DNA from: Anoxybacter fermentans
GTDB lineage: Bacteria > Bacillota > Halanaerobiia > DY22613
DNA: 64,000 bases
Direction: 5' to 3'
NCBI RefSeq assembly: GCF_003991135.1
Contig: NZ_CP016379.1
Location: 1,984,001 to 2,048,000, forward strand
A program made the position numbers and the translations under genes. The notes below the pieces were generated by a model. The model saw nothing but the letters and a program-made list of their open reading frames with translations. It was not told where the DNA came from and searched no databases. This document shows, one piece after another, positions 1-64,000 of this stretch (positions are counted from its first letter, which is position 1; every line of letters begins with the position of its first letter).

Positions 1-3000
1 ACGGTCATCAAATTTAGAGTGAATCTTAAATGCCAGCGCTTCTACCGGTTCCTCAAATATAATTGTTATATCTCCATCTTCATCTTTCTCAAAATACCAT
101 TGATCTTCAGGTAACTTATAGAAAGTAAAGTTGTCGGGACTATAGTAAACAGTTAATGTATTCTTTTCAACCCGATGTTCAAGTACTTCTGGTGCAGGCT
201 TTAATTCTATCTTTCCTATAGAAGCTTTTTCAACTAAAACAACACCAATACTGTTAGCCTTATAATCAAACTTAACCCAATAATTCTCCGGCTCAACTAG
301 ACTTAATGTTCCAAATATATCCTCTTCTGCTACTCCAAAAATACCTGTCCTCTCTCCATAGAAAGTCCCTTCTACCTCAGCGACTGTCAATCTATCTAAT
401 TTATCATAGTAATAATAGTTGGTGTTTCCTGTAATATGGTTGGTTCTGCTCTCCACATTGTTATTACCATCATAGGCATAACTTATATCAAAAGGTGTCT
501 TTAACTGCCCCTCATCTACAGTTATTACTTTTATACTCTTAACTCTTGAATTAGCATCAGGAGTAATCTCAGTATTGGTTCCATTATTATATCTAATTCC
601 TGCCAAAAATCCATTATCAGCATAGGTAAATGCTGGGTTATCCACTGTTCCATCAGCGAAGCCTGTTACACCTACTAACTGATTCAACTTATTATATTTA
701 TACTCAACCCAGATATTGCTCTCAGGATATTTGATAAATCGCAGATTTCCAACTTTGTCATACCTATAACCAGTGACATAAATCTTACCTGCAATTATTC
801 TGCTCTCCTCAATAATCCGACCTAATGGGTCATATTCACTTAAGATAACACTATCATTATCTCTTGCTTCCAATCTGTTACCTTCTTTATCATATCTATA
901 AGTAATTGTATCTACAATATTACCAGCATTATCTACATAATCAATCTGAATAGGCAAATAATTTTTAAGATAGGTATATACTGTCTTCTGGCCTTTCCTA
1001 TCTATCTTCTCCTTTAGATTACCTACACCATCATAGCTGTATTTGATTACTCCACCCTCTGGTCTAATCTCCCTGACCAGCCTATCTAGTTGATCGTAAA
1101 TATATCTGGTTGTTACTCCATTGGGTAATACTTTTTTCATCAGATTACCATGAGGATCATAATAGTAAGATGTAATACCACCTTCTGCGTCTATCACTTT
1201 TATCAATTGATTCTGACTATTATATCTATATTCAGTTTCATTGAATCTGCCATCTATCTCTTTGATCTTATTTCCCACATTATCATAAAAATATGTCCGT
1301 TCACTACCGTCCGGATAAATAATATATTTCAATCTGTACAGATCATCATACTCAAACCGGGTAACATTACCTGACGGGTCTTTAACTTCGGTTTTGTTAC
1401 CAACTTTATCATAACTATAACCAGTAACATATTCTCTACCTTTCTCATCAAAAATAATCTCCTTTGAAAGCCAGTATTGTGGAGTGTATCTATATTCTAT
1501 TTTCTGCCCCTCAGAATTGATAACTTCAACTTTATTGCCTACTTTATCATACCTGTATCGTGTTACATATTCTCCAGCTGAACTACCATAAGTGATTGTC
1601 CTGCTCTCTTCAATCACCCGGCCTAATCTATCATATTTAATCTTTAACGTATAATCAGGATCAATCTTATAATATGGCACCTCACTATGTTCATAAATCT
1701 CATCTGCAAAGAGAATTACTGTATCACTACCACCAGAAGATACATGTTTTACCCCTCCTGGAGTTGTTACTGATACCCTGTTACCAATAATGTCATAAGT
1801 GTAGTATGTGATCTGGTCATTATCTCCGGTCTCATTACTTACATCCTCTCCATTCCTTAAAAGACCATTTACTACTGTTTCTGCTACTACCCAGCCACGG
1901 GCATTGTACATTTTCTGGATAATGTTTCCTTCCGTATCTACTGTCTTAATCAGTTTCCCATTTCTATCATAATAGTGATATGTTGTATTACCTGATGGAT
2001 CAGTCTCTTTAATCAGATTTCCAACTGCATCATATTCATAACTATATACCGCTTTGTTGGTCTCACTTTTTCCATACAGCCAATAACTGTTTGGTCTGAT
2101 CTCTTTTATCTTTCTTCCTGCATCATCATAGAAATAGAGAATCCGGGGTTGATAATTAACTGCTGTAAAATCCAATGTAGTAGAACCCCATTTTTCTTGA
2201 ATTATTGGCTTTATAAATTGATCTTCCGGCAGTATCTCTTCTACCAACCTGCCTGAACTATCATATTTGTATTGAGTTACTCTGCCCTCTGCATCAACTA
2301 CTTCTACTTTATTACCCAACTGATCATACCTGGCAGTAGTTTTAATACGATTTCCATCATTGTATTTTGCCACTTCAATCACATTTCCTGACCAGTCTTT
2401 TATCTCTTCTGTCTTATTTCCCTCTGCATCTATTATGGTTTTTTTGTTCAAAACCGGGTCATATTCAATTGTAGTATATAGCTCATTATCATAAGGATTA
2501 TTTACATCTTTACTGCCATCAGGATAAATTATCTTTATCACCCGGTTAAGTTCATCATATTGAGTAAAGGTAACATGACCTTCTGCATCTTTAACTGCTA
2601 TCCTTCTATCACTCTCATCATAATAGAAGCAGGTTGTATTCACTTCTACTGTTCCATCTTCTTTTAAGTTGAAGGTTTCTAACTTAACCCAGCGGTTTAA
2701 TCCATCATAATAATACCTGGATTTGTTAAAGATGGGCTCATTTAAAGAATTATCAGTGATAGCAGGGTCAGATAGGGAAATATCTCTTACCGCATTGACA
2801 ACTGTAGTTTGATTAAGTTCATTATCATAGTACTGAATTTTTACTGGGTTATTGGAACGGTTAGAATATTTTGATGGATCCAAATTCCCGATCTTACCGA
2901 TAAATTTATCATCATCATCGGGATAAATTATTTTAATCAAACGTTTTAATTTATCATATCGGTATTCTGTAAGATTCCCTTCTGCATCAATCTCCCATTT

Positions 3001-6000
3001 TTTAAGCCCTGTATTGTAATCATATCCGAATTGAGTGATTATATAATCTCCTGGAATAGGATTTCCTTCTGCATCCAATATGGGTGCTCCAGCATTTCCT
3101 TTTTCGATAACTCTGGTTAAATAGGCATGGCCGTATTCTTCACTATACTCCATCTCTGTTACATAACCCAGTGGATTTATATTTTTCGTTATATTACCAT
3201 AACTATCATACTCAAATCTATTCTTAATCCATTTTTGCTTTATGTTATCCCACTTTGCCTCTAAAACCAGATTACCTTCTGGTGAATAGATATAATGAGA
3301 CTCAACCCGAACTGGAGTGGTATCAATTGGGCTGTGATTCAAAACAAAACTGTGAGCTAACAAATTATGAATATTCGGATTTACTTCTCCCTGATAAAAA
3401 TCAGGATCTGATGGTTTTTCAAACTCTGCTGGAAAAGCATCATAACTGCTGTCTGTATTCAGATAGTGCAAATATCTTTCCAGTCCATTATCTGAGTTAT
3501 ATTCATAAATGCGATTTCCCCAATTATCATATCTATATTTCTTCTGCAGCACCAGTTGGTTTGAACGATATAATTTCTCTTCCTCTACAGCTTTCAATTT
3601 TTTATTGTAAATAAATACCTGCTTAATTACAGGATTTTCACCCAAAAACTGCTGCCTTTCTATATTCAAACTATTTTCAAATTTAAGTTTGGTTTTTTGA
3701 CCATTTGGCCCTACCACAGTTGTCCACTCTACATCATTACCCGGATTACCATCTTTAAACTGATAACTATAAACTGTCTTACTATATTCAGAAAAAGAAT
3801 ATTTATCAAGATATTTCATCTGCGCTGTTACCATTACTCTGGTCTCATTGACAAGCCTGGTTCTTACTTCTGTTCTTTGTTCGGCTGAAACTTCTATCTC
3901 TTTTCCTCCGTCATTAGTTAAAGTTACAGTAACTGTATCATCATAAATATTATACTCTTTTTTGTCTTGCCCTGTTACCATATATAAATATCTTGTTTTG
4001 CCACCTGTTGGATAAATGATCTCTCTCAATACAGGTACATCTTTTCTTTTAATACTTCCTTTACTACCACCATCTTCATATATAACTTCTCCATCATATG
4101 TTACTTCTGTATCCCATGAAGCCCTTGATCCATATTTTACTTCTACTGTACTGTAAACATAGGTAGTAACCCTGCCATCAGGGTCAATTACACGATAAAG
4201 TCTGCCATCACTGTTATACTGATACTGATAAACCAGATCTCCAAAAGTTATTCTCTCAATATTACCCAGTGTATTATAGCTAAAAACTACTTCACGCCCA
4301 ATAGTATCTATAATTTTAGTTAATTTCTTCCCATTATAGTAAAATTTAATTTTGTTATTTCCCGTCCGGTCAACTATAGAAAGAATTTTTCCATCACCGT
4401 CAAAGTAATATTTCGTCCCATCTTTGCGAATAATTTCAATTTCCGTATCTTCCCATATTTCTTCAATCGTACTATACACTGTTCCTAAAAAATATGTTGT
4501 TATATTTTTAACTTTATTCTGAAACTTCTTACCGATAAAATGTTCCCCTTTATGATATTCAACTATACCATACCCGGCAGCATACATTCCTATCCCTTTC
4601 ATCTCCCATTCCAATTTACAGGGAGCGCCATCTTCAAAATATAAATACTCTCCAGTATCAGTAGTCTCAATCCGGGGAATGGTAAGTGACCAACCCAAAC
4701 CAAATGCCTGATAGACCTTTTTCTTATTGCCGATTTCATTCTCTTTCTTACCTAAATATTCCCAGACTGCTGCTGTATTGTCATATATTCTTCCAATCAT
4801 CAGATCAAGCCCATTTCTACCCGGAATGGAAATATCTATGCTTCTAAGTACCAGATTACCGCTGGCTGGCAGTACATTTTCTTCGTTATCTTTGAAATAA
4901 CTCTGATATGGAGATAAACCTAAATCTTTATACTGATCAGCATCCGGGGAATAATTCATATTGAGCTGAACATTATACATTGAGAAATGATTACTGTCAA
5001 TCCTGATTTTATTATGAACCGGATCTATCTCTGCATTCTCTATCCTGATCCATGCTGCATATCTGATATCATAGTGATATACTCCCAAATCCAGCTCAGA
5101 ATATCCTTCAGGAATTTCTGCTTCATCATAACCAAACTCCAGAGTCACCGATCTGGCAAACTCTACCTTTTGCTTAGGTTGATTATTCTCATCCAGAATG
5201 TTAAATGCATATGTTTTTCCAATAACGGGATTATCAGTCTCTGGAATTTCTGCCTCATCAATAGATACCACCTGAATTATTACTTGAGTCGCAGTTTCTC
5301 CTCCTTCTTCACTACCAGATAAGGCACCTGCTGGAATCTCTACTTCTACTTCATCATACTCTACTTTACCACCTTCTGCCGGATTAACGGGCTTTTTAAC
5401 CGGGCCAACCTTCACCCTCTGCCCCTCCGTCCTGCCACTCTCATTCCCCACATGATCCACAGCACTTAAACTGTAGATATATTCCTCACCATTGGTCACA
5501 TCATTATCAAAGTATTTTGGGTACATGGCAGGTTCCAATTCAATAAAGTTTTTACCATCACTAAATGCCGGTGTCCTATACAGACGATATTTTGTCAAAT
5601 CCCACTCAGTATTGGCTTTCCATTCCAGTATTACCCGCTTATCCCCAGGAACTGCTGTAAAATCCTCTGGCACATCTGGTGGTGTGGTATCAATATAAAC
5701 CCTGGTAGTCCCTACCTGCTCCCAGCCCATATTATCAACTGCTTTAACGTAAATATCATGGATTCCATCCTCTAAAGATGGTAATTGATAAGGACTCTCC
5801 ACTATTATGTAATCTCCATCATCGATCTTTAACTCATAATGATTAACACCGGAAACATCATCAGTCGTAAAAAAGCTTATAACTGGCCGGGTGTTATTGG
5901 TCCAATCAGCTGGATCTGCTATAGGTGTAAATGGATTGGGTGGAGTTGTATCCCTTTTAATATCAATTACAAATTCATCACCATTTCCTAAATAGTCCTG

Positions 6001-7983
6001 AACTCGAATAGTAAAAAGATTGCTTCCCTCTTTTAATGAAACAGTATGGCTAAATTCTCCATTATCCACCAACACTAATTCACCATTAATTGTAAGTTGA
6101 GTTGGAGTATAGTCATAAAGATATCCCTCAATGGCAATCTCATCCTCAATAACTATTAAACCATCATATTGCCGTTTAAACTCCAGCCGCGGTGGTTCAA
6201 TATCATAAACAACTCTTATACGATCCTCTCCTACAAGTCCATCATTCCCAACTGCCTGAACTACAATCAGATTGGCACCTTTATTTAAAGTAACCTCTTC
6301 TGCAAAATGATTACCTGTATAATAAAACTGACGTCCGTTAATAGTAGCAGAATAACTGGAGTTATCCATCGTACCTTCAACAGTAATTATACTTTCCTGG
6401 GTTACAAACTCATCAAGAGGTGATATAATCTCAACCAAAGGAGGTCGATTCATTGTAACAGTAATCTCCTCAATATCCTTGACCCCCTGGGCGTTTACAG
6501 CCTCTATAACAATGGTATGGGATGCACCATTTAAGTCACCTTTTTTGCCTTTGCTTCTTTCAACAGAAAGCTGTTTTTCAAACTGAAAAGAACCGTCGAT
6601 TAGTTCAACTTGTACACCATCAATAGTCAGGGTCTCTACCTGACCCTTAACAAAACCTTTTATTATTGTCTGGTTACCAACATATTCTCCATCATGGGGA
6701 TAAGTAATTACAATTTCAGGTTTATCGGGTGTTGGAAAAGCTTTGCTTCCCCAGAGTTTTACTTCATAAATTCTGCCAATTATTGGGTCATTATCAGGGT
6801 TTTTAAAATAAATGCGAACCTTATCAGTAGCAATACCTTCATCACCTAAATAAAAAGTATTCCAACCGTGATTTAAATCATGTCTACTAAACTCTCCAAC
6901 TGTAGAGTATGGAATCCAGTTACCATCCTGATAATACTCAATCCGGGCCTTAAAATTATAACCAAAGGCCTGATAAAAATCCAGATATTCTATAACATAA
7001 CTCTCACCCAGATCAAAGACAAGATAACCGTCTGTTGGAGTGATATATTCTGTCTCCCAATGAGTTGCAATATTACCATCAATCACATTTTCTGCCCCAT
7101 AAGCCAAAGAAGTATTTGCACTGCCGACTACCTCTTTTACATCAATCTGGCCATAATTAAAAACTAACTTAAGTTTAAGATTTCTAATCTTAAAACCATT
7201 TTTCTTCTGCGAGCCGTGACCAAACTGGATTAAATTATCTCCACAGACTAACCGATTGGGATTAATCTCTTCTACAATTTTCTGCCAGCTGAACCGTTCC
7301 TTGCTCGTCTCCTCAGGAGTCTGCCACATGGTATAACCGTTAATCTTTCTAATACCTTCTTGATATTCAAGATCATAGGCCTCATAAATTAGATATGCCC
7401 TATCCAACCTGGTCAGATTTTCATCTATCTGAAAACTCCATGAAAACAAATCAGTAGAACCGGTAGGTATAACTATCTCCTGATCATAGGAATATTCACG
7501 GATAACATCTACCTCAGGACTGCCCCATACCTCCAACTCACCAAACCCGGTATCAGCTGTGGATGCAGTATAAAAGTTCAATCTAACAGCATCAGTCAGA
7601 ACAGGTTCGGTAATCTGCCAACTATTCCAGCCCTCTTTTAACTCATATCCAGAAATATTACCAGTACCCGGTAATTGAACCCAGATTCCATCACTGTTTC
7701 TATATTCAATACCAAAAGTCAGTGTTTCTACTACCTGATTAACATACAGCTTAATTTTAGAAGGTGTTTTAAACTCACCAAATTCAAGAGTAACAGGATT
7801 AATCCATCCTCCACTACCAGATTCCAAACTCAGGGTTGTATTAAGATTACCATCATTTAGTGGTGTAGTTATATCGTTTAAATAGTCACAATCAATTATC
7901 TGATCATGACCATAGGCTGTTAAGCCTATGGTCATAATTCCTATAATCACCAGCAGTTTAAATAGATATTTATTCCAATTCAT
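1..7983 (-). CDS. Giant secreted RHS/YD-repeat protein, C-terminus beyond the window
   Basis: The frame is open from the ATG at 7981-7983 to base 1 (at least 2661 residues), so the stop and C-terminal tip are outside the window. A GAGGAGG ribosome site precedes the ATG. The N-terminus is a hydrophobic signal sequence (residues about 6-24). I then read two discoidin (F5/8 C)-like modules (about 30-170 and 280-415), Ig-like and fibronectin-III modules (to about 860), and a ZU5-like segment with IPAGAL (about 865-1000). An RHS entry region (about 1020-1150) follows, then dozens of YD repeats of the type RYDKxGNxxEVxDxxG up to the window edge. Families of this kind are cell-surface or secreted proteins whose RHS shell can enclose a variable C-terminal effector. 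Whether one exists here cannot be seen. It lies 14 bp behind the upstream giant gene, so the two are probably one operon. Confidence 0.9.
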   Translation of the reverse strand, partial: MNWNKYLFKLLVIIGIMTIGLTAYGHDQIIDCDYLNDITTPLNDGNLNTTLSLESGSGGWINPVTLEFGEFKTPSKIKLYVNQVVETLTFGIEYRNSDGIWVQLPGTGNISGYELKEGWNSWQITEPVLTDAVRLNFYTASTADTGFGELEVWGSPEVDVIREYSYDQEIVIPTGSTDLFSWSFQIDENLTRLDRAYLIYEAYDLEYQEGIRKINGYTMWQTPEETSKERFSWQKIVEEINPNRLVCGDNLIQFGHGSQKKNGFKIRNLKLKLVFNYGQIDVKEVVGSANTSLAYGAENVIDGNIATHWETEYITPTDGYLVFDLGESYVIEYLDFYQAFGYNFKARIEYYQDGNWIPYSTVGEFSRHDLNHGWNTFYLGDEGIATDKVRIYFKNPDNDPIIGRIYEVKLWGSKAFPTPDKPEIVITYPHDGEYVGNQTIIKGFVKGQVETLTIDGVQVELIDGSFQFEKQLSVERSKGKKGDLNGASHTIVIEAVNAQGVKDIEEITVTMNRPPLVEIISPLDEFVTQESIITVEGTMDNSSYSATINGRQFYYTGNHFAEEVTLNKGANLIVVQAVGNDGLVGEDRIRVVYDIEPPRLEFKRQYDGLIVIEDEIAIEGYLYDYTPTQLTINGELVLVDNGEFSHTVSLKEGSNLFTIRVQDYLGNGDEFVIDIKRDTTPPNPFTPIADPADWTNNTRPVISFFTTDDVSGVNHYELKIDDGDYIIVESPYQLPSLEDGIHDIYVKAVDNMGWEQVGTTRVYIDTTPPDVPEDFTAVPGDKRVILEWKANTEWDLTKYRLYRTPAFSDGKNFIELEPAMYPKYFDNDVTNGEEYIYSLSAVDHVGNESGRTEGQRVKVGPVKKPVNPAEGGKVEYDEVEVEIPAGALSGSEEGGETATQVIIQVVSIDEAEIPETDNPVIGKTYAFNILDENNQPKQKVEFARSVTLEFGYDEAEIPEGYSELDLGVYHYDIRYAAWIRIENAEIDPVHNKIRIDSNHFSMYNVQLNMNYSPDADQYKDLGLSPYQSYFKDNEENVLPASGNLVLRSIDISIPGRNGLDLMIGRIYDNTAAVWEYLGKKENEIGNKKKVYQAFGLGWSLTIPRIETTDTGEYLYFEDGAPCKLEWEMKGIGMYAAGYGIVEYHKGEHFIGKKFQNKVKNITTYFLGTVYSTIEEIWEDTEIEIIRKDGTKYYFDGDGKILSIVDRTGNNKIKFYYNGKKLTKIIDTIGREVVFSYNTLGNIERITFGDLVYQYQYNSDGRLYRVIDPDGRVTTYVYSTVEVKYGSRASWDTEVTYDGEVIYEDGGSKGSIKRKDVPVLREIIYPTGGKTRYLYMVTGQDKKEYNIYDDTVTVTLTNDGGKEIEVSAEQRTEVRTRLVNETRVMVTAQMKYLDKYSFSEYSKTVYSYQFKDGNPGNDVEWTTVVGPNGQKTKLKFENSLNIERQQFLGENPVIKQVFIYNKKLKAVEEEKLYRSNQLVLQKKYRYDNWGNRIYEYNSDNGLERYLHYLNTDSSYDAFPAEFEKPSDPDFYQGEVNPNIHNLLAHSFVLNHSPIDTTPVRVESHYIYSPEGNLVLEAKWDNIKQKWIKNRFEYDSYGNITKNINPLGYVTEMEYSEEYGHAYLTRVIEKGNAGAPILDAEGNPIPGDYIITQFGYDYNTGLKKWEIDAEGNLTEYRYDKLKRLIKIIYPDDDDKFIGKIGNLDPSKYSNRSNNPVKIQYYDNELNQTTVVNAVRDISLSDPAITDNSLNEPIFNKSRYYYDGLNRWVKLETFNLKEDGTVEVNTTCFYYDESDRRIAVKDAEGHVTFTQYDELNRVIKIIYPDGSKDVNNPYDNELYTTIEYDPVLNKKTIIDAEGNKTEEIKDWSGNVIEVAKYNDGNRIKTTARYDQLGNKVEVVDAEGRVTQYKYDSSGRLVEEILPEDQFIKPIIQEKWGSTTLDFTAVNYQPRILYFYDDAGRKIKEIRPNSYWLYGKSETNKAVYSYEYDAVGNLIKETDPSGNTTYHYYDRNGKLIKTVDTEGNIIQKMYNARGWVVAETVVNGLLRNGEDVSNETGDNDQITYYTYDIIGNRVSVTTPGGVKHVSSGGSDTVILFADEIYEHSEVPYYKIDPDYTLKIKYDRLGRVIEESRTITYGSSAGEYVTRYRYDKVGNKVEVINSEGQKIEYRYTPQYWLSKEIIFDEKGREYVTGYSYDKVGNKTEVKDPSGNVTRFEYDDLYRLKYIIYPDGSERTYFYDNVGNKIKEIDGRFNETEYRYNSQNQLIKVIDAEGGITSYYYDPHGNLMKKVLPNGVTTRYIYDQLDRLVREIRPEGGVIKYSYDGVGNLKEKIDRKGQKTVYTYLKNYLPIQIDYVDNAGNIVDTITYRYDKEGNRLEARDNDSVILSEYDPLGRIIEESRIIAGKIYVTGYRYDKVGNLRFIKYPESNIWVEYKYNKLNQLVGVTGFADGTVDNPAFTYADNGFLAGIRYNNGTNTEITPDANSRVKSIKVITVDEGQLKTPFDISYAYDGNNNVESRTNHITGNTNYYYYDKLDRLTVAEVEGTFYGERTGIFGVAEEDIFGTLSLVEPENYWVKFDYKANSIGVVLVEKASIGKIELKPAPEVLEHRVEKNTLTVYYSPDNFTFYKLPEDQWYFEKDEDGDITIIFEEPVEALAFKIHSKFDDR

Positions 7984-7997
7984 AGTAAATCCTCCTC

Positions 7998-10900
7998 TCA
8001 CTCCTGAATATTACCTTCATTTTCAGGTAAACTATTAAGTTGGTCTACATCTATCCAGGTCATTTCTTCATCATAGTAAGGACTTAAACCATTACCAATA
8101 AATTTACTATACCTGACTACAGCGCCACTGCTCTCATCTTCTTTAATGCCAAAGTAAATGTTATTGCTAAATTCACAGCCTGTAACAGTTGCCTGTGATT
8201 GATATAGATGCAAACCGACAACATTTTCTTTAAAAACAGAGTTAGTAATTTGAGTATTCTGTCCTACCAAAGTAAGGCCCCTCTCTGCTTGACCAAAGAT
8301 TACATCAGTAATTTTCAAAATCGTAGCAGATGGATAAATTTCTACTCCCTTCCATTCTATACCGGTAAATACAATTGGATTATCAGTACTACCCTGGAGT
8401 TCAATACTACCATAAACTTCAAGCGAAGCATTAGCGGGGAAAGAGATTACAGTTCCAGGTTCTATTTTTAGTGTTATTCCATAAGGAACCTCAACTGTTC
8501 CCAACATTTCCATCTTACCAGACCAGACTTCATCCAATACCAGAGGTCCTTCTAAGGTATTAGTGATAGTTACAGTTAGTGAAGTACTCATTTGTGCTCC
8601 ATCATTATCTTCCACAGTTATTTCAATTACATAGTCTCCAATCTCAGTAAATGTAAAATCCAATACTCCAGGATTCTTATCAATACCGTTGGTCTGTTTA
8701 AAACTCTCTGTACCCACAGTCCAGTAATATTTGACAACTTCACCATCGGGGTCAAAAGCATCAGTACTAAAGGTCAAAGTATGTCCTTTAAAAGCTGTCA
8801 GACTACTAGCATACAGTTCTACAACCGGTGGGAAATTGTAACGTACCTGTTTGGTAATAATCTCTGTCCTATTTCCTGCCTCATCAAACTGATAAATCTC
8901 ATAGCGGTATTTACCAAATTCTGTTGCAGTAAAGTCAAAACTATATGAACCAGCAGTTACCTGCATGGATTTAAAATCAGGATTATGGGCAGGAGTACCA
9001 TCATCATTGAGACGAACCAGCCGATAATAGACGGTTCCGTTTTCATTGGTTGTCCACTCAACCACCATTGTCCCATCATTGGTAACCAGTTCTTTCTCAC
9101 CAGATGCAAAGGATAAATCAGGTGCTACTGTATCAACTATTATAGGTTCACTATAGCCGATCTCTGACCACTGGCCCATTGCATCCATAGTTTGAATGGC
9201 TACATAATAGATTCCGCCTTCAGTCAAATTCAGGTTAGTTATATCTAAGTCATTATTGGTATATTCATTAATGCTGCCGTTAAGCATATGAATTGGGGTA
9301 GATAAATTGCCGATTAAATCGGTGTTATCTACTACCTGATAACGGTAGGCTACAATTCCACTCTCACTATCACTGGAACTAAAAGAAATATTCAGGATTT
9401 CTTCCCGACTGGTTGTATACTTTCCTGGTACATTTACTACCGGTTTTGTTGGTGGTTCAAGATCTGCAATAAGAGCATGACTCATTACCGGTTTAGACCA
9501 TAATCCTACCCCATTTACTGCTTTAACTGTAAGATAATAAGTATCCAGATGATTCAGATTAAGCTGAACAAAACGATCTATACACTCACTACTTTCGGAT
9601 TCATTAAGCTGAGTCAAATCTATCTCACGCCAGCCTCCAGTTACATCTGTTCCTCCTCTGGTTGTTCCAACAGCATACATATATCCTTTAATTCCCGAAT
9701 GCGGATCGCTGGCATTCCATTTTAATTTGAAATTGTTATTTACATATTCATCCAGATCCAGAATGGGTTCTTCAGGTGGTGAAGAATCGACGGTGATTCC
9801 ATCTGAAACTACTGTCCCGGTTGGCCGATTCAATTTGTTAATTACTCTTACTGCTAGATAGTAAGTAGAACCATCGGCAAAACCATTTCTTTTTCCCAAA
9901 ACCTCTGTAGAAGTTAAATCAACCCTCTTAGCTTTTGTACTCATCCATTTCGAATCATCTACAACTTCATCCAAATCAGTTAGAAGAACATATTCATAAT
10001 GGTCTATAGGGATGGTTGGATCATTTACATCCCAGATAAAGGATAGTTTTTCACTATCAATACTATAATCTCCACCGTCTAATACCTGACTGATCTGTGG
10101 TTGGGTTCCATCAATCACCATTATTCCATCACTTATAGTTAAAGCAGATACTTCCCCAGCTCCATTTTTTGCAATGGCCTCAAAGAAATATACCTGGCCC
10201 AATTCAAGATTTAAGTCATCCCGACCTACAATTGTTGTACCGGAAACTTCTTCATTGTTTACCAGAAGATTTGGATTTTCAAAGGTACCCAGTGAATAGT
10301 AAAATGCAGCAAGTCCAGACTCTGGGTCTTTTGCCCCTACAAATTCTGCCTTTAGAGTTGTCAAACTATCAGTATAATCTCCAAAGTCGTTAATTGTTGG
10401 CGGTGTGGGTTTTGTTATATCAACTAAAATTCCATCACTTATGCCAATGCTGGATAAACCTGCATTATTGATAGCCTTTACTGCTACAAAATAAACAGAA
10501 CCATGATCCAATGTCTGATTAAAAGTATAATTCTTATCATCTGAAGTAACGGGTATCCACTCAATATTGTCATTTATCTCCCTTGATTTCAGTAATGCTA
10601 CCTGGTATTCTTTTGTTCCCGATTCCGGATCTTCCTGAGTCCAGGTCCAGGAAATGGTCAATTTAGTGTTATCATTAGTATACATACCTTTATCAATAAC
10701 CAGCGGAACCGGCGGCGGTGTATTATCGATAATTATTGGGCCACTGACATTAGTAGTAGATAAACCAGAACTATTCTCTGCCATAATAGTTATATAAACG
10801 ATCTCACCATCCAGAATTTGCAGATCCTCAAAAATATACTGATTCTTTCTTCCGAGTTGAATCCAATCCAGAATATCATTTGCTCCAGCTGAAGTACCTA

Positions 10901-13900
10901 CTTTGGCCTGATAAGTAATCCTGGAAAAGTCCTCTTCTGCTCGCCATGATACTGCCAATTGCTCACTGCTGGCATAATCCGGGTATTCTATTATAAGATT
11001 TGTCGGTGGTGTTGAGTCAATAATTACACTGGCCCAACCGGAATCAGTATAGGTATTATCCTGATATTGAACCTGAACCTGAATAAAATATTCTTTACCA
11101 TCAATCAGATTTATGTTACCGTCACCTGTTTCAATAATATCTACAAAAGATTCGGATGTGGAAATATACTTCCAATCAACTACCTGATTGCCCAGTCTAT
11201 CAATAATCCGGTATCTATAACCGATTATATCCTGCTCAGGATTAATCATATTCACAGTAAAATGAATCTTATCCTTTTCACTGACATAAATCCCATCAGT
11301 ATTGACAGTAGGTACTGGAGGTAATTTACTATTTATTTGAATTGGATTAGTGGTTGCTAAAGTCTCATTTCCTGCCTCGTCAACGGCTTTAATTGTGATA
11401 TAATAGGTTCCATCTTCAAAGGTAAAACCTGGTTCGCTAATGAGCAGGTTTACTTCATAATCGGTAGAATTTATCGCTACCCATCCTGATTGATCAGCAT
11501 CAGCAAAATTCTGACTGATATTACCGCTTCCAGGTACTGTTCCAACTCTGTAATAATAATTGGAAATTGTGGAAATATCCTCAATAGTCCAGGTTACTTC
11601 CAGATAATCATTTCGCCGCTGAACATAGGTATCAGAACCATTCGGAATCTCTTTTCCACCAATAATTGATGTAAACTCGGGCCCTACTGTATCAACAATA
11701 AATCCTTCAGAATAGGCTCTGGTTGAAAGACCAACCCTATTTTCAGCTTCCACAACAAAATAGTAAGTCTTACCCTCTTTTAGTTCAACATTACTCTTAA
11801 GGTTAGAGAAAGAATCGTACCATTGAGTTGGTTCAGTACCGGGTATATCAGTGATACCATAGTTAATACGCTCAACACCTGTCTCAGTATCTACAATTGT
11901 AGGTGCAAAACCAATAGTCGCAAGATCAGTTAAATAGGTACCTGTTCTGGTTGTTTTAAGACCAGTGACAGTAAGGTTAGAAATTTCAGGGCCACTGCCA
12001 TCTACTGTAAATCCAGGTTCTATCTTAACTAATCCGGTTGTCCGTCCAACCTGGTTATAGACAGCTATAACTGGATAATAGGTCTTTCCATCTACCAGAT
12101 CACCGGTTATTCTCTGTTCTCCGGTATATACTGTTAAACCGGCAACCGATCTTTCAGGTAATTGATCAAGTGAAATAGAATTTAGACTCTGGCCTTCTTC
12201 CAACAGTCCATATTTATAGCTTGTAATAGTGGTCAAATCATCCGAAAACTGGAAGTTGATATAAACTTCATTGTTATTAGTGACATAGTAATTTCCATCT
12301 ATCTTCTGGGCCTGAATATTGACATAATCTATCTCTGGAGCAGTCTTATCTACCAGATAAATCTCTTCAGCAATACTTTTATTACCAGCCTTGTCAACCG
12401 CAGTAACGATTAATTTATTTGAACCATGCGGCGCTGAAATCTTACTACCAGACGAAATTGGATAAGCTATCCCTGTTTCACCCCACTGATATGTCAAAGT
12501 AGCTACTCCACTTACCGCATCCCTGGCTTCAACCACTACCTCCTGGGAAGCAACATATTCCAGAGGTGGAGCTGTCATTATAATTTCAGGGCCCATGGTA
12601 TCTACAGTAAAGCTTATTGTATTAGAACTAACAGTACTAATCCCATCAGTTACATCAACCTGTATACGGTAATTACTACCTTCTTTAAGATCGGATACAT
12701 AATAGCTTGTATTTGTGCTATCTTTACTAATAATAGTTGCTCCATCTTCAATTACTGTATAATGGTAAGTTAAATCATCATTATCATAGTCATAACTGGA
12801 AGCCTTGATGGTTATTTCTTTATCCTTGTCGGTTAAATAACCATTTGTCAAACCTGAAATTGTTACATCAGGTTTAGCAGGAGGATTATTTGGAATGGTT
12901 ATTATCGTCTCATAGCCCTTAACAAACTTATCCTTTGGGTTATATGTTTTAACATAGTATTTATACTGCTGATGTGGGTCAACTTTCTGTATAAAAGTCC
13001 AGGTATCGGTGTTACTATTATTTACATAAATTTTGTTACTGATAAGAACACCTTCATCAGGATTTGTTAAATTCTCCCGGTATATTTGATAATAGCTGCA
13101 TTTAGCAGGTTTTATGTTAAGTTTAATCTCCTGTTGATAAACGCCTGGACTAACTTCATTTATGCTTATAGTATGTCCACTAATTGAAGTCGGTTCAGGT
13201 AATGAATACCAGACTACTTCAGACCAATTTCCTTTGTTACCGGCTCCGTCAACAGCTCTTACTTTAAATTTTACTTCTTCATTATAATTCAAATTAACTG
13301 TAACTGAACGTCTAACCGTTTCAATAGTATTGGATATACCACTTTCTGGTCTTTCATACATAACTATATATTTTGCAATCTGACTATTAGTACCTGATGG
13401 CTGATCAATAGCCGCAGGCCAGGTAAAAGTCACCTCTGTTCCTGAATTTGAGAAATATTTATCCAATGGATTTGTAAATTCTATAGTCTTTGGTGCTTGA
13501 TTATCAAAAATAATGGAATGAGTAGTCGAACTATAGTTACCAGCTATGTCATAAGACGTTACAGTAATTAAATGCTCCCCATTGACAGGTGTAAGAGTAT
13601 ATTCAATAGTATTATCTACTAATTGTGATTTATATATTATAACCGGTTCATCCAGATTTGAAGTTACTTTAAAATAATAAACATCATTGTTTCTGGCATA
13701 ATCTTCAGGATAAGGATAATTGTAATAATTTCCAGTATACCTGGTTAAATGTATCTTTATACCTGTATCACGGGTAGCGGTTATTGATTCATTATCTGTT
13801 GAAAGTAAATCAAAAGAAGGTTGAATTGGACCAGTTGTATCAACATAAAATTCCCACCAATCAGAATAACTGGTATCAATTTGATCAGAAGCTTCCAACC

Positions 13901-16355
13901 TCCATCGATAATGACCATCTTCAAGTGTTACAGAACCAGTATACCCATATAGTGTTTTATAATCCATCCATGTAAACCCAAACCAACCCAAACCCTGTAC
14001 CCGCTTTTGAATTCTTATTTTATATTCAATCTGTTGACCATCAGGGTCAGTAGTTTTAGTTCCTACAAATGAAACGTAAGAATTTTTTAGATATGTACCA
14101 TTACGTGGTGAAACCAAGTCTGGTGGAACTGGTGGAGTATTTGGTACCTCTACAGTCAATGCACCAAAATAAAATATATTTTTATCATTTACCGCATTTC
14201 TAGTGGCTATAGAAAATTCGTATACTTGTCCATAACTAAATTTATAATTTTCTGTTAAAATTGTATATCTATATTTATCACCCGTAAAATTGTCTGGTAT
14301 TTCAATCCAACCTGTTTCACCATTATCATTATTGTCAGAAGTATTCTTCCATCGAATCTTATAAGCATTCGCCTGGTCATGAACTTTAAATTCTACTGTT
14401 GCCAGATTTTTATTAAAACTAACATCGGTAATCTCTGTAGGTAATGCTGGAGTTGCAAAGGTAGCAGAATAATACCAAGCAGAAGTATTATCAACTTCAT
14501 CAACACCCCTAACCCTATATTGATAAATACTGTTCCAGTCAACCTCCAGGGTACAATTATTCTGCAAAGTTTTAGTTAATAAATTCCATTCACTTTCACC
14601 ATTCTTTTTATATTCTACATGTATTTCTTTAAGACCACTAGCGCCCATATCTATAAACTGATTCCAACTTATTGTTGCTTTCAGTTTAGTTTCATTTTTA
14701 TAAGCCGATTCGATAGTTTTACATAAGTCACCATCCACTGTATTTAGATTCTGGTTTAAATTAAGTATTCCACCAGATGGGGCTGGAGGAGTTCTATCAA
14801 TTTCAAAACTATTCCAGGAAACATAATCTGACCATATTTTGCCATTATATCCTATTACACTCCATTTATACAAACCTGTTGGTAGTTCAGGATTATATTC
14901 TACTGATCTTTCTGAGTATGATTCTTTATAATAAGTACGAACTACATTACCGCTCGAATCTTTTATAACAAGTTTAATTCTCTCCTGATTAAAACCTTGC
15001 GGGTCATCATAAGACCAACTGAATTTTTGAACCTCTCGATAGATGCCATCATTTGGTGTTTTAGGAATTAAAGTTGCTTCGTCATAAAAAGTAAGAGTCG
15101 CAGTAGTGGTGTAATAATAATCATCATAGAAGCACCCATCCCCAGACTGCACAAAAACTGTATAAGTATCAGGTATTAAATACAAATCACCACTTTTGTA
15201 AATAGGACCATCCCATGTTTTGAGGTACACTAATTTTGTACCAGCTGAATCCATTATATAAAAAATCGCAAATTTATAATCAATATCCAAACCCTCATCA
15301 TCCAACATTGCACTCCACGATATTATCTGACTTTTTGTTATAGTAAATTTTTCACTTTTACTGCCTACATGAACAGTCACAGTCAAAAATGTTGGATCAA
15401 TTACAACAGGAAATTCACGTTCATTACTTTCAAGCCAATCGCGGGATATCGTAACCTTTAAATTTATTGTCTTTTTCTTTTGTTCATAACTCAAACTAAT
15501 ATTATCAAAATCAGGCTTAAGAGAATTTCTATCAAACACAAAGGGATTATCTAATCTAAAAATTTCTTCACCGGTTTCAGAATCACTAAAGATAAGGCCT
15601 TCTTCTATCTGGCTTATTTCCATATCTTTATTAGTTTTAATCTGAAATTCAAAACTATTCCGGGCATTTTTATCTTTTAAAATTATATATTCCTTCAAGA
15701 CTCCAGCATATACTTCATACTGCACATCAACATTTTCCCAGACATCTATGTATCTTTTAATATTGCCGTTGACTTCATTTTCAGTACCCCGGGTATCAAG
15801 GAGCTTTATTTTCAAAGTATAGCCTTTTCTTTCAAGTTTAATTCCTTTCTTTAAAGTATTTCCAAAAAAGACCTGTAAAGAATTCTTTTTCACACTGTGT
15901 TCATAGCCAGTAAAATTTAAGCCGAGAAAATTACTCTCTTTTTTCAAGGTAGTATCAATATCTTGCCATTCACCATTTTCATCTTTATAATGAAGTGGAC
16001 TACTTGATAAAAAGAGAACTTCTTTACCGGGCTGCTTAAAAGTTTTGGTAAATTCTGTTCTTTTTTCAATCAACTCTTCTCCTTCTGGAAATTCCAGCTT
16101 CTTTTGATTAGCAATCATATTTTGCCAGAGCTCATATAGTGGAATTGGTTCTTGTTCTGCTTCCTCCTCTTCTCCATTGTTTTCAGCGGATTTCTCACTA
16201 CTATCTATAGTACCTTCATTTTCAGATATTTTGAATTCACTGGATTTTTCTACAATAGATTCATCTCCTACCGTTGTTTCCTCAGCAAAAATGGGAATAT
16301 AGAATATTCCCATGACAATTAAAATAATAATAAGAAATGATACCTTAATCCTCAT
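7998..16355 (-). CDS. Giant secreted multi-module FN3/Ig protein with PKD and beta-helix C-terminus (2785 aa)
   Basis: Function unknown; exported surface protein. Residues 1-25 form a signal peptide ending near IFAEE, followed by an acidic linker (about 26-75). Residues about 75-325 resemble the N-terminal module of WapA/RHS proteins (PLHYKDENGEWQDIDTTL, KEYIILKDK, FPVVIDPTF) although the protein has no YD repeats. The middle is a long series of fibronectin-III/Ig-like modules of about 100 residues, separated by linkers such as VDTTGP, IDSTPP and VDTVAP. A PKD domain (FDPDGEVVKYYW, about 2490-2580) and a right-handed beta-helix region (about 2590-2785, VYGSIELQGS, GCEFSNN) close the protein. 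An AAAGGAAG site precedes the ATG. The stop sits 14 bp before the RHS gene start. Adhesion, carbohydrate binding or scaffolding are all possible; none is shown by the sequence. Confidence 0.9.
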   Translation of the reverse strand: MRIKVSFLIIILIVMGIFYIPIFAEETTVGDESIVEKSSEFKISENEGTIDSSEKSAENNGEEEEAEQEPIPLYELWQNMIANQKKLEFPEGEELIEKRTEFTKTFKQPGKEVLFLSSSPLHYKDENGEWQDIDTTLKKESNFLGLNFTGYEHSVKKNSLQVFFGNTLKKGIKLERKGYTLKIKLLDTRGTENEVNGNIKRYIDVWENVDVQYEVYAGVLKEYIILKDKNARNSFEFQIKTNKDMEISQIEEGLIFSDSETGEEIFRLDNPFVFDRNSLKPDFDNISLSYEQKKKTINLKVTISRDWLESNEREFPVVIDPTFLTVTVHVGSKSEKFTITKSQIISWSAMLDDEGLDIDYKFAIFYIMDSAGTKLVYLKTWDGPIYKSGDLYLIPDTYTVFVQSGDGCFYDDYYYTTTATLTFYDEATLIPKTPNDGIYREVQKFSWSYDDPQGFNQERIKLVIKDSSGNVVRTYYKESYSERSVEYNPELPTGLYKWSVIGYNGKIWSDYVSWNSFEIDRTPPAPSGGILNLNQNLNTVDGDLCKTIESAYKNETKLKATISWNQFIDMGASGLKEIHVEYKKNGESEWNLLTKTLQNNCTLEVDWNSIYQYRVRGVDEVDNTSAWYYSATFATPALPTEITDVSFNKNLATVEFKVHDQANAYKIRWKNTSDNNDNGETGWIEIPDNFTGDKYRYTILTENYKFSYGQVYEFSIATRNAVNDKNIFYFGALTVEVPNTPPVPPDLVSPRNGTYLKNSYVSFVGTKTTDPDGQQIEYKIRIQKRVQGLGWFGFTWMDYKTLYGYTGSVTLEDGHYRWRLEASDQIDTSYSDWWEFYVDTTGPIQPSFDLLSTDNESITATRDTGIKIHLTRYTGNYYNYPYPEDYARNNDVYYFKVTSNLDEPVIIYKSQLVDNTIEYTLTPVNGEHLITVTSYDIAGNYSSTTHSIIFDNQAPKTIEFTNPLDKYFSNSGTEVTFTWPAAIDQPSGTNSQIAKYIVMYERPESGISNTIETVRRSVTVNLNYNEEVKFKVRAVDGAGNKGNWSEVVWYSLPEPTSISGHTISINEVSPGVYQQEIKLNIKPAKCSYYQIYRENLTNPDEGVLISNKIYVNNSNTDTWTFIQKVDPHQQYKYYVKTYNPKDKFVKGYETIITIPNNPPAKPDVTISGLTNGYLTDKDKEITIKASSYDYDNDDLTYHYTVIEDGATIISKDSTNTSYYVSDLKEGSNYRIQVDVTDGISTVSSNTISFTVDTMGPEIIMTAPPLEYVASQEVVVEARDAVSGVATLTYQWGETGIAYPISSGSKISAPHGSNKLIVTAVDKAGNKSIAEEIYLVDKTAPEIDYVNIQAQKIDGNYYVTNNNEVYINFQFSDDLTTITSYKYGLLEEGQSLNSISLDQLPERSVAGLTVYTGEQRITGDLVDGKTYYPVIAVYNQVGRTTGLVKIEPGFTVDGSGPEISNLTVTGLKTTRTGTYLTDLATIGFAPTIVDTETGVERINYGITDIPGTEPTQWYDSFSNLKSNVELKEGKTYYFVVEAENRVGLSTRAYSEGFIVDTVGPEFTSIIGGKEIPNGSDTYVQRRNDYLEVTWTIEDISTISNYYYRVGTVPGSGNISQNFADADQSGWVAINSTDYEVNLLISEPGFTFEDGTYYITIKAVDEAGNETLATTNPIQINSKLPPVPTVNTDGIYVSEKDKIHFTVNMINPEQDIIGYRYRIIDRLGNQVVDWKYISTSESFVDIIETGDGNINLIDGKEYFIQVQVQYQDNTYTDSGWASVIIDSTPPTNLIIEYPDYASSEQLAVSWRAEEDFSRITYQAKVGTSAGANDILDWIQLGRKNQYIFEDLQILDGEIVYITIMAENSSGLSTTNVSGPIIIDNTPPPVPLVIDKGMYTNDNTKLTISWTWTQEDPESGTKEYQVALLKSREINDNIEWIPVTSDDKNYTFNQTLDHGSVYFVAVKAINNAGLSSIGISDGILVDITKPTPPTINDFGDYTDSLTTLKAEFVGAKDPESGLAAFYYSLGTFENPNLLVNNEEVSGTTIVGRDDLNLELGQVYFFEAIAKNGAGEVSALTISDGIMVIDGTQPQISQVLDGGDYSIDSEKLSFIWDVNDPTIPIDHYEYVLLTDLDEVVDDSKWMSTKAKRVDLTSTEVLGKRNGFADGSTYYLAVRVINKLNRPTGTVVSDGITVDSSPPEEPILDLDEYVNNNFKLKWNASDPHSGIKGYMYAVGTTRGGTDVTGGWREIDLTQLNESESSECIDRFVQLNLNHLDTYYLTVKAVNGVGLWSKPVMSHALIADLEPPTKPVVNVPGKYTTSREEILNISFSSSDSESGIVAYRYQVVDNTDLIGNLSTPIHMLNGSINEYTNNDLDITNLNLTEGGIYYVAIQTMDAMGQWSEIGYSEPIIVDTVAPDLSFASGEKELVTNDGTMVVEWTTNENGTVYYRLVRLNDDGTPAHNPDFKSMQVTAGSYSFDFTATEFGKYRYEIYQFDEAGNRTEIITKQVRYNFPPVVELYASSLTAFKGHTLTFSTDAFDPDGEVVKYYWTVGTESFKQTNGIDKNPGVLDFTFTEIGDYVIEITVEDNDGAQMSTSLTVTITNTLEGPLVLDEVWSGKMEMLGTVEVPYGITLKIEPGTVISFPANASLEVYGSIELQGSTDNPIVFTGIEWKGVEIYPSATILKITDVIFGQAERGLTLVGQNTQITNSVFKENVVGLHLYQSQATVTGCEFSNNIYFGIKEDESSGAVVRYSKFIGNGLSPYYDEEMTWIDVDQLNSLPENEGNIQE

Positions 16356-16385
16356 TATACTACACTTCCTTTCATTATTACTTTT

Positions 16386-16520
16386 GATTATAAATTATCT
16401 CTTGTATTTATATATTTTCTTTTATTTGGTTTTTAATTTATCATTCAACAAGTTGTTCTAATTTCCTGCCATTTTCAAAAAAAGTCCTCTCACCTTTAAG
16501 GTGATAAGGATTATACAAAA
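16386..16520 (-). repeat. Leader repeat, copy 1, upstream of the giant-protein operon
   Basis: About 135 bp upstream of the 16355 start match 23812-23942. Shared blocks include ATAAATTATCT, TTCAACAA-TTGTTCT, TTTCCTGC and ATAAGGATTATACAAAA. Read on the minus strand the core is AGGAAATTAGAACAACTTGTTGAAT, given here in parts as AGGAAATT then TTGTTGAAT. The second part resembles a Spo0A box with one mismatch (TGTTGAA against TGTCGAA). It probably carries the operon promoter or a control site; that is inference. Confidence 0.55.
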
Positions 16521-16534
16521 AGATAACCCATTCA

Positions 16535-16631
16535 ATGATTAAACTGCAAAAAGCTAATTTTTCACTTCATAAAGAAATTTTTCAAACCATTTAAAGTTCG
16601 ATTTCAGTGACTTGATTAGCTCGTCACATCA
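16535..16631. repeat. Palindromic element, truncated copy A
   Basis: This half copy of the roughly 220-bp palindromic family begins ATGATTAAACTGCAAAAAGC. It continues through the arm with AAATTTTTCAAACCAT and AGTTCGATTTCAGT, then breaks off in the central part (CTTGATTAGCTCGTCACATCA), where an IstB remnant begins. It matches the left arm of copy B at 19948. Confidence 0.7.
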
Positions 16632-16637
16632 AATAAA

Positions 16638-16779
16638 AGATTTAGTGATTGGGCAGAAAGAATAGAAGATCCAGTCATTACTACAGCAATATTTGGATAG
16701 AATTATTCATCATAGTGAAGTATTTAAACTTTCTGAAAAAAGTTATCGTTTAGTACATAGAGAAAAGATTATTTCTTAA
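16638..16779 (+). pseudogene. IS21-family IstB ATPase, C-terminal remnant
   Basis: The frame reads RFSDWAERIEDPVITTAI and then, after one extra T near 16692, DRIIHHSEVFKLSEKSYRLV and so on to a TAA. This is the usual C-terminus of IS21-type IstB helper ATPases. The N-terminal Walker region and IstA are missing, so it is dead. It abuts truncated palindrome copy A, which suggests a shared rearrangement. Confidence 0.7.
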
Positions 16780-16893
16780 AAGAAAGATAACAAAATAGAA
16801 AAAAGAATGTATATTGATTATAATTATCCAGATGATTATGATTAATATTTACCAGTTAATTAAATTATTGAACATTATTTAGCCCAAAAATAC

Positions 16894-16922
16894 TTGACAC
16901 TCATACTTTCTTTTCATATAAT
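16894..16922 (+). promoter_or_regulatory. Consensus sigma-A promoter
   Basis: TTGACA at 16894-16899 and TATAAT at 16917-16922 are separated by 17 bp, a perfect match to the housekeeping consensus. Transcription would start near 16929. It would run through a 10-codon ORF (ATG at 16936), the SPASM remnant and the MFS gene at 17392. Confidence 0.8.
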
Positions 16923-16939
16923 TAACTAAAATGCTATGA

Positions 16940-17371
16940 AAAAGGGGAAAATGGCAAGTTTTAAATAAAAAAATTAGTAATATCAAGAGGTTATGGTACA
17001 ACCATATATCCATATCTGGGGACATCCCTAGAAATCGGGACAATTATGCATGCCAGATAATTCACGGATTCGCGATTATGCCAGATGGCACCGTTTTACC
17101 GAGCAGAAATTTTGAACAAAAACTCAGAAAAGAAGTTATCCTTGGGAGCATTACAAATAATAGCATTACACAAATATGGAATAGCAAAAAGTCCAAAAAA
17201 CTACGTAAAATTGTAGTTGAACATCATAGTTACGTTTATAACACTTGTTAATCCAATAATTGCCCATTATATCGAGAGTGTGCAATTAGCTATTGTTTAG
17301 CCGAATCGTGGTTTGAATTTGACACACTTAGACCTACTGTTGAAAATTTGCGAACTCATAAACCCTTTTAA
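16940..17371 (+). pseudogene. Radical-SAM/SPASM maturase, C-terminal remnant
   Basis: One frame runs through this stretch with a stop at 17249-17251. It reads IMPDGTVLPSRNF, EVILGSITNNSITQIWNS, then CPLYRECAISYC. These are hallmarks of the SPASM (auxiliary FeS) domain of radical-SAM enzymes such as peptide maturases. The usual Cys after VLP is replaced by Ser, the radical-SAM CxxxCxxC core is absent, and the internal TAA lies within the cysteine cluster. The gene is therefore broken. It ends 20 bp before the MFS transporter, the same order as the second locus at 20403-22423. Confidence 0.75.
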
Positions 17372-17391
17372 CTAAAAAGGAGTGGTATTTC

Positions 17392-18615
17392 ATGACTCTA
17401 AACAAGGTGCTCCGTTTTTTTAAATCGATCTCTGCACTTCAAGGTATGGCCGGTGCCATCATATCACCATATTGGATTGTTTATTTCTCCAAACACCTCA
17501 CGTATTCGAAGATATCCATTTTGGTTATCGTAAATTACGCTGCAACGTTGTTGTTCGAAATTCCAACAGGTATTGTCGCAGACGTATACAGCAAAAAACT
17601 CTCTGTTATCATTTCTTTAGCTGTCGTCACGTTATCATCAATAGGTATTTACTTGGTGGGAGACGAATATGTTTATCTACTCATCATTTACGCCGTTCGG
17701 GGGATAGGGGCGACATTCATGTCTGGCGCTTACAGCGCTTGGTTTACCGATTCTATGATAAGTATTGGCGAGAAAGAGGCATTAACCGAACAGTGGGGAA
17801 GACTGGCTTCCGTGAAACAGTTAGCGAGCGCAATCGGTTTTGTGCTAGGGACCGGGCTAGCACTGGTGGACCTACTGGACGAAATTTGGTTGGTAAGCGC
17901 GTTATTCAGCGCTGTGGCACTGCTGCTCGTTCTATTGCGGGGCATCGAAGTACAAGTTGAGCGAGAAACCAAAGCGCAAAAATCTAAACTCCGGGCGTAC
18001 GTGGAAACTCTAAAAGAGGGCTCTCTTTATCTGTTTAAAGACAAAATATTGTTTGTAGTAGCATTGGCTTCGGCGGTTTGGTACGTGGGTACGGGAATGG
18101 TTTCGCTATCCTGGCAGCCCTACTTCTCTGAAGTTGGCATTGTCTTAGGGTCGTTTGGCGTCGTGCTCATTTTCTACGTGCTGGTGGGTTCCGCCGCGGC
18201 GCGGTACGCAGGCAATCTCACGCGGCTGTTCGGAGGCGAGCGCAGGTTGATGGGATTGCTGGCCCTTGTTACCGCAGCGCTTTCGTTCTTAATCACCACC
18301 GTGGGGAGATTGGCCTGGCTGCCTTTTGTGGGCATTGGTGGTACGGAAGGCCTAAAGATGCCGGTATTCCAAGGCTACTTAAACAAGGAGTTGCCATCTA
18401 CTGTACGCGCGACGGTGCTTTCCAGCTATAGTATGTTCGTTAGCGTAGCCACCATTGTCAGCATGGCACTGTTTGGGTTCATCGGCGAGCGTTATGGTCT
18501 TGGTAACGCCATGAAAGCCGCGGCCATAATGCTGGTTGCCTCGGCCGCACTCTTTTTCTTGAATCAGGAGGGGCAAAACGGAGAAGGTTCAATCGGGACT
18601 TCAAGCTCCAAATAG
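17392..18615 (+). CDS. MFS transporter (407 aa)
   Basis: Major facilitator superfamily protein with about 12 hydrophobic segments, probably an exporter of a small molecule or modified peptide. The FEIPTGIVADVYSKK stretch (about residues 56-70) is the conserved loop between TM2 and TM3. The start is set by AAGGAG 9 bp upstream of the ATG. It is clearly paralogous to the protein at 20403-21629, sharing FEIPTG, GAxATFMSGA, WQPYF and FQGYxNK in the same order. The 3' half is much richer in G and C (for example GCCGCGGCGCGG near 18193) than the surrounding AT-rich DNA, suggesting transfer or mosaic origin. The last residues (after NQEGQ) may be read-through sequence. Substrate unknown. Confidence 0.85.
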   Translation: MTLNKVLRFFKSISALQGMAGAIISPYWIVYFSKHLTYSKISILVIVNYAATLLFEIPTGIVADVYSKKLSVIISLAVVTLSSIGIYLVGDEYVYLLIIYAVRGIGATFMSGAYSAWFTDSMISIGEKEALTEQWGRLASVKQLASAIGFVLGTGLALVDLLDEIWLVSALFSAVALLLVLLRGIEVQVERETKAQKSKLRAYVETLKEGSLYLFKDKILFVVALASAVWYVGTGMVSLSWQPYFSEVGIVLGSFGVVLIFYVLVGSAAARYAGNLTRLFGGERRLMGLLALVTAALSFLITTVGRLAWLPFVGIGGTEGLKMPVFQGYLNKELPSTVRATVLSSYSMFVSVATIVSMALFGFIGERYGLGNAMKAAAIMLVASAALFFLNQEGQNGEGSIGTSSSK

Positions 18616-18729
18616 CGCATCATTGAACTGGAGCGGCTGGTCGGAAGGCTCAACCTGGAGGTGGAGGTCTTAAAAAACGCCTTTGGTAGCGCACCAATGG
18701 GAGAACAAATGACTGGCCCTCGCAATTAG
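18616..18729 (+). pseudogene. IS3-type OrfA coiled-coil fragment
   Basis: Directly after the MFS stop the same frame continues RIIELERLVGRLNLEVEVLK to a TAG at 18727. This resembles the C-terminal leucine-zipper part of IS3-family OrfA. Its GC-rich codon use matches the 3' half of the MFS gene, so both may have arrived on one segment. The next 130 bp hold nothing recognisable. Confidence 0.5.
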
Positions 18730-18866
18730 AAAATACTATCCCGGGCCAGCTCTTTAATATTGGAAATTATGCCATTAAAGATTCTATTTTTACCAAGTTA
18801 CTTTTAAATGCTTCATAAAATTTTACTGAAGGCATATTTCGGATGCTTCCATGCCTTCTTCTCTCA

Positions 18867-19731
18867 TTATAATATCATATAATTACTTACTATGTCATAT
18901 ACTTCCATAAAACTTTTAAACTCATTACGACTATAACATTCTTCTTCCAATATTGAATGAAATGCCTCTATATGTGCATTCATATTCGGGATTTTTACAG
19001 GAATTTTTTCATGCTCTATACCTAATTCCTTACATAAGCTATTAATTTCATGAGAAATAAACTGAGGACCATTATCTGTCCTTACTTTTGGCATGTCCAT
19101 TCTTTTTACTATACACCTTTTTCTTAATGCATTTTTTAAAACTCTACAAGCATCTTTTGTTTTACAAGATAATCCCAAATAATAATCTATTATTAAACAA
19201 TCGAAAACATCTATTAGTGATAGTTGAAAGAAAAATTGATCAGTTCCATAAATATATCCGTATTTTATATCCATTTTCCATAGTTGATTTGATGAATGTA
19301 TCTTTTCTCTTTTTGCTAACCAACAAAGATGCCTTTGCTTAATTTTCTTCTGTGGTCTTAAGATATTCAACTCTTTGCATAGCCTACCTTTTTATGATTA
19401 ATTTGAAGATCATAGTCTTCCTGAAGACATACCGTCAGTTTACAATATCATCTCCAGCAACCAACTTACATAACCATTCCTTAATTTGCTCATCAGAGAT
19501 TCTTACACCTTTACTGGTAAAAGAGTAACCAGGAATTGGTCTTCCTGAAGGTTTTCTAATGTCAGCCTATTTTTTTGATTTTCTTGCTATGTTCTCATAA
19601 TATGTAGATGAGGATAAGCCGACAAAGCCTAAAACCAGGCTGGTCTTATATCCAAGTTCTATCCATTTCTTTGCTATGGCAACTTTGTCGGCTATTGAGG
19701 GTTTACTTTATCCCTGAATCCGTGACACTTT
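18867..19731 (-). pseudogene. Decayed IS3-family (IS150-like) transposase OrfB
   Basis: An intact reading frame at 18867-19370 (167 aa) holds the integrase core, with acidic residues in WKMDIKYG, KVRTDNGPQF and HIEAFHSILEEE, the DDE triad. Upstream, to about 19731, pieces in other frames continue the N-terminal part: AIAKKWIELGYKTSLVLGFV, SSSTYYENIA, GRPIPGYSFTSKGVRISDEQ, KLTVCLQEDYDLQINHKKVG. Frames change at least twice and stops occur, so the element is dead. No clean terminal repeats were identified. The 215 bp that follow to copy B hold no gene. Confidence 0.8.
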
Positions 19732-19947
19732 TTTAAATTTAGTGCTCTCTGAACATTTTTCTAGACATCTATGAGACAAAATACAGCAATAAAGTAATTT
19801 GATTATTAATAAACATATATTACTATTTTATTAGTCTTAAAAAAGGCAATAAAATATTACCTCTTTCCGAAATCTATAAAAGATCTAAAAAAAGTTAATT
19901 TCTAACTTTATCTGCTTGTTATATATCACCAATAAGATATATTTACA

Positions 19948-20172
19948 TGATTTTACTGCAAAAAGCTAATTTTTCGCTTTATAATGAAATTTTTCGAACC
20001 ATCTAAAGTTCGATTTCAGTCGAAATAAGGCATACTAATCAATGGGCCCTCCTGGCCCTTGATTAGCACATCAATCCTCATATGAGGCCTTATTTCGACT
20101 GAAATCTCACTAAGATGGTTTAACGAAAAATTTCTATTTCGCTAAAAATTAGCTTTTTACGGTTTAATCATT
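19948..20172. repeat. Palindromic element, copy B (full length)
   Basis: This near-palindrome of about 225 bp begins ATGATTTTACTGCAAAAAGC and ends AGCTTTTTACGGTTTAATCA. Its arms carry ATTTTTCGAACCATCT against AGATGGTTTAACGAAAAAT, and CGATTTCAGTCGAAATAAGG against CCTTATTTCGACTGAAATC. The centre holds a smaller GGGCC stem. It is in the same orientation as copy F. It has no ORF. Confidence 0.85.
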
Positions 20173-20284
20173 ATTTTTGTCGGTTAACACTTTAAAGTGT
20201 TCAGATGGAATAGCATAACAAACCCCTTTTAGATCTGTCCAGTTTTTATTAAAGGGGAACTCATATAACCCTCATAACTTACTT

Positions 20285-20410
20285 TCAGAAGTTCCTCACT
20301 TTTAGATTCCTTTCCTCACGTTCTAATAATGATCTTGCTTCTTTTTCCTCTAAAATGGGTAGATAATACATGATTATCCTATCACCACTAATTATTTTTT
20401 TATTATCCAT
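20285..20410 (-). CDS. Small hypothetical ORF overlapping the MFS stop (41 aa)
   Basis: The ATG at 20408-20410 overlaps the end of the MFS gene (ATGGATAA) and a frame of 41 codons follows, ending TGA. The product is charged (MDNKKIISGDRI, then PILEEKEARSLLEREER). The overlap suggests translational coupling, but nothing is recognised and it may be the remnant of a longer gene. The stretch between it and copy B (20173-20284) holds nothing else I can identify. Confidence 0.35.
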   Translation of the reverse strand: MDNKKIISGDRIIMYYLPILEEKEARSLLEREERNLKVRNF

Positions 20411-21629
20411 TTTCTATCGTTCTCTCCTCTACAGTATTAGCAACTTGATTTTTCTCAACTGTTTTAGCATATCCCACTATTAGTACCATAAGCAAGCATA
20501 CAACAGCAGAGCTAATAAACAGAGCTTTAAAGCCAAAATATTTTCCTACTATACCAAAAATAATGCTACTAACAATTGTAGCTAAACTAATAAGCAAGTT
20601 ATATGTTGAAAGGACAGTTGACCTTACCGATGATGGGATTAATTTATTTATATAACCCTGGAAAATTGGGTCTTTTAAGGAATAAACTGCACCATAAAGA
20701 ATATATGGAATCCAGGCTAATTTATTTACAAAAACCATGGTAACTGTAATTACACCACTTAATACACCAATAATTTGAATAATAGTCAATTCCCCTTTAG
20801 CCTTACGAGATAAAGCACCCGCTTTTTTTAGTATTGGAATACTTATACACATATAGACAGTCATAATTATACCAAAATATTTGGGATCTATTTCCTGTTC
20901 TTTAAAATATGGTTGCCAGGTTAAAGCAAAAATACCTGTACTTATAAACCACACAAAACTTGAAAAAATCAAAATAAATAAAAGTTTTCTTTTGAACAGA
21001 TAGGTAGTACCTTCAAGTACAATATTACAATACTTTTTAAAAGAACTTTTATTAGCAACTGAAATGTTTATCTCTTTTCCCTTGCTAAGAACATAGAAGG
21101 CGAGGATAAGAGAACCAATACCACTTATAATCCATAGTATTCTAATTCCGAATAACCAGGTTAATCCACTACCTATCAGATAACCAAGGATACTTCCTAT
21201 CTGTCGGCCACTTGTTAAGTGACCCCACCACTCAGTCAAATCTTCTTCACCTGCTTTTTGCATACTATCAACAAACCAGGCATGGAAAGCTCCAGACATA
21301 AAAGTTGCTGCAACTCCGCATAAACTATAAAGTAAAAGAATGAATATAAAATTATCAGTAAAATATATGCCGGTAAAAGTAATACCAGATAAGAGTAATG
21401 ATAAAAAGACTGATGTCTTTCTTCCCAAAAAGTCAGCAACTGCTCCTGTAGGTATTTCAAATACTGTTATAGCAATATGGTTTGCCATTAGCATTAAAGA
21501 AATCCCTACAGCATCAATACCCAGATTGTAAAAGTATACAACCCAAAATGGCCCTGTCAAACTATCAAATAAAACGGATAACAATCTGGTGGTATAAAAA
21601 AAATTAAAACCCTCTGGTTTCTTTTTCAT
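20403..21629 (-). CDS. MFS transporter, paralogue of the 17392 gene (408 aa)
   Basis: Twelve-segment major facilitator protein. The TM2-TM3 loop reads FEIPTGAVADFLGRKTS (about residues 56-72), followed by GVAATFMSGAFHAWFVDSM, which is nearly the same as in the 17392 protein. AAGGAG precedes the ATG. The gene sits 23 bp downstream of a broken radical-SAM/SPASM gene and further downstream of a Nudix-like gene, all on the minus strand. This copy is AT-rich like the host genome. It probably exported the product of the adjacent enzymes; substrate unknown. Confidence 0.88.
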   Translation of the reverse strand: MKKKPEGFNFFYTTRLLSVLFDSLTGPFWVVYFYNLGIDAVGISLMLMANHIAITVFEIPTGAVADFLGRKTSVFLSLLLSGITFTGIYFTDNFIFILLLYSLCGVAATFMSGAFHAWFVDSMQKAGEEDLTEWWGHLTSGRQIGSILGYLIGSGLTWLFGIRILWIISGIGSLILAFYVLSKGKEINISVANKSSFKKYCNIVLEGTTYLFKRKLLFILIFSSFVWFISTGIFALTWQPYFKEQEIDPKYFGIIMTVYMCISIPILKKAGALSRKAKGELTIIQIIGVLSGVITVTMVFVNKLAWIPYILYGAVYSLKDPIFQGYINKLIPSSVRSTVLSTYNLLISLATIVSSIIFGIVGKYFGFKALFISSAVVCLLMVLIVGYAKTVEKNQVANTVEERTIENG

Positions 21630-21652
21630 TATATCTCACGCTCCTTGACTAT

Positions 21653-22423
21653 TTATGCTGATGAACCTGGACATTCCCAGAAAAGAATCGCTTCTGGTAA
21701 CTTTTCTTCTTCGGCTATCATGTATGCTCTAGCCAAACAATGAGAATATGAACATACATTGTAAAATGAAAAGGACATACATTCTTCAAAATAACTGGTT
21801 ATATTAAAAACTATTTCCCTTATCTTTTTAAACTTTTTCAAATTCCAAACTTCTAAAATAGTTTCTCTCGAAAGATCACCTAAAATGACTTCCTCTATAA
21901 CTCTCTGTTCAAAAATTCAACATGGCAATACTATGCCATTGGACTGAATAGCAAATGCCCCTCCAATATTACACCCATTCCGTAGCGGGCCAGATACTGC
22001 ATACCCATGGATACCCAGGTTTTTATATTTTTCATTTAATTCTTTTATCATATGGTCTAACTGGATTATTTCTTCATCTGAAAGCTAGTATTGGCTTAGA
22101 GACTGGCCCCAACCCCAGGGGTTTAATCTCCCAACTTCAAAAGAGCTAATTCCTAAATCAATACATAGCTTTGCTAATTCTTCAGATATTATATATCCTG
22201 TTATTCCTTCTAAAATGATACCTTCTACAGACCGAGTTAAAATTAAGTTAAAAACTATATTTTAATTCTTTTTGCACATATTCAATCCATTCCCGCTTAG
22301 AAGGAACTATTTCAGATAAGCCTTTTAAAGATGCCCAAAATAATTTAAAAATATGGTTATCAGCATTTTTTTCCCACTTACCCGATGTGCCTTCTTCACA
22401 TTTTATGTGGTAAAAAAAGCGCT
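21653..22423 (-). pseudogene. Broken radical-SAM/SPASM maturase
   Basis: Read from 22423 downwards: KREWIEYVQKELKYSF, then after a one-base shift in a T run NLILTRSVEGIILEGITGYI, ISSFEVGRLNPWGWGQS, a TAG, LSDEEIIQLDHMIKELNE, GGAFAIQSNGIVLPC, a TGA, IFEQRVIEEVILGDLSRETI, VWNLKKFKKIREIV, and finally CSYSHCLARAYMIAEE. The GIVLPC and EVILGDLS pieces mark the SPASM region; GRLNPWGWG marks the end of the radical-SAM barrel. The N-terminal CxxxCxxC loop is missing. A frameshift and two stops make it non-functional. Its tail immediately precedes the MFS gene. Confidence 0.75.
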
Positions 22424-22879
22424 TTATTTTTTAGTTAAAATATCCCGTGAAACCCAGCCTGTTATACTATAAGTAAAGTAATCAGAGTTAGAAATCTTAT
22501 TATATTCATCATAGGTTACTTGAATAAAATCATTCTCCTGTCTTTTATAACTAACGTATATACCTTTGCGAAAGCTAGCCCAATCAAAACTAGTTATATT
22601 AGGCCTTGAGTACACTTTGGTACTCCTTAAAACTACATACTGGTCTTCCGGTAAAACAATTTCCGTAACCCCAATACATTTTACTACCTTAAATTTTTCT
22701 AAGCCAGTTTTTTCCATGGTTTCTCGTACTGCTACTTCTAAAGAAGTTTCTTCAATTTCAACAGTACCAGCAGGGATTCGAATACCATCACCTGGATGTT
22801 TAAATAATAATAACTCCTTTTGGTTACTATTACTATTTTCCCTCGTAACAAGAATTGTTACTTTTTGTAATTCACTCAT
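22424..22879 (-). CDS. Nudix-like protein with altered Nudix box (151 aa)
   Basis: Residues about 38-60 read GTVEIEETSLEVAVRETMEK and continue TGL. This matches the Nudix pattern GX5EX7REUXEEXGU except that the second Glu of the EE pair is Lys. That residue normally helps bind the catalytic metal, so hydrolysis may be reduced or lost. The start is supported by AAAGGTG upstream. It stands directly upstream of the broken radical-SAM gene and the MFS gene, so it may belong to the same decaying pathway. Substrate unknown. Confidence 0.75.
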   Translation of the reverse strand: MSELQKVTILVTRENSNSNQKELLLFKHPGDGIRIPAGTVEIEETSLEVAVRETMEKTGLEKFKVVKCIGVTEIVLPEDQYVVLRSTKVYSRPNITSFDWASFRKGIYVSYKRQENDFIQVTYDEYNKISNSDYFTYSITGWVSRDILTKK

Positions 22880-23383
22880 ACTATTTCTTACACCTTTCAG
22901 TTAATAATTTAAAACAAAAACCGGTTTTTAAAAATTATAAAATTTTTAATTAAAACCGTGTAAAAAAATCCAACAGAAAATATGAATATAATTAGTCCAA
23001 TAAGATATAAGACACCGTTTATGCGTATTTTCTCGCATCCATTAATTTTGTACCCAGAATGATATGAATGATTCCCGTAATGGCACCAATATAAACCTGG
23101 TCAAGCCAAAAACTACTTTAATAAACCCATTATCAATATTCCAATAAATCCTGCCCATCTTTTTAATTTAATCTAAATTCGGAAAGTAATACGTTATACC
23201 TTTCTCAATAAAGATTTCATGGAAAAATAAAAAATGATCCTACTGCAAAAATAATTAACTCAAAAATTCACATTAAATATGATTTTTTAATTTGGTTAAT
23301 AATATAAAAGCCTATCACTCCTAATTTTGGGTATAGAAATCCCCAGGTTTTAAAAATAATTCATTTTAAAAGGAATTAAGTCA
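22880..23383. other. Intergenic stretch with a small decayed membrane-protein fragment
   Basis: No intact gene was seen. On the minus strand, a fragment near 23019-23103 reads YIGAITGIIHIILGTKLMDA and ends in TAA. Its upstream part is in shifted frames (RWAGFIGILIMGLL). This looks like the end of a small hydrophobic protein, family not recognised. Confidence 0.35.
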
Positions 23384-23785
23384 TTATAACTCAGCGTAAC
23401 ATTTCTTAAAAGCAAACATATATAAGCAGTCATTGATATTTCCTATAACCTCTTCAATCTTTTTATTATCAGGAAGATTTACCGTCAACTTTTCTCTACC
23501 TCGTTTAACTATATTAGCAGGGATGTTAATAAATATTCTTCGAATAGTTTTTATACTGGATTTAATCAAATTAGCTGATAATAAAACCTGCTTAAACCAA
23601 TTTAAAAGATTGTAAGCTATAGCATAGTTTTTGAGAAAAGCATTTTGACTGTTTTTATCAATAGCAAAACCATTTTTTATTTCTTTAATTTTGTTTTCAA
23701 AATAAGAGCTCTTTGATTGTAACGATGCCAGATTTTCTCTGGCAAAATATCTTCTTCTAAATTCGTTACTATAAATTACATAGTT
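23384..23785 (-). pseudogene. IS1380-like transposase, C-terminal remnant
   Basis: The fragment reads LPEKIWHRYNQRA, then in another frame FENKIKEIKNGFAIDKNSQN, NYAIAYNLLNWFKQVLL, TIRRIFINIPANIVKRGREK, ending at 23384. The order and wording fit the C-terminus of IS1380/IS4-type transposases. The catalytic N-terminal two thirds are missing and one frameshift is visible. Confidence 0.6.
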
Positions 23786-23811
23786 TCAAATTATTCTACT
23801 TTCCTAATTCA

Positions 23812-23942
23812 GATATAAATTATCTATTATTTTTTATGTATTGTCTTCTAATTAGTTTTTCATATATTATTCAACAATTTGTTCTTTTTTCCTGCTATTT
23901 TCAAACTTCTTTCACATTTAAGGTTATAAGGATTATACAAAA
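23812..23942 (-). repeat. Leader repeat, copy 2
   Basis: It matches 16386-16520 over about 130 bp (ATAAATTATCTATTA, TTATTCAACAA-TTGTTCT, TTTCCTGCTATTTTCAAA, TTATAAGGATTATACAAAA). Copy 1 lies upstream of the giant-protein operon. Copy 2 lies upstream of the IS1380 remnant on the same strand. It contains the same Spo0A-box-like TGTTGAA on the minus strand at 23870-23876. Confidence 0.55.
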
Positions 23943-24039
23943 GGCCAACCTTATTCCATTCCTTGTCATTTGGCTATCAAACTTTTATTAACTACCATAT
24001 TTTGTTTTTAGCAATTTAGTTTGTGAAGAGGAATTAATA

Positions 24040-24427
24040 ATGAATTTACGTGATCGATTTTACTATGATAAAGAAAAAAAGATTCTATTTATTGACTTTT
24101 CCAATTTAACTATTAATACATCAAAACAAGTAAAAGAAATTAAAAAATTATAGATGAAGTATTAAAATCCCTTAACCATAAGGTGTATTCTGTTTTTAAT
24201 TATGATAATTGCAAAATTGATAAAAAAATCAAAGATGAATATAGCAAAATGATAAAAGAAAATCAGAAAAAATATTCCCTTGGAACCGTCCGTATTCTAA
24301 ACAAACCTTTACCCGTACTTTTTTGCGACTGGCCGCAGTTAAAGAACATATGGCCTCTAATATTTGTTCATCAAAAGAAGAAGCAATCAGGAAGGTTGAA
24401 GAGTTAAAAACATTGAATCCAAATTAA
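24040..24427 (+). pseudogene. Acyl-CoA:acetate/3-ketoacid CoA-transferase, C-terminal remnant
   Basis: It begins MNLRDRFYYDKEKKILFIDF, continues after a shift with IDEVLKSLNHKVYSVFNYDN and YSKMIKENQKKYSLGTVR, then after another shift with YSKQTFTRTFLRLAAVKEHM and SSKEEAIRKVEEL to a TAA. This is the C-terminal domain found in acyl-CoA:acetate/3-ketoacid CoA-transferases (VYxIVNYDNF, YxLGVTRYTTSAF). The catalytic part is absent and two frameshifts are present. Confidence 0.65.
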
Positions 24428-24440
24428 GGAGTACAGTTTT

Positions 24441-24472
24441 TAAAAAATTAACTCCGGGATTTCCCAGAGTTT
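24441..24472 (-). terminator. Rho-independent terminator after the GT4 gene
   Basis: Stem AACTC-GGGA paired with TCCC-GAGTT at 24450-24471 around a 2-base loop with one mismatch. On the minus strand it is followed by TTAATTTTTT. It would end the steA-to-GT4 operon. A T run on the plus side makes it possibly bidirectional. Confidence 0.65.
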
Positions 24473-24519
24473 TTATACAAATTAAGCTACAATATCTTCA
24501 AGCTAGCTCATTAACCGTT

Positions 24520-25332
24520 TTACCTTCTCCCTAACCTATCCAACCAATGAAGAACCATATTTTCCTCAATTAATGTTGACAAAGAATATCTTTCAGAATA
24601 CAGATGAATTACTATGAGGGTAAAAAGAATCACAGCTTCCCCCCAAATTCCTACAGTCAGAATTACAAAATAACCCAAAATTCCTCCCAAAAGGTTGGCC
24701 CCTGTATCTCCAAGCATCGCCTGTGATGAAAGATCGAGGGGAAAATAAAAAAAGAGTACCGGTACTAGAGGAATTGCCAGATACCAGAATTCAACTTGCT
24801 GCCAGAATAATAAAAAGAGTATAAGAAGCCCTACACTAAAGACCTTTAACGCACGACCGGGCCTTAAATCCAATAGATTAATAAAATTTGTTAATAAAAG
24901 CAGAGTAAGCCAACTTATAAAGGTCTCGGATATACTATCAGCAACATAGTATACTACAACCAGACTGATAACCGCAGCACCCAATGCTTTTAAGCCACCG
25001 GTTGTCAATCTACCCTTCAAAAGACAGCCAAAATGCCCAATAAACCCTCTATCTTTCTCATCCCCCAAAAGATCATCAATAAATCCTAAAAAAGAAAATA
25101 TTCCTGCCAAAAGCAAAATTAAAATAAAACGCTGAAGAGGATACAGTCCAATTAGATAACCTATCGACCAAAGGACTGCCAGATTAAAGAAAATATACAG
25201 ACCCATTCCTGTTGGAATGGACTTTCCCTGATAATTTTTTTGAATAAGTCCTCCTTCCATTAACAGATTCATAAATAATGGTCTGGTCACAAAAGCCAGT
25301 ACAAAAGAAAAGAGCAAAAAGAGGTATATCAT
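24520..25332 (-). CDS. MraY/WecA-like phospho-sugar transferase family protein (270 aa)
   Basis: Polytopic membrane protein of the UDP-sugar:polyprenyl-phosphate transferase (GT4) superfamily. Visible motifs are FIDDLLGD (about residues 84-91), TTGGLKA (about 110), NFINLLDLRPGRALK (about 150) and MLGDTGANLLGG (about 205). The length is shorter than MraY (about 320), which suggests a divergent branch. It overlaps the preceding GT2 gene by 4 bp (ATGA). The neighbours are GT2, MctB/SteB-like and SteA genes, pointing to a role in a cell-envelope polymer. Donor sugar unknown. Confidence 0.8.
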   Translation of the reverse strand: MIYLFLLFSFVLAFVTRPLFMNLLMEGGLIQKNYQGKSIPTGMGLYIFFNLAVLWSIGYLIGLYPLQRFILILLLAGIFSFLGFIDDLLGDEKDRGFIGHFGCLLKGRLTTGGLKALGAAVISLVVVYYVADSISETFISWLTLLLLTNFINLLDLRPGRALKVFSVGLLILFLLFWQQVEFWYLAIPLVPVLFFYFPLDLSSQAMLGDTGANLLGGILGYFVILTVGIWGEAVILFTLIVIHLYSERYSLSTLIEENMVLHWLDRLGRR

Positions 25333-26036
25333 TTTTTGCTTCCACCTTTCTTTAATCTATATTGCCAGTATGCCTGTATAAGTGTGAAGAAGATATCGCG
25401 AAATTGCTGGCCTCTGTGTATGAAATCTGCCAGATTTCTACCGGTCTGTCGATGGGTTAAATCCAGTGGTACTTCCATTATTCGAAACCCCTTATGATAG
25501 GCATCAATTGTCATAGCCACCTCCATTCCCCAACCAGTCCGAAAGGGTCCAATCACATCGAGCACCTGACGCCTCATCGCCCGCTGGCCAGAGATAGGTG
25601 AGTAAAATCGCGTTCCAGTACAGAGATAAAGTCCATGATGAGCCAGCCCCTTAACCAGACCAAACCCACCTTTTCTTTGTGGTACAGGAAATCTGGCTAT
25701 GGTCAAATCAGCTTCTCCCCGTTGAATCGGCTTAAGGAGCTGAGCAATTAATTGAGCTGATTCACCCAGATCGGCATCCACCAAAAGAAAAATATCACCC
25801 CCGGCCTTTTTTAATCCCTGATTTATAGCCGTTCCCTTTCCCCTATTTGTGGGAAGTGAAACTACAGTAGCTCCACAATTTCTGGCTATATCCCCAGTCT
25901 TATCCGTTGAACCATCATCAATAACAATTACCTCAAAATTTTCATTAACCAATCCTTTTCGGAGACTTTGAATGGTTATAGCAATTCGCTCAGCTTCATT
26001 AAAGGCCGGTATTAGAACTGAGATCATTCTCTTCAT
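25329..26036 (-). CDS. Family 2 glycosyltransferase (235 aa)
   Basis: Cytosolic GT-A fold transferase of the dolichyl-phosphate-mannose synthase/DPG synthase type. It has ISVLIPAFNEAERI (about 4-17), VIDDGSTDKTGD (about 38-49), NRGKGTAINQGL (about 65-76) and the DxD motif in LLVDADLG (about 84-91). The C-terminal half has HRQTGRNLADFIHR. No membrane anchor is visible. Its start lies inside the MctB-like gene (38 bp overlap) and its end overlaps the GT4 gene, so translation is probably coupled. Likely acts with the neighbouring MraY-like protein; acceptor unknown. Confidence 0.85.
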   Translation of the reverse strand: MKRMISVLIPAFNEAERIAITIQSLRKGLVNENFEVIVIDDGSTDKTGDIARNCGATVVSLPTNRGKGTAINQGLKKAGGDIFLLVDADLGESAQLIAQLLKPIQRGEADLTIARFPVPQRKGGFGLVKGLAHHGLYLCTGTRFYSPISGQRAMRRQVLDVIGPFRTGWGMEVAMTIDAYHKGFRIMEVPLDLTHRQTGRNLADFIHRGQQFRDIFFTLIQAYWQYRLKKGGSKK

Positions 26037-26601
26037 CCCCTTGAATTTTTAATTTTAACTCCTCAAGGGATTTAATCAATTGATATAAACCCTGCTTTGA
26101 TGCCAGATCTTTCTCAGACAGTTGAAAAATCTGTTCTTTTGAAAAAATATCTTCCACAACGGGTGGAATTCCCTGGGCCAATAAAAGACAAATATCCCAG
26201 CCAGCTGGTTCTTCAACAGAAAGTTTTGAGTACTCGGTAATCTCCATCCCCGCATTTCTTAATACCTTAAGCAATTCTTCATACTTATGTTTTGATTTTT
26301 CATCCTGTACCAATAGACAGCTTAAACCCCTTAACCTTTCAAAAATCGCATCTTTAAAGAGCTGATCAATAAATTGATTCTGCTCCACAATCATTTCTTC
26401 TAAAGATATAACCTTTGTCCGATATTGATAATTTTGATTCCTTAAATTCTTCAAATCTTTTTCAATTTGAATAATTAATTTCTGTTGTTCTCTAACAACT
26501 CCATCATCCCCAATCATAGCACTCCCAATTAAAATTCCAATCCCCAGCGAAAGAAAGATGGCAATAATTGTTGTAAGATGATATCTTATATCTATAACCA
26601 C
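25999..26601 (-). CDS. MctB/SteB-like membrane-anchored coiled-coil protein (200 aa)
   Basis: Starts with GTG (26599-26601) behind AGGAGG. Residues 5-28 (IRYHLTTIIAIFLSLGIGIL) form the typical single N-terminal membrane segment of the DUF3186/MctB family. A coiled coil (about 35-80) and an alpha/beta domain (RGLSCLLVQD onward) follow. In actinobacteria the pair SteA-SteB works at the division septum, and MctB-like proteins have been linked to copper. Here the gene lies 29 bp downstream of a steA homologue, so the SteB reading is preferred. That is inference from context. Confidence 0.75.
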   Translation of the reverse strand: MVIDIRYHLTTIIAIFLSLGIGILIGSAMIGDDGVVREQQKLIIQIEKDLKNLRNQNYQYRTKVISLEEMIVEQNQFIDQLFKDAIFERLRGLSCLLVQDEKSKHKYEELLKVLRNAGMEITEYSKLSVEEPAGWDICLLLAQGIPPVVEDIFSKEQIFQLSEKDLASKQGLYQLIKSLEELKLKIQGDEENDLSSNTGL

Positions 26602-26630
26602 AAATGGTACCTCCTTAAATCAAGGTACAT

Positions 26631-27749
26631 CTAAATACCCAGAGTCAATCTAAACCAGACCACAAGCAGCCTGACCAACTGCTGCATAGGTGGTGAAATC
26701 AATAATATTATCAGGATCGGAATTAAAGCAGCAGCAACAAGATATGTCAGATCTTTACGGCTAAAACTTTTCCGATAAAGTTTACTAACCCCCCGGGCAT
26801 CTACCAGAATTGAACCAATTTTCATCCTGGTTAAAAAAGTACTAGCCATACCAGGCCTGCCTTTTTCCAGAAAATCTATTATATTGGAATGGGTTCCTAC
26901 TGCCACAATTAAAGATGCACCATGTTCATAGGCAAGGAGCATGGCAATATCTTCACTGGTACCCGGAGCAGGAAATGTTACTCCATTAAGACCCAATTTT
27001 TTTAACCTCTCCATACCCGGCGCCCGTCCATCGGGATAGGCATGAACGACTAATTCAGCCCCAGATTTAAGTGCCCTATCACTTACACTGTCCATATCAC
27101 CAATGATTATATCGGGTTTTAAATCCAATTCAAGACAGGCATCTGCTCCACCATCTACACCAATAATAACCGGCTTTATTTCTGTAATATAGGTCTGGAT
27201 AGCTCTTAAGTCGGCCTGATAATCCTGACCTCTTACCACAATTAACACATGGCGATCCTGTAAGGATGTTTTTATCTCCGGAACCTTTAAACCGAGAATT
27301 ATGGATTTTTCTTTTTTAGCATATTGGAGGGTGTTTTCAACAAACTTTTCCAATTCTTTTTCTAAATTGGCCCTGGTTTTCTTTAATAGCTCATCAATCC
27401 GTTCCTCTGTAAGAAGCTCTCCTTCTCCCACAACTTTTTGATTTAAAAATATTTTGTTTCCTTTAATTTCAATCTGGTCACCTTCCCGCAGTTGATCAAA
27501 AATATTACTTCCCACTCGATCAAGAATTACAATCCCACTTTTCTTAAGAACTGTTGGCCCCGGATTGGGATAGCGGCCACTGATGGAGGAATTGGCATTG
27601 ATAACAACTTTGATTCCCGCTGCTGCAAGGGAACGAGCAGCCACTTCATCTATATCTTTATGATCAATAACCGCAATATCACCTGGCTTAAGCCGCTTTA
27701 TTAGATTTTTAGTTTTTCGATCCAGTTTAACAGTTCCCCGATAATCCAA
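26631..27749 (-). CDS. steA: SteA-like cytokinetic ring protein, thiamin-pyrophosphokinase fold (372 aa)
   Basis: The N-terminal part has LKPGDIAVIDHKDIDEVAAR (about 21-40) and ANSSISGRYPNPGP. The central TPK-like catalytic fold shows GVDGGADACLELDLKPDIII and GDMDSVSD (about 198-226). The C-terminus ends in a hydrophobic helix (ALIPILIILLISPP, about 338-351) that would anchor it to the membrane. A strong GGAGGAG site precedes the ATG. It leads an operon with the SteB/MctB-like protein and two glycosyltransferases. SteA family proteins are linked to septal peptidoglycan hydrolysis in corynebacteria; the role in spore formers is less known. Confidence 0.85.
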   Translation of the reverse strand: MDYRGTVKLDRKTKNLIKRLKPGDIAVIDHKDIDEVAARSLAAAGIKVVINANSSISGRYPNPGPTVLKKSGIVILDRVGSNIFDQLREGDQIEIKGNKIFLNQKVVGEGELLTEERIDELLKKTRANLEKELEKFVENTLQYAKKEKSIILGLKVPEIKTSLQDRHVLIVVRGQDYQADLRAIQTYITEIKPVIIGVDGGADACLELDLKPDIIIGDMDSVSDRALKSGAELVVHAYPDGRAPGMERLKKLGLNGVTFPAPGTSEDIAMLLAYEHGASLIVAVGTHSNIIDFLEKGRPGMASTFLTRMKIGSILVDARGVSKLYRKSFSRKDLTYLVAAALIPILIILLISPPMQQLVRLLVVWFRLTLGI

Positions 27750-27814
27750 TAAACTTCTCCTCCATCTTTTTTAAATTAGTATGTGAATAACATCTATAAA
27801 TCATTCCAGACCAA

Positions 27815-27849
27815 CCAAAAGAAAAAGGCCTCCTTTTAAGAAGGTGGCC
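27815..27849 (-). terminator. Terminator between spo0A and steA
   Basis: On the minus strand GGCC-CCTTCTT pairs with AAGG-GGCC (27827-27849), followed by TTTTTCTTTT. It would end transcripts coming from spo0A and palindrome copy C before the steA promoter. The sequence 27750-27814 holds no gene. Confidence 0.7.
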
Positions 27850-27865
27850 CTTCATTAAATAATTT

Positions 27866-28064
27866 ATGATTGGTCTTACTATAAAAAGCTAATTTTTAGC
27901 TTCATATAGAAATTTTTCATTAAACCATCTTAGTGAGATTTCAGTCGAAATAAGGTCTCATCACAGGATGTGATGAGCTAATCAAGGGCCAGGAGGGCTT
28001 ATTGATTAGTGTGCCTTATTTCGGTTGAAATCAAACTTTAGATGGTTCGAAAAATTTCTTTATA
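27866..28064. repeat. Palindromic element, copy C, abutting spo0A
   Basis: Begins ATGATTGGTCTTACTATAAAAAGC, given here in parts as ATGATTGG then AAAAAGCTAATTTTTAGC. It has the inner arms AGATTTCAGTCGAAATAAGG and TTCGGTTGAAATCAAACT and the TCATCACAGGATGTGATGA hairpin. The right end stops after AAAAATTTCTTTATAA, losing the terminal AAAAATTAGCTTTTTGCAGT. The next bases are the spo0A stop codon. Same orientation as copy D. Confidence 0.8.
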
Positions 28065-28066
28065 AT

Positions 28067-28846
28067 TTAACTTGCTTTCATCTCTAATCTCAACTTGTCC
28101 GCTATTTTGGCAATAAATTGAGAGTTGGTAGGTTTTCCACTTTCGGTAGTGACGGTATGGCCAAAGATATTATTAATGGCCTTCATATTACCTCGCTCCC
28201 AGGAGACTTCTATCGCATGACGGATAGCCCTTTCAACACGACTGGGAGTAGTATTAAATTTTTTCGCTACCATGGGATATAATTCTTTGGTGATAGCACC
28301 CAAAAGTTCGATTTCATGGATTACCATTTCAATAGCTTCTCTTAAGTACAGATAACCCTTAATATGTGCTGGAACACCAATCTGATGCATAATTTCAGTA
28401 ATACGGACACTTACATCTTTTTTCTTTAATGTTATAGCTGCACCGGAGAAGTTAGTAGTTATTTTAACAGGGTTCATCAATTGATCAATTCGTTCAACCA
28501 GTTTTTCTAAATCAAATGGCTTCATTATATAATAATTTGCTCCTAATTCTACTACTCGCTGGGTAACCTCTTCATGTCCAAAGGCAGTTAACATAATTAT
28601 TTTCTGGTTTTGTATCATATTTTTACGGTTTAGTTCTTCCAATACTCCAATTCCATCCAGATGCGGCATAATAATGTCTAAGATTACCACATCAGGCTGA
28701 TGTTCTTCAATTAACTTCAGGCCTTCAACCCCGTTATAAGCTACACCAACTACCTGCATGTTTTCCTGTTGGTCGAGATATTCTCTAACCAATTCACAAA
28801 ACTCTTTGTTATCATCCACCAGAACAATTGTAATATCTTTTTCCAA
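28067..28846 (-). CDS. spo0A: Sporulation master regulator Spo0A (259 aa)
   Basis: Response regulator that, when phosphorylated, binds 0A boxes and starts sporulation. The receiver domain (residues 4-120) has the acidic pair D11/D12, phospho-acceptor D57 in VVILDIIMP, and the Lys in YIMKPF. The C-terminal domain has the recognition helix region [20 protein letters not shown] longer ATG frame begins at 28876, but the TTG at 28844-28846 follows AAAGGAGGG at good spacing and gives the usual family length, so it is chosen. It follows spoIVB, the order found throughout endospore formers. Confidence 0.95.
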
Positions 28847-29023
28847 ATTTATCCCTCCTTTAATATTAATCCCCATAGATAATTTTATTTTATAACTATC
28901 TCCCTCTCTCCAGGTCTAATTATATTTGTTATTTTGACTTCTGTAAGGGAAGATAGTCGTTAAATGGGTGATTTTACTATTCATTTTCGCCAAAACTAAA
29001 ATTTTTCCTTTTTTTTAAATAAA

Positions 29024-29068
29024 AAATTCGAAAAAAAGAAAGCGGAAATTATCTGTTTAATTTCCGCT
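29024..29068 (-). terminator. Terminator overlapping the spoIVB stop
   Basis: On the minus strand AGCGGAAATTA and TAATTTCCGCT (29041-29068) form a strong stem that includes the spoIVB stop codon, followed by TTCTTTTTTTC. It separates spoIVB from spo0A transcription, so spo0A probably has its own promoter in 28880-29020. Confidence 0.75.
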
Positions 29069-30374
29069 TATAGTTAATACGGTCCAGACCTGCTTCTTTG
29101 ATCATCCATTCTGCTAATACTCCATATCCTTTTTTCGGATCATTAACAAATACGTGAGTGACTGCTCCCACTAAACGACCATTTTGTACAATAGGACTGC
29201 CACTCATCCCCTGAACAATCCCACCCGTAATTTTTAATAACTTAGGATCAATAATCCGGATTATTAATCCCCTGGAAGCTGGGCGACGCTGATGATAAAC
29301 ATGTTCAATTTCAATGGCAAACTTTTCGATCCGGCTCCCGTTAACCACAGTATATATCCAGGCTCTACCACGTTTAATCTGTCTACTAGTTGCTACTGGA
29401 ATAGGTTCTTTAAAATAAAGATTTTCAGGAAGTTTATCTAATTTACCATAAATCCCATATTCACAATTTTTCTTAATTACTCCCAATACATCTTCACTAC
29501 CTATAAATGTTCCCAACTTTTCTCCAGGTAATCCGCGTTGCCCCGTGTTAATACCGGAAATATTGGCATTGACAATCTCCCCGGCTCGAATTTGAATTGG
29601 GTCCTGGGTATGGGCATCTGTAATAACATGTCCTAATGCACCATAAAAACCGCTTTTAGGGTCATAAAAAGTTAAGGTACCAACTCCTGCCACTCCATCA
29701 TCAATATATAAGCCAATCATATAAGTTCCTTCTTTACTCTTAACCGGATGAATGGTAAGGTCTTTTATACTTCCAGTCCGTTTTCTGACCTTTACTTTTA
29801 AAGGTCGACCTTTCTTGCCAGACTCATAAATTGCTTTAGCTACATCCTGTTTGCTCAAAACTTTTTTCCCATTCATCTCTAACAGATAGTCTCCCGGGCC
29901 AACCCCCGCTTCCCTTGCTGGATAATATTTCCTCCCATCAGCCCCATCAACATAAGAAACATCAATTACCATCACCCCATCGGTATGGAGAAGAACTCCT
30001 ATAGAGTGGCCCCCTGGAAAAACTTTAATTTCTGGTACCACATCTACTTCCATATGCCTTATGGGAATTAGACCAAATAGCTTAAAATCAACTTTTAATT
30101 TACCAATAGCATCTGATTGGAAAAGAAGCGGTTCTGATAGATTAACTTTTAACGCTTCAGTTTTTAGGGGTTTACCATTGACCAAAAGACGTTCTGGCTG
30201 ATCACAGATGATATAAACATCGAAGGGGAAATTAATCTTTAAGGATTGCTCAATTCCTTGAATTATTTTGAGATGGGAAGGAAAGCCCATTAATGAGAAA
30301 ATCTGCGGAACTAAAACTATGGCTAGTACAGCAACAATACAAAGATAGAGCAGGATTCTTTGTTTTAGTTTCAC
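29049..30374 (-). CDS. spoIVB: SpoIVB serine peptidase (441 aa)
   Basis: Forespore-made S55 peptidase that is secreted across the inner forespore membrane and triggers pro-sigma-K processing. The N-terminal signal/anchor is residues 6-25. A PDZ domain (about 105-200, ending near VKVRKRTGSIKDL) precedes the peptidase domain, with the catalytic His in GALGHVITD and Ser in GMSGSPIVQNG. Starts with GTG (30372-30374), with AGGAG somewhat far upstream. Lies between recN and spo0A as in Bacillus and clostridia. Confidence 0.95.
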   Translation of the reverse strand: MKLKQRILLYLCIVAVLAIVLVPQIFSLMGFPSHLKIIQGIEQSLKINFPFDVYIICDQPERLLVNGKPLKTEALKVNLSEPLLFQSDAIGKLKVDFKLFGLIPIRHMEVDVVPEIKVFPGGHSIGVLLHTDGVMVIDVSYVDGADGRKYYPAREAGVGPGDYLLEMNGKKVLSKQDVAKAIYESGKKGRPLKVKVRKRTGSIKDLTIHPVKSKEGTYMIGLYIDDGVAGVGTLTFYDPKSGFYGALGHVITDAHTQDPIQIRAGEIVNANISGINTGQRGLPGEKLGTFIGSEDVLGVIKKNCEYGIYGKLDKLPENLYFKEPIPVATSRQIKRGRAWIYTVVNGSRIEKFAIEIEHVYHQRRPASRGLIIRIIDPKLLKITGGIVQGMSGSPIVQNGRLVGAVTHVFVNDPKKGYGVLAEWMIKEAGLDRINYKRKLNR

Positions 30375-30420
30375 TTAATAAATCACACTCCTGTACTCCC
30401 CTTCTGTACACCCTGCAAAT

Positions 30421-30451
30421 AAAAAAGAGCATCTTGTAATATAAAAGATGC
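30421..30451 (-). terminator. Terminator after recN
   Basis: On the minus strand GCATCTT and AAGATGC (30429-30451) form a stem followed by CTCTTTTTT. It is positioned 33 bp past the recN stop and before spoIVB. Confidence 0.7.
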
Positions 30452-30483
30452 CCTTTAAACATAATAAATATGCACTTAAATAT

Positions 30484-32211
30484 TTATAGCGCTGCCTTCT
30501 TCTTCCGCGCCATCTTAAGCATTGCAGATGCATGTTCCATAGCAGCAGCAATTTCTGTTCCTCCATACATCCTGGCCAATTCCTCAATTCGCTCATCTTC
30601 ACTTAATAGAACCAGATTAGTACTTGTCCGGCTTCCTTTAACTTCTTTATAAATATGAAAATGGGTATCCGCCATAGCTGCAATCTGGGGTAAATGGGTA
30701 ATACAGATCACCTGTTTTTCTTTGGCAATTAATGCCAATCTCTCAGCAACCCGCTGTCCCGTTTCACCACCGACTCCACTATCAATCTCATCAAAGATGA
30801 TAGTATCGATTTGGTCTAATCCAACAGTAACAGCCTTTATTGCTAACATAATCCTGGAAATCTCTCCCCCGGAAGCAATTTTCACCAAAGGTTTCAAAGA
30901 TTCACCTGGGTTGGGAGAGATAAGAAACTCTACCTGATCAAGCCCATCTGGACCATATTTATAACTGATTCCATCTATTTCTACACCATCATCACTTTCT
31001 TGCCAGTCTAACTGGACTACAAACTTAGCATTAGGCATAGAAAGCTCATTCAGCTCACGCATTACTTTCCAGGCAAATTTAAGACCAATCTCTTTTCTTA
31101 ACTTAGAAAGTTTTATTGCGGTTTCACAATATTTTTTCTTAACTTCAATTAATTTAGACTCTAATTCTTCAATCCGTTCTTCACTATGAGTGAGAGAACT
31201 GAGTTCTTCACCTATCTTTTGCCGATAATTTAAAATCTCTTCTATAGTTTGACCATATTTTCTCTTTAAATTATTAATCAAACTAAGCCTTTCTTCGATA
31301 TTCATCAGCTCTTCTTGATTAAATTCAATCCCGTCAGTATAGTTCCTCATTTCATAGGATACTTCTTCAAGTTGATAATATGCGTTTTCCACCATCTCCC
31401 GGACAGAACCTAAATTTTGATCTATTTTACTCATATCTTCCAGATTTTTGAGCAACCTACCCAAAAGATCTATTATACCACAAACTTCATATCCATCTCC
31501 TGATAAAAGTTGATTAATCTCACCAGCATTTTTAAATAACTTTTCAGCATTTATTAAAATCTTACGGCGATTTTGAAGTTCTTCTTCTTCATTTACCTTC
31601 AACTGAGCTTTATCAATTTCGTCAATCTGAAATTTTAAAAGGTCAATTCTCTGGTTTTTTTCCTGTTCATTTTGACGCAAAGATTTGAGTTCCCGTTTAA
31701 TTTTGGATAATTCAGCATAAAGTTTTGCCGTTTTTTTCTTTAAATTTTCGACCTCTTTACCACCATATTCATCCAATAACCGTAAATGTTCATGTTTATG
31801 CATTAAAGTTTGATGTTCATGCTGTCCGTGGATATCTATTAAATGTCGAGCCAGAGTACTAACCATTTTTCTAGTGGCCAACTGACCATTTATCCGCAGT
31901 CGATTATTACCTGATTCGGTAATTTCGCGGGATAAGAGTAACTGATGGCTATCAAATTCTATTCCCATCTCCTCCAAAAGTTTTTCAATCTCATCATTAT
32001 CAAATTCAAAGACTGCCTCAATCAGCGCCTTTTTTTTGCCTGTCCGGATAAAATCAGAAGAAGCACGTCCGCCTAACAGCATATCCAATGCGTCAAGAAT
32101 AATCGACTTACCAGCACCTGTTTCCCCGGTCAAGATATTTAAACCGGGTTGAAATTGAATTTGTAATTCATCAATAAGAGCAAAGTTCTGGATGTGTAAA
32201 TCCCGGAGCAA
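30484..32211 (-). CDS. recN: DNA repair ATPase RecN (575 aa)
   Basis: SMC-like protein acting early in double-strand-break repair. Walker A is GETGAGKS at residues 29-36. Long coiled coils fill about 150-370. The C-terminal ABC signature region LVKIASGGEISRIMLA and Walker B TIIFDEIDSGVGGETG follow. The start is TTG (32209-32211) behind AAAAGGAGG. The length fits the family. It sits 28 bp after argR, the conserved order argR-recN in Firmicutes. Confidence 0.95.
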   Translation of the reverse strand: MLRDLHIQNFALIDELQIQFQPGLNILTGETGAGKSIILDALDMLLGGRASSDFIRTGKKKALIEAVFEFDNDEIEKLLEEMGIEFDSHQLLLSREITESGNNRLRINGQLATRKMVSTLARHLIDIHGQHEHQTLMHKHEHLRLLDEYGGKEVENLKKKTAKLYAELSKIKRELKSLRQNEQEKNQRIDLLKFQIDEIDKAQLKVNEEEELQNRRKILINAEKLFKNAGEINQLLSGDGYEVCGIIDLLGRLLKNLEDMSKIDQNLGSVREMVENAYYQLEEVSYEMRNYTDGIEFNQEELMNIEERLSLINNLKRKYGQTIEEILNYRQKIGEELSSLTHSEERIEELESKLIEVKKKYCETAIKLSKLRKEIGLKFAWKVMRELNELSMPNAKFVVQLDWQESDDGVEIDGISYKYGPDGLDQVEFLISPNPGESLKPLVKIASGGEISRIMLAIKAVTVGLDQIDTIIFDEIDSGVGGETGQRVAERLALIAKEKQVICITHLPQIAAMADTHFHIYKEVKGSRTSTNLVLLSEDERIEELARMYGGTEIAAAMEHASAMLKMARKKKAAL

Positions 32212-32239
32212 TTTTAAGATTCCTCCTTTTTAGACGGAA

Positions 32240-32692
32240 TTAATATAAAAACTCCCGCAAACGCTGGTAAATCCCTTCTGTTTTTTCAGATGATTTTACT
32301 GCTATAAATACTGTATCATCACCGGCTACAGTTCCCATAATCTCATCCCATTCTAGACTGTCAATGGATGAAGCAAGTCCCTGCGCTGTTCCGGGTAAGG
32401 ATTTAACGACAATCAAATTTTCACCATAATCGATATTCACCACAAAATCCTGAAACATTCGCTTTACCCAGCTTATAATATCACTCTGGGGTCTTTCGGC
32501 AGGCAAGGCGTACTTATATCCTCCATAACCGGTAGGAATTTTAATTAATCCAAGTTTTTTAATATCTCTCGAAACCGTCGCCTGGGTAACTTCAATCCCC
32601 TCCTCTTCCAACCTTGCCGCCAGATCTTCTTGAGTACTAATATCTTCATTCTTTATTATTTCTAAAATTTTTAAATGTCGTTTACTCTTCAT
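32240..32692 (-). CDS. argR: Arginine repressor ArgR (150 aa)
   Basis: Transcription regulator of arginine metabolism. The N-terminal winged helix (MKSKRHLKILEII, EDLAARLEEEGIEVTQATVS, RDIKKLGLIKIP) is followed by the C-terminal hexamerisation/arginine-binding domain with GTAQGLASSIDSLEW and GTVAGDDTVFIAVK. A longer frame starts at 32725, but the ATG at 32690-32692 has GAGGAGGT 7 bp upstream and matches the normal N-terminus, so it is used. It lies 16 bp after nadK. Confidence 0.94.
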   Translation of the reverse strand: MKSKRHLKILEIIKNEDISTQEDLAARLEEEGIEVTQATVSRDIKKLGLIKIPTGYGGYKYALPAERPQSDIISWVKRMFQDFVVNIDYGENLIVVKSLPGTAQGLASSIDSLEWDEIMGTVAGDDTVFIAVKSSEKTEGIYQRLREFLY

Positions 32693-32708
32693 AAACTCTA
32701 CCTCCTCT

Positions 32709-33584
32709 CTATATTCGATCTCCACTCATTCTATCTCTTAATATTTTATAAAATGTATGACCGGGCATCCTCACAGATTTAACCACTTCCTTAGCCTTTC
32801 GGATCAGAATCTCATCAGATTCTTCTAATCTCCAACCCTGCTGACCATCCACAGTTAAAAAACAATTCTGATGATCAGATCGAAGAGATACCCGAACCAC
32901 TTCATCTTCAGATATTACAATTGATCTGGAATAAAGGGTATGAGGACAGATTGGTGTAATAATTAAAGATTTTGAAAAAGGATTTACAATCGGTCCACCT
33001 GCAGAAAGGGAATAAGCTGTAGAACCGGTTGGAGTGGCCACAATTAGTCCATCAGCAGGATAGGAATTAATGAATTCTTCATTAATATAAGTCTCAAGTT
33101 CAACCATTCTAGCAAGTCCTGTATTGGTGATAATTACATCATTTAATCCAATGGCAGAATGGACTCTTTTTCCCTGACGTAAAATCTCTGCCTGTACCAT
33201 AATCCTCTCTGCTATATCATAATTTCCCAAAGAAAGCTGTTCTAAAGCCCAATTTAGCTCATGAATCTCAATTTCAGTTAAAAAACCTAACCTTCCCAGA
33301 TTAACTCCTAGAATAGGAATCCCTTTACCAGCTACAGAACGGGCCGTATTAAGATATGTACCATCTCCTCCAAAGACAATAATCAAATCTACTATATCTG
33401 CTATTTGAGCCCGAGGTAGAAAAGTTGTCTTTAAATCTCTTATTTTTTTCTGAACCTGCTGATCTGTTACATGGTCTATTCCCAATCTTTCAAGAGAATT
33501 TATTACATCCGGTATCAGCTCTAATGCCCTTGGTTTTCCCGGATTTGGTACAAGACCAATTCTCTTTGGTATTTTTTCAGGCAT
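32709..33584 (-). CDS. nadK: NAD kinase (291 aa)
   Basis: Phosphorylates NAD+ to NADP+. The hallmark GGDGT is at residues 72-76, followed by GVNLGRLGFLTE and the NE/D region (AIGLNDVIITN), then SYPADGLIVATPTGSTAYSL, given here as SYPADGLIVA and TPTGSTAYSL. It has GAGGTG before the ATG. Located between tlyA and argR, as in many Firmicutes. It supplies NADP+, which the Nfn complex encoded at 41829-44056 also needs. Confidence 0.95.
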   Translation of the reverse strand: MPEKIPKRIGLVPNPGKPRALELIPDVINSLERLGIDHVTDQQVQKKIRDLKTTFLPRAQIADIVDLIIVFGGDGTYLNTARSVAGKGIPILGVNLGRLGFLTEIEIHELNWALEQLSLGNYDIAERIMVQAEILRQGKRVHSAIGLNDVIITNTGLARMVELETYINEEFINSYPADGLIVATPTGSTAYSLSAGGPIVNPFSKSLIITPICPHTLYSRSIVISEDEVVRVSLRSDHQNCFLTVDGQQGWRLEESDEILIRKAKEVVKSVRMPGHTFYKILRDRMSGDRI

Positions 33585-33614
33585 GAAAACACCTCACAGT
33601 CTTTGTTAAACCCA

Positions 33615-34427
33615 TCAAGGTTTAAGTTCAGCATGGGCTTTAGAAACAATACGGTCTATCTTTGCCTCATCAAATCCTTTGACTTTTAATCCGTCTTTTA
33701 AATATATCAAAAATTCAATATTATGTCCTTCTGCACCTGTAATAGGAGAATAGGATAAATCTACCACCTGAAGATCTTCTTTGTTCACCATCTGTATAAT
33801 CTCTCCAATTACATCTTTATGTATCGTCGGATCTTTGACCACTCCCTTTTTACCAACCTTTTCACGACCGGCTTCAAATTGGGGTTTTATAAGAGCAACC
33901 ATTTCCCCACCCGGTTTTAAAAATTGTCTGGCTGCCGGAATAACAATTTTTAAAGAGATAAATGAAACATCAATGGTTACTAAATCAAAGATTTCTGGCA
34001 AATCATCTTTTGTTAGATAGCGGATATTGGTCCTTTCCATCACCACTACCCTGGGATCATTACGTAAACTCCAGGCTAATTGACCATATCCGACATCGAC
34101 AGCATATACCTGACGGGCGCCGTGTTGTAAAAGACAATCAGTAAACCCGCCTGTAGATGCTCCCACATCCATGACCTTATAGTCAGTCACATCCAGGTCA
34201 AAGACCTGAATTGCTTTTTCAAGTTTAAAACCTCCGCGACTAACATAAGGACAATATTCACCTTTAATAATTATTTCACTTTCAGGATCAATTTTTGTTC
34301 CCGGTTTATCGATACGCCTGCCATCAACAAAAACTAAACCCGCCATAATGGCTGCTTTAGCTTTATTGCGACTTTCAAAATATCCTGCCTCAGTTAAGTG
34401 CTGGTCTAGTCGAATTTTTTGCGGCAC
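33615..34427 (-). CDS. tlyA: TlyA-family rRNA 2'-O-methyltransferase (270 aa)
   Basis: The N-terminal S4 RNA-binding domain (about residues 5-62, LDQHLTEAGYFESRNKAKAA) is followed by an FtsJ-like SAM methyltransferase domain with VMDVGASTGGFTDCLLQHGA (about 85-104) and FDLVTIDVSFISLK. TlyA proteins methylate ribosomal RNA; they are often labelled hemolysins in older annotation. Starts with GTG (34425-34427) behind GGGAGG. It follows dxs by 17 bp. Confidence 0.92.
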   Translation of the reverse strand: MPQKIRLDQHLTEAGYFESRNKAKAAIMAGLVFVDGRRIDKPGTKIDPESEIIIKGEYCPYVSRGGFKLEKAIQVFDLDVTDYKVMDVGASTGGFTDCLLQHGARQVYAVDVGYGQLAWSLRNDPRVVVMERTNIRYLTKDDLPEIFDLVTIDVSFISLKIVIPAARQFLKPGGEMVALIKPQFEAGREKVGKKGVVKDPTIHKDVIGEIIQMVNKEDLQVVDLSYSPITGAEGHNIEFLIYLKDGLKVKGFDEAKIDRIVSKAHAELKP

Positions 34428-34444
34428 ATCTTTTAACCTCCCTT

Positions 34445-36322
34445 TTAAACAAGCGCATTATCTAACATGGCTATAGCAGTCTCCACTATATTCTCCATAG
34501 TCAACCCATATTCTTTTCTTAAAAGATCGGGATCACCGTGACGGACAAAGGTATCAGGAATAGCAATTTGCTTAACCTTTACATTCAATTCAGCTTCAGC
34601 TAAAAGTTCTAAAACCGCGCTGCCAAAACCACCGCTTTTTACATGTTCTTCAACAATAATCAGATGTCCAGCCTTCTTAGCCCAATCTATAATTAATTTT
34701 TCATCTAATGGTTTAACAAAACGTGCATCGATGACTGCCGCATTTATACCCCGTGCTTTTAAACGTTCGGCTGCCTGAAAAGCAGGTGTTACCATATTAC
34801 CGATAGCAAGAATGGTTAAATCCTCTCCCTCTTTTAAAAGCCGTCCTTTACCAATAGGGATTTCCTTTAAATCAGAATCCAATAAAACCCCTATACCAGC
34901 TCCCCTGGGATACCGAACAGCCGTAGGTTGAGACTGCTTAAGAGCAGTATAAAGCATATGCTGTAGCTCATTCTCATTGGCCGGAGCCATTATAATCATA
35001 TTCGGCATACTCCGCAAATAAGAAAAATCAAAAAGTCCCTGATGAGTTTCACCGTCAGCACCAACAATTCCACCTCTGTCTATGGCCAGAACCACTGGTA
35101 GATTCTGTAAACAAAGATCATGAAAGATTTGATCATAGGCTCTTTGTAAAAATGTAGAATAGATAGCTACAACGGGTTTCATTCCTCCCAGAGCCAGACC
35201 TGCACTGAAAGTAACAGCATGCTGTTCAGCAATTCCTACATCAAAGAAACGATCAGGAAAAACTTCAGCAAACCGATCTAGACCTGTTCCCGAAGGCATA
35301 GCTGCTGTTATCCCTACTATCCGGGAATCTTCTTTAGCCAACCGGATCAGTGTATCACTAAAAACCCGTGTATAGGTAGGAGGAGTATCTTTTTTAATCA
35401 GTTTTCCTGTTTTAATCTCAAAGGGGCCAGTCCCGTGGTAGGTATCAGGGTGTTTTTCTGCTGGCGGATATCCTTTACCCTTAGTAGTAACTACATGGAT
35501 CAGTTTAGGTCCTTTTACCTGTTCTGCATCCCGCAGTGTTTCACAGATATCCTGAATTTTATGCCCATCTATTGGACCTAAATAAGTAAAACCCAACTCT
35601 TCAAAAAGAATCCCCGGTATCACAAAATACTTCAAACTATCCTTCAAACGTTCTATTGTCCGAACAACTCGACTACCGATAGCCGGAATTTTGCTTAAAA
35701 GAAATTCTAGATCATCTTTCACCTTATGTAGGGTAGGATCTACCCTGAGTCTGCTTAAATATTTTGATAATGCTCCTACATTAGGAGAAATGGACATCTC
35801 ATTATCGTTGAGAATAACTGTCAAATCAATTCCCAGATGCCCAGCGTGATTTAATGCTTCAAAAGCCATTCCTCCCGTAAGAGCACCATCACCAATAACA
35901 GCAACCACCGCATGAGATTTGCCTCTAAAATCTCTGGCACGGGCCATACCCAAAGCAACAGAGATGGAAGTACTGGTATGACCCGTATCAACAATATCGT
36001 GGGGGCTTTCAGAACGTTTTGGAAATCCGCTTATTCCTCCATACTGACGTAAAGTATGGAACTCATCACGCCGACCGGTAATAATTTTATGAGCATAACT
36101 TTGATGGCCCACATCCCAGATAATCTTATCTTCTGGACTATTATAATAATAATGTAGTGCCAGTGTTAACTCTACTACACCCAGACTAGGAGCCAAATGT
36201 CCTCCTGTTTTTGCAACGGTATTAATAATTTTTTCCCGAATCTCCTGGGCCAGTATATATAATTCAGAATAGCTTAATTTTTTGAGATCTTTCGGGTCAT
36301 TAATTTTTTCGAGTAAAGCCAT
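34445..36322 (-). CDS. dxs: 1-deoxy-D-xylulose-5-phosphate synthase (625 aa)
   Basis: First enzyme of the MEP isoprenoid pathway, joining pyruvate and glyceraldehyde 3-phosphate with thiamine diphosphate. The TPP motif is [20 protein letters not shown] with the following [12 protein letters not shown]. The transketolase pyrimidine domain has [18 protein letters not shown] and [22 protein letters not shown] precedes the ATG. Its start lies inside oapA (49 bp overlap), so the two are likely coupled. Length is normal for the family. Confidence 0.96.
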
Positions 36323-36882
36323 CGCTTACCACCCCCACTGTCTCTTTTTTGGCTAAAATCAAACAAAAGCTCTACACTTGCTATAATTCTACCAATAATA
36401 AAAATAATATCATTCGCCTTATCGATTCCTATTCGTTTACCATAGGCTTTCCCGCCAACGGTAAGGGCAGCAATAAAAGCAAGTGTCAATATTCTCAAAA
36501 TATTTATATTCACGTTTAACCCATAATCAACAATTCTGATAATAATCACAGCAGTCAACGCTCCACCAACTGTACCACAAATATCGCCAACAATATCACA
36601 GCAGAAGCTAGCTACTTCATCTGCCCGTTTAACTAAAAAAAGAGCTTTTTTAGCTCCAAATATCTTTTTCGCTGCTTTCGCATTTAAAGGTGCCTGATCA
36701 GCAGCTGTTGCTGCAACACCAATTATATCAAAAATAATTCCTACCGTAACTACTATAATTAGAATTATCACTGCTCCAGGTAATGAAACAAACTCTACAA
36801 CACCTGACGAAAATAGTGTAACCAAAATAGCAATAATAAATGTGAGAAATCCCATCTTAAATGCTCTTATTAGATTACTCAA
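36274..36882 (-). CDS. oapA: OLE-associated membrane protein OapA (202 aa)
   Basis: Integral membrane protein with weak likeness to the CNNM/CorC (DUF21) transmembrane domain. Hydrophobic segments are seen at about 12-32, 36-58, 105-120 and 130-145. A charged cytosolic stretch lies near [20 protein letters not shown], and a basic C-terminus near [11 protein letters not shown]. Starts with TTG (36880-36882) behind GAGGTGA. In extremophilic Firmicutes the gene directly downstream of OLE RNA encodes OapA, a partner that brings the RNA to the membrane. Here it lies 38 bp after the putative OLE RNA and runs into dxs. The assignment rests on position, size and topology. Confidence 0.82.
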
Positions 36883-36919
36883 TCAAACTTCACCTCAAAA
36901 ATTAAATATTTTTAATTAT

Positions 36920-37525
36920 GAGTCATTGGTGGTAGTACACGAGGTAAACGCTGCGGCTTAGGTCCAGCAGGTTTTCCCAATGTTCTACCAGCCGTCGCCG
37001 AACTGGCGGTTTCCCTTTAAAGAACATCCTGCAGTGTCACCATCTGCAGAGCTGGATCACCACTTAGTCCGCACTTTAATCCCTCGTGCACTTCCCAAAA
37101 AGGGAACAGTCTAGAAGTTTTCCTTAACAATACAAGCTATCTCTTAGCTCCTTTTGCAGAACAGGTTTCAAGTGATACAAGCATTTTTTCTGGGCCCCTG
37201 GAAAAAATGCTTAATTAACACTCTCCTCCTGTTCCACTCAGAGCAGGCTACGCTACACGTACCCCCAGCATTTTTAAATGTCTGGAGATACTCTTGTAGG
37301 TTTTCACCTGAATAGAGCCGTAGCCCTACTCAGGCCTCCACGGAGGAAGGGTCATCGCCCACATGCCTTTGTGGATCGCCCTGGCCTCCTTAACTCCCAG
37401 CACCGACCCCCGACTGGGCGTCAGCAGCCGGCACCAGAAGCTTCATCGATGTGCCCGACGACGGATTTTTAGGCCCGCCTTCAGAGATAGCTGTATTGAC
37501 TAGAATACTGCACCACCAATGACTC
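36920..37525 (-). ncRNA. ole: OLE RNA (ornate large extremophilic RNA), about 606 nt
   Basis: The gap between ispA and oapA is far longer and more GC-rich than others in this AT-rich window and holds no plausible gene. Its two ends are perfectly complementary: GAGTCATTGGTGGT at 37512-37525 (5', minus strand) and ACCACCAATGACTC at 36920-36933 (3'), giving a 14-bp closing stem. Other local stems are visible, for example GGCATGTGGGCGATG near 37350. OLE RNA is known as a roughly 610-nt RNA placed between ispA and dxs with the oapA gene, and this matches in length, place, orientation and terminal pairing. I did not align it to the published consensus. Confidence 0.87.
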
Positions 37526-37576
37526 TCAATATTATACCATAAACCTTTTTTTCTGGCAATGAACCAGTAATTGGGA

Positions 37577-38467
37577 TTAGCTTTCACGTGTCAGGATAAA
37601 ATCTAACAGTTGATTGAAACGTTCAGCCTTCTCTTTATATGGAGCCAGAGCTTCCTTAGCCCGGTTGACGCTTTCTTGAGCCAACCGCCTGGCTTCTTCT
37701 AATCCCACCAGAGCAGGATAAGTAGCCTTAGCATGACTCTCATCACTTCCTACCGGTTTGCCCAACTTGGTTTCATCTCCAACCACATCCAGAATATCAT
37801 CGGTTATCTGAAAAGCAAGGCCAAGATATTCTGCAAACTCAGTTAACCTGGCCAGATCTTCAGATGATGCTCCACTCATAATCGCACCACTTCGAATAGA
37901 GGCTCTAAAAAGTGCTCCAGTTTTATGGGCATGAATATATTTCAAAGTCTCAAGATCAATTTTTTTCCCTTCTGAAAGAATATCAACAACCTGACCGCCA
38001 ACCATTCCTTTAGAACCTGCCGCTTCTCCAATCTCTCCGATTACCTTTAAAAGTCGATGAGAATCAGCACCATTTTCAACTGCTTTAGCCATCACTTCAA
38101 AGGCCCGGGTTAAAAGAGCATCCCCGGCCAAAAGAGCAATAGCCTCCCCGTAAACAACATGATTGGTTGGCTTACCACGCCTTAGATCATCATCATCCAT
38201 ACACGGCAGGTCATCATGAATAAGAGAATAAGTATGAATTAATTCCAGAGCACAGGCGATAGGCATAACATGTTTTTTATCACCGCCCAATAATTCAGCA
38301 GTCCATAAAGTCAAAACCGGCCTTAAACGTTTTCCACCGGCATAAACACTATAAGCCATAGATTCATGCAAAATCTCTGGTTTTCCTTGAGGTAAATATT
38401 CTTTTAAAGCTTGATTCACTTCATCAGCAGTAGCTTTTAATGCAGCTTTAAAATCAGTAAAAGACAT
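37577..38467 (-). CDS. ispA: Farnesyl/geranyl diphosphate synthase (296 aa)
   Basis: Class I trans-prenyltransferase making FPP from IPP and DMAPP or GPP. The first aspartate-rich motif DDLPCMDDDDLRRG begins at residue 85. The second is DDILDVVGDETKLGKPVGSD. The residue just before FARM region is small/aromatic as in short-chain synthases. The ATG follows the xseB stop directly (TAGATG) with GAGGTG inside xseB, so the two are translationally coupled. The OLE RNA begins about 50 bp after its stop. Confidence 0.95.
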   Translation of the reverse strand: MSFTDFKAALKATADEVNQALKEYLPQGKPEILHESMAYSVYAGGKRLRPVLTLWTAELLGGDKKHVMPIACALELIHTYSLIHDDLPCMDDDDLRRGKPTNHVVYGEAIALLAGDALLTRAFEVMAKAVENGADSHRLLKVIGEIGEAAGSKGMVGGQVVDILSEGKKIDLETLKYIHAHKTGALFRASIRSGAIMSGASSEDLARLTEFAEYLGLAFQITDDILDVVGDETKLGKPVGSDESHAKATYPALVGLEEARRLAQESVNRAKEALAPYKEKAERFNQLLDFILTRES

Positions 38468-38701
38468 CTATTCCACCTCTTCCATCTTTTCAAAAGGTAC
38501 TTTTTTTATTTCTTCTCCTTCTTTGATAATCATTTCAATCCTGGCTTCTACTTCTTCCAATTTCTTTGAACAAAATCTGGATAACCGTACCCCTTCTTCA
38601 TACCGTTCTAATGCTTGATCAAGAGTAAGATCTCCTTTTTCCAATTCTTCTACTATTATCTCCAATTTTTCCAAAGCTTTTTCAAATGTCAGATCTTGCA
38701 T
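38468..38701 (-). CDS. xseB: Exodeoxyribonuclease VII small subunit (77 aa)
   Basis: Small helical partner of XseA in exonuclease VII. The conserved pattern FEKALEKLEIIVEELEKGDL (residues 5-24) and LDQALERYEEGVRLSRFCSK (27-46) is complete. AAAGGAG precedes the ATG. It is 88 bp downstream of xseA and abuts ispA. Confidence 0.94.
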   Translation of the reverse strand: MQDLTFEKALEKLEIIVEELEKGDLTLDQALERYEEGVRLSRFCSKKLEEVEARIEMIIKEGEEIKKVPFEKMEEVE

Positions 38702-38789
38702 AAAAATTCATCTCCTTTAACCATAAAAACAATAGCTCTACTAAATTATTTTCGACGGAAATTCAAACATCCCTGCATAAAATCAGAAG

Positions 38790-40013
38790 TTAAGAAACAG
38801 GCTGTTGCCTCTTATCTACTTCTTCTATGATAGCTTTTAACTCTCCATCCTGCAATCGGATTTTAACCTGTTCACCAACGGTTACATCATTAATACTTTT
38901 AATAAGATTTCCGTTTAGCTTTTCAGTTACAGAATAACCCCTTATCAAAACATTCAATGGACTTAAAGATTCCAGTTGTTTAAAATATCCATAACACCTT
39001 TCCTTTATCAGTTTAATCTGATGTTCCATAGTTCTATGAAGACGCCACTCCAGTTCATCAACCCGCTGCCAGGGTTTTAAAAAGACCTCTTCAGGTCTTA
39101 AAAAGATAGGGTGTTTTTTCAATCTTTCTACCCGTTCTGCCAATTTATCAATCCGGTTAATAATATATTGTTCCAATCTCCGTTCAATACTTTCTAAATA
39201 CTTACTCAATTCATCATAATTAGCTATTGCTAATTCGGCCGCAGCAGAAGGTGTCGGGGCCCTTAAGTCAGCCACAAAGTCAGCAATAGTAAAATCTGTC
39301 TCATGCCCCACTGCAGAGATAATGGGTATTGGACAAGCAAAAATTGCTCTGGCTACTATCTCCTCATTAAAAGCCCAGAGATCCTCAATAGAACCTCCAC
39401 CCCGGCCCATAATAATTACATCAATCTCTTTATCCTCCTGGATTAATTTAAGAGCCTGCACCAGACTTTCCGGTGCTTCATCTCCCTGAACAATAGCGGG
39501 AGCAATAACAATCTCTACATGGGGAAAACGCCTTCTAATAACGGAAATAATATCTCTTATAGCTGCTCCCGTCGGTGATGTGATAACTCCAATTCGACGG
39601 GGTAAACGCGGAATGGGTTTTTTATATTTCTTATCAAATAATCCTTCTTTCTGTAATTTTTCCTTTAATTGTTCAAAAGCAAGATGTAATGCTCCAATTC
39701 CATCAGGCTGTAATTCCCGCACATAAAGCTGATACTCCCCACGATCAGGATAAATTCCCACTGAACCTGTAGCAATTAAATTCATCCCATTTTCAGGCTG
39801 AAATTTAAGCCATCTGGCATTGCTTCGAAACATTACACATTTTAACTGAGCATCACTATCCTTTAAAGTAAAATAAAGATGGCCAGATGTATGGCTATAA
39901 AAATTAGATAATTCACCCCTTACCATTATATTCTGAAGTAAAGAATCATTCTCAAGTATATCTTTGATATAATTTGTTAACTCGCCTATTGACATAATCT
40001 TTTGATCTAGCAA
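38790..40013 (-). CDS. xseA: Exodeoxyribonuclease VII large subunit (407 aa)
   Basis: Catalytic subunit that degrades single-stranded DNA. N-terminal OB-fold (SIGELTNYIKDILENDSLLQ, VRGELSNFYSHTSGHLYFTL) and the exonuclease core with ITSPTGAAIRDIISVIRRRF, IIMGRGGGSIEDLWAFNEE and ISAVGHETDFTIADFVADLR. A GTG at 40022 opens the same frame but overlaps the GAGGTGAG ribosome site. The TTG at 40011-40013, 6 bp after that site, is the better start. Confidence 0.94.
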   Translation of the reverse strand: MLDQKIMSIGELTNYIKDILENDSLLQNIMVRGELSNFYSHTSGHLYFTLKDSDAQLKCVMFRSNARWLKFQPENGMNLIATGSVGIYPDRGEYQLYVRELQPDGIGALHLAFEQLKEKLQKEGLFDKKYKKPIPRLPRRIGVITSPTGAAIRDIISVIRRRFPHVEIVIAPAIVQGDEAPESLVQALKLIQEDKEIDVIIMGRGGGSIEDLWAFNEEIVARAIFACPIPIISAVGHETDFTIADFVADLRAPTPSAAAELAIANYDELSKYLESIERRLEQYIINRIDKLAERVERLKKHPIFLRPEEVFLKPWQRVDELEWRLHRTMEHQIKLIKERCYGYFKQLESLSPLNVLIRGYSVTEKLNGNLIKSINDVTVGEQVKIRLQDGELKAIIEEVDKRQQPVS

Positions 40014-40158
40014 TGTTCTCACCTCAGTAATCTATCCTTAATCTATATATATTTCTTCTTTTATTCCCAAAATCCTTTTCTATCAAATTATTGTCTTTAT
40101 CTGAAATTTTAAACCATTTATTTCACAAAAAACTATCTCATTTAATATTATAATTAAT

Positions 40159-40382
40159 TATTAAACTGTAAAAAGCTAATTTTGAGCGACATAGAAATTT
40201 TTCGCCAAATTATCTTAGCGAGATTTCCGACGAAATAAGGCCTCATCACAGGAGGTGATGAGCTAACCAAGAGCCAGGAGGGCCCTTTGATTAGGAAGCT
40301 TTATTTCGGTGGAAATTGAGTTTTAGATGATTCGAAAAATTTCTCAAGAAGCGAAAAATTAGCTTTTTGCAGTATAATCATT
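40159..40382. repeat. Palindromic element, copy D (full length)
   Basis: Starts TTAAACTGTAAAAAGC and ends AGCTTTTTGCAGTATAATCA. It is almost the exact reverse complement of copy F: the arms AGATTTCCGACGAAATAAGG, TCATCACAGGAGGTGATGAG and ATTTCTCAAGAAGCGAAAAA all occur there inverted. It lies upstream of xseA beyond a 145-bp promoter-bearing gap. Confidence 0.85.
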
Positions 40383-40439
40383 AATAAGAAAACAAAATTC
40401 TAAATTTAAAATAAGGAGTGATTTAAATTGTAAAAAAAT

Positions 40440-40939
40440 TAGAAAAAAATAGATGCCAATATTATCGTAGCCAATAAACAAAAGCAAGTATTTATTGAAA
40501 ATATCAGTAACCCATTAACATTTACTGCAGTAGAATTATTAGATCCAATTGTTCAGGTTAGTTTTGATGACCCAATTTTCTTGAGAAATAAAGTCATCAT
40601 TCAAAGACAAATCATAAAAAATATTATTTACAAGGACAGTCAAAACACTGTTCGACATCAGCAAGAAATAATCCCTTTTAGTACAGACGTTGAAATTCCA
40701 GGATTTTTACCCGGTGTAGTAATCCAGAATCGTCGTTTCCTGGATGGAAATAGTGTTAAAGTATTAATAAAGGACTCTTTGTAGAACAAACATTATTACC
40801 GAATAATACAGTTAAAGAAAGAATCATTCTCCACCTCAAACTTAAAGTCTTACGCTCGGAGTTACTAGATATTTTTATAGAACTAAAACAAGTTTTTGAA
40901 TGTCGAAGCGCAGTTCAATGCCAGGTTAATGATTGCTAA
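40440..40939 (+). pseudogene. SPOCS (DUF3794) spore-coat-type protein, broken
   Basis: The frame reads KIDANIIVANKQKQVFIENI, VIIQRQIIKNIIYKD, QQEIIPFSTDVEIPGFLPGV, then stops at 40782. The adjacent frame continues VEQTLLPNNTVKERIILHLK to a TAA at 40939. The wording matches the SPOCS domain of clostridial spore-coat and cortex-associated proteins (IPFSTxVDIPGxxPG). A TAG lies just upstream and no start codon is left. One frameshift plus the lost start make it a pseudogene. It is on the opposite strand to all neighbours. Confidence 0.7.
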
Positions 40940-40950
40940 ATATAAGCATA

Positions 40951-40975
40951 AAGACCCCGATTACGGGGTCTTTTA
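40951..40975. terminator. Terminator of folD, bidirectional
   Basis: AAGACCCCG-atta-CGGGGTCTT forms a perfect 9-bp stem with A/T runs on both sides. It lies 5 bp past the folD stop on the minus strand and also 12 bp past the SPOCS pseudogene stop on the plus strand. Confidence 0.85.
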
Positions 40976-40979
40976 CCTC

Positions 40980-41816
40980 TTATTCACAGGCTTCCAGAGT
41001 ATTTAAGAGCAGCATAGCTATGGTCATTGGACCAACACCGCCAGGTACAGGGGTAATCATACTGGCTTTCTCTTTAGCAGATTCAAAGTGGACATCGCCC
41101 ACCAGACGTCCATCTTCAAGTCTATTGATACCGACATCAATAACGACAGCGCCTTCTTTGATCATATCACCTGTAATCATCTCTGGACGGCCAACAGCAA
41201 CAACCAAAATATCTGCATCAAGACACTCTTTTTTCAGATCAGCAGTTCTGGAGTGGCAGAGGGTAACAGTGGCATTACGGTGGAGTAATAACATTGCAAC
41301 AGGTTTCCCAACAATATTACTGCGACCAATAACAACTGCTTTTTTACCTTCAATCTCTACACCCATCCGATCCAGAAGTTCGATACAACCGCGGGGTGTA
41401 CAAGCCACAAAACGTGCCGTATTGGTAAATAAATTACCTACATTTACCGGATGAAAGCCATCCACATCTTTTTCGGGAAGAATTCGATCAATAATTTTTT
41501 TCTCATCAATATGTTCAGGCAGAGGTAATTGAACCAGAATACCGTGAATTTTCTCATTGGCATTCAGTTGATCAATCAATGTCAGAAGTTCTTCTTCACT
41601 GGTCTCTTCGGGAAGTCTGTGCACTTCAGAATACATACCTACTTCCTGACAGGCTTTTTCTTTCATCCTTACATAAGTCTGAGAGGCAGGATTATTGCCT
41701 ACCAGAACAACTGCCAGACCGGGCTGTTTGCCTCTCGCTTTTAGCTCTTCAACCCTCTCTTTAATTTCTTTTCGAATCTCCTGGGCTATTGCTTTTCCGT
41801 CAATAATTTTTGCCAT
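40980..41816 (-). CDS. folD: Methylenetetrahydrofolate dehydrogenase/cyclohydrolase (278 aa)
   Basis: Bifunctional one-carbon enzyme, NADP+-linked. The N-terminal motif [14 protein letters not shown] holds the catalytic Tyr/Lys region. [20 protein letters not shown] and [14 protein letters not shown] follow. The Rossmann motif is [18 protein letters not shown], and [15 protein letters not shown] closes the protein. GGGAGGAG precedes the ATG. It is 13 bp downstream of nfnB, which can supply or take NADPH. Confidence 0.96.
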
Positions 41817-41828
41817 TTTTACTCCTCC

Positions 41829-44056
<2,228 letters not shown>

Positions 44057-44186
44057 CAGATATCCCTCCTAATTTAGGTTATTTATCAATACTAAAATAA
44101 TATTTAATTCTCATCTTATATTGTAATATCCTGCACCCGATTTATATATATCTTAGAGCCATAAATAATACAGTAAAGATAGGAAC

Positions 44187-44255
44187 AAATTGGCCTTTGA
44201 CTATAATATTTTATAATAAAGCATAATTTCCCTGGCATTAAAAAAAGCATCGGAA
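44187..44255. repeat. Short dispersed repeat, copy 1
   Basis: AAATTGGCCTTTGACTATAA followed by TATTTTATAA, then ATAATTTCCCTGG. The same blocks occur at 50685-50790 with two changes in the first part and about 50 extra bases in the middle. No ORF. Possibly remnants of an unclassified small element. Confidence 0.55.
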
Positions 44256-44287
44256 GCCTCTTAAATAGTTTTCTGACCAATAAATAG

Positions 44288-44355
44288 ATGATTTTTTACT
44301 GCAAAAAGCTAATTTTTCACTAGCGCTCAAAATTAGCTTTTTACAGTTTAATCAT
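44288..44355. repeat. Palindromic element, 68-bp deletion derivative E
   Basis: It carries only the two ends of the family, joined directly: ATGATTTTTTACTGCAAAAA and GCTAATTTTTCACTAGCG on the left, GCTCAAAATTAGC and TTTTTACAGTTTAATCAT on the right. The interior arms are gone, leaving a simple hairpin with a 20-base-class stem. Confidence 0.85.
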
Positions 44356-44430
44356 AAACAAATAAGGCTATAACCGATGCAATATATATTATTACATATA
44401 TATAAAATAGAAAAAGTGTAAAATTTAGGA

Positions 44431-44637
44431 CTATTTTATTAAATCATAACAACAATCCAACTCATACTCATCAAAACGGGAACCTGAAAAAATTTCTTCT
44501 AATTTATGGAATAATTCATCATTGAATTCATAATCTGTTCCAATCAATCTACGAATAACAGTTCGACTGGCAAAAGATTGAGGATGCTCCTTCACAAATT
44601 CAATAATTTGTCTTATTTTTTCTTCTCTAGTAACCAT
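44431..44637 (-). CDS. Small hypothetical protein (68 aa)
   Basis: Unrecognised, probably soluble and helical, with a charged N-terminus (MVTREEKIRQIIEFVKEHPQ) and an acidic C-terminus (EYELDCCYDLIK). The frame opens at 44670, but the ATG at 44635-44637 has GGAGG 7 bp upstream and is the better start. It lies 55 bp after another small unknown gene, likely cotranscribed. Confidence 0.6.
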   Translation of the reverse strand: MVTREEKIRQIIEFVKEHPQSFASRTVIRRLIGTDYEFNDELFHKLEEIFSGSRFDEYELDCCYDLIK

Positions 44638-44692
44638 CAAATTCCTCCTTATAAATATAACAATTTTCATAAAAATTTTAATTTTTTTATCT

Positions 44693-44944
44693 TTAAGTAT
44701 ATGGATCCGGATTCATTTCCGGATGAGTTTCTTGCTCATCTTCCATCTCACGATCAATGGTACTGTATTGGCCTGGAATTAAATCTATTAAACCCGCATT
44801 TTTAAGTTCGCGAGTAACTTCAGCCAGACTATCCCTCTTCTCCTTTGGAAGATTGTTAATAAATTCATTAATTTTTTCTTCACTAATATTGTTTATAAAT
44901 TTTATACCTCCAAATTTCATAATGTGTCCATTCTTTTTTTTCAT
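44693..44944 (-). CDS. Small hypothetical protein (83 aa)
   Basis: Not recognised. It has a basic N-terminus (MKKKNGHIMKFGGIKF), a helical middle (EEKINEFINNLPKEKRDSLA) and an acidic Pro-rich tail (EDEQETHPEMNPDPYT). AAAGGAGAGG lies upstream. It sits directly upstream of the 68-aa gene. Short adaptor or regulator are possible; nothing supports a specific role. Confidence 0.6.
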   Translation of the reverse strand: MKKKNGHIMKFGGIKFINNISEEKINEFINNLPKEKRDSLAEVTRELKNAGLIDLIPGQYSTIDREMEDEQETHPEMNPDPYT

Positions 44945-45065
44945 TTTCCAAAATCCTCTCCTTTTTGCAGTAAAATCATTTCCTTTCTATTCTAAACTTA
45001 CTACTAGTGATATTGATATTATTGTCATACTTAACTAAAAAAATTCTTGAGTTGTAATGTCAGAA

Positions 45066-45100
45066 TTAAAAAAACTGAAGCCTGAAAACAGACTTCAGTT
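45066..45100 (-). terminator. Terminator of the feo operon
   Basis: On the minus strand ACTGAAGTCTG and CAGGCTTCAGT (45074-45099) form a stem followed by seven T. It closes the feoA-feoB-Zn-ribbon operon 13 bp past its last stop. Confidence 0.8.
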
Positions 45101-45112
45101 TGAGAAGTATTT

Positions 45113-45253
45113 TTAGCATTTATGGGACTTACAGTTTTTACAATCTCCATTACATAACAATTGATCCTTAAGTGAAGTATTACAACGGGGACAACGAACC
45201 TGTATCTGCTTTAAAATCAAACCACATTCAGGACATTTGAGCTTAAAATCCAT
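45113..45253 (-). CDS. FeoB-linked zinc-ribbon protein (46 aa)
   Basis: Too short for routine ORF lists, but strongly supported. The ATG (45251-45253) has AAGGAG 8 bp upstream, 12 bp after the feoB stop. The product has four Cys in two CxxC knuckles, KCPECG and RCPRCN, and a second cluster LLCNGDCKNCKSHKC. It probably binds zinc or iron. The close link to feoB and the shared terminator suggest a role in ferrous iron uptake, which is inference. Confidence 0.8.
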   Translation of the reverse strand: MDFKLKCPECGLILKQIQVRCPRCNTSLKDQLLCNGDCKNCKSHKC

Positions 45254-45265
45254 ATTATCAACTCC

Positions 45266-47116
45266 TTACAGCAAAAGAGCAGCCATAATTCCACCTACAC
45301 CAAAGGCCAGAATCCAGGAACCACCCCAGATCAAAATCGCATCCCTTATACCTCTTTCCTTGAAGAGAACAAGGATAGAGGCAATACAAGGTACAAAGAG
45401 AGTAATAACCACTAATGAAAGTACAGTCTGAAGTGGAGTCATATCAATAGAAGTTAAACCAGCAGCTCCGAAATCCCGACGGATAATTCCCATAATAAAG
45501 GCTACTGCCGATTCTTTCGGTAACTTTAATAGTCCTGTAGTGATTGGAGCTACAGCATCAATTAGCATATCTAAAGCTCCTGTCACCTGTAACAAACCGA
45601 TCAACAATGCCCCTAGAGCAAAGAGGGGACCTGCTTCTTTAATGAAAGCATAGGACTTGGTCCACGTTTTTTTAAGAACATTATTAATCCGTGGAAGCCG
45701 CAAAGGCGGTAAATCGATCAAAAGATCTGTCGATTCTCCCGGTAAAAATAGATTTAAAAGAGTACCAATCAGTACAAAAACTATAAAGATTATTCCTACA
45801 TACAGAATAAATAACTTCCAACCCAGGGGAGTAATTAATCCTGCAATTATCCCCAACTGAGCAGAACATGGAATGGTAAAACCTAAAAGTGCAGTTGCAA
45901 TAAACTTTTCCCGCTTTGATCCTAAAAGCCGGGTTGTAATAGTTGCCATGGTCACACACCCGAAACCGAGAATCAATGGAATAATTGCCCGACCATTCAG
46001 TCCCAACTTCATGAGAACCCTATCCACCAATGCTGCTACCCTGGGAAGATAACCCGAATCCTCCATTACAGAAAGGGCAAAGTAAAATCCTATAACCAAT
46101 GGAAGTAAAAGTCCCAGAACATAAGTAACAGTCATGGTCAATACTCCAAATTCACCAATAAGAATTGTTCCTAAAGCAGAATTCTCAGGAATCCACTGAC
46201 CTATAATTCCTCTTATAAAAGGTTCATATAATCCCGCAAAAATATAACCTTCTGTAAAGTCAACCACTGTCTGAGCCACAAAGACAGCAATCAATTTATA
46301 AATAATATATAAAATACCTATTAAAATCGGTACTCCTGTCAGAGGGTTTACCATCCAACGGCTCAATTTCATCTTGAAATTAGATTGGGTTTTTGTATCT
46401 CGCACAACCTGATCGATAATCTCGTTAACCCGCTGCCGACGCTTAGTATAAATTTCCTCCCGTAATTTGGCACCTTCCATCTGATGCCGCTTTGCCACAT
46501 GTGGATCATCTTCCAAAATTAGAAGGGCTTCTGCTCTGTTATGCACCTGTTTTAAAAGTTCAGCTAATTTAGACTGCAGCTCTGGATCAGAATTACCAAC
46601 TTTAGCTTCTTCCAACCGGTTCTTGACTTCTTCAATTCCTAAGTTTTTAACAGCTACAGTAGGAATTACCGGCACACCAAGTAACTGACTTAATTTATCC
46701 ACATCAATCTCAATACCCTGAGCTTTTGCTTCATCCATCATATTTAAAGCGATAATGATAGGTATTCCCATATCTATAATCTGCTGGGTTAAGAATAAAT
46801 CCCGGTCTAAATGGACCGCATCCACCACATTAACCACAATATCAGCAGATGTAATGATATCCCGGGCTACAATCTCCTCATCATTAAAGGACGAGACACC
46901 GTAAACACCGGGGGTATCTATTACTATATAATCTTTATACTTACCATAACTTATATCAATAGTTGTTCCAGGAAAATTTGAAACATCAACATACATCCCA
47001 GTAAAAGCATTAAAGAAGACAGATTTACCAGCATTCGGATTTCCTGCCAGGACAATCTTTTTTGCATTTTTCGGAACATTCTTTAACTGAGTTGCAATAT
47101 CATGACAATGCATCAT
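45266..47116 (-). CDS. feoB: Ferrous iron transporter FeoB (616 aa)
   Basis: GTPase-coupled Fe2+ permease of the cytoplasmic membrane. The G domain has G1 GNPNAGKS (25-32), G3 DTPG (67-70) and G4 NMMD (125-128). A helical linker (about 170-265) leads to the membrane domain with LILGFGCVTMATITTRLLGS and LLGFTIPCSAQLGIIAGLIT, the Cys-bearing gate regions typical of FeoB. The C-terminus has TLFVPCIASILVLFKERG. The start overlaps feoA by 17 bp. Length is toward the short end of the family but complete. Confidence 0.95.
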   Translation of the reverse strand: MMHCHDIATQLKNVPKNAKKIVLAGNPNAGKSVFFNAFTGMYVDVSNFPGTTIDISYGKYKDYIVIDTPGVYGVSSFNDEEIVARDIITSADIVVNVVDAVHLDRDLFLTQQIIDMGIPIIIALNMMDEAKAQGIEIDVDKLSQLLGVPVIPTVAVKNLGIEEVKNRLEEAKVGNSDPELQSKLAELLKQVHNRAEALLILEDDPHVAKRHQMEGAKLREEIYTKRRQRVNEIIDQVVRDTKTQSNFKMKLSRWMVNPLTGVPILIGILYIIYKLIAVFVAQTVVDFTEGYIFAGLYEPFIRGIIGQWIPENSALGTILIGEFGVLTMTVTYVLGLLLPLVIGFYFALSVMEDSGYLPRVAALVDRVLMKLGLNGRAIIPLILGFGCVTMATITTRLLGSKREKFIATALLGFTIPCSAQLGIIAGLITPLGWKLFILYVGIIFIVFVLIGTLLNLFLPGESTDLLIDLPPLRLPRINNVLKKTWTKSYAFIKEAGPLFALGALLIGLLQVTGALDMLIDAVAPITTGLLKLPKESAVAFIMGIIRRDFGAAGLTSIDMTPLQTVLSLVVITLFVPCIASILVLFKERGIRDAILIWGGSWILAFGVGGIMAALLL

Positions 47117-47348
47117 CCTCTACCTCCCTGTTCCAATACGAAACTATAATATTTTCTGCCAGGCGCCGGCCAATAGCAATTTCCTGGAAACGTTTTCTAA
47201 CAATGACTGGACCACCAGGAATCTTCTCAATACATTCTACCTCTGCACCTTCTGAAATTCCAAAACGGATCGCCTGAGCACGAATAAAATCATCAGGAAT
47301 ATTCTTAATTTTAACTTTGGCTCCTCTTTCAACCTGTGCTAATGTCAT
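47100..47348 (-). CDS. feoA: Ferrous iron transport protein FeoA (82 aa)
   Basis: Small SH3-like cytosolic partner of FeoB. It shows MTLAQVERGAKVKIKNIPDD, then AIRFGISEGAEVECIEKIPG and GGPVIVRKRFQEIAIGRRLA, as expected for FeoA. AAAGGAGGT precedes the ATG. It is the first gene of the operon and lies behind two Fur-box-like sites. Confidence 0.94.
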   Translation of the reverse strand: MTLAQVERGAKVKIKNIPDDFIRAQAIRFGISEGAEVECIEKIPGGPVIVRKRFQEIAIGRRLAENIIVSYWNREVEDDALS

Positions 47349-47377
47349 CTGTCTTCTTACCTCCTTTTAAAACATAA

Positions 47378-47397
47378 ATGATATTCATTATCAATTA
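47378..47397. promoter_or_regulatory. Fur-box-like site 1 of feoAB
   Basis: AATGATATTCATTATCAATT lies 30 bp upstream of feoA. The core TGATATTCATTATCA is close to the 7-1-7 Fur consensus TGATAAT-N-ATTATCA. Its location fits iron repression of the operon. Confidence 0.7.
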
Positions 47398-47467
47398 AAC
47401 TGTATTTTCACTGGGGTTTTTATAACATACTTAATACATTTTCAGATTTAGCATATCAGATAATCTT

Positions 47468-47489
47468 AATTGAAATTGATTATCAATTA
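47468..47489. promoter_or_regulatory. Fur-box-like site 2 of feoAB
   Basis: AATTGAAATTGATTATCAATT (20 of these bases: ATTGAAATTGATTATCAATT) is 120 bp upstream of feoA. Read on the minus strand it holds TTGATAATCAATTTCAA, one good half site and one weaker half site. Confidence 0.55.
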
Positions 47490-47546
47490 CATTTTTATCT
47501 TAGCATATTTTTTCCCTAAATGCAAGCCTCTTTTCAATAAAAAATA

Positions 47547-47772
47547 TATGTTTAAACTGCAAAAAGCTAATTTTTCGCTTCTTGAGAAATTTTTCGAATC
47601 ATCTAAAGCTCGATTTCCGCCGAAATAAGGCTTCCTAATCAAAGGGCCCTTCTGGCCCTTGATTAGTTCATCACCTCCTGTGATGAGGCCTTATTTCGTC
47701 GGAAATCTCGCTAAGATGATTTGGCGAAAAATTTCTATGTCGCTCAAAATTAGCTTTTTGCAGTATAATCAT
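47547..47772. repeat. Palindromic element, copy F (full length)
   Basis: Begins ATATGTTTAAACTGCAAAAA and ends AGCTTTTTGCAGTATAATCA. Nested stems include CTAATCAAAGGGCC with GGCCCTTGATTAG, and TCATCACCTCCTGTGATGA. The outer arms pair over nearly the whole length (CGATTTCCGCCGAAATAAGG against CCTTATTTCGTCGGAAATC). Nearly the reverse complement of copy D. Confidence 0.87.
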
Positions 47773-47817
47773 ATATTCTTTTTCAACGCTCGACTTATGT
47801 GATTAGTAATAATAAAA

Positions 47818-47852
47818 TATCCCTTCTATGGTTATAACCTATAGAAGGGATA
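47818..47852. terminator. Terminator of hydG-hydE
   Basis: TATCCCTTCTAT and ATAGAAGGGATA form a 12-bp stem with a GTT/AAC inner pair. On the minus strand it is followed by TTTTATTATT, 15 bp past the hydE stop. A T run also follows on the plus strand. Confidence 0.85.
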
Positions 47853-47866
47853 GTTTTTAACAGTGT

Positions 47867-49186
47867 TTATACCTTTATATACGATGGCAGTTCCCTTTGC
47901 GCTTTCTCAATACATTCGACTGCAAAATCCAGGTTGACCATATTTTTATTACTATAAATCTGATATTTCTCACGATAAATGGGTGGAGTCATGATTAACA
48001 TAATAGTATTGGTTCCTGCACGTAAAGCTTTTATAAAACCCTCCTTACTCAATGTGGCCAAAGCAGTGGTGGCAGGAATATAGACATTTTGACAGACCAG
48101 CCGGGTAACTGCTAATGTCTTTAAGGTCATATCCACTGTACCGGGATTCAGATTGGCCCAGGGACTATTTGCAGCAGGTATAAATGGCCCTATCCCGATC
48201 ATATGGATTCCATATTTTTTGAAAAATAATATATCCTCTGCAATATCCTCAACAGTCTGTCCAGGTAACCCTATAATATTACCTGAACCCACAATATATC
48301 CCAATTCTTTAAGCCATCTGGTGTGCTTAGCCCTTTTTTCCCAATCTCCATCAGGGTGGGCTTTGTAAAACAGTTTCTGATTGGCAGCCTCAATTTTCAA
48401 AAGATAATTATTTGCTCCCGCTTCTTTAAACCGACGATATTCCTCATAACTCCGTTCTCCAAGACTCAAAGTAATCCGCATTCCCAACTCCGCTTTAATA
48501 GTTTTTATAATCTCTTCTATTAGCTCTACCGTATAAAAGGGATCTTCACCAGACTGAAGAATCACAGTCTTGATACCCATCTCTTTCATCCGATATGCCA
48601 CAGCTAAAATCTCATCTATGGTCATTCGATAGCGGTGAAGTTTTCTATTCTCCTTTCTTAAACCACAATAATTGCAGGATCTTATACAGTAATTAGAAAA
48701 CTCTATAGCTCCGCGAATATCAACTTTAGGTCCAACACATTCCTCCCGCATCAAATCTGCCGCTTTAAAAAGAGCAGCCTTCTCTTCCTCTGATTCAATA
48801 GAAAGTAGAGTAATAATCTCTTCTTTCGATAAAACTTCATCTACTGCTACTTTTTCTAAAATACTGAGAACAGATTCCGAAATTGAATAAACAAAAACCT
48901 CTTGCCACGCCTCACGCCGATCCTTTTTGATTAAAGGATAAATTCCTTCATAAGCTACATCATGTCTTTCAATTAACTTCTCAACCTGTACTTTATCTTT
49001 ACTATCAAAAAGCAAAGCAGTGGTACAGGCTGAACCTAACCCCTGAGGGGTAGGAATCATCTCTACATTTATACCTGAAGAACGTATCAACTTTTCTGCT
49101 TTCAGCATATGGTTGGTTGAAGAACAGATCAGAATATATTCCTGACCAGTTCGAATCTTTTTTAAAAACCTATCACGTAATGCCAT
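47867..49186 (-). CDS. hydE: [FeFe]-hydrogenase maturase HydE with N-terminal DUF3343 domain (439 aa)
   Basis: Residues about 95-439 are a radical-SAM HydE that takes part in building the H-cluster dithiolate bridge. The cluster-binding CxxxCxxC is C167-C171-C174 (SNYCIRSCNYCGLRKEN). QSGEDPFYT, IGLPGQTVEDIAED and GIGPFIPAANSPW are further HydE marks. The extra N-terminal part (about 13-85, MLKAEKLIRSSGINVEMIPT, GSACTTALLF) matches DUF3343, a small family thought to carry Se or S, with its Cys kept at C54. HydE proteins are normally about 350 aa. AAAGGAGG precedes the ATG, so the fusion is the natural start. It is 18 bp downstream of hydG. Confidence 0.92.
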   Translation of the reverse strand: MALRDRFLKKIRTGQEYILICSSTNHMLKAEKLIRSSGINVEMIPTPQGLGSACTTALLFDSKDKVQVEKLIERHDVAYEGIYPLIKKDRREAWQEVFVYSISESVLSILEKVAVDEVLSKEEIITLLSIESEEEKAALFKAADLMREECVGPKVDIRGAIEFSNYCIRSCNYCGLRKENRKLHRYRMTIDEILAVAYRMKEMGIKTVILQSGEDPFYTVELIEEIIKTIKAELGMRITLSLGERSYEEYRRFKEAGANNYLLKIEAANQKLFYKAHPDGDWEKRAKHTRWLKELGYIVGSGNIIGLPGQTVEDIAEDILFFKKYGIHMIGIGPFIPAANSPWANLNPGTVDMTLKTLAVTRLVCQNVYIPATTALATLSKEGFIKALRAGTNTIMLIMTPPIYREKYQIYSNKNMVNLDFAVECIEKAQRELPSYIKV

Positions 49187-49204
49187 AAGTTCCTCCTTTT
49201 TTTC

Positions 49205-50587
49205 TTAAATATTCAGATCTCGTTCACCCTGCTTGATCCTCTTTAACCGCTTAATGGTCCATTCCTTCATTTTTGGATCAGGAATTAATTCCAACTGCTC
49301 TTTGATCGTCTTCTCTCCCACAGCCTTAGTTTCGGGAGATGCATAATCCTCCAGATATTCCTGGAAAGTGAGAATGGCATTAGGTTGACACAGATTATGT
49401 ATTTTACCTGTTTTCGCCAATTTCATGAACCTCTCACCGGTTCTTTCATTGCGATAGCAAGCGGTACAGAAACTGGGTAAATACCCTAATTCACAGATTC
49501 GGCGTATAACTTCATCTGGCGGACGATGGTCAGGGTTGTCAAATTGAGAAGAATATATGTGATTTTCTTCAAGTCTATTACTATAACCTCCTACATCGGT
49601 GCAAGAACCCGCACTCATCTGAGAAACTCCTAACGCAATCAACTTATCACGATCTTCAGCAGTCTCACGGGTAGAAAGAATTATTCCAGTATAAGGCACT
49701 GCTAATCGGATTATAGCAACAATCCGTTTAAATTCATCATCACTTACCAGGGCAGGAATTTTTGACTTATCTACACCAAGGGCAGGCCGCCATCTGGGAA
49801 CAGATATGGTATGTGGCCCAACTCCCAATACTTTGTCCATATATTCCGCATGCTTAAGAAGTGCAACTACTTCAAATTTATAGTCATAGAGTCCAAATAG
49901 AACACCGATTCCCAGATCATCTAGTCCAGCCTCAAAGGCCCGATTATGAGCTGTCAGATGGTAATCATAATCTGATTTGGGTCCCGATGGATGCATCTTT
50001 TCATATGTTTCCCGATGATATGTCTCCTGAAAGAGCTGATAGGTTCCAATCCTTGCTGCTTTAAGTTTGCGATATTCCTCAACTCCCGTAGCTGCAATAT
50101 TAACATTAATCCGGCGAATATCTCCTGCATTATAGATAGTTTCAATTGCTTCAACTACCCTATCAATATGAGCATCGTGAGGATCTTCACCAAATTCGAT
50201 GAGAAGACGTTTGTGGCCTAAAGATTCTAAAATCTTAACCTGTTCAATAATCTCCTGACGAGTTAAGGTTTTACGGAATAGTTTTTTATTACTGGCCCTA
50301 AAACCGCAATAAACACAATTATTGATACATTTATTGCTAATATATAATGGCGCAAATATAACCACCCTTTTACCATAAATCCGATTCTTTACTTCACGAG
50401 CCGCAGAGAAAAGTTTTTCCGTTAGTTCGGGGTCATTGATTTGCAATAATACTGCAGCTTCCTTAGGCGTTAAACCTAAAGCCGCTCGTCCCTTTTCAAT
50501 AATCCTTTCAATCTCTTCATGGGTTGCCTTTTTTGCCCTTTCCAGAATATCATAAATTTCCAATTCATTAATAATTTGTTCTGTCAT
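49205..50587 (-). CDS. hydG: [FeFe]-hydrogenase maturase HydG (460 aa)
   Basis: Radical-SAM tyrosine lyase that yields the CO and CN ligands of the H-cluster. The SAM cluster motif is C87-C91-C94 (SNKCINNCVYCGFR). The C-terminal auxiliary cluster is CTAC followed 22 residues later by another Cys (CX2CX22C), exactly as in HydG and absent from ThiH. GVGPHTISVPRWRPALG is also typical. AGGAGGG precedes the ATG. It forms a pair with hydE. HydF is not in the window. Confidence 0.96.
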   Translation of the reverse strand: MTEQIINELEIYDILERAKKATHEEIERIIEKGRAALGLTPKEAAVLLQINDPELTEKLFSAAREVKNRIYGKRVVIFAPLYISNKCINNCVYCGFRASNKKLFRKTLTRQEIIEQVKILESLGHKRLLIEFGEDPHDAHIDRVVEAIETIYNAGDIRRINVNIAATGVEEYRKLKAARIGTYQLFQETYHRETYEKMHPSGPKSDYDYHLTAHNRAFEAGLDDLGIGVLFGLYDYKFEVVALLKHAEYMDKVLGVGPHTISVPRWRPALGVDKSKIPALVSDDEFKRIVAIIRLAVPYTGIILSTRETAEDRDKLIALGVSQMSAGSCTDVGGYSNRLEENHIYSSQFDNPDHRPPDEVIRRICELGYLPSFCTACYRNERTGERFMKLAKTGKIHNLCQPNAILTFQEYLEDYASPETKAVGEKTIKEQLELIPDPKMKEWTIKRLKRIKQGERDLNI

Positions 50588-50684
50588 TCGCTTACCCTCC
50601 TTTTCTAATAACTATTGTAAGGCACTTTGTGAAAAAAATCAACAAATTTTATTTCTACATATTCTTTTTTTCCAAAATTAAAAT

Positions 50685-50790
50685 AAATTGGCCTTCAACT
50701 ATAATATTTTATAAGGAAAACTTATTGATGCTGGGGAAAAAAATTATCCACAACTGTATAATTTCTCTGGTAATAAAAAATAAGGGTTCG
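50685..50790. repeat. Short dispersed repeat, copy 2
   Basis: AAATTGGCCTTCAACTATAA, TATTTTATAA and, 46 bp later, ATAATTTCTCTGGTA match the 44187-44255 copy. It fills most of the 219-bp gap upstream of hydG. No gene lies here. Confidence 0.55.
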
Positions 50791-50806
50791 TATATTTCTA
50801 AACCAC

Positions 50807-51205
50807 TTAAATAATCCCCTTTTCCTGGTTGTATTCCCAGAGATAATCAGGTCGACTCCTAACAATTTTCTTTAATTTAGCAATCTGATCTCTGGCCTTC
50901 TGATTGGTTGGCTGATATTCTACAACTCTTTCAAAACAGTAAAGTGCACGGCCAACTGCATCTGTCTCAATGAAATATTCGGCCAATACAAACCATGCCC
51001 GCACATGTTCTTTTTTCTCTTCAATAATCTGGCGGAGTAAGATTTCTGCTTCTTCTTCCCTTCCCTCTTTTTTTAAGCTAAGGGCTGCTTTAATCTTACC
51101 ATCATATGGATCTTCTGATAAAGTCTTCTTTAAATCTGGCTGATCAAAACTATCGATTTTATGTATTTTTTTCTTTTTTCGCCGAAAGAAATCGAAAATA
51201 CCCAT
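50807..51205 (-). CDS. TPR-type protein (132 aa), paralogue of the next gene
   Basis: Starts MGIFDFFRRKKKKIHKIDSF, a basic amphipathic N-terminus, then a helical repeat region with KIKAALSLKKEGREEEAEIL, VRAWFVLAEYFIETDAVGRA and LYCFERVVEYQPTNQKARDQ. The last piece is a clear TPR motif. ATG at 51203-51205 is preferred over the GTG at 51208 because of spacing to GGAGGG. Probably a small scaffold or chaperone-like protein; function unknown. Confidence 0.75.
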   Translation of the reverse strand: MGIFDFFRRKKKKIHKIDSFDQPDLKKTLSEDPYDGKIKAALSLKKEGREEEAEILLRQIIEEKKEHVRAWFVLAEYFIETDAVGRALYCFERVVEYQPTNQKARDQIAKLKKIVRSRPDYLWEYNQEKGII

Positions 51206-51218
51206 CACTTTCCCTCCT

Positions 51219-51647
51219 TTACTTAATTTTATAGAATTCTGGGGCCATCTTGTATTCGATATAATAACTTAATTCTTTATCTACCAGTGGTTTTATTTCT
51301 TCCAGTTTTTCTAATGCCTTTTCATTCTCAGGTTCCATCTCTAAAATCTTTTCTATGCAGTAATAAGCTCGACCAATACGGTTAAGCGATTCTTCAATCT
51401 CTAAAAGAAGCCACCAGAGTTTTATATTATTTACTCCTTCTTTAACCCCATCCTTTAAAATCTGTTCTGCCCGAACATATTCCCCTTTCTCCTTCAACTT
51501 GCGTGCCATTTGCATTAAGTCTGAACTGGTGAGAATCAGTTTTTTATCTTCAGCTTCACTTAATTTGTTTTCAGGCGGTTTAGATGTTTTTTTAAAATAG
51601 GATTCCTTATGACTGAACAATCTCTTTAAAAAACCAATGATACTCAT
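51219..51647 (-). CDS. TPR-type protein (142 aa)
   Basis: Same build as the 50807 gene: MSIIGFLKRLFSHKES at the N-terminus, a central linker, then RKLKEKGEYVRAEQILKDGV, LWWLLLEIEESLNRIGRAYY and CIEKILEMEPENEKALEKLE as TPR helices. The frame opens at 51680, but the ATG at 51645-51647 follows AAAGGAGG and is the likely start. The two genes, 13 bp apart, look like a tandem duplication that diverged. Confidence 0.75.
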   Translation of the reverse strand: MSIIGFLKRLFSHKESYFKKTSKPPENKLSEAEDKKLILTSSDLMQMARKLKEKGEYVRAEQILKDGVKEGVNNIKLWWLLLEIEESLNRIGRAYYCIEKILEMEPENEKALEKLEEIKPLVDKELSYYIEYKMAPEFYKIK

Positions 51648-51801
51648 AAGTTTCCTCCTTTCAACTGCTATTTTGTACATACATATGCAAGAAATCTATT
51701 AAAGATGATTCAATATAATAAATCCTATTTTAAAAAAAATGCGCAAAAAATGGGGCTGTCCCAAAAGTCCCTTTATAACCCCCAAAAGTAAATATTAAAA
51801 G

Positions 51802-51847
51802 AAAGGTGTTGTCAGAAATTTTTATAAAGACAACACCTTTTTTTTAT
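51802..51847 (+). terminator. Hairpin with T run ahead of the transposase gene
   Basis: AAAGGTGTTGTC and GACAACACCTTT (51802-51840) form a 12-bp stem followed by a run of T. Such a hairpin in an IS leader can block transcripts entering from outside and so limit transposition. Confidence 0.75.
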
Positions 51848-51861
51848 GGTAAAATATAAAT

Positions 51862-53418
51862 ATGAAGAGGAAAAACCATAATAAAAAGACATTTATTGAA
51901 TATAATATGAATCAGACAATGTTGCCTTTGAGTTTTGATGTGTTTATTCCTGAAAATCATTTAGTAAGGGTGGTAAATTCAGCTATAGAAAGGATGAATA
52001 TTGAACCCCTGCTTGAAAAATATAAAGGTGGGGGTAGAAGCAGCTACCATCCGAAAATGATGCTTAAGGTTATAGTATATGCCTATACTCAGAGAATATA
52101 TTCATCAAGACGAATTGCCAAGGCACTTCGGGAAAATATTTATTTTATGTGGCTTAGTGGTAACAATAAACCTGATTTTCGGACGATAAACCGATTCAGA
52201 TCAGAGATCATGAAAGATGTTATTGATGAGGTATTTGCATCAGTATTGGAACTTCTTATAGAAGAAGGATATGTAAAGTTAGAGAATTACTTTTTAGATG
52301 GTACAAAAATAGAAGCTAATGCAAACAAATATAGCTTTGTCTGGAGAAAAGCGACAAAGAAGTACAAAGCAAGGCTTAGGGCAAAAATTAATGAACTTTT
52401 AAAAGAGATTGAGAAAACCAACGAAGAAGAGAATAGATTGTATGGGGATAATGACCTGGAGGAGATGGGTGAAGGAAAAGAAATAGATTCAAAGAAACTC
52501 GAAGAAAAAATTAAGGAACTTGAAGAACGTCTAGAAAAGAATTCCAAAAACAAGAAGTTAAAGAAAACAATTAAAGAGCTCAAGACTAAATGTCTTCCCA
52601 GAATGAAAAAATATGAGCAACAGGAAGAGATTTTAAATGGACGAAACAGTTATTCTAAAACAGATACTGATGCAACTTTTATGAGAATGAAAGAAGACCA
52701 CATGAAAAATGGGCAATTGAAGCCCGCATATAATGTTCAGATAGGTACAGAGAATCAGTTTGTAGTTGGTTATAGTATTCATCAAAGGCCGGCAGATTCA
52801 AGATGCTTAATACCTCATTTAGAAAAAGTAAAAGAAGTTACAGGTAAGATTCCGGAGAATGTGATAGCTGATTCAGGTTATGGTAGTGAGGAAAATTATG
52901 ATTACTTAGAGAAAGCTAATACTAATATTTATGTTAAGTATAATACTTTTCATAAAGAACAAAAGAAGAAGTTTAAAAATGATATATTTAAAGTAGAAAA
53001 CTGGCCGTATGATAAAGAAAACGACGAGTTTATTTGTCCTGCTCAAAGAAGACTCATTTACTGTAAGACAAAAGAAATTAAGACTGAAAATGGATATACT
53101 AAACAAATTAGATATTACAAATGCGAAAATTGTGATGAGTGTGAGTTAAAAGAAAATTGTACCAAGGCCAAAGGTGATCGAGTAATAAGAATAAATTTTA
53201 AATTACGTGAATATAAGCAAAAGGTAAAGGAAAACCTTTGTTCCGATAAAGGTATGAAACTCCGTTCTCAAAGAGCAATTGAAGCGGAATCTGTCTTTGG
53301 AAGGATCAAAGGTAATTGGTCATTCCGGAGATTTCTGCTTCGTGGCCTTGAGAAAGTAAAAATTGAATGGGGTTTACTGTGTATAGCCCATAACCTGGCT
53401 AAACTGGCAACAGTATAG
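51862..53418 (+). CDS. IS1182-family transposase (518 aa)
   Basis: DDE-type transposase. The N-terminal region FIEYNMNQTMLPLSFDVFIP and ENHLVRVVNSAIERMN is typical of IS1182. HPKMMLKVIVYAYTQRIYSS and FRTINRFRSE follow. The catalytic acidic residues lie in YFLDGTKIEANANKYSF, IADSGYGSEENYDYLE and AIEAESVFGRIKG. A long lysine/glutamate-rich helical insertion sits at about 165-255. A Cys-rich region (KCENCDECELKENC) is also present. No frameshift was seen, so it may be active. Confidence 0.92.
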   Translation: MKRKNHNKKTFIEYNMNQTMLPLSFDVFIPENHLVRVVNSAIERMNIEPLLEKYKGGGRSSYHPKMMLKVIVYAYTQRIYSSRRIAKALRENIYFMWLSGNNKPDFRTINRFRSEIMKDVIDEVFASVLELLIEEGYVKLENYFLDGTKIEANANKYSFVWRKATKKYKARLRAKINELLKEIEKTNEEENRLYGDNDLEEMGEGKEIDSKKLEEKIKELEERLEKNSKNKKLKKTIKELKTKCLPRMKKYEQQEEILNGRNSYSKTDTDATFMRMKEDHMKNGQLKPAYNVQIGTENQFVVGYSIHQRPADSRCLIPHLEKVKEVTGKIPENVIADSGYGSEENYDYLEKANTNIYVKYNTFHKEQKKKFKNDIFKVENWPYDKENDEFICPAQRRLIYCKTKEIKTENGYTKQIRYYKCENCDECELKENCTKAKGDRVIRINFKLREYKQKVKENLCSDKGMKLRSQRAIEAESVFGRIKGNWSFRRFLLRGLEKVKIEWGLLCIAHNLAKLATV

Positions 53419-53541
53419 AATGTCAGGTATGGGTTTTTATTTTCTTAACAGAAAAATTTTCAATGAATTTGAAATGAACAATGAAAAAAGGGGCTGTCCC
53501 AAAAGTAATTAATTACTTTTGGGACAGCCCCATTTTTTTAT

Positions 53542-55284
53542 CTATTCAGATTTTTTTACTACAGGATAACGACCTCTCCTGGTATAGTGCGTATGCAATA
53601 ACTCATGAGATTTATGCCCTAATGGCTTTTTAAGAAACTCCTTATATAGCTCTTGAACTGCAGGATTTTCGTGAGATTTACGCAGTGGTTTATTCTTATC
53701 ATCTTCGTAAAGTCCCCGTGCACGGGCAGCTCTTATTTCATCATTAGTTGGGAATGGCTGACCGCCACCACCAATACAGCCACCAGGACAAGCCATTATT
53801 TCAATGAAGTGATAATCTGCTTCACCTTTTGCAATCAAGTCCATCAATTTCCGGGCATTACCCAGACCATGGGCAACGGCAACTTTGATCTTTTTACCGT
53901 TAAAATCTACTTCTGCTTCCTTAATACCTGTAAGACCACGAACAGCTTTTAGCTCAATATCTGGCATTTGTTCACCAGTTACTACTTCGTAAGCTGTTCT
54001 TACCGCAGCTTCCATTACTCCACCAGTCGTACCAAAAAGGGTACCAGCACCTGTATAAATACCCATTGGAGCATCAGCTTCTTCATCGGGTAGGTTAACA
54101 AAGTCAATACCAGCCTCTTTGATCATCCGTGCCAGCTCCCGGGTAGTGAGAACAGCATCTACATCCTGATAACCGCTGGAGTTCATCTCAGGACGCTGGG
54201 CTTCAAACTTTTTAGCAGTACATGGCATAATCGATACACTAAAAATTCTGGCAGGATCAATACCAACTTTTTCAGGATAGTAAGTTTTGACCAGAGCACC
54301 GAACATTTGCTGTGGAGATTTACAGGTTGAAAGATGCGGTATCAACTCAGGATAAAAATGTTCAATATATTTAATCCAGCCTGGACTACAACTTGTAATC
54401 ATCGGCAGAGTCGCATCAGGATCATTGAGTCGTTCAATCAATTCATGTCCTTCTTCTACAATGGTCAAATCAGCTGTAAAGTTGGTATCAAATACTTTAT
54501 CAAAACCTAATCGACGTAAGGCAGCATAAACTTTTCCGGTAACTAAAGTACCTGGTTCTAAACCAAATTCTTCACCTATAGCAACCCGTACAGCGGGAGC
54601 AATTTGAACAACAACGTGTTTTTCCGGATCTCCTAAAGCTTCCCAGACCTTAGCTGTATCATCTTTTTCATAAATTGCACCAACAGGACATGCGTGAATA
54701 CATTGCCCGCACATGGTACAGGCTACATCATTTAACGGAAGGCTAAAGGCTGGCGCAACAATAGTATTAAATCCACGGTTTTGACCACCTAAAACGTGAG
54801 CCTCCTGGATTTTTGCACAAACAGCTTCACATTTTCGACAGAGAATACATTTATTTGGATCACGTACAATTGAAGGGCTTGAAGTATCTTTTGGTAAATC
54901 CCTTCTAGCACCTTCATAAGGTATTTCACGAATTCCAAGATTTTCAGCAAGGGTCTGTAGTTCGCATTTGCCATTTCGTTCACAGGTCAGACATTCCATT
55001 GGATGGTCGGAGATCATCAATTCTACTACAGTTTTTCGTGCTTCCCGGACTGCTGGCGTATTAGTTTTAATTTCCATTCCTTCTGTTACAGGAGTAACAC
55101 AGGAAGCAACCATTCGGCCATTTGCCTCAACAACACAGACCCGGCAAGCACCTATTTCATTAATTTCTTTCATATAACACAATGTTGGAATTTTTATTCC
55201 GGCGCTTCTGGCAGCTTCCAGAACTGTAGTACCCGCTTTAACTTGAATCTGTTGACCATCTATAGTTAAATTAATCATTTCCAT
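53542..55284 (-). CDS. hndD: [FeFe]-hydrogenase catalytic subunit, HndD/HydA type (580 aa)
   Basis: Forms or splits H2 at the H-cluster. The N-terminal [2Fe-2S] domain has IPTLCYMKEINEIGACRVCV. The His-ligated [4Fe-4S] region is HPMECLTCERNGKCELQ. Two [4Fe-4S] ferredoxin motifs follow (CILCRKCEAVC, CTMCGQCIHACPVGAI). The H-cluster loops are TSCSPGW (L1), MPCTAKKFE (L2) and EIMACPGGCIGGGGQP (L3), all complete. The C-terminal small-subunit helix is fused. It is last in a four-gene operon 6 bp after the NuoF-like gene. IS1182 ends 9 bp past its stop. Confidence 0.97.
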   Translation of the reverse strand: MEMINLTIDGQQIQVKAGTTVLEAARSAGIKIPTLCYMKEINEIGACRVCVVEANGRMVASCVTPVTEGMEIKTNTPAVREARKTVVELMISDHPMECLTCERNGKCELQTLAENLGIREIPYEGARRDLPKDTSSPSIVRDPNKCILCRKCEAVCAKIQEAHVLGGQNRGFNTIVAPAFSLPLNDVACTMCGQCIHACPVGAIYEKDDTAKVWEALGDPEKHVVVQIAPAVRVAIGEEFGLEPGTLVTGKVYAALRRLGFDKVFDTNFTADLTIVEEGHELIERLNDPDATLPMITSCSPGWIKYIEHFYPELIPHLSTCKSPQQMFGALVKTYYPEKVGIDPARIFSVSIMPCTAKKFEAQRPEMNSSGYQDVDAVLTTRELARMIKEAGIDFVNLPDEEADAPMGIYTGAGTLFGTTGGVMEAAVRTAYEVVTGEQMPDIELKAVRGLTGIKEAEVDFNGKKIKVAVAHGLGNARKLMDLIAKGEADYHFIEIMACPGGCIGGGGQPFPTNDEIRAARARGLYEDDKNKPLRKSHENPAVQELYKEFLKKPLGHKSHELLHTHYTRRGRYPVVKKSE

Positions 55285-55290
55285 CTGCTC

Positions 55291-57087
55291 TCACGCTCCT
55301 TTTCCAATAGCATCAAAGGGGCATTTTTTAGCACATGCGCCACAGGCAATACATTTTTCATTGTCAATTATATATTTTCCATCTTCACCTTTACTGATGG
55401 CATTTACTGGACAGATTTTAGCACAGATACCGCAGCCCTTGCATTTCTCAGCATTAATCTTAAACTTTAAGAGATTTTTACAAATTCCAGCAGGACAGAT
55501 CTTATCTTTAATATGAGCTTCATATTCATCTCTAAAGAATCTTAGAGTACTCAAAACAGGATTGGGAGCAGTCTGTCCAAGACCACAAAGAGCAGTAGCC
55601 TTAATATTCTTAGCTAAACGTTCCAGAAGTTCGATATCTCCCTCTTTACCTTCACCTTTGGTGATCCGTTCTAAAATTTCCAACATCCTTCTGGTACCAA
55701 CCCGACATGGGGTACACTTACCACAGGATTCATCAACTGTAAACTCAAGAAAGAAACGGGCCACATCAACCATACAGTTATCTTCATTCATTACAATCAA
55801 ACCACCAGAACCCATCATAGAACCTATTTCTTTAAGAGAATCATAGTCAATTGGAATATCTAAATGTTCTTCCGGGATACAACCACCTGAAGGACCACCT
55901 GTCTGAGCAGCTTTAAATTTCTTGCCTTCAGGAATTCCGCCACAAATATCGTAAATAATCTCCCGTAAAGTTGTACCCATTGGTACTTCTACAAGACCTG
56001 TATTATTAATATCACCGGCAACGGCAAATACTTTAGTACCTTTACTGTTTTCGGTACCATATTGGGTAAACCAGTCTGCTCCATTTAAGATAATAGGCGG
56101 AATATTAGCATAGGTTTCAACATTATTTAACAGAGTCGGTTTACCCCAGAGACCTTTTTGAGCAGGAAATGGCGGTCTAGGTCTTGGCTCACCTCTTCTA
56201 CCCTCAATAGAATGCATGAGAGCTGTTTCCTCACCACAGACAAAGGCACCCGCACCAACACGAATTTCCAAATCAAAATCAAAACCTGAGCCAAATATAT
56301 TTTTACCTAAAAAGCCAAATTCCCGCGCTTTTTCAATAGCATTACCCAAACGTTCCACTGCTAATGGATACTCAGCACGAACATAAACATAGCCCTGGCT
56401 AGCACCGATAGCATACCCTGCTATAGCCATAGCTTCAATAATACTATGGGGGTCACCTTCAAGGATACTTCTATCCATAAAAGCACCTGGGTCGCCTTCA
56501 TCAGCATTACATACTACATATTTTTGAGGACTTTGCGATTTTGCAGCAAATTCCCACTTCAAACCTGTAGGAAAACCGCCACCTCCACGGCCGCGTAATC
56601 CAGATTTTTTAATCTCCTCAATAACCTCTTTCGGCTTCATCTGAGTTAATACTTTACCTAATGCAGCATAACCATTTCGAGCAATATATTCTTCAATTCT
56701 ATCAGGGTTTATCACACCACAATTTCTTAAAGCAATACGGGTCTGTCCCTTTAAAAAATCTATCTCATCAACCTTTTCTACAACTTTCTTGGTAGTAGGA
56801 ACAGTATACATCAAACGCTTAACAGGTCTACCTTTTAAGATATGCTCCTCTACAATCTCTTTGACATCTTCAGGTTGTACATTACAATAGAAAACACCCT
56901 CTGGATAGACAATCATAACTGGCCCAATGTCACAGGTACCTATACAACCTGTCTTAACCACCATAATTTCTTTATCTAAACCCTGGTCTTTTAATTGCTT
57001 TTCCAATTCAGATTTTACAGAAAGACAATTTGAAGAAATACATCCTGCCCCTGCACAGATCAAAATATGGGCTCGATAAAATTCCAT
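55291..57087 (-). CDS. hndC: NuoF-like NAD(P)H- and FMN-binding subunit HndC/HydB (598 aa)
   Basis: Electron-bifurcating core subunit. The N-terminal thioredoxin-like [2Fe-2S] domain has AGAGCISSNC and TGCIGTCDIGP. The FMN/NADH fold shows RGRGGGGFPTGLKWEFAAKS and CNADEGDPGAFMDRSILEGD. The NuoF cluster motif is DESCGKCTPCRVGTRRM, and two C-terminal [4Fe-4S] motifs are CKGCGICAKICPVNAI and CIACGACAKKCPFDAI. This domain order matches HydB of trimeric bifurcating hydrogenases and HndC. AAGGAGGGG precedes the ATG. Confidence 0.96.
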   Translation of the reverse strand: MEFYRAHILICAGAGCISSNCLSVKSELEKQLKDQGLDKEIMVVKTGCIGTCDIGPVMIVYPEGVFYCNVQPEDVKEIVEEHILKGRPVKRLMYTVPTTKKVVEKVDEIDFLKGQTRIALRNCGVINPDRIEEYIARNGYAALGKVLTQMKPKEVIEEIKKSGLRGRGGGGFPTGLKWEFAAKSQSPQKYVVCNADEGDPGAFMDRSILEGDPHSIIEAMAIAGYAIGASQGYVYVRAEYPLAVERLGNAIEKAREFGFLGKNIFGSGFDFDLEIRVGAGAFVCGEETALMHSIEGRRGEPRPRPPFPAQKGLWGKPTLLNNVETYANIPPIILNGADWFTQYGTENSKGTKVFAVAGDINNTGLVEVPMGTTLREIIYDICGGIPEGKKFKAAQTGGPSGGCIPEEHLDIPIDYDSLKEIGSMMGSGGLIVMNEDNCMVDVARFFLEFTVDESCGKCTPCRVGTRRMLEILERITKGEGKEGDIELLERLAKNIKATALCGLGQTAPNPVLSTLRFFRDEYEAHIKDKICPAGICKNLLKFKINAEKCKGCGICAKICPVNAISKGEDGKYIIDNEKCIACGACAKKCPFDAIGKGA

Positions 57088-57139
57088 TAATACCCCTCCT
57101 TCTACAATGGCTACATTGATTTAGAAATTTTTAAGGGGG

Positions 57140-57490
57140 TTAAATGACCCACTCACTGCAAATTGTTTTATTAACCAGATGCTGAACAACCATCTTTCTA
57201 GCTTTTTCTGCATCCATTTTTCCATACATGACTTTTTGACCGTCCATCTCTACAATCACTATTGGCTCTTCAGAACAGCGTCCAGGACAAGAGGTTTGAG
57301 TTACGGTAATCTGTTGTAAATTTCTCTTTTTAATTTCATCCATAACAGCAGTCAATACCTCACGGGCTCCGGCAGCAATTCCGCAGGTCCCCATAGCTAC
57401 AGTAACCCGGGCAATCTCTTTACCTTCACGCAGATTCATGTATTCCTGAGCCTTCTTTTTCAACTCATTCAACTCATTTAAAGATTTCAT
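57140..57490 (-). CDS. hndB: HndB-type [2Fe-2S] thioredoxin-like ferredoxin (116 aa)
   Basis: Small electron carrier subunit. Cluster Cys appear in AMGTCGIAAGAREVL and QTSCPGRCSEEPIVIVEMDG, and near the C-terminus in KTICSEWVI. GGGAGGG precedes the ATG. It stands between the NuoE-like and NuoF-like genes, the order of HndABCD. Confidence 0.9.
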   Translation of the reverse strand: MKSLNELNELKKKAQEYMNLREGKEIARVTVAMGTCGIAAGAREVLTAVMDEIKKRNLQQITVTQTSCPGRCSEEPIVIVEMDGQKVMYGKMDAEKARKMVVQHLVNKTICSEWVI

Positions 57491-57523
57491 CTAATATCCA
57501 CCCTCCCAAACCAGGTCACAGAT

Positions 57524-58015
57524 TTAATCATATTTTTTCAAAATTTCCGGAATCTTGTCGGGGGTTAAACGTCCATAAATATCATCACCAATAGTCATAA
57601 CAGGTGCTAAACCACAGGCCCCAAGACAACGGGTAATCTGCAATGTAAATTTACCATCAGCAGTAGTCCCGCCCTCTTCAACGTCCAGGATATCTTTCAA
57701 TTTTTCAACAACTTTATCGGCTCCTTTAACATAACAGGCTGTTCCCATACATACTCCAATTGTGTATTTGCCTTTTGGTTCCGTAGAGAAAAAAGAATAA
57801 AATGTTACAACACCAGAGACTTCGCTTACAGGTACATCTAAACCTTTAGCCACATAAATCTGAACATCTTCAGGCAAGTATCCGAAAATTTCCTGCGCCT
57901 GATGAAGAACCGGAATCAAAGCACCAGGCTTACCCTTATATTTAGCGATAATCTCATCTAATTTGAGATACCGCTCGTCTTTAGTACCGGAACACTGGCA
58001 TTTGCAACTACTCAT
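57524..58015 (-). CDS. hndA: NuoE-like [2Fe-2S] subunit HndA/HydC (163 aa)
   Basis: First gene of the hydrogenase operon. A Cys-rich N-terminus (MSSCKCQCSG) precedes a helical segment with ALIPVLHQAQEIFGYLPEDV. The thioredoxin-like [2Fe-2S] domain has VCMGTACYVKGADKVVEKLK and ITRCLGACGLAPVMTIGDDI, the four NuoE cysteines. AAGGAGG precedes the ATG. It binds near the NuoF-like flavin site and passes electrons within the bifurcating complex. Confidence 0.95.
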   Translation of the reverse strand: MSSCKCQCSGTKDERYLKLDEIIAKYKGKPGALIPVLHQAQEIFGYLPEDVQIYVAKGLDVPVSEVSGVVTFYSFFSTEPKGKYTIGVCMGTACYVKGADKVVEKLKDILDVEEGGTTADGKFTLQITRCLGACGLAPVMTIGDDIYGRLTPDKIPEILKKYD

Positions 58016-58367
58016 TCGTCATTCCTCCTTTTTAAGCAAGGCAATTTTTGTGAAAGTTATCCCAAGAACATATATAAGTTAGCTTTTAAAATTTAAAATA
58101 CCACCCCCCCTTTTTTTATACCAGCGCAAAACTTCTACAAAATAAAACACAAATTTGCAAAATTCAAAACATTTTACTGACACTTATTCTTATATTCTCT
58201 TTAATTGCTGGATAAAATCATAAAAACTTAAATATTTTATTGGTGGGAAAATTCACATTTTATTGTAAACACAAAGTTATTATAATTCATTTTACTGCTT
58301 ATTTCAAGGCAAAAAGACTAAAAAATAAAAATTGTCATTTAATTAACGGAAATAAAATTGCTATAAA
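58016..58367. other. AT-rich intergenic stretch, promoter region of the hydrogenase operon
   Basis: No gene seen. It holds long A/T tracts and a CCCCCCC-TTTTTTT run (58105-58118, plus strand). The hnd promoter should be here, but no clean -35/-10 pair or Rex palindrome (TTGTTAA-N4-TTAACAA) was identified by eye. Confidence 0.5.
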
Positions 58368-59309
58368 TTACCTCAGTAAAAATTTTATTACTGCAATACC
58401 CACAGCATTATCCCGACTGTAGTGAGGTTTTGCAAAATAAAGTCTAGCTCCCACTGCCGGGTGCTCTAACCGTCGGATAAGTCTCTCTTTAATAAAGCTA
58501 TTGGCAGCAACTCCCCCTACAAAAAGAACTTCCTTAAGTCCTGTTTTTTCGATTGCTTTTAAAAGCACCTTTTCTACCGAATTGGCAATACACCGAAAAA
58601 CAGCAAAAGCCACTTTCTCCGGTTCCACTCCGGCTCTTATTTCCCGTTCAGCAGCTGAACACGGACCAGAAAAACTCACCATATAACCTTCAACAGATGA
58701 TGGCAGCCTGATGCCATCACCTAATTTCTGCTTCCGGGCCAGCTCCTCTAGAGCCGGGCCGGCAGGAAATTTAAGTCCCAGCATTACCCCAATCCGATCC
58801 ACAAACTGGCCGGCATGAAGATCACCAGAACTTCCTAAAAGCTCAATCCGAAAACCGCCTTTATATGGTTCGACCCGTAAAAGATCGGTGGTTCCTCCGG
58901 AAAGATGCATAGCTAAAAAAGGGCCCTTTGGCATAAAACCAACAGACCAAAGCCCTGCTGCCAGATGTCCTTCCTGATGGGTGGAAGGATATAATGGTAC
59001 ACCTAAGGCTTTTGCCACTGCTCTGGCATAACCTTCTCCTACTTTAAAGACAGGCATATATGACCCTTCAATAGGACGGGGTTTCATACTATAACAGATC
59101 CCGGTGATGCTGGCCCGGTATTTATCAAGAACTTTTTCCAATAAATCAGGTAAATTTTTCAGATGTTGAAAGACAGCCTCTGATTGTTGAAGCCCTCTTT
59201 TACCTTCGGGCACATTTAAAACAATCCTCTTATCAAAAAGAAGCTGTTGTTCTTTAGAAACAACAGCTACTGATGTAGTATAATTACTGGTATCAATACC
59301 CAAAATCAT
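58368..59309 (-). CDS. M22/TsaD-like glycoprotease paralogue (313 aa)
   Basis: ASKHA-fold protein of the Kae1/TsaD family. It has GIDTSNYTTSVAVVSKEQQ (3-21), the metal-binding HQEGHLAAGL (HxEGH-type), LAMHLSGGTTDLLRVE and the second metal/ATP region VGGVAANSFIKERL. It is shorter than typical TsaD (about 335-340) and diverges around the active site (SGDLHAGQFVDRIGVMLGL), so it is likely the clostridial paralogue found near nusB, not the tRNA t6A enzyme itself. The ATG overlaps the nusB stop (ATGA). Confidence 0.8.
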   Translation of the reverse strand: MILGIDTSNYTTSVAVVSKEQQLLFDKRIVLNVPEGKRGLQQSEAVFQHLKNLPDLLEKVLDKYRASITGICYSMKPRPIEGSYMPVFKVGEGYARAVAKALGVPLYPSTHQEGHLAAGLWSVGFMPKGPFLAMHLSGGTTDLLRVEPYKGGFRIELLGSSGDLHAGQFVDRIGVMLGLKFPAGPALEELARKQKLGDGIRLPSSVEGYMVSFSGPCSAAEREIRAGVEPEKVAFAVFRCIANSVEKVLLKAIEKTGLKEVLFVGGVAANSFIKERLIRRLEHPAVGARLYFAKPHYSRDNAVGIAVIKFLLR

Positions 59310-59734
59310 TTTATTTCCTCCTGTTTTTCCTCTAAAGACTTAGAAAAAGCTCCAAGTATACCGTTAATAAATTTAGCTGATTTTTCAGTACTGTACTCCT
59401 TAGCAATCTCTAAAGCCTCATTAATTGCTACACTATCTGCCACATCATCTATATATAACATCTCAGCAATGGCCATCCGCAAAATACATAAATCTACCTT
59501 AGCCATTCGATCAATACGCCAATCTTTTGAAAACTGCTCAATCTTTGAGTCAATCTCCTCTAAATTTTCTATCACCAGAGGAATCAATTTTTGAGTATAA
59601 TCAGCCTTCGCCGCATCCGGTTCCCGCTCAATAAGATTAGCAAGGGTTTGCGAGGCATCAAGATTACGGAAATTTGCTTCGAATAAAGCCTGTAATACCC
59701 AGATACGTTGTTGTCTACGAGCTATACGTTCCAT
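59306..59734 (-). CDS. nusB: Transcription antitermination factor NusB (142 aa)
   Basis: RNA-binding helical protein acting in rRNA antitermination. RRQQRIWVLQALFEANFR (6-23), LIPLVIENLEEIDSKIEQ, VDLCILRMAIAEMLYIDD and AINEALEIAKEYSTEKSAKF together with INGILGAF are the standard family blocks. GGAGG lies 11 bp upstream of the ATG. The neighbourhood accBC-asp23-nusB is conserved in Firmicutes. Confidence 0.95.
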   Translation of the reverse strand: MERIARRQQRIWVLQALFEANFRNLDASQTLANLIEREPDAAKADYTQKLIPLVIENLEEIDSKIEQFSKDWRIDRMAKVDLCILRMAIAEMLYIDDVADSVAINEALEIAKEYSTEKSAKFINGILGAFSKSLEEKQEEIK

Positions 59735-59760
59735 TCTAACCCAATTCCTCCTTGCTAATT

Positions 59761-59994
59761 TTAGTCATGGGGAGGAAGAATCCGGTCTATAAGATCCCGA
59801 AAATCCTCATGGTTATCAACTTTTTTTCCAATCACAAAACCAATAATGCTGCAACCAACAATAAAAAAAGTTTTTAATAGACCAAGGGTCAGGAGCAATA
59901 TACTAATTAAAAACCCGGTCAAAAGGCCAATTATCTTCCCCCGGTGATGGTAAAATATTTCCAATAACCGGGTTAAAACTTCAACTAAATCCAA
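59761..59994 (-). CDS. DUF2273 small membrane protein (77 aa)
   Basis: Two hydrophobic helices (about 18-38 LIGLLTGFLISILLLTLGLL and 42-57 FFIVGCSIIGFVIG) and a charged tail (RDLIDRILPPHD). DUF2273 proteins accompany Asp23 and AmaP in the membrane-linked envelope stress group. Starts with TTG (59992-59994) behind GAGGTGA. Located between amaP and nusB. Confidence 0.85.
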   Translation of the reverse strand: MDLVEVLTRLLEIFYHHRGKIIGLLTGFLISILLLTLGLLKTFFIVGCSIIGFVIGKKVDNHEDFRDLIDRILPPHD

Positions 59995-60015
59995 TCCTGA
60001 TTCACCTCACTTACC

Positions 60016-60567
60016 CTATCTGACCCGTATAGTCGAACCAGAACTCTTTCTCAACGTTTCTATCTTGTCAACCATTACCATTACATTATCCACTTTAAGC
60101 CCAACAACTTTCAACAAATATTCACTGACCATCTCTCCCAACTCTTTTGAAAGAGTGGGGATATTGGCATTAGTGGTAACTGTCAACTTAAGATAAATAT
60201 TAAAAATCTGCTTTTTGATATCAAATTTGGTTTTAACATTTTTAATCCCGGGCTGATCTAAAACCAGCTGCTCTATTAAATCCTTTAAAGCTGAAATACT
60301 AATCCGGACTTCCCCCATTTCATTCTCCTGAACAATAGTCTGAACACTCTGGTTACTGGTAGAAATGAATGACTGTAAAAGCCAGCTTCCCAAAAGAAAT
60401 AAAACTAAAGAGACCAGACCAATCTGCAGATTCTGATATGTAGATTCTAATAATAATGGTAAATATACCCGGGGTAGCCATCCAAAGGCGTAAATAGCTA
60501 TAACAAAAGTCAAAAATAGAAAAAGAATTGTCAATATAAAAAGACTCAAGCGATGGAAAAATTTCAT
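60016..60567 (-). CDS. amaP: AmaP-like membrane anchor of Asp23 (183 aa)
   Basis: Two N-terminal hydrophobic helices (about 6-28 and 48-68) precede a cytosolic Asp23-like domain (GEVRISISALKDLIEQLVLD). AmaP proteins tether Asp23 to the membrane. GGAGG precedes the ATG. It lies 13 bp after the Asp23 gene and before DUF2273, the usual order. Confidence 0.85.
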   Translation of the reverse strand: MKFFHRLSLFILTILFLFLTFVIAIYAFGWLPRVYLPLLLESTYQNLQIGLVSLVLFLLGSWLLQSFISTSNQSVQTIVQENEMGEVRISISALKDLIEQLVLDQPGIKNVKTKFDIKKQIFNIYLKLTVTTNANIPTLSKELGEMVSEYLLKVVGLKVDNVMVMVDKIETLRKSSGSTIRVR

Positions 60568-60580
60568 TTTACTACCTCCA

Positions 60581-60973
60581 CTATTTTACCCTGGCCGGAA
60601 GTTCTTCTTCATTATTCTCCTCATTATGAAAACTTATACCCTGAACATGAACATTTACCTCTACTACATCAAGACCTGTCATACTCTCAATGGCTTTTTT
60701 TACATTCTCCTGTACCCGCCAGGCCACATCAGGAATAGAAACTCCATAATCCATAATCACATATAAATCTACTGCTGCTTCCTTCTCACCTACTTCTACC
60801 TTTACACCTTTAGAAAGGTTCCGTTTACCCAACATCTCGGCAATACCGCCAACAATTCCACCACTCATCCCAGTTACTCCTTCAATCTCAGTAGCAGCCA
60901 GACCAGCAATGATACTTACAACCTCATTGGCAATACGAATCGCACCTATACTTTTTTCATTTGCTGATGGCAT
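60581..60973 (-). CDS. Asp23/Gls24-family envelope stress protein (130 aa)
   Basis: Cytosolic protein linked to the membrane through AmaP. It has GAIRIANEVVSIIAGLAATE, IEGVTGMSGGI and KGVKVEVGEKEAAVDLYVIM. The frame opens with a GTG at 60985 that overlaps the AGGAGGTG site; the ATG at 60971-60973 is the proper start. Conserved partner of accBC and nusB (yqhY in Bacillus). Confidence 0.92.
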   Translation of the reverse strand: MPSANEKSIGAIRIANEVVSIIAGLAATEIEGVTGMSGGIVGGIAEMLGKRNLSKGVKVEVGEKEAAVDLYVIMDYGVSIPDVAWRVQENVKKAIESMTGLDVVEVNVHVQGISFHNEENNEEELPARVK

Positions 60974-61018
60974 AAAGCAGAACACCTCCTAATAGTTTCG
61001 ACCTTTCATAGAAAAAAT

Positions 61019-62368
61019 TTAATCCTGATTTAGAATTCTCCGCTGAATAAAATTCGTGTAAACCTCTCCGCGGCGGAAAAAATCATTATTTAAGACCTTT
61101 TTATGGAATGGAATCGTGGTCTTAATTCCTTCAATCACAAATTCATTTAAAGCCCGCTTCATCCGGTCAATAGCCTCTTCACGATTAGCCCCCCAGACAA
61201 TCAACTTACCAACCATCGAATCATAATAAGGTGGAATCGTATAACCCTGATAAACTGCACTATCGACTCTAACTCCTGGACCTCCCGGTGGTAAATACCT
61301 GGTCACAGTACCGGGAGAGGGCATAAAATTACGCTCTGGATCTTCAGCATTGATCCGGCATTCAATAGAAGTTCCAATAATCTGAATATCGTCCTGTGTT
61401 AAAGCCAGTTCATGACCTTCTGCAATCCTGATCTGGGCTTTAATCAGATCAATTCCTGTAATCATCTCAGTTACAGGATGCTCCACCTGAATCCGGGTAT
61501 TCATTTCAATGAAATAAAAATTATTATGTTTATCCAATAAAAATTCTACCGTTCCGGCATTGACATAATTTGCTGCTTTAGCAGCTTTAATCGCCATCTC
61601 ACCCATTTTACTTCTTAATTCAGGAGTGAGAGCAGGAGAAGGTGCCTCTTCAATCATTTTCTGGTGACGGCGTTGAATGGAACAATCCCGTTCACCCAAA
61701 TGAATCACATTTCCATAATCATCTGCTAAAATTTGAAACTCTATATGCCGCGGTTCTTCTACATATTTCTCCAGATAAACATGTGCATTTCCAAAAGCTG
61801 CTTCAGCTTCTGCACTTGCTGTATTAATTGCCCTAATCAGATCTTCTTTATTGTAAGCAACCCGCATTCCCCGACCGCCTCCACCAGCAGAGGCTTTAAT
61901 GATCACAGGATACCCAATCTCTTCAGCCTTATAAATAGCCTCATCTATATCCTGAATGGCGTCTTCAGTTCCAGGGACTACGGGAACCCCTGCCTCAATC
62001 ATAGTTTTGCGGGCAATGGCTTTATCCCCCATCTTTTCAATAGTTTTGGGCTTAGGACCGATAAAAACAAAACCGCATTCTTCACAAACCTCAGCAAAAT
62101 GAGCATTCTCAGAAAGAAAACCATAGCCCGGATGAATAGCATCTACCTTGGCAATACTGGCAACACTCATAATATTGGGGATATTTAAATAACTTTTAGT
62201 AGAGGGATTTGGCCCTATACAGTAGGCTTCATCAGCAGCCTGTACATGTAAAGCATTACGGTCAGCTTCAGAATAAATGGCAACTGTTTTGATTCCCATC
62301 TCACGACAGGCTCTAATAATTCTTACTGCAATTTCTCCACGGTTTGCAATCAATATTTTTTTAAACAT
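61019..62368 (-). CDS. accC: Biotin carboxylase subunit of acetyl-CoA carboxylase (449 aa)
   Basis: Carboxylates biotin on AccB at the cost of ATP and bicarbonate, the first step of fatty-acid synthesis. The N-terminus [20 protein letters not shown] is the biotin carboxylase start. The ATP-grasp glycine loop is [55 protein letters not shown] and [20 protein letters not shown] are catalytic regions. GGAGG precedes the ATG. It is 25 bp after accB. accA and accD are not in the window. Confidence 0.97.
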
Positions 62369-62393
62369 CTATTTTTACCTCCAACTGATACAA

Positions 62394-62870
62394 TTATTTT
62401 TCTGGATCGATTATGAATAAAGTCTGACCGTATTCTACAGGCTGGCCATCCTCTACTAGTATATCCACTATTTTTCCGGTAAATTCTGCTTCAATCTCAT
62501 TCATTAATTTCATAGCTTCAATTATACAGAGAGTTTGACCTACTTCAACCCTATCACCCACTTTGACAAACGGATCAGCTCCAGGACGAGGTGCTCGATA
62601 GAAAGTACCAACCATTGGAGCCTTAACTGGTTCACCTTTTTTATCAGGTTTTTCTTCTGATTCAGGTTCTTTAGTTTTAGTAGCATTTAAAACCCCAACT
62701 GCATGGGGTACTGGATTTGGGTTGACCTGGATGGTCTGATTTTGACCTAACTCAACCTGTACTCCACCTTTACGCAAAACCAGCCTGGTCTTTTCAGTTT
62801 CCAATTCCAATTCAGTAATCTCTGTTTCATTAATCAATTGGATTAGTTCTTTAATTTCGCTAATATTCAT
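62394..62870 (-). CDS. accB: Biotin carboxyl carrier protein AccB (158 aa)
   Basis: Carrier for the carboxyl group. The C-terminal biotinyl domain has [20 protein letters not shown] and the biotinylated Lys121 in [15 protein letters not shown]. The N-terminal helix ([20 protein letters not shown]) and a Pro-rich hinge (about 45-85) are usual. The frame opens at 62942, but the ATG at 62868-62870 has AAAGGAGG just upstream and gives the normal length. Confidence 0.96.
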
Positions 62871-63000
62871 CTGTTTTCCTCCTTTTGAACTATGAATAGT
62901 ATAAAAATATTTCCTTCTTTTTACGATTCCACTCAAAATCATTTTTTATCCGTACATAGGATAAATGTTCCTTAAAATTAAGACCAGGTACTAAATTTTT

Positions 63001-63032
63001 TATTCGACATAAATCTTAAATTTCCTTTAATT
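63001..63032 (-). promoter_or_regulatory. Spo0A-box-like motif upstream of accB
   Basis: On the minus strand the sequence reads AAAGGAAATTTAAGATTT followed by ATGTCGAATAA. TGTCGAA (63003-63009) is an exact match to the Spo0A-box core. AGGAAATT plus a TTG(T)YGAAT-type end is also found in both leader repeats (16386, 23812). It lies about 130 bp upstream of accB. Function not shown. Confidence 0.45.
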
Positions 63033-63039
63033 AAGTGAA

Positions 63040-63073
63040 AAGTAGGGCATGAAAAATGTTCATACCCCACTTA
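63040..63073. terminator. Hairpin between ISL3 and accB
   Basis: AAGTAGGGCATGA and TCATACCCCACTT pair with two G-U/mismatch positions around a short A/T loop. T-rich sequence follows on the minus strand (TTTTC) and A-rich on the plus. It could stop transcripts from the neighbouring IS or from whatever gene once lay upstream. Confidence 0.55.
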
Positions 63074-63081
63074 AAAAATAA

Positions 63082-64000
63082 GGCTCTCCGTCAAATGTTG
63101 TGAAAGATAAGTTGGCTCCGTTGAATTGATTGGTAAATTGATTTTGAAATAAACATTTAAATTTAATAACTTAACATTGCATTAAATACTCTTCTCCTTA
63201 GATTCATAACATTTGGAACACCATATCCAATCCTTTTGATCAATTTAATCTTGTTATTGATACCCTCAGCAAAGCCATTGGTTATCTTAGTCTTAAAATA
63301 ATTTAGTATTTTTTCTTCCCATCTTTGTATTATCTTTTTTACCTGGTAAAAAGGCATCAGCTTGCTTTTTATTACTTCTTTATACCACCTTTTTAGAGCT
63401 CTGGTGGCTTCTTTCACATCATCTAGCTGCAATAAGTCTCTGAATTCCTCTTTTAATTCCCAGGCCTTTTCTAGAGCTGGACTGAGTTCAAATAATTTGA
63501 TGAGCTTTTCATGTTCTTCATCTGTCAATTCTTCAGCTCGTTTTTGGAGTAATAAACGACTTTGAAAAAACTTTCTTCTCTGATGATTATTTACTGTTTG
63601 TTGAACTTGTTTTCTAACTTCATCAAGGGCTCTGTTCATTAAAGTTACAAGATGAAATTTATCTATAACAATTTTTGCATGAGTAAATGCTGCATCTGCT
63701 ACTGCTTTGAACGGCCGCCACATATCCATAGAGATCGATTGAATCTGTCGTCTTTGTTCATCTTCCCAACAATTAAAGTAGTCAATTAAATCATCCTTTT
63801 TGCGAGTAGGTAAAATGTCAATTAACTCCCGATTAATTGGATCTGTAATGCTAACTCCATATTTATGGCGTTTTAAAACTGCAAATTCATCGATACTGAT
63901 GGCTTTTAATTGACTAAGTTTTGAAACTTGTTGTTTAATGAGAGGGTCAACTACTTTTTTAACTGCATTATTAACAGCTGTATAACTTAACCCGTTTTCT
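63082..64000 (-). mobile_element. ISL3-family insertion sequence, cut by the window edge
   Basis: GGCTCTCCGTCAAATGTTGT at 63082 is close to the usual ISL3 terminal repeat, and an ISL3-type transposase follows on the minus strand. The other end and any 8-bp target repeat are outside the window. Confidence 0.8.
63163..64000 (-). CDS. ISL3-family transposase, N-terminus beyond the window
   Basis: The frame is open from the right edge down to a stop at 63163 (279 codons visible). Catalytic residues are seen in KAISIDEFAVLKRHKYGVSI (first Asp), QSISMDMWRPF (second Asp) and FAEGINNKIKLIKRIGYG (Glu). KIVIDKFHLVTLMNRALDEV is the typical ISL3 block between them. An internal ATG at 63729 is not the true start. 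Confidence 0.9.
   Translation of the reverse strand, partial: ENGLSYTAVNNAVKKVVDPLIKQQVSKLSQLKAISIDEFAVLKRHKYGVSITDPINRELIDILPTRKKDDLIDYFNCWEDEQRRQIQSISMDMWRPFKAVADAAFTHAKIVIDKFHLVTLMNRALDEVRKQVQQTVNNHQRRKFFQSRLLLQKRAEELTDEEHEKLIKLFELSPALEKAWELKEEFRDLLQLDDVKEATRALKRWYKEVIKSKLMPFYQVKKIIQRWEEKILNYFKTKITNGFAEGINNKIKLIKRIGYGVPNVMNLRRRVFNAMLSY

Follow-up and report, generated by a model that had tools for sequence, protein, structure and literature searches.

Our analysis identifies the GC-rich stretch between ispA and oapA as a gene for an OLE RNA (Rfam family RF01071) set in its classical operon. In a covariance-model search, the family model matched positions 36913 to 37532 on the minus strand over its whole length (model positions 1 to 616 of 616), with 530 bits and an E value of 1.3e-152, the Rfam gathering cutoff being 50 bits; this score ranks among the higher ones of our phylum sample. 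OLE was the only Rfam match at curated thresholds within the 64-kb stretch of DNA analyzed here (the window), and the complete, Halanaerobiia-type genome of 3,557,532 bases carries a single copy. GOLLD, ROOL, and the raiA motif are, like OLE, large structured bacterial RNAs whose function is poorly understood; unlike OLE, they have no family match within the 64-kb window. We are highly confident that a full-length-type OLE RNA in the classical operon, together with the four-step working model described below, is the best explanation of the locus. The copy is correctly named, typical, and a known kind of object: OLE is a membrane-bound stress-response RNA of approximately 600 bases, which thousands of Bacillota species are already known to carry, and the present copy is not new.

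The mature RNA likely spans about 36920 to 37525 (606 nt). It lies in a gap of 694 bp, put at about 690 bp by the earlier note, between ispA (37577 to 38467) and oapA (36274 to 36882), both on the minus strand, as are all of the features of the locus described here. The note had called this gap far more GC-rich than its surroundings, which is a fair wording: the OLE stretch has a GC content of 49.8%, versus 36.8% for the window and approximately 33 to 46% for its neighbors, and belongs to the top 1% of 620-nt windows. The perfect pairing of both ends over 14 bp, said to bracket 606 nt, is exact (36920 to 36933 with 37512 to 37525). The proposed OLE identity was borne out by the covariance-model search, the very check that the note had suggested, and the protein encoded downstream does belong to the OapA family, as expected for an OLE RNA upstream of OapA in its operon. 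What did not hold is the claim that few strains have been studied, since published lists count OLE in 2,822 GTDB genomes of Bacillota (PMC11332333) and give 8,585 nonredundant sequences (PMC12286853); these lists draw on the same genome taxonomy as the present analysis. Likewise, the copy had been presented as a useful comparison, but it adds little, given these large catalogues and the two available cryo-EM structures (PMC12265935). One more sighting matters little for an RNA class that is already described and has thousands of members; the by-products of modest use are the breadth of the promoter across the phylum, the scarcity of the P6 mimic, and the constraint on P3 length.

The OLE strand folds better than every one of 20 dinucleotide-shuffled controls (z score, −8.7), and its minimum free energy (MFE) fold returns P1, P3/P3.1, and the expected hairpins. 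P1 joins GAGUCAUUGGUGGU (5′ strand, 37512 to 37525) with its perfect 14-bp complement, ACCACCAAUGACUC (3′ strand, 36920 to 36933), whereas the longest end pairing found in 1,000 shuffles of both ends was 10 bp (mean, 5.8 bp). Compensatory changes occur in 13 of the 14 P1 pairs among 21 OLE sequences; since the P1 region is unpaired in the Rfam model, this covariation does not derive from the structure built into that model. In the present copy, P3 and P3.1 form a 16-bp helix, seen in the duplex fold, in the MFE fold, and by covariation, between a 5′ strand of 16 nt (37483 to 37498) and a 3′ strand containing 16 paired bases and one bulged base (37128 to 37144). Across the alignment of the 21 OLE RNAs, 89.5% of the cells in P1, P3, and P3.1 are paired, compared with 73% in shuffled and 38 to 51% in slid controls, and 144 P1/P3 cells are changed on both sides, versus 50 (shuffled) and 23 to 41 (slid).

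The OLE dimer was proposed to cross the membrane via its P3 helices (PMC12265935). In P3, the segment of the 5′ strand has a length of 19 to 20 nt in 93 of the 93 loci measured, out of 105, the remaining 12 having been left out because an anchor motif was absent; some duplex counts and 3′-strand lengths took impossible values, and only the 5′-strand and P7+P8 lengths were used. Despite this constant length, the sequence of P3 covaries freely. We may speculate that the P3 helices of the dimer span the membrane and that their constant length is a ruler matched to the thickness of the bilayer, a doubtful idea to which we give rather little credence. The membrane-crossing model (PMC12265935) demands a constant P3 length, but this constancy does not prove it, since other parts of domain 1 come close to P3 in this respect: the length from P4 to J6/7 also varies little, and constancy is thus not unique to P3. 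The constant strand length of P3 provides a simple constraint for tests of the membrane-spanning model.

The sequences of the dimer-contact loops, namely, the A run of L4, the L5.1/L6.1 pair, and the palindromic L9, are present and conserved. The P4 loop (CCUAAAAAUCC, 37463 to 37473), an invariant core in our A2 alignment, corresponds to the A-rich dimer contact that the cryo-EM work names bridge B1 (PMC12286853). The L5.1 region (UGACGCCCAGUC, 37412 to 37423) is conserved in the same alignment, in which the GGCAUG of L6.1 (37362 to 37367) is invariant; L5.1 is a kissing-loop dimer contact, and L6.1 is the kissing partner of the L5.1 of the other monomer (PMC12265935). L9, the self-kissing contact of bridge B3 (PMC12286853), carries the palindrome GGGCCC (37192 to 37197). 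A GGNNCC palindrome is found in the L9 of 51 of 101 loci, whereas 2.3 would be expected from shuffles, which is in line with the B3 kissing contact.

Binding sites for the protein partners can also be placed on the RNA. The predicted k-turn for OapC would be built from J4a/5 (CAUCGAUGAAG, 37441 to 37451), whose role in the 5′ half has been described (PMC9723947, PMC12286853), and from J6/7 (CCGUGGAGG, 37335 to 37343), the 3′ half according to cryo-EM (PMC12286853); both segments are highly conserved in the A2 alignment. Alignment to the Rfam consensus shows that the OapB site at P13 is retained, the predicted binding site being the P12.2/P13 region (36985 to 37015), to which an OapB-binding role is assigned (PMC9723947). 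The P6 region is the bS21 site (PMC12054373). Here, its 5′ strand AAGGAGG (37385 to 37391) pairs with CCUCC (37342 to 37346), forming a perfect Shine-Dalgarno/anti-Shine-Dalgarno mimic, both halves of which occur in 9 of 95 loci. Since bS21 bound the mimic-altered mutants M1 to M3 about as well as the wild type (PMC12054373), the interaction with bS21 probably does not rest on the exact mimic in general, and the scarcity of the mimic limits ribosome mimicry as an explanation of bS21 binding.

In common with the typical RF01071 RNA, the present copy has its length, a covariance match over the whole length, the conserved cores, helices P1 to P13, the dimer loops, the position upstream of oapA, and a promoter of its own. 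It differs from it in the GGGCCC of L9, in the perfect mimic of P6, and in a short P7 with an extended P8 loop, the latter combination being also found in the nearest relative. With respect to the Rfam consensus, P7 is shortened and P8 holds approximately 17 additional bases; both helices fold, which assigns the RNA to the full-length type and not to variant 1 or 2. The P7+P8 segment is the most variable one in all of the OLE RNAs measured, ranging from 49 to 138 nt.

A near-perfect extended −10 sigma-A promoter sits in the 44-nt gap between ispA and OLE. Our promoter scan found the −35 hexamer TTGCCA (37554 to 37559) followed, after a spacer of 17 nt, by TGgTATAAT (37531 to 37539, with TATAAT at 37536 to 37531), which amounts to 11 of 12 consensus positions with a TG ahead of the −10 element. 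The usual spacing predicts a start at about 37524, which would be a single base inward of the outermost base of P1 (37525). Of 103 distinct OLE loci, 83 carry a strict version of this pattern (TTG, 16 to 18 nt, TGn, and at least five of the six bases of TATAAT, within 100 nt), versus 6 of 408 control windows further upstream; dinucleotide shuffles gave a mean of 0.8 and at most 3. The same strict version recurs in 32 of another 40 phylum-wide loci, chosen from almost as many families, for which shuffles gave a mean of 0.2 and again at most 3. OLE loci share ancestry, and these counts do not represent independent events. In most loci, the predicted starts fall at or outside the P1 end (median, 5 nt outside). 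We dropped the notion that a dedicated promoter is new, since the ole gene of Halalkalibacterium (Bacillus) halodurans (H. halodurans) is reported to have one (PMC9723947). The addition made here is one of breadth, the predicted promoter being found at approximately 80% of the sampled OLE loci across the phylum, which suggests that independent OLE transcription is general and not special to H. halodurans.

The gene order xseA-xseB-ispA-[OLE]-oapA-dxs-tlyA-nadK-argR-recN-spoIVB is the classical OLE neighborhood. Upstream, ispA encodes a polyprenyl synthetase (PF00348, 1.1e-63), and downstream, oapA, which encodes a membrane protein of 202 residues with homologues in relatives and starts with TTG, is followed by dxs (34445 to 36322; PF13292, 2.4e-124). 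In each of the 29 relative loci (29/29), oapA is the gene immediately after OLE, with OapA identities of 39 to 65% among those aligned; by OapA, the nearest named relative is a metagenome-assembled genome of Halothermothrix sp. (64%). The last 49 nt of oapA (36274 to 36322) are also the first 49 nt of dxs, and the nearest relative (L028) shares the OapA tail encoded there, an arrangement suggestive of translational coupling. In most of 30 loci, a mechanical reading gives TTG or GTG, not ATG, as the oapA start, as if a low OapA output per transcript were favored. The OapA protein matches the CNNM domain with 17.4 bits (E = 0.0038), below the Pfam cutoff of 28.4; within its family, 15 of 22 members match CNNM at an E value of 1 or less, weakly and at best with 5.6e-6. 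A comparison of OapA with solved structures returned no match.

The OLE-OapA-OapB-OapC-bS21 complex was studied experimentally in H. halodurans, in which ole lies within an operon and has its own promoter, as at the present locus. All four protein partners are likewise encoded in the present genome. The OapB gene (encoding 98 residues; L031, 1179 to 1475) is found in a map-oapB-infA context, and its product matches PDB entry 7k9b, “OLE-associated protein B” (4.5e-13). The OapC/YbxF gene (encoding 90 residues; L034, 1471 to 1743) lies between rpoC and rpsL, the best match of its product being YbxF structures (2.9e-15), and bS21 is encoded at L036, 1492 to 1665 (TIGR00030, 70 bits). H. halodurans is without MpfA (PMC11332333), whereas the present genome keeps one MpfA-type CNNM-CBS-CorC protein; this single gene fits the published pattern, in which OLE species carry at most one MpfA (PMC11332333).

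Beyond the present locus, the window's own genome was considered together with those of 60 relatives, and 34 of these 61 carry OLE; in a sample of 398 genomes of the phylum, 290 do. Four of the genomes (G221, G250, G268, and G293) gave two or three OLE matches each, with weaker scores, perhaps from genes split by insertion or duplicated. When 80 loci from named genomes were collected by OapA alone, OLE lay directly upstream of oapA in 79; the remaining locus is that of Anaerofustis stercorihominis, in which OLE is elsewhere in the genome. This genome (L113 and L187) is a rare one in that it has both ole and oapA but keeps them apart. In each locus or genome that we looked at, the OapA family occurred together with OLE.

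Since no GC-rich intrinsic terminator separates the RNA from oapA, the transcript probably runs on into oapA, and the region, which is in the leader position of that gene, could be regarded as a cis-acting, riboswitch-like element of oapA-dxs instead of a free-standing RNA. We consider this very unlikely: the region matches the family at full length, the H. halodurans member is a separate and abundant RNA of approximately 630 nt (PMC9723947), P1 joins both ends into a closed unit, and the Anaerofustis OLE gene is away from oapA, which is impossible for an oapA leader. The two ORFs of 64 to 65 residues that overlap the gap might suggest a small protein. However, these are chance ORFs, the earlier note having likewise seen no credible protein gene in the gap, and the conservation is accounted for by the compensatory changes and the full-length RNA-family match with neither ORF needed; a protein-coding reading has practically no probability left and is rejected on the covariation of paired columns.

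It could also be argued that this OLE is a degenerate, nonfunctional remnant, as its P7/P8 deviates from the consensus and as the one MpfA present might substitute for it. This is extremely unlikely in view of its high rank by score in the phylum sample and of its near-perfect promoter, as well as of the intact state of the conserved cores, P1, P3, the dimer loops, and oapA; moreover, P7/P8 is the segment in which all of the measured OLE RNAs vary most.

For the preferred reading, an intact full-length OLE RNA, we infer the route from transcription to stress tolerance from the work on H. halodurans and Clostridium. Housekeeping-sigma RNA polymerase would start between ispA and OLE, at the dedicated extended −10 promoter, with operon read-through contributing too, and the transcript would run from the outer P1 end into oapA and dxs, OLE being freed by 3′ processing. 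The 606-nt RNA would fold and dimerize via L4, L5.1/L6.1, and L9. OapA, the product of the neighboring gene, would anchor it in the cell membrane, and OapB, OapC, and bS21 may bind P12.2/P13, the k-turn, and P6, respectively. The ribonucleoprotein (RNP) would aid tolerance of cold, alcohols, high Mg2+, and poor carbon sources, probably via divalent-metal handling by a putatively CNNM-like OapA. By homology, OLE would function in stress and Mg2+ homeostasis as a dimeric membrane RNP anchored by OapA.

Elsewhere in the window, in the region from 17392 to 19370, an MFS transporter gene overlaps the highest-GC stretch (up to 55%) and adjoins an rve-type transposase fragment; this gene was possibly acquired.
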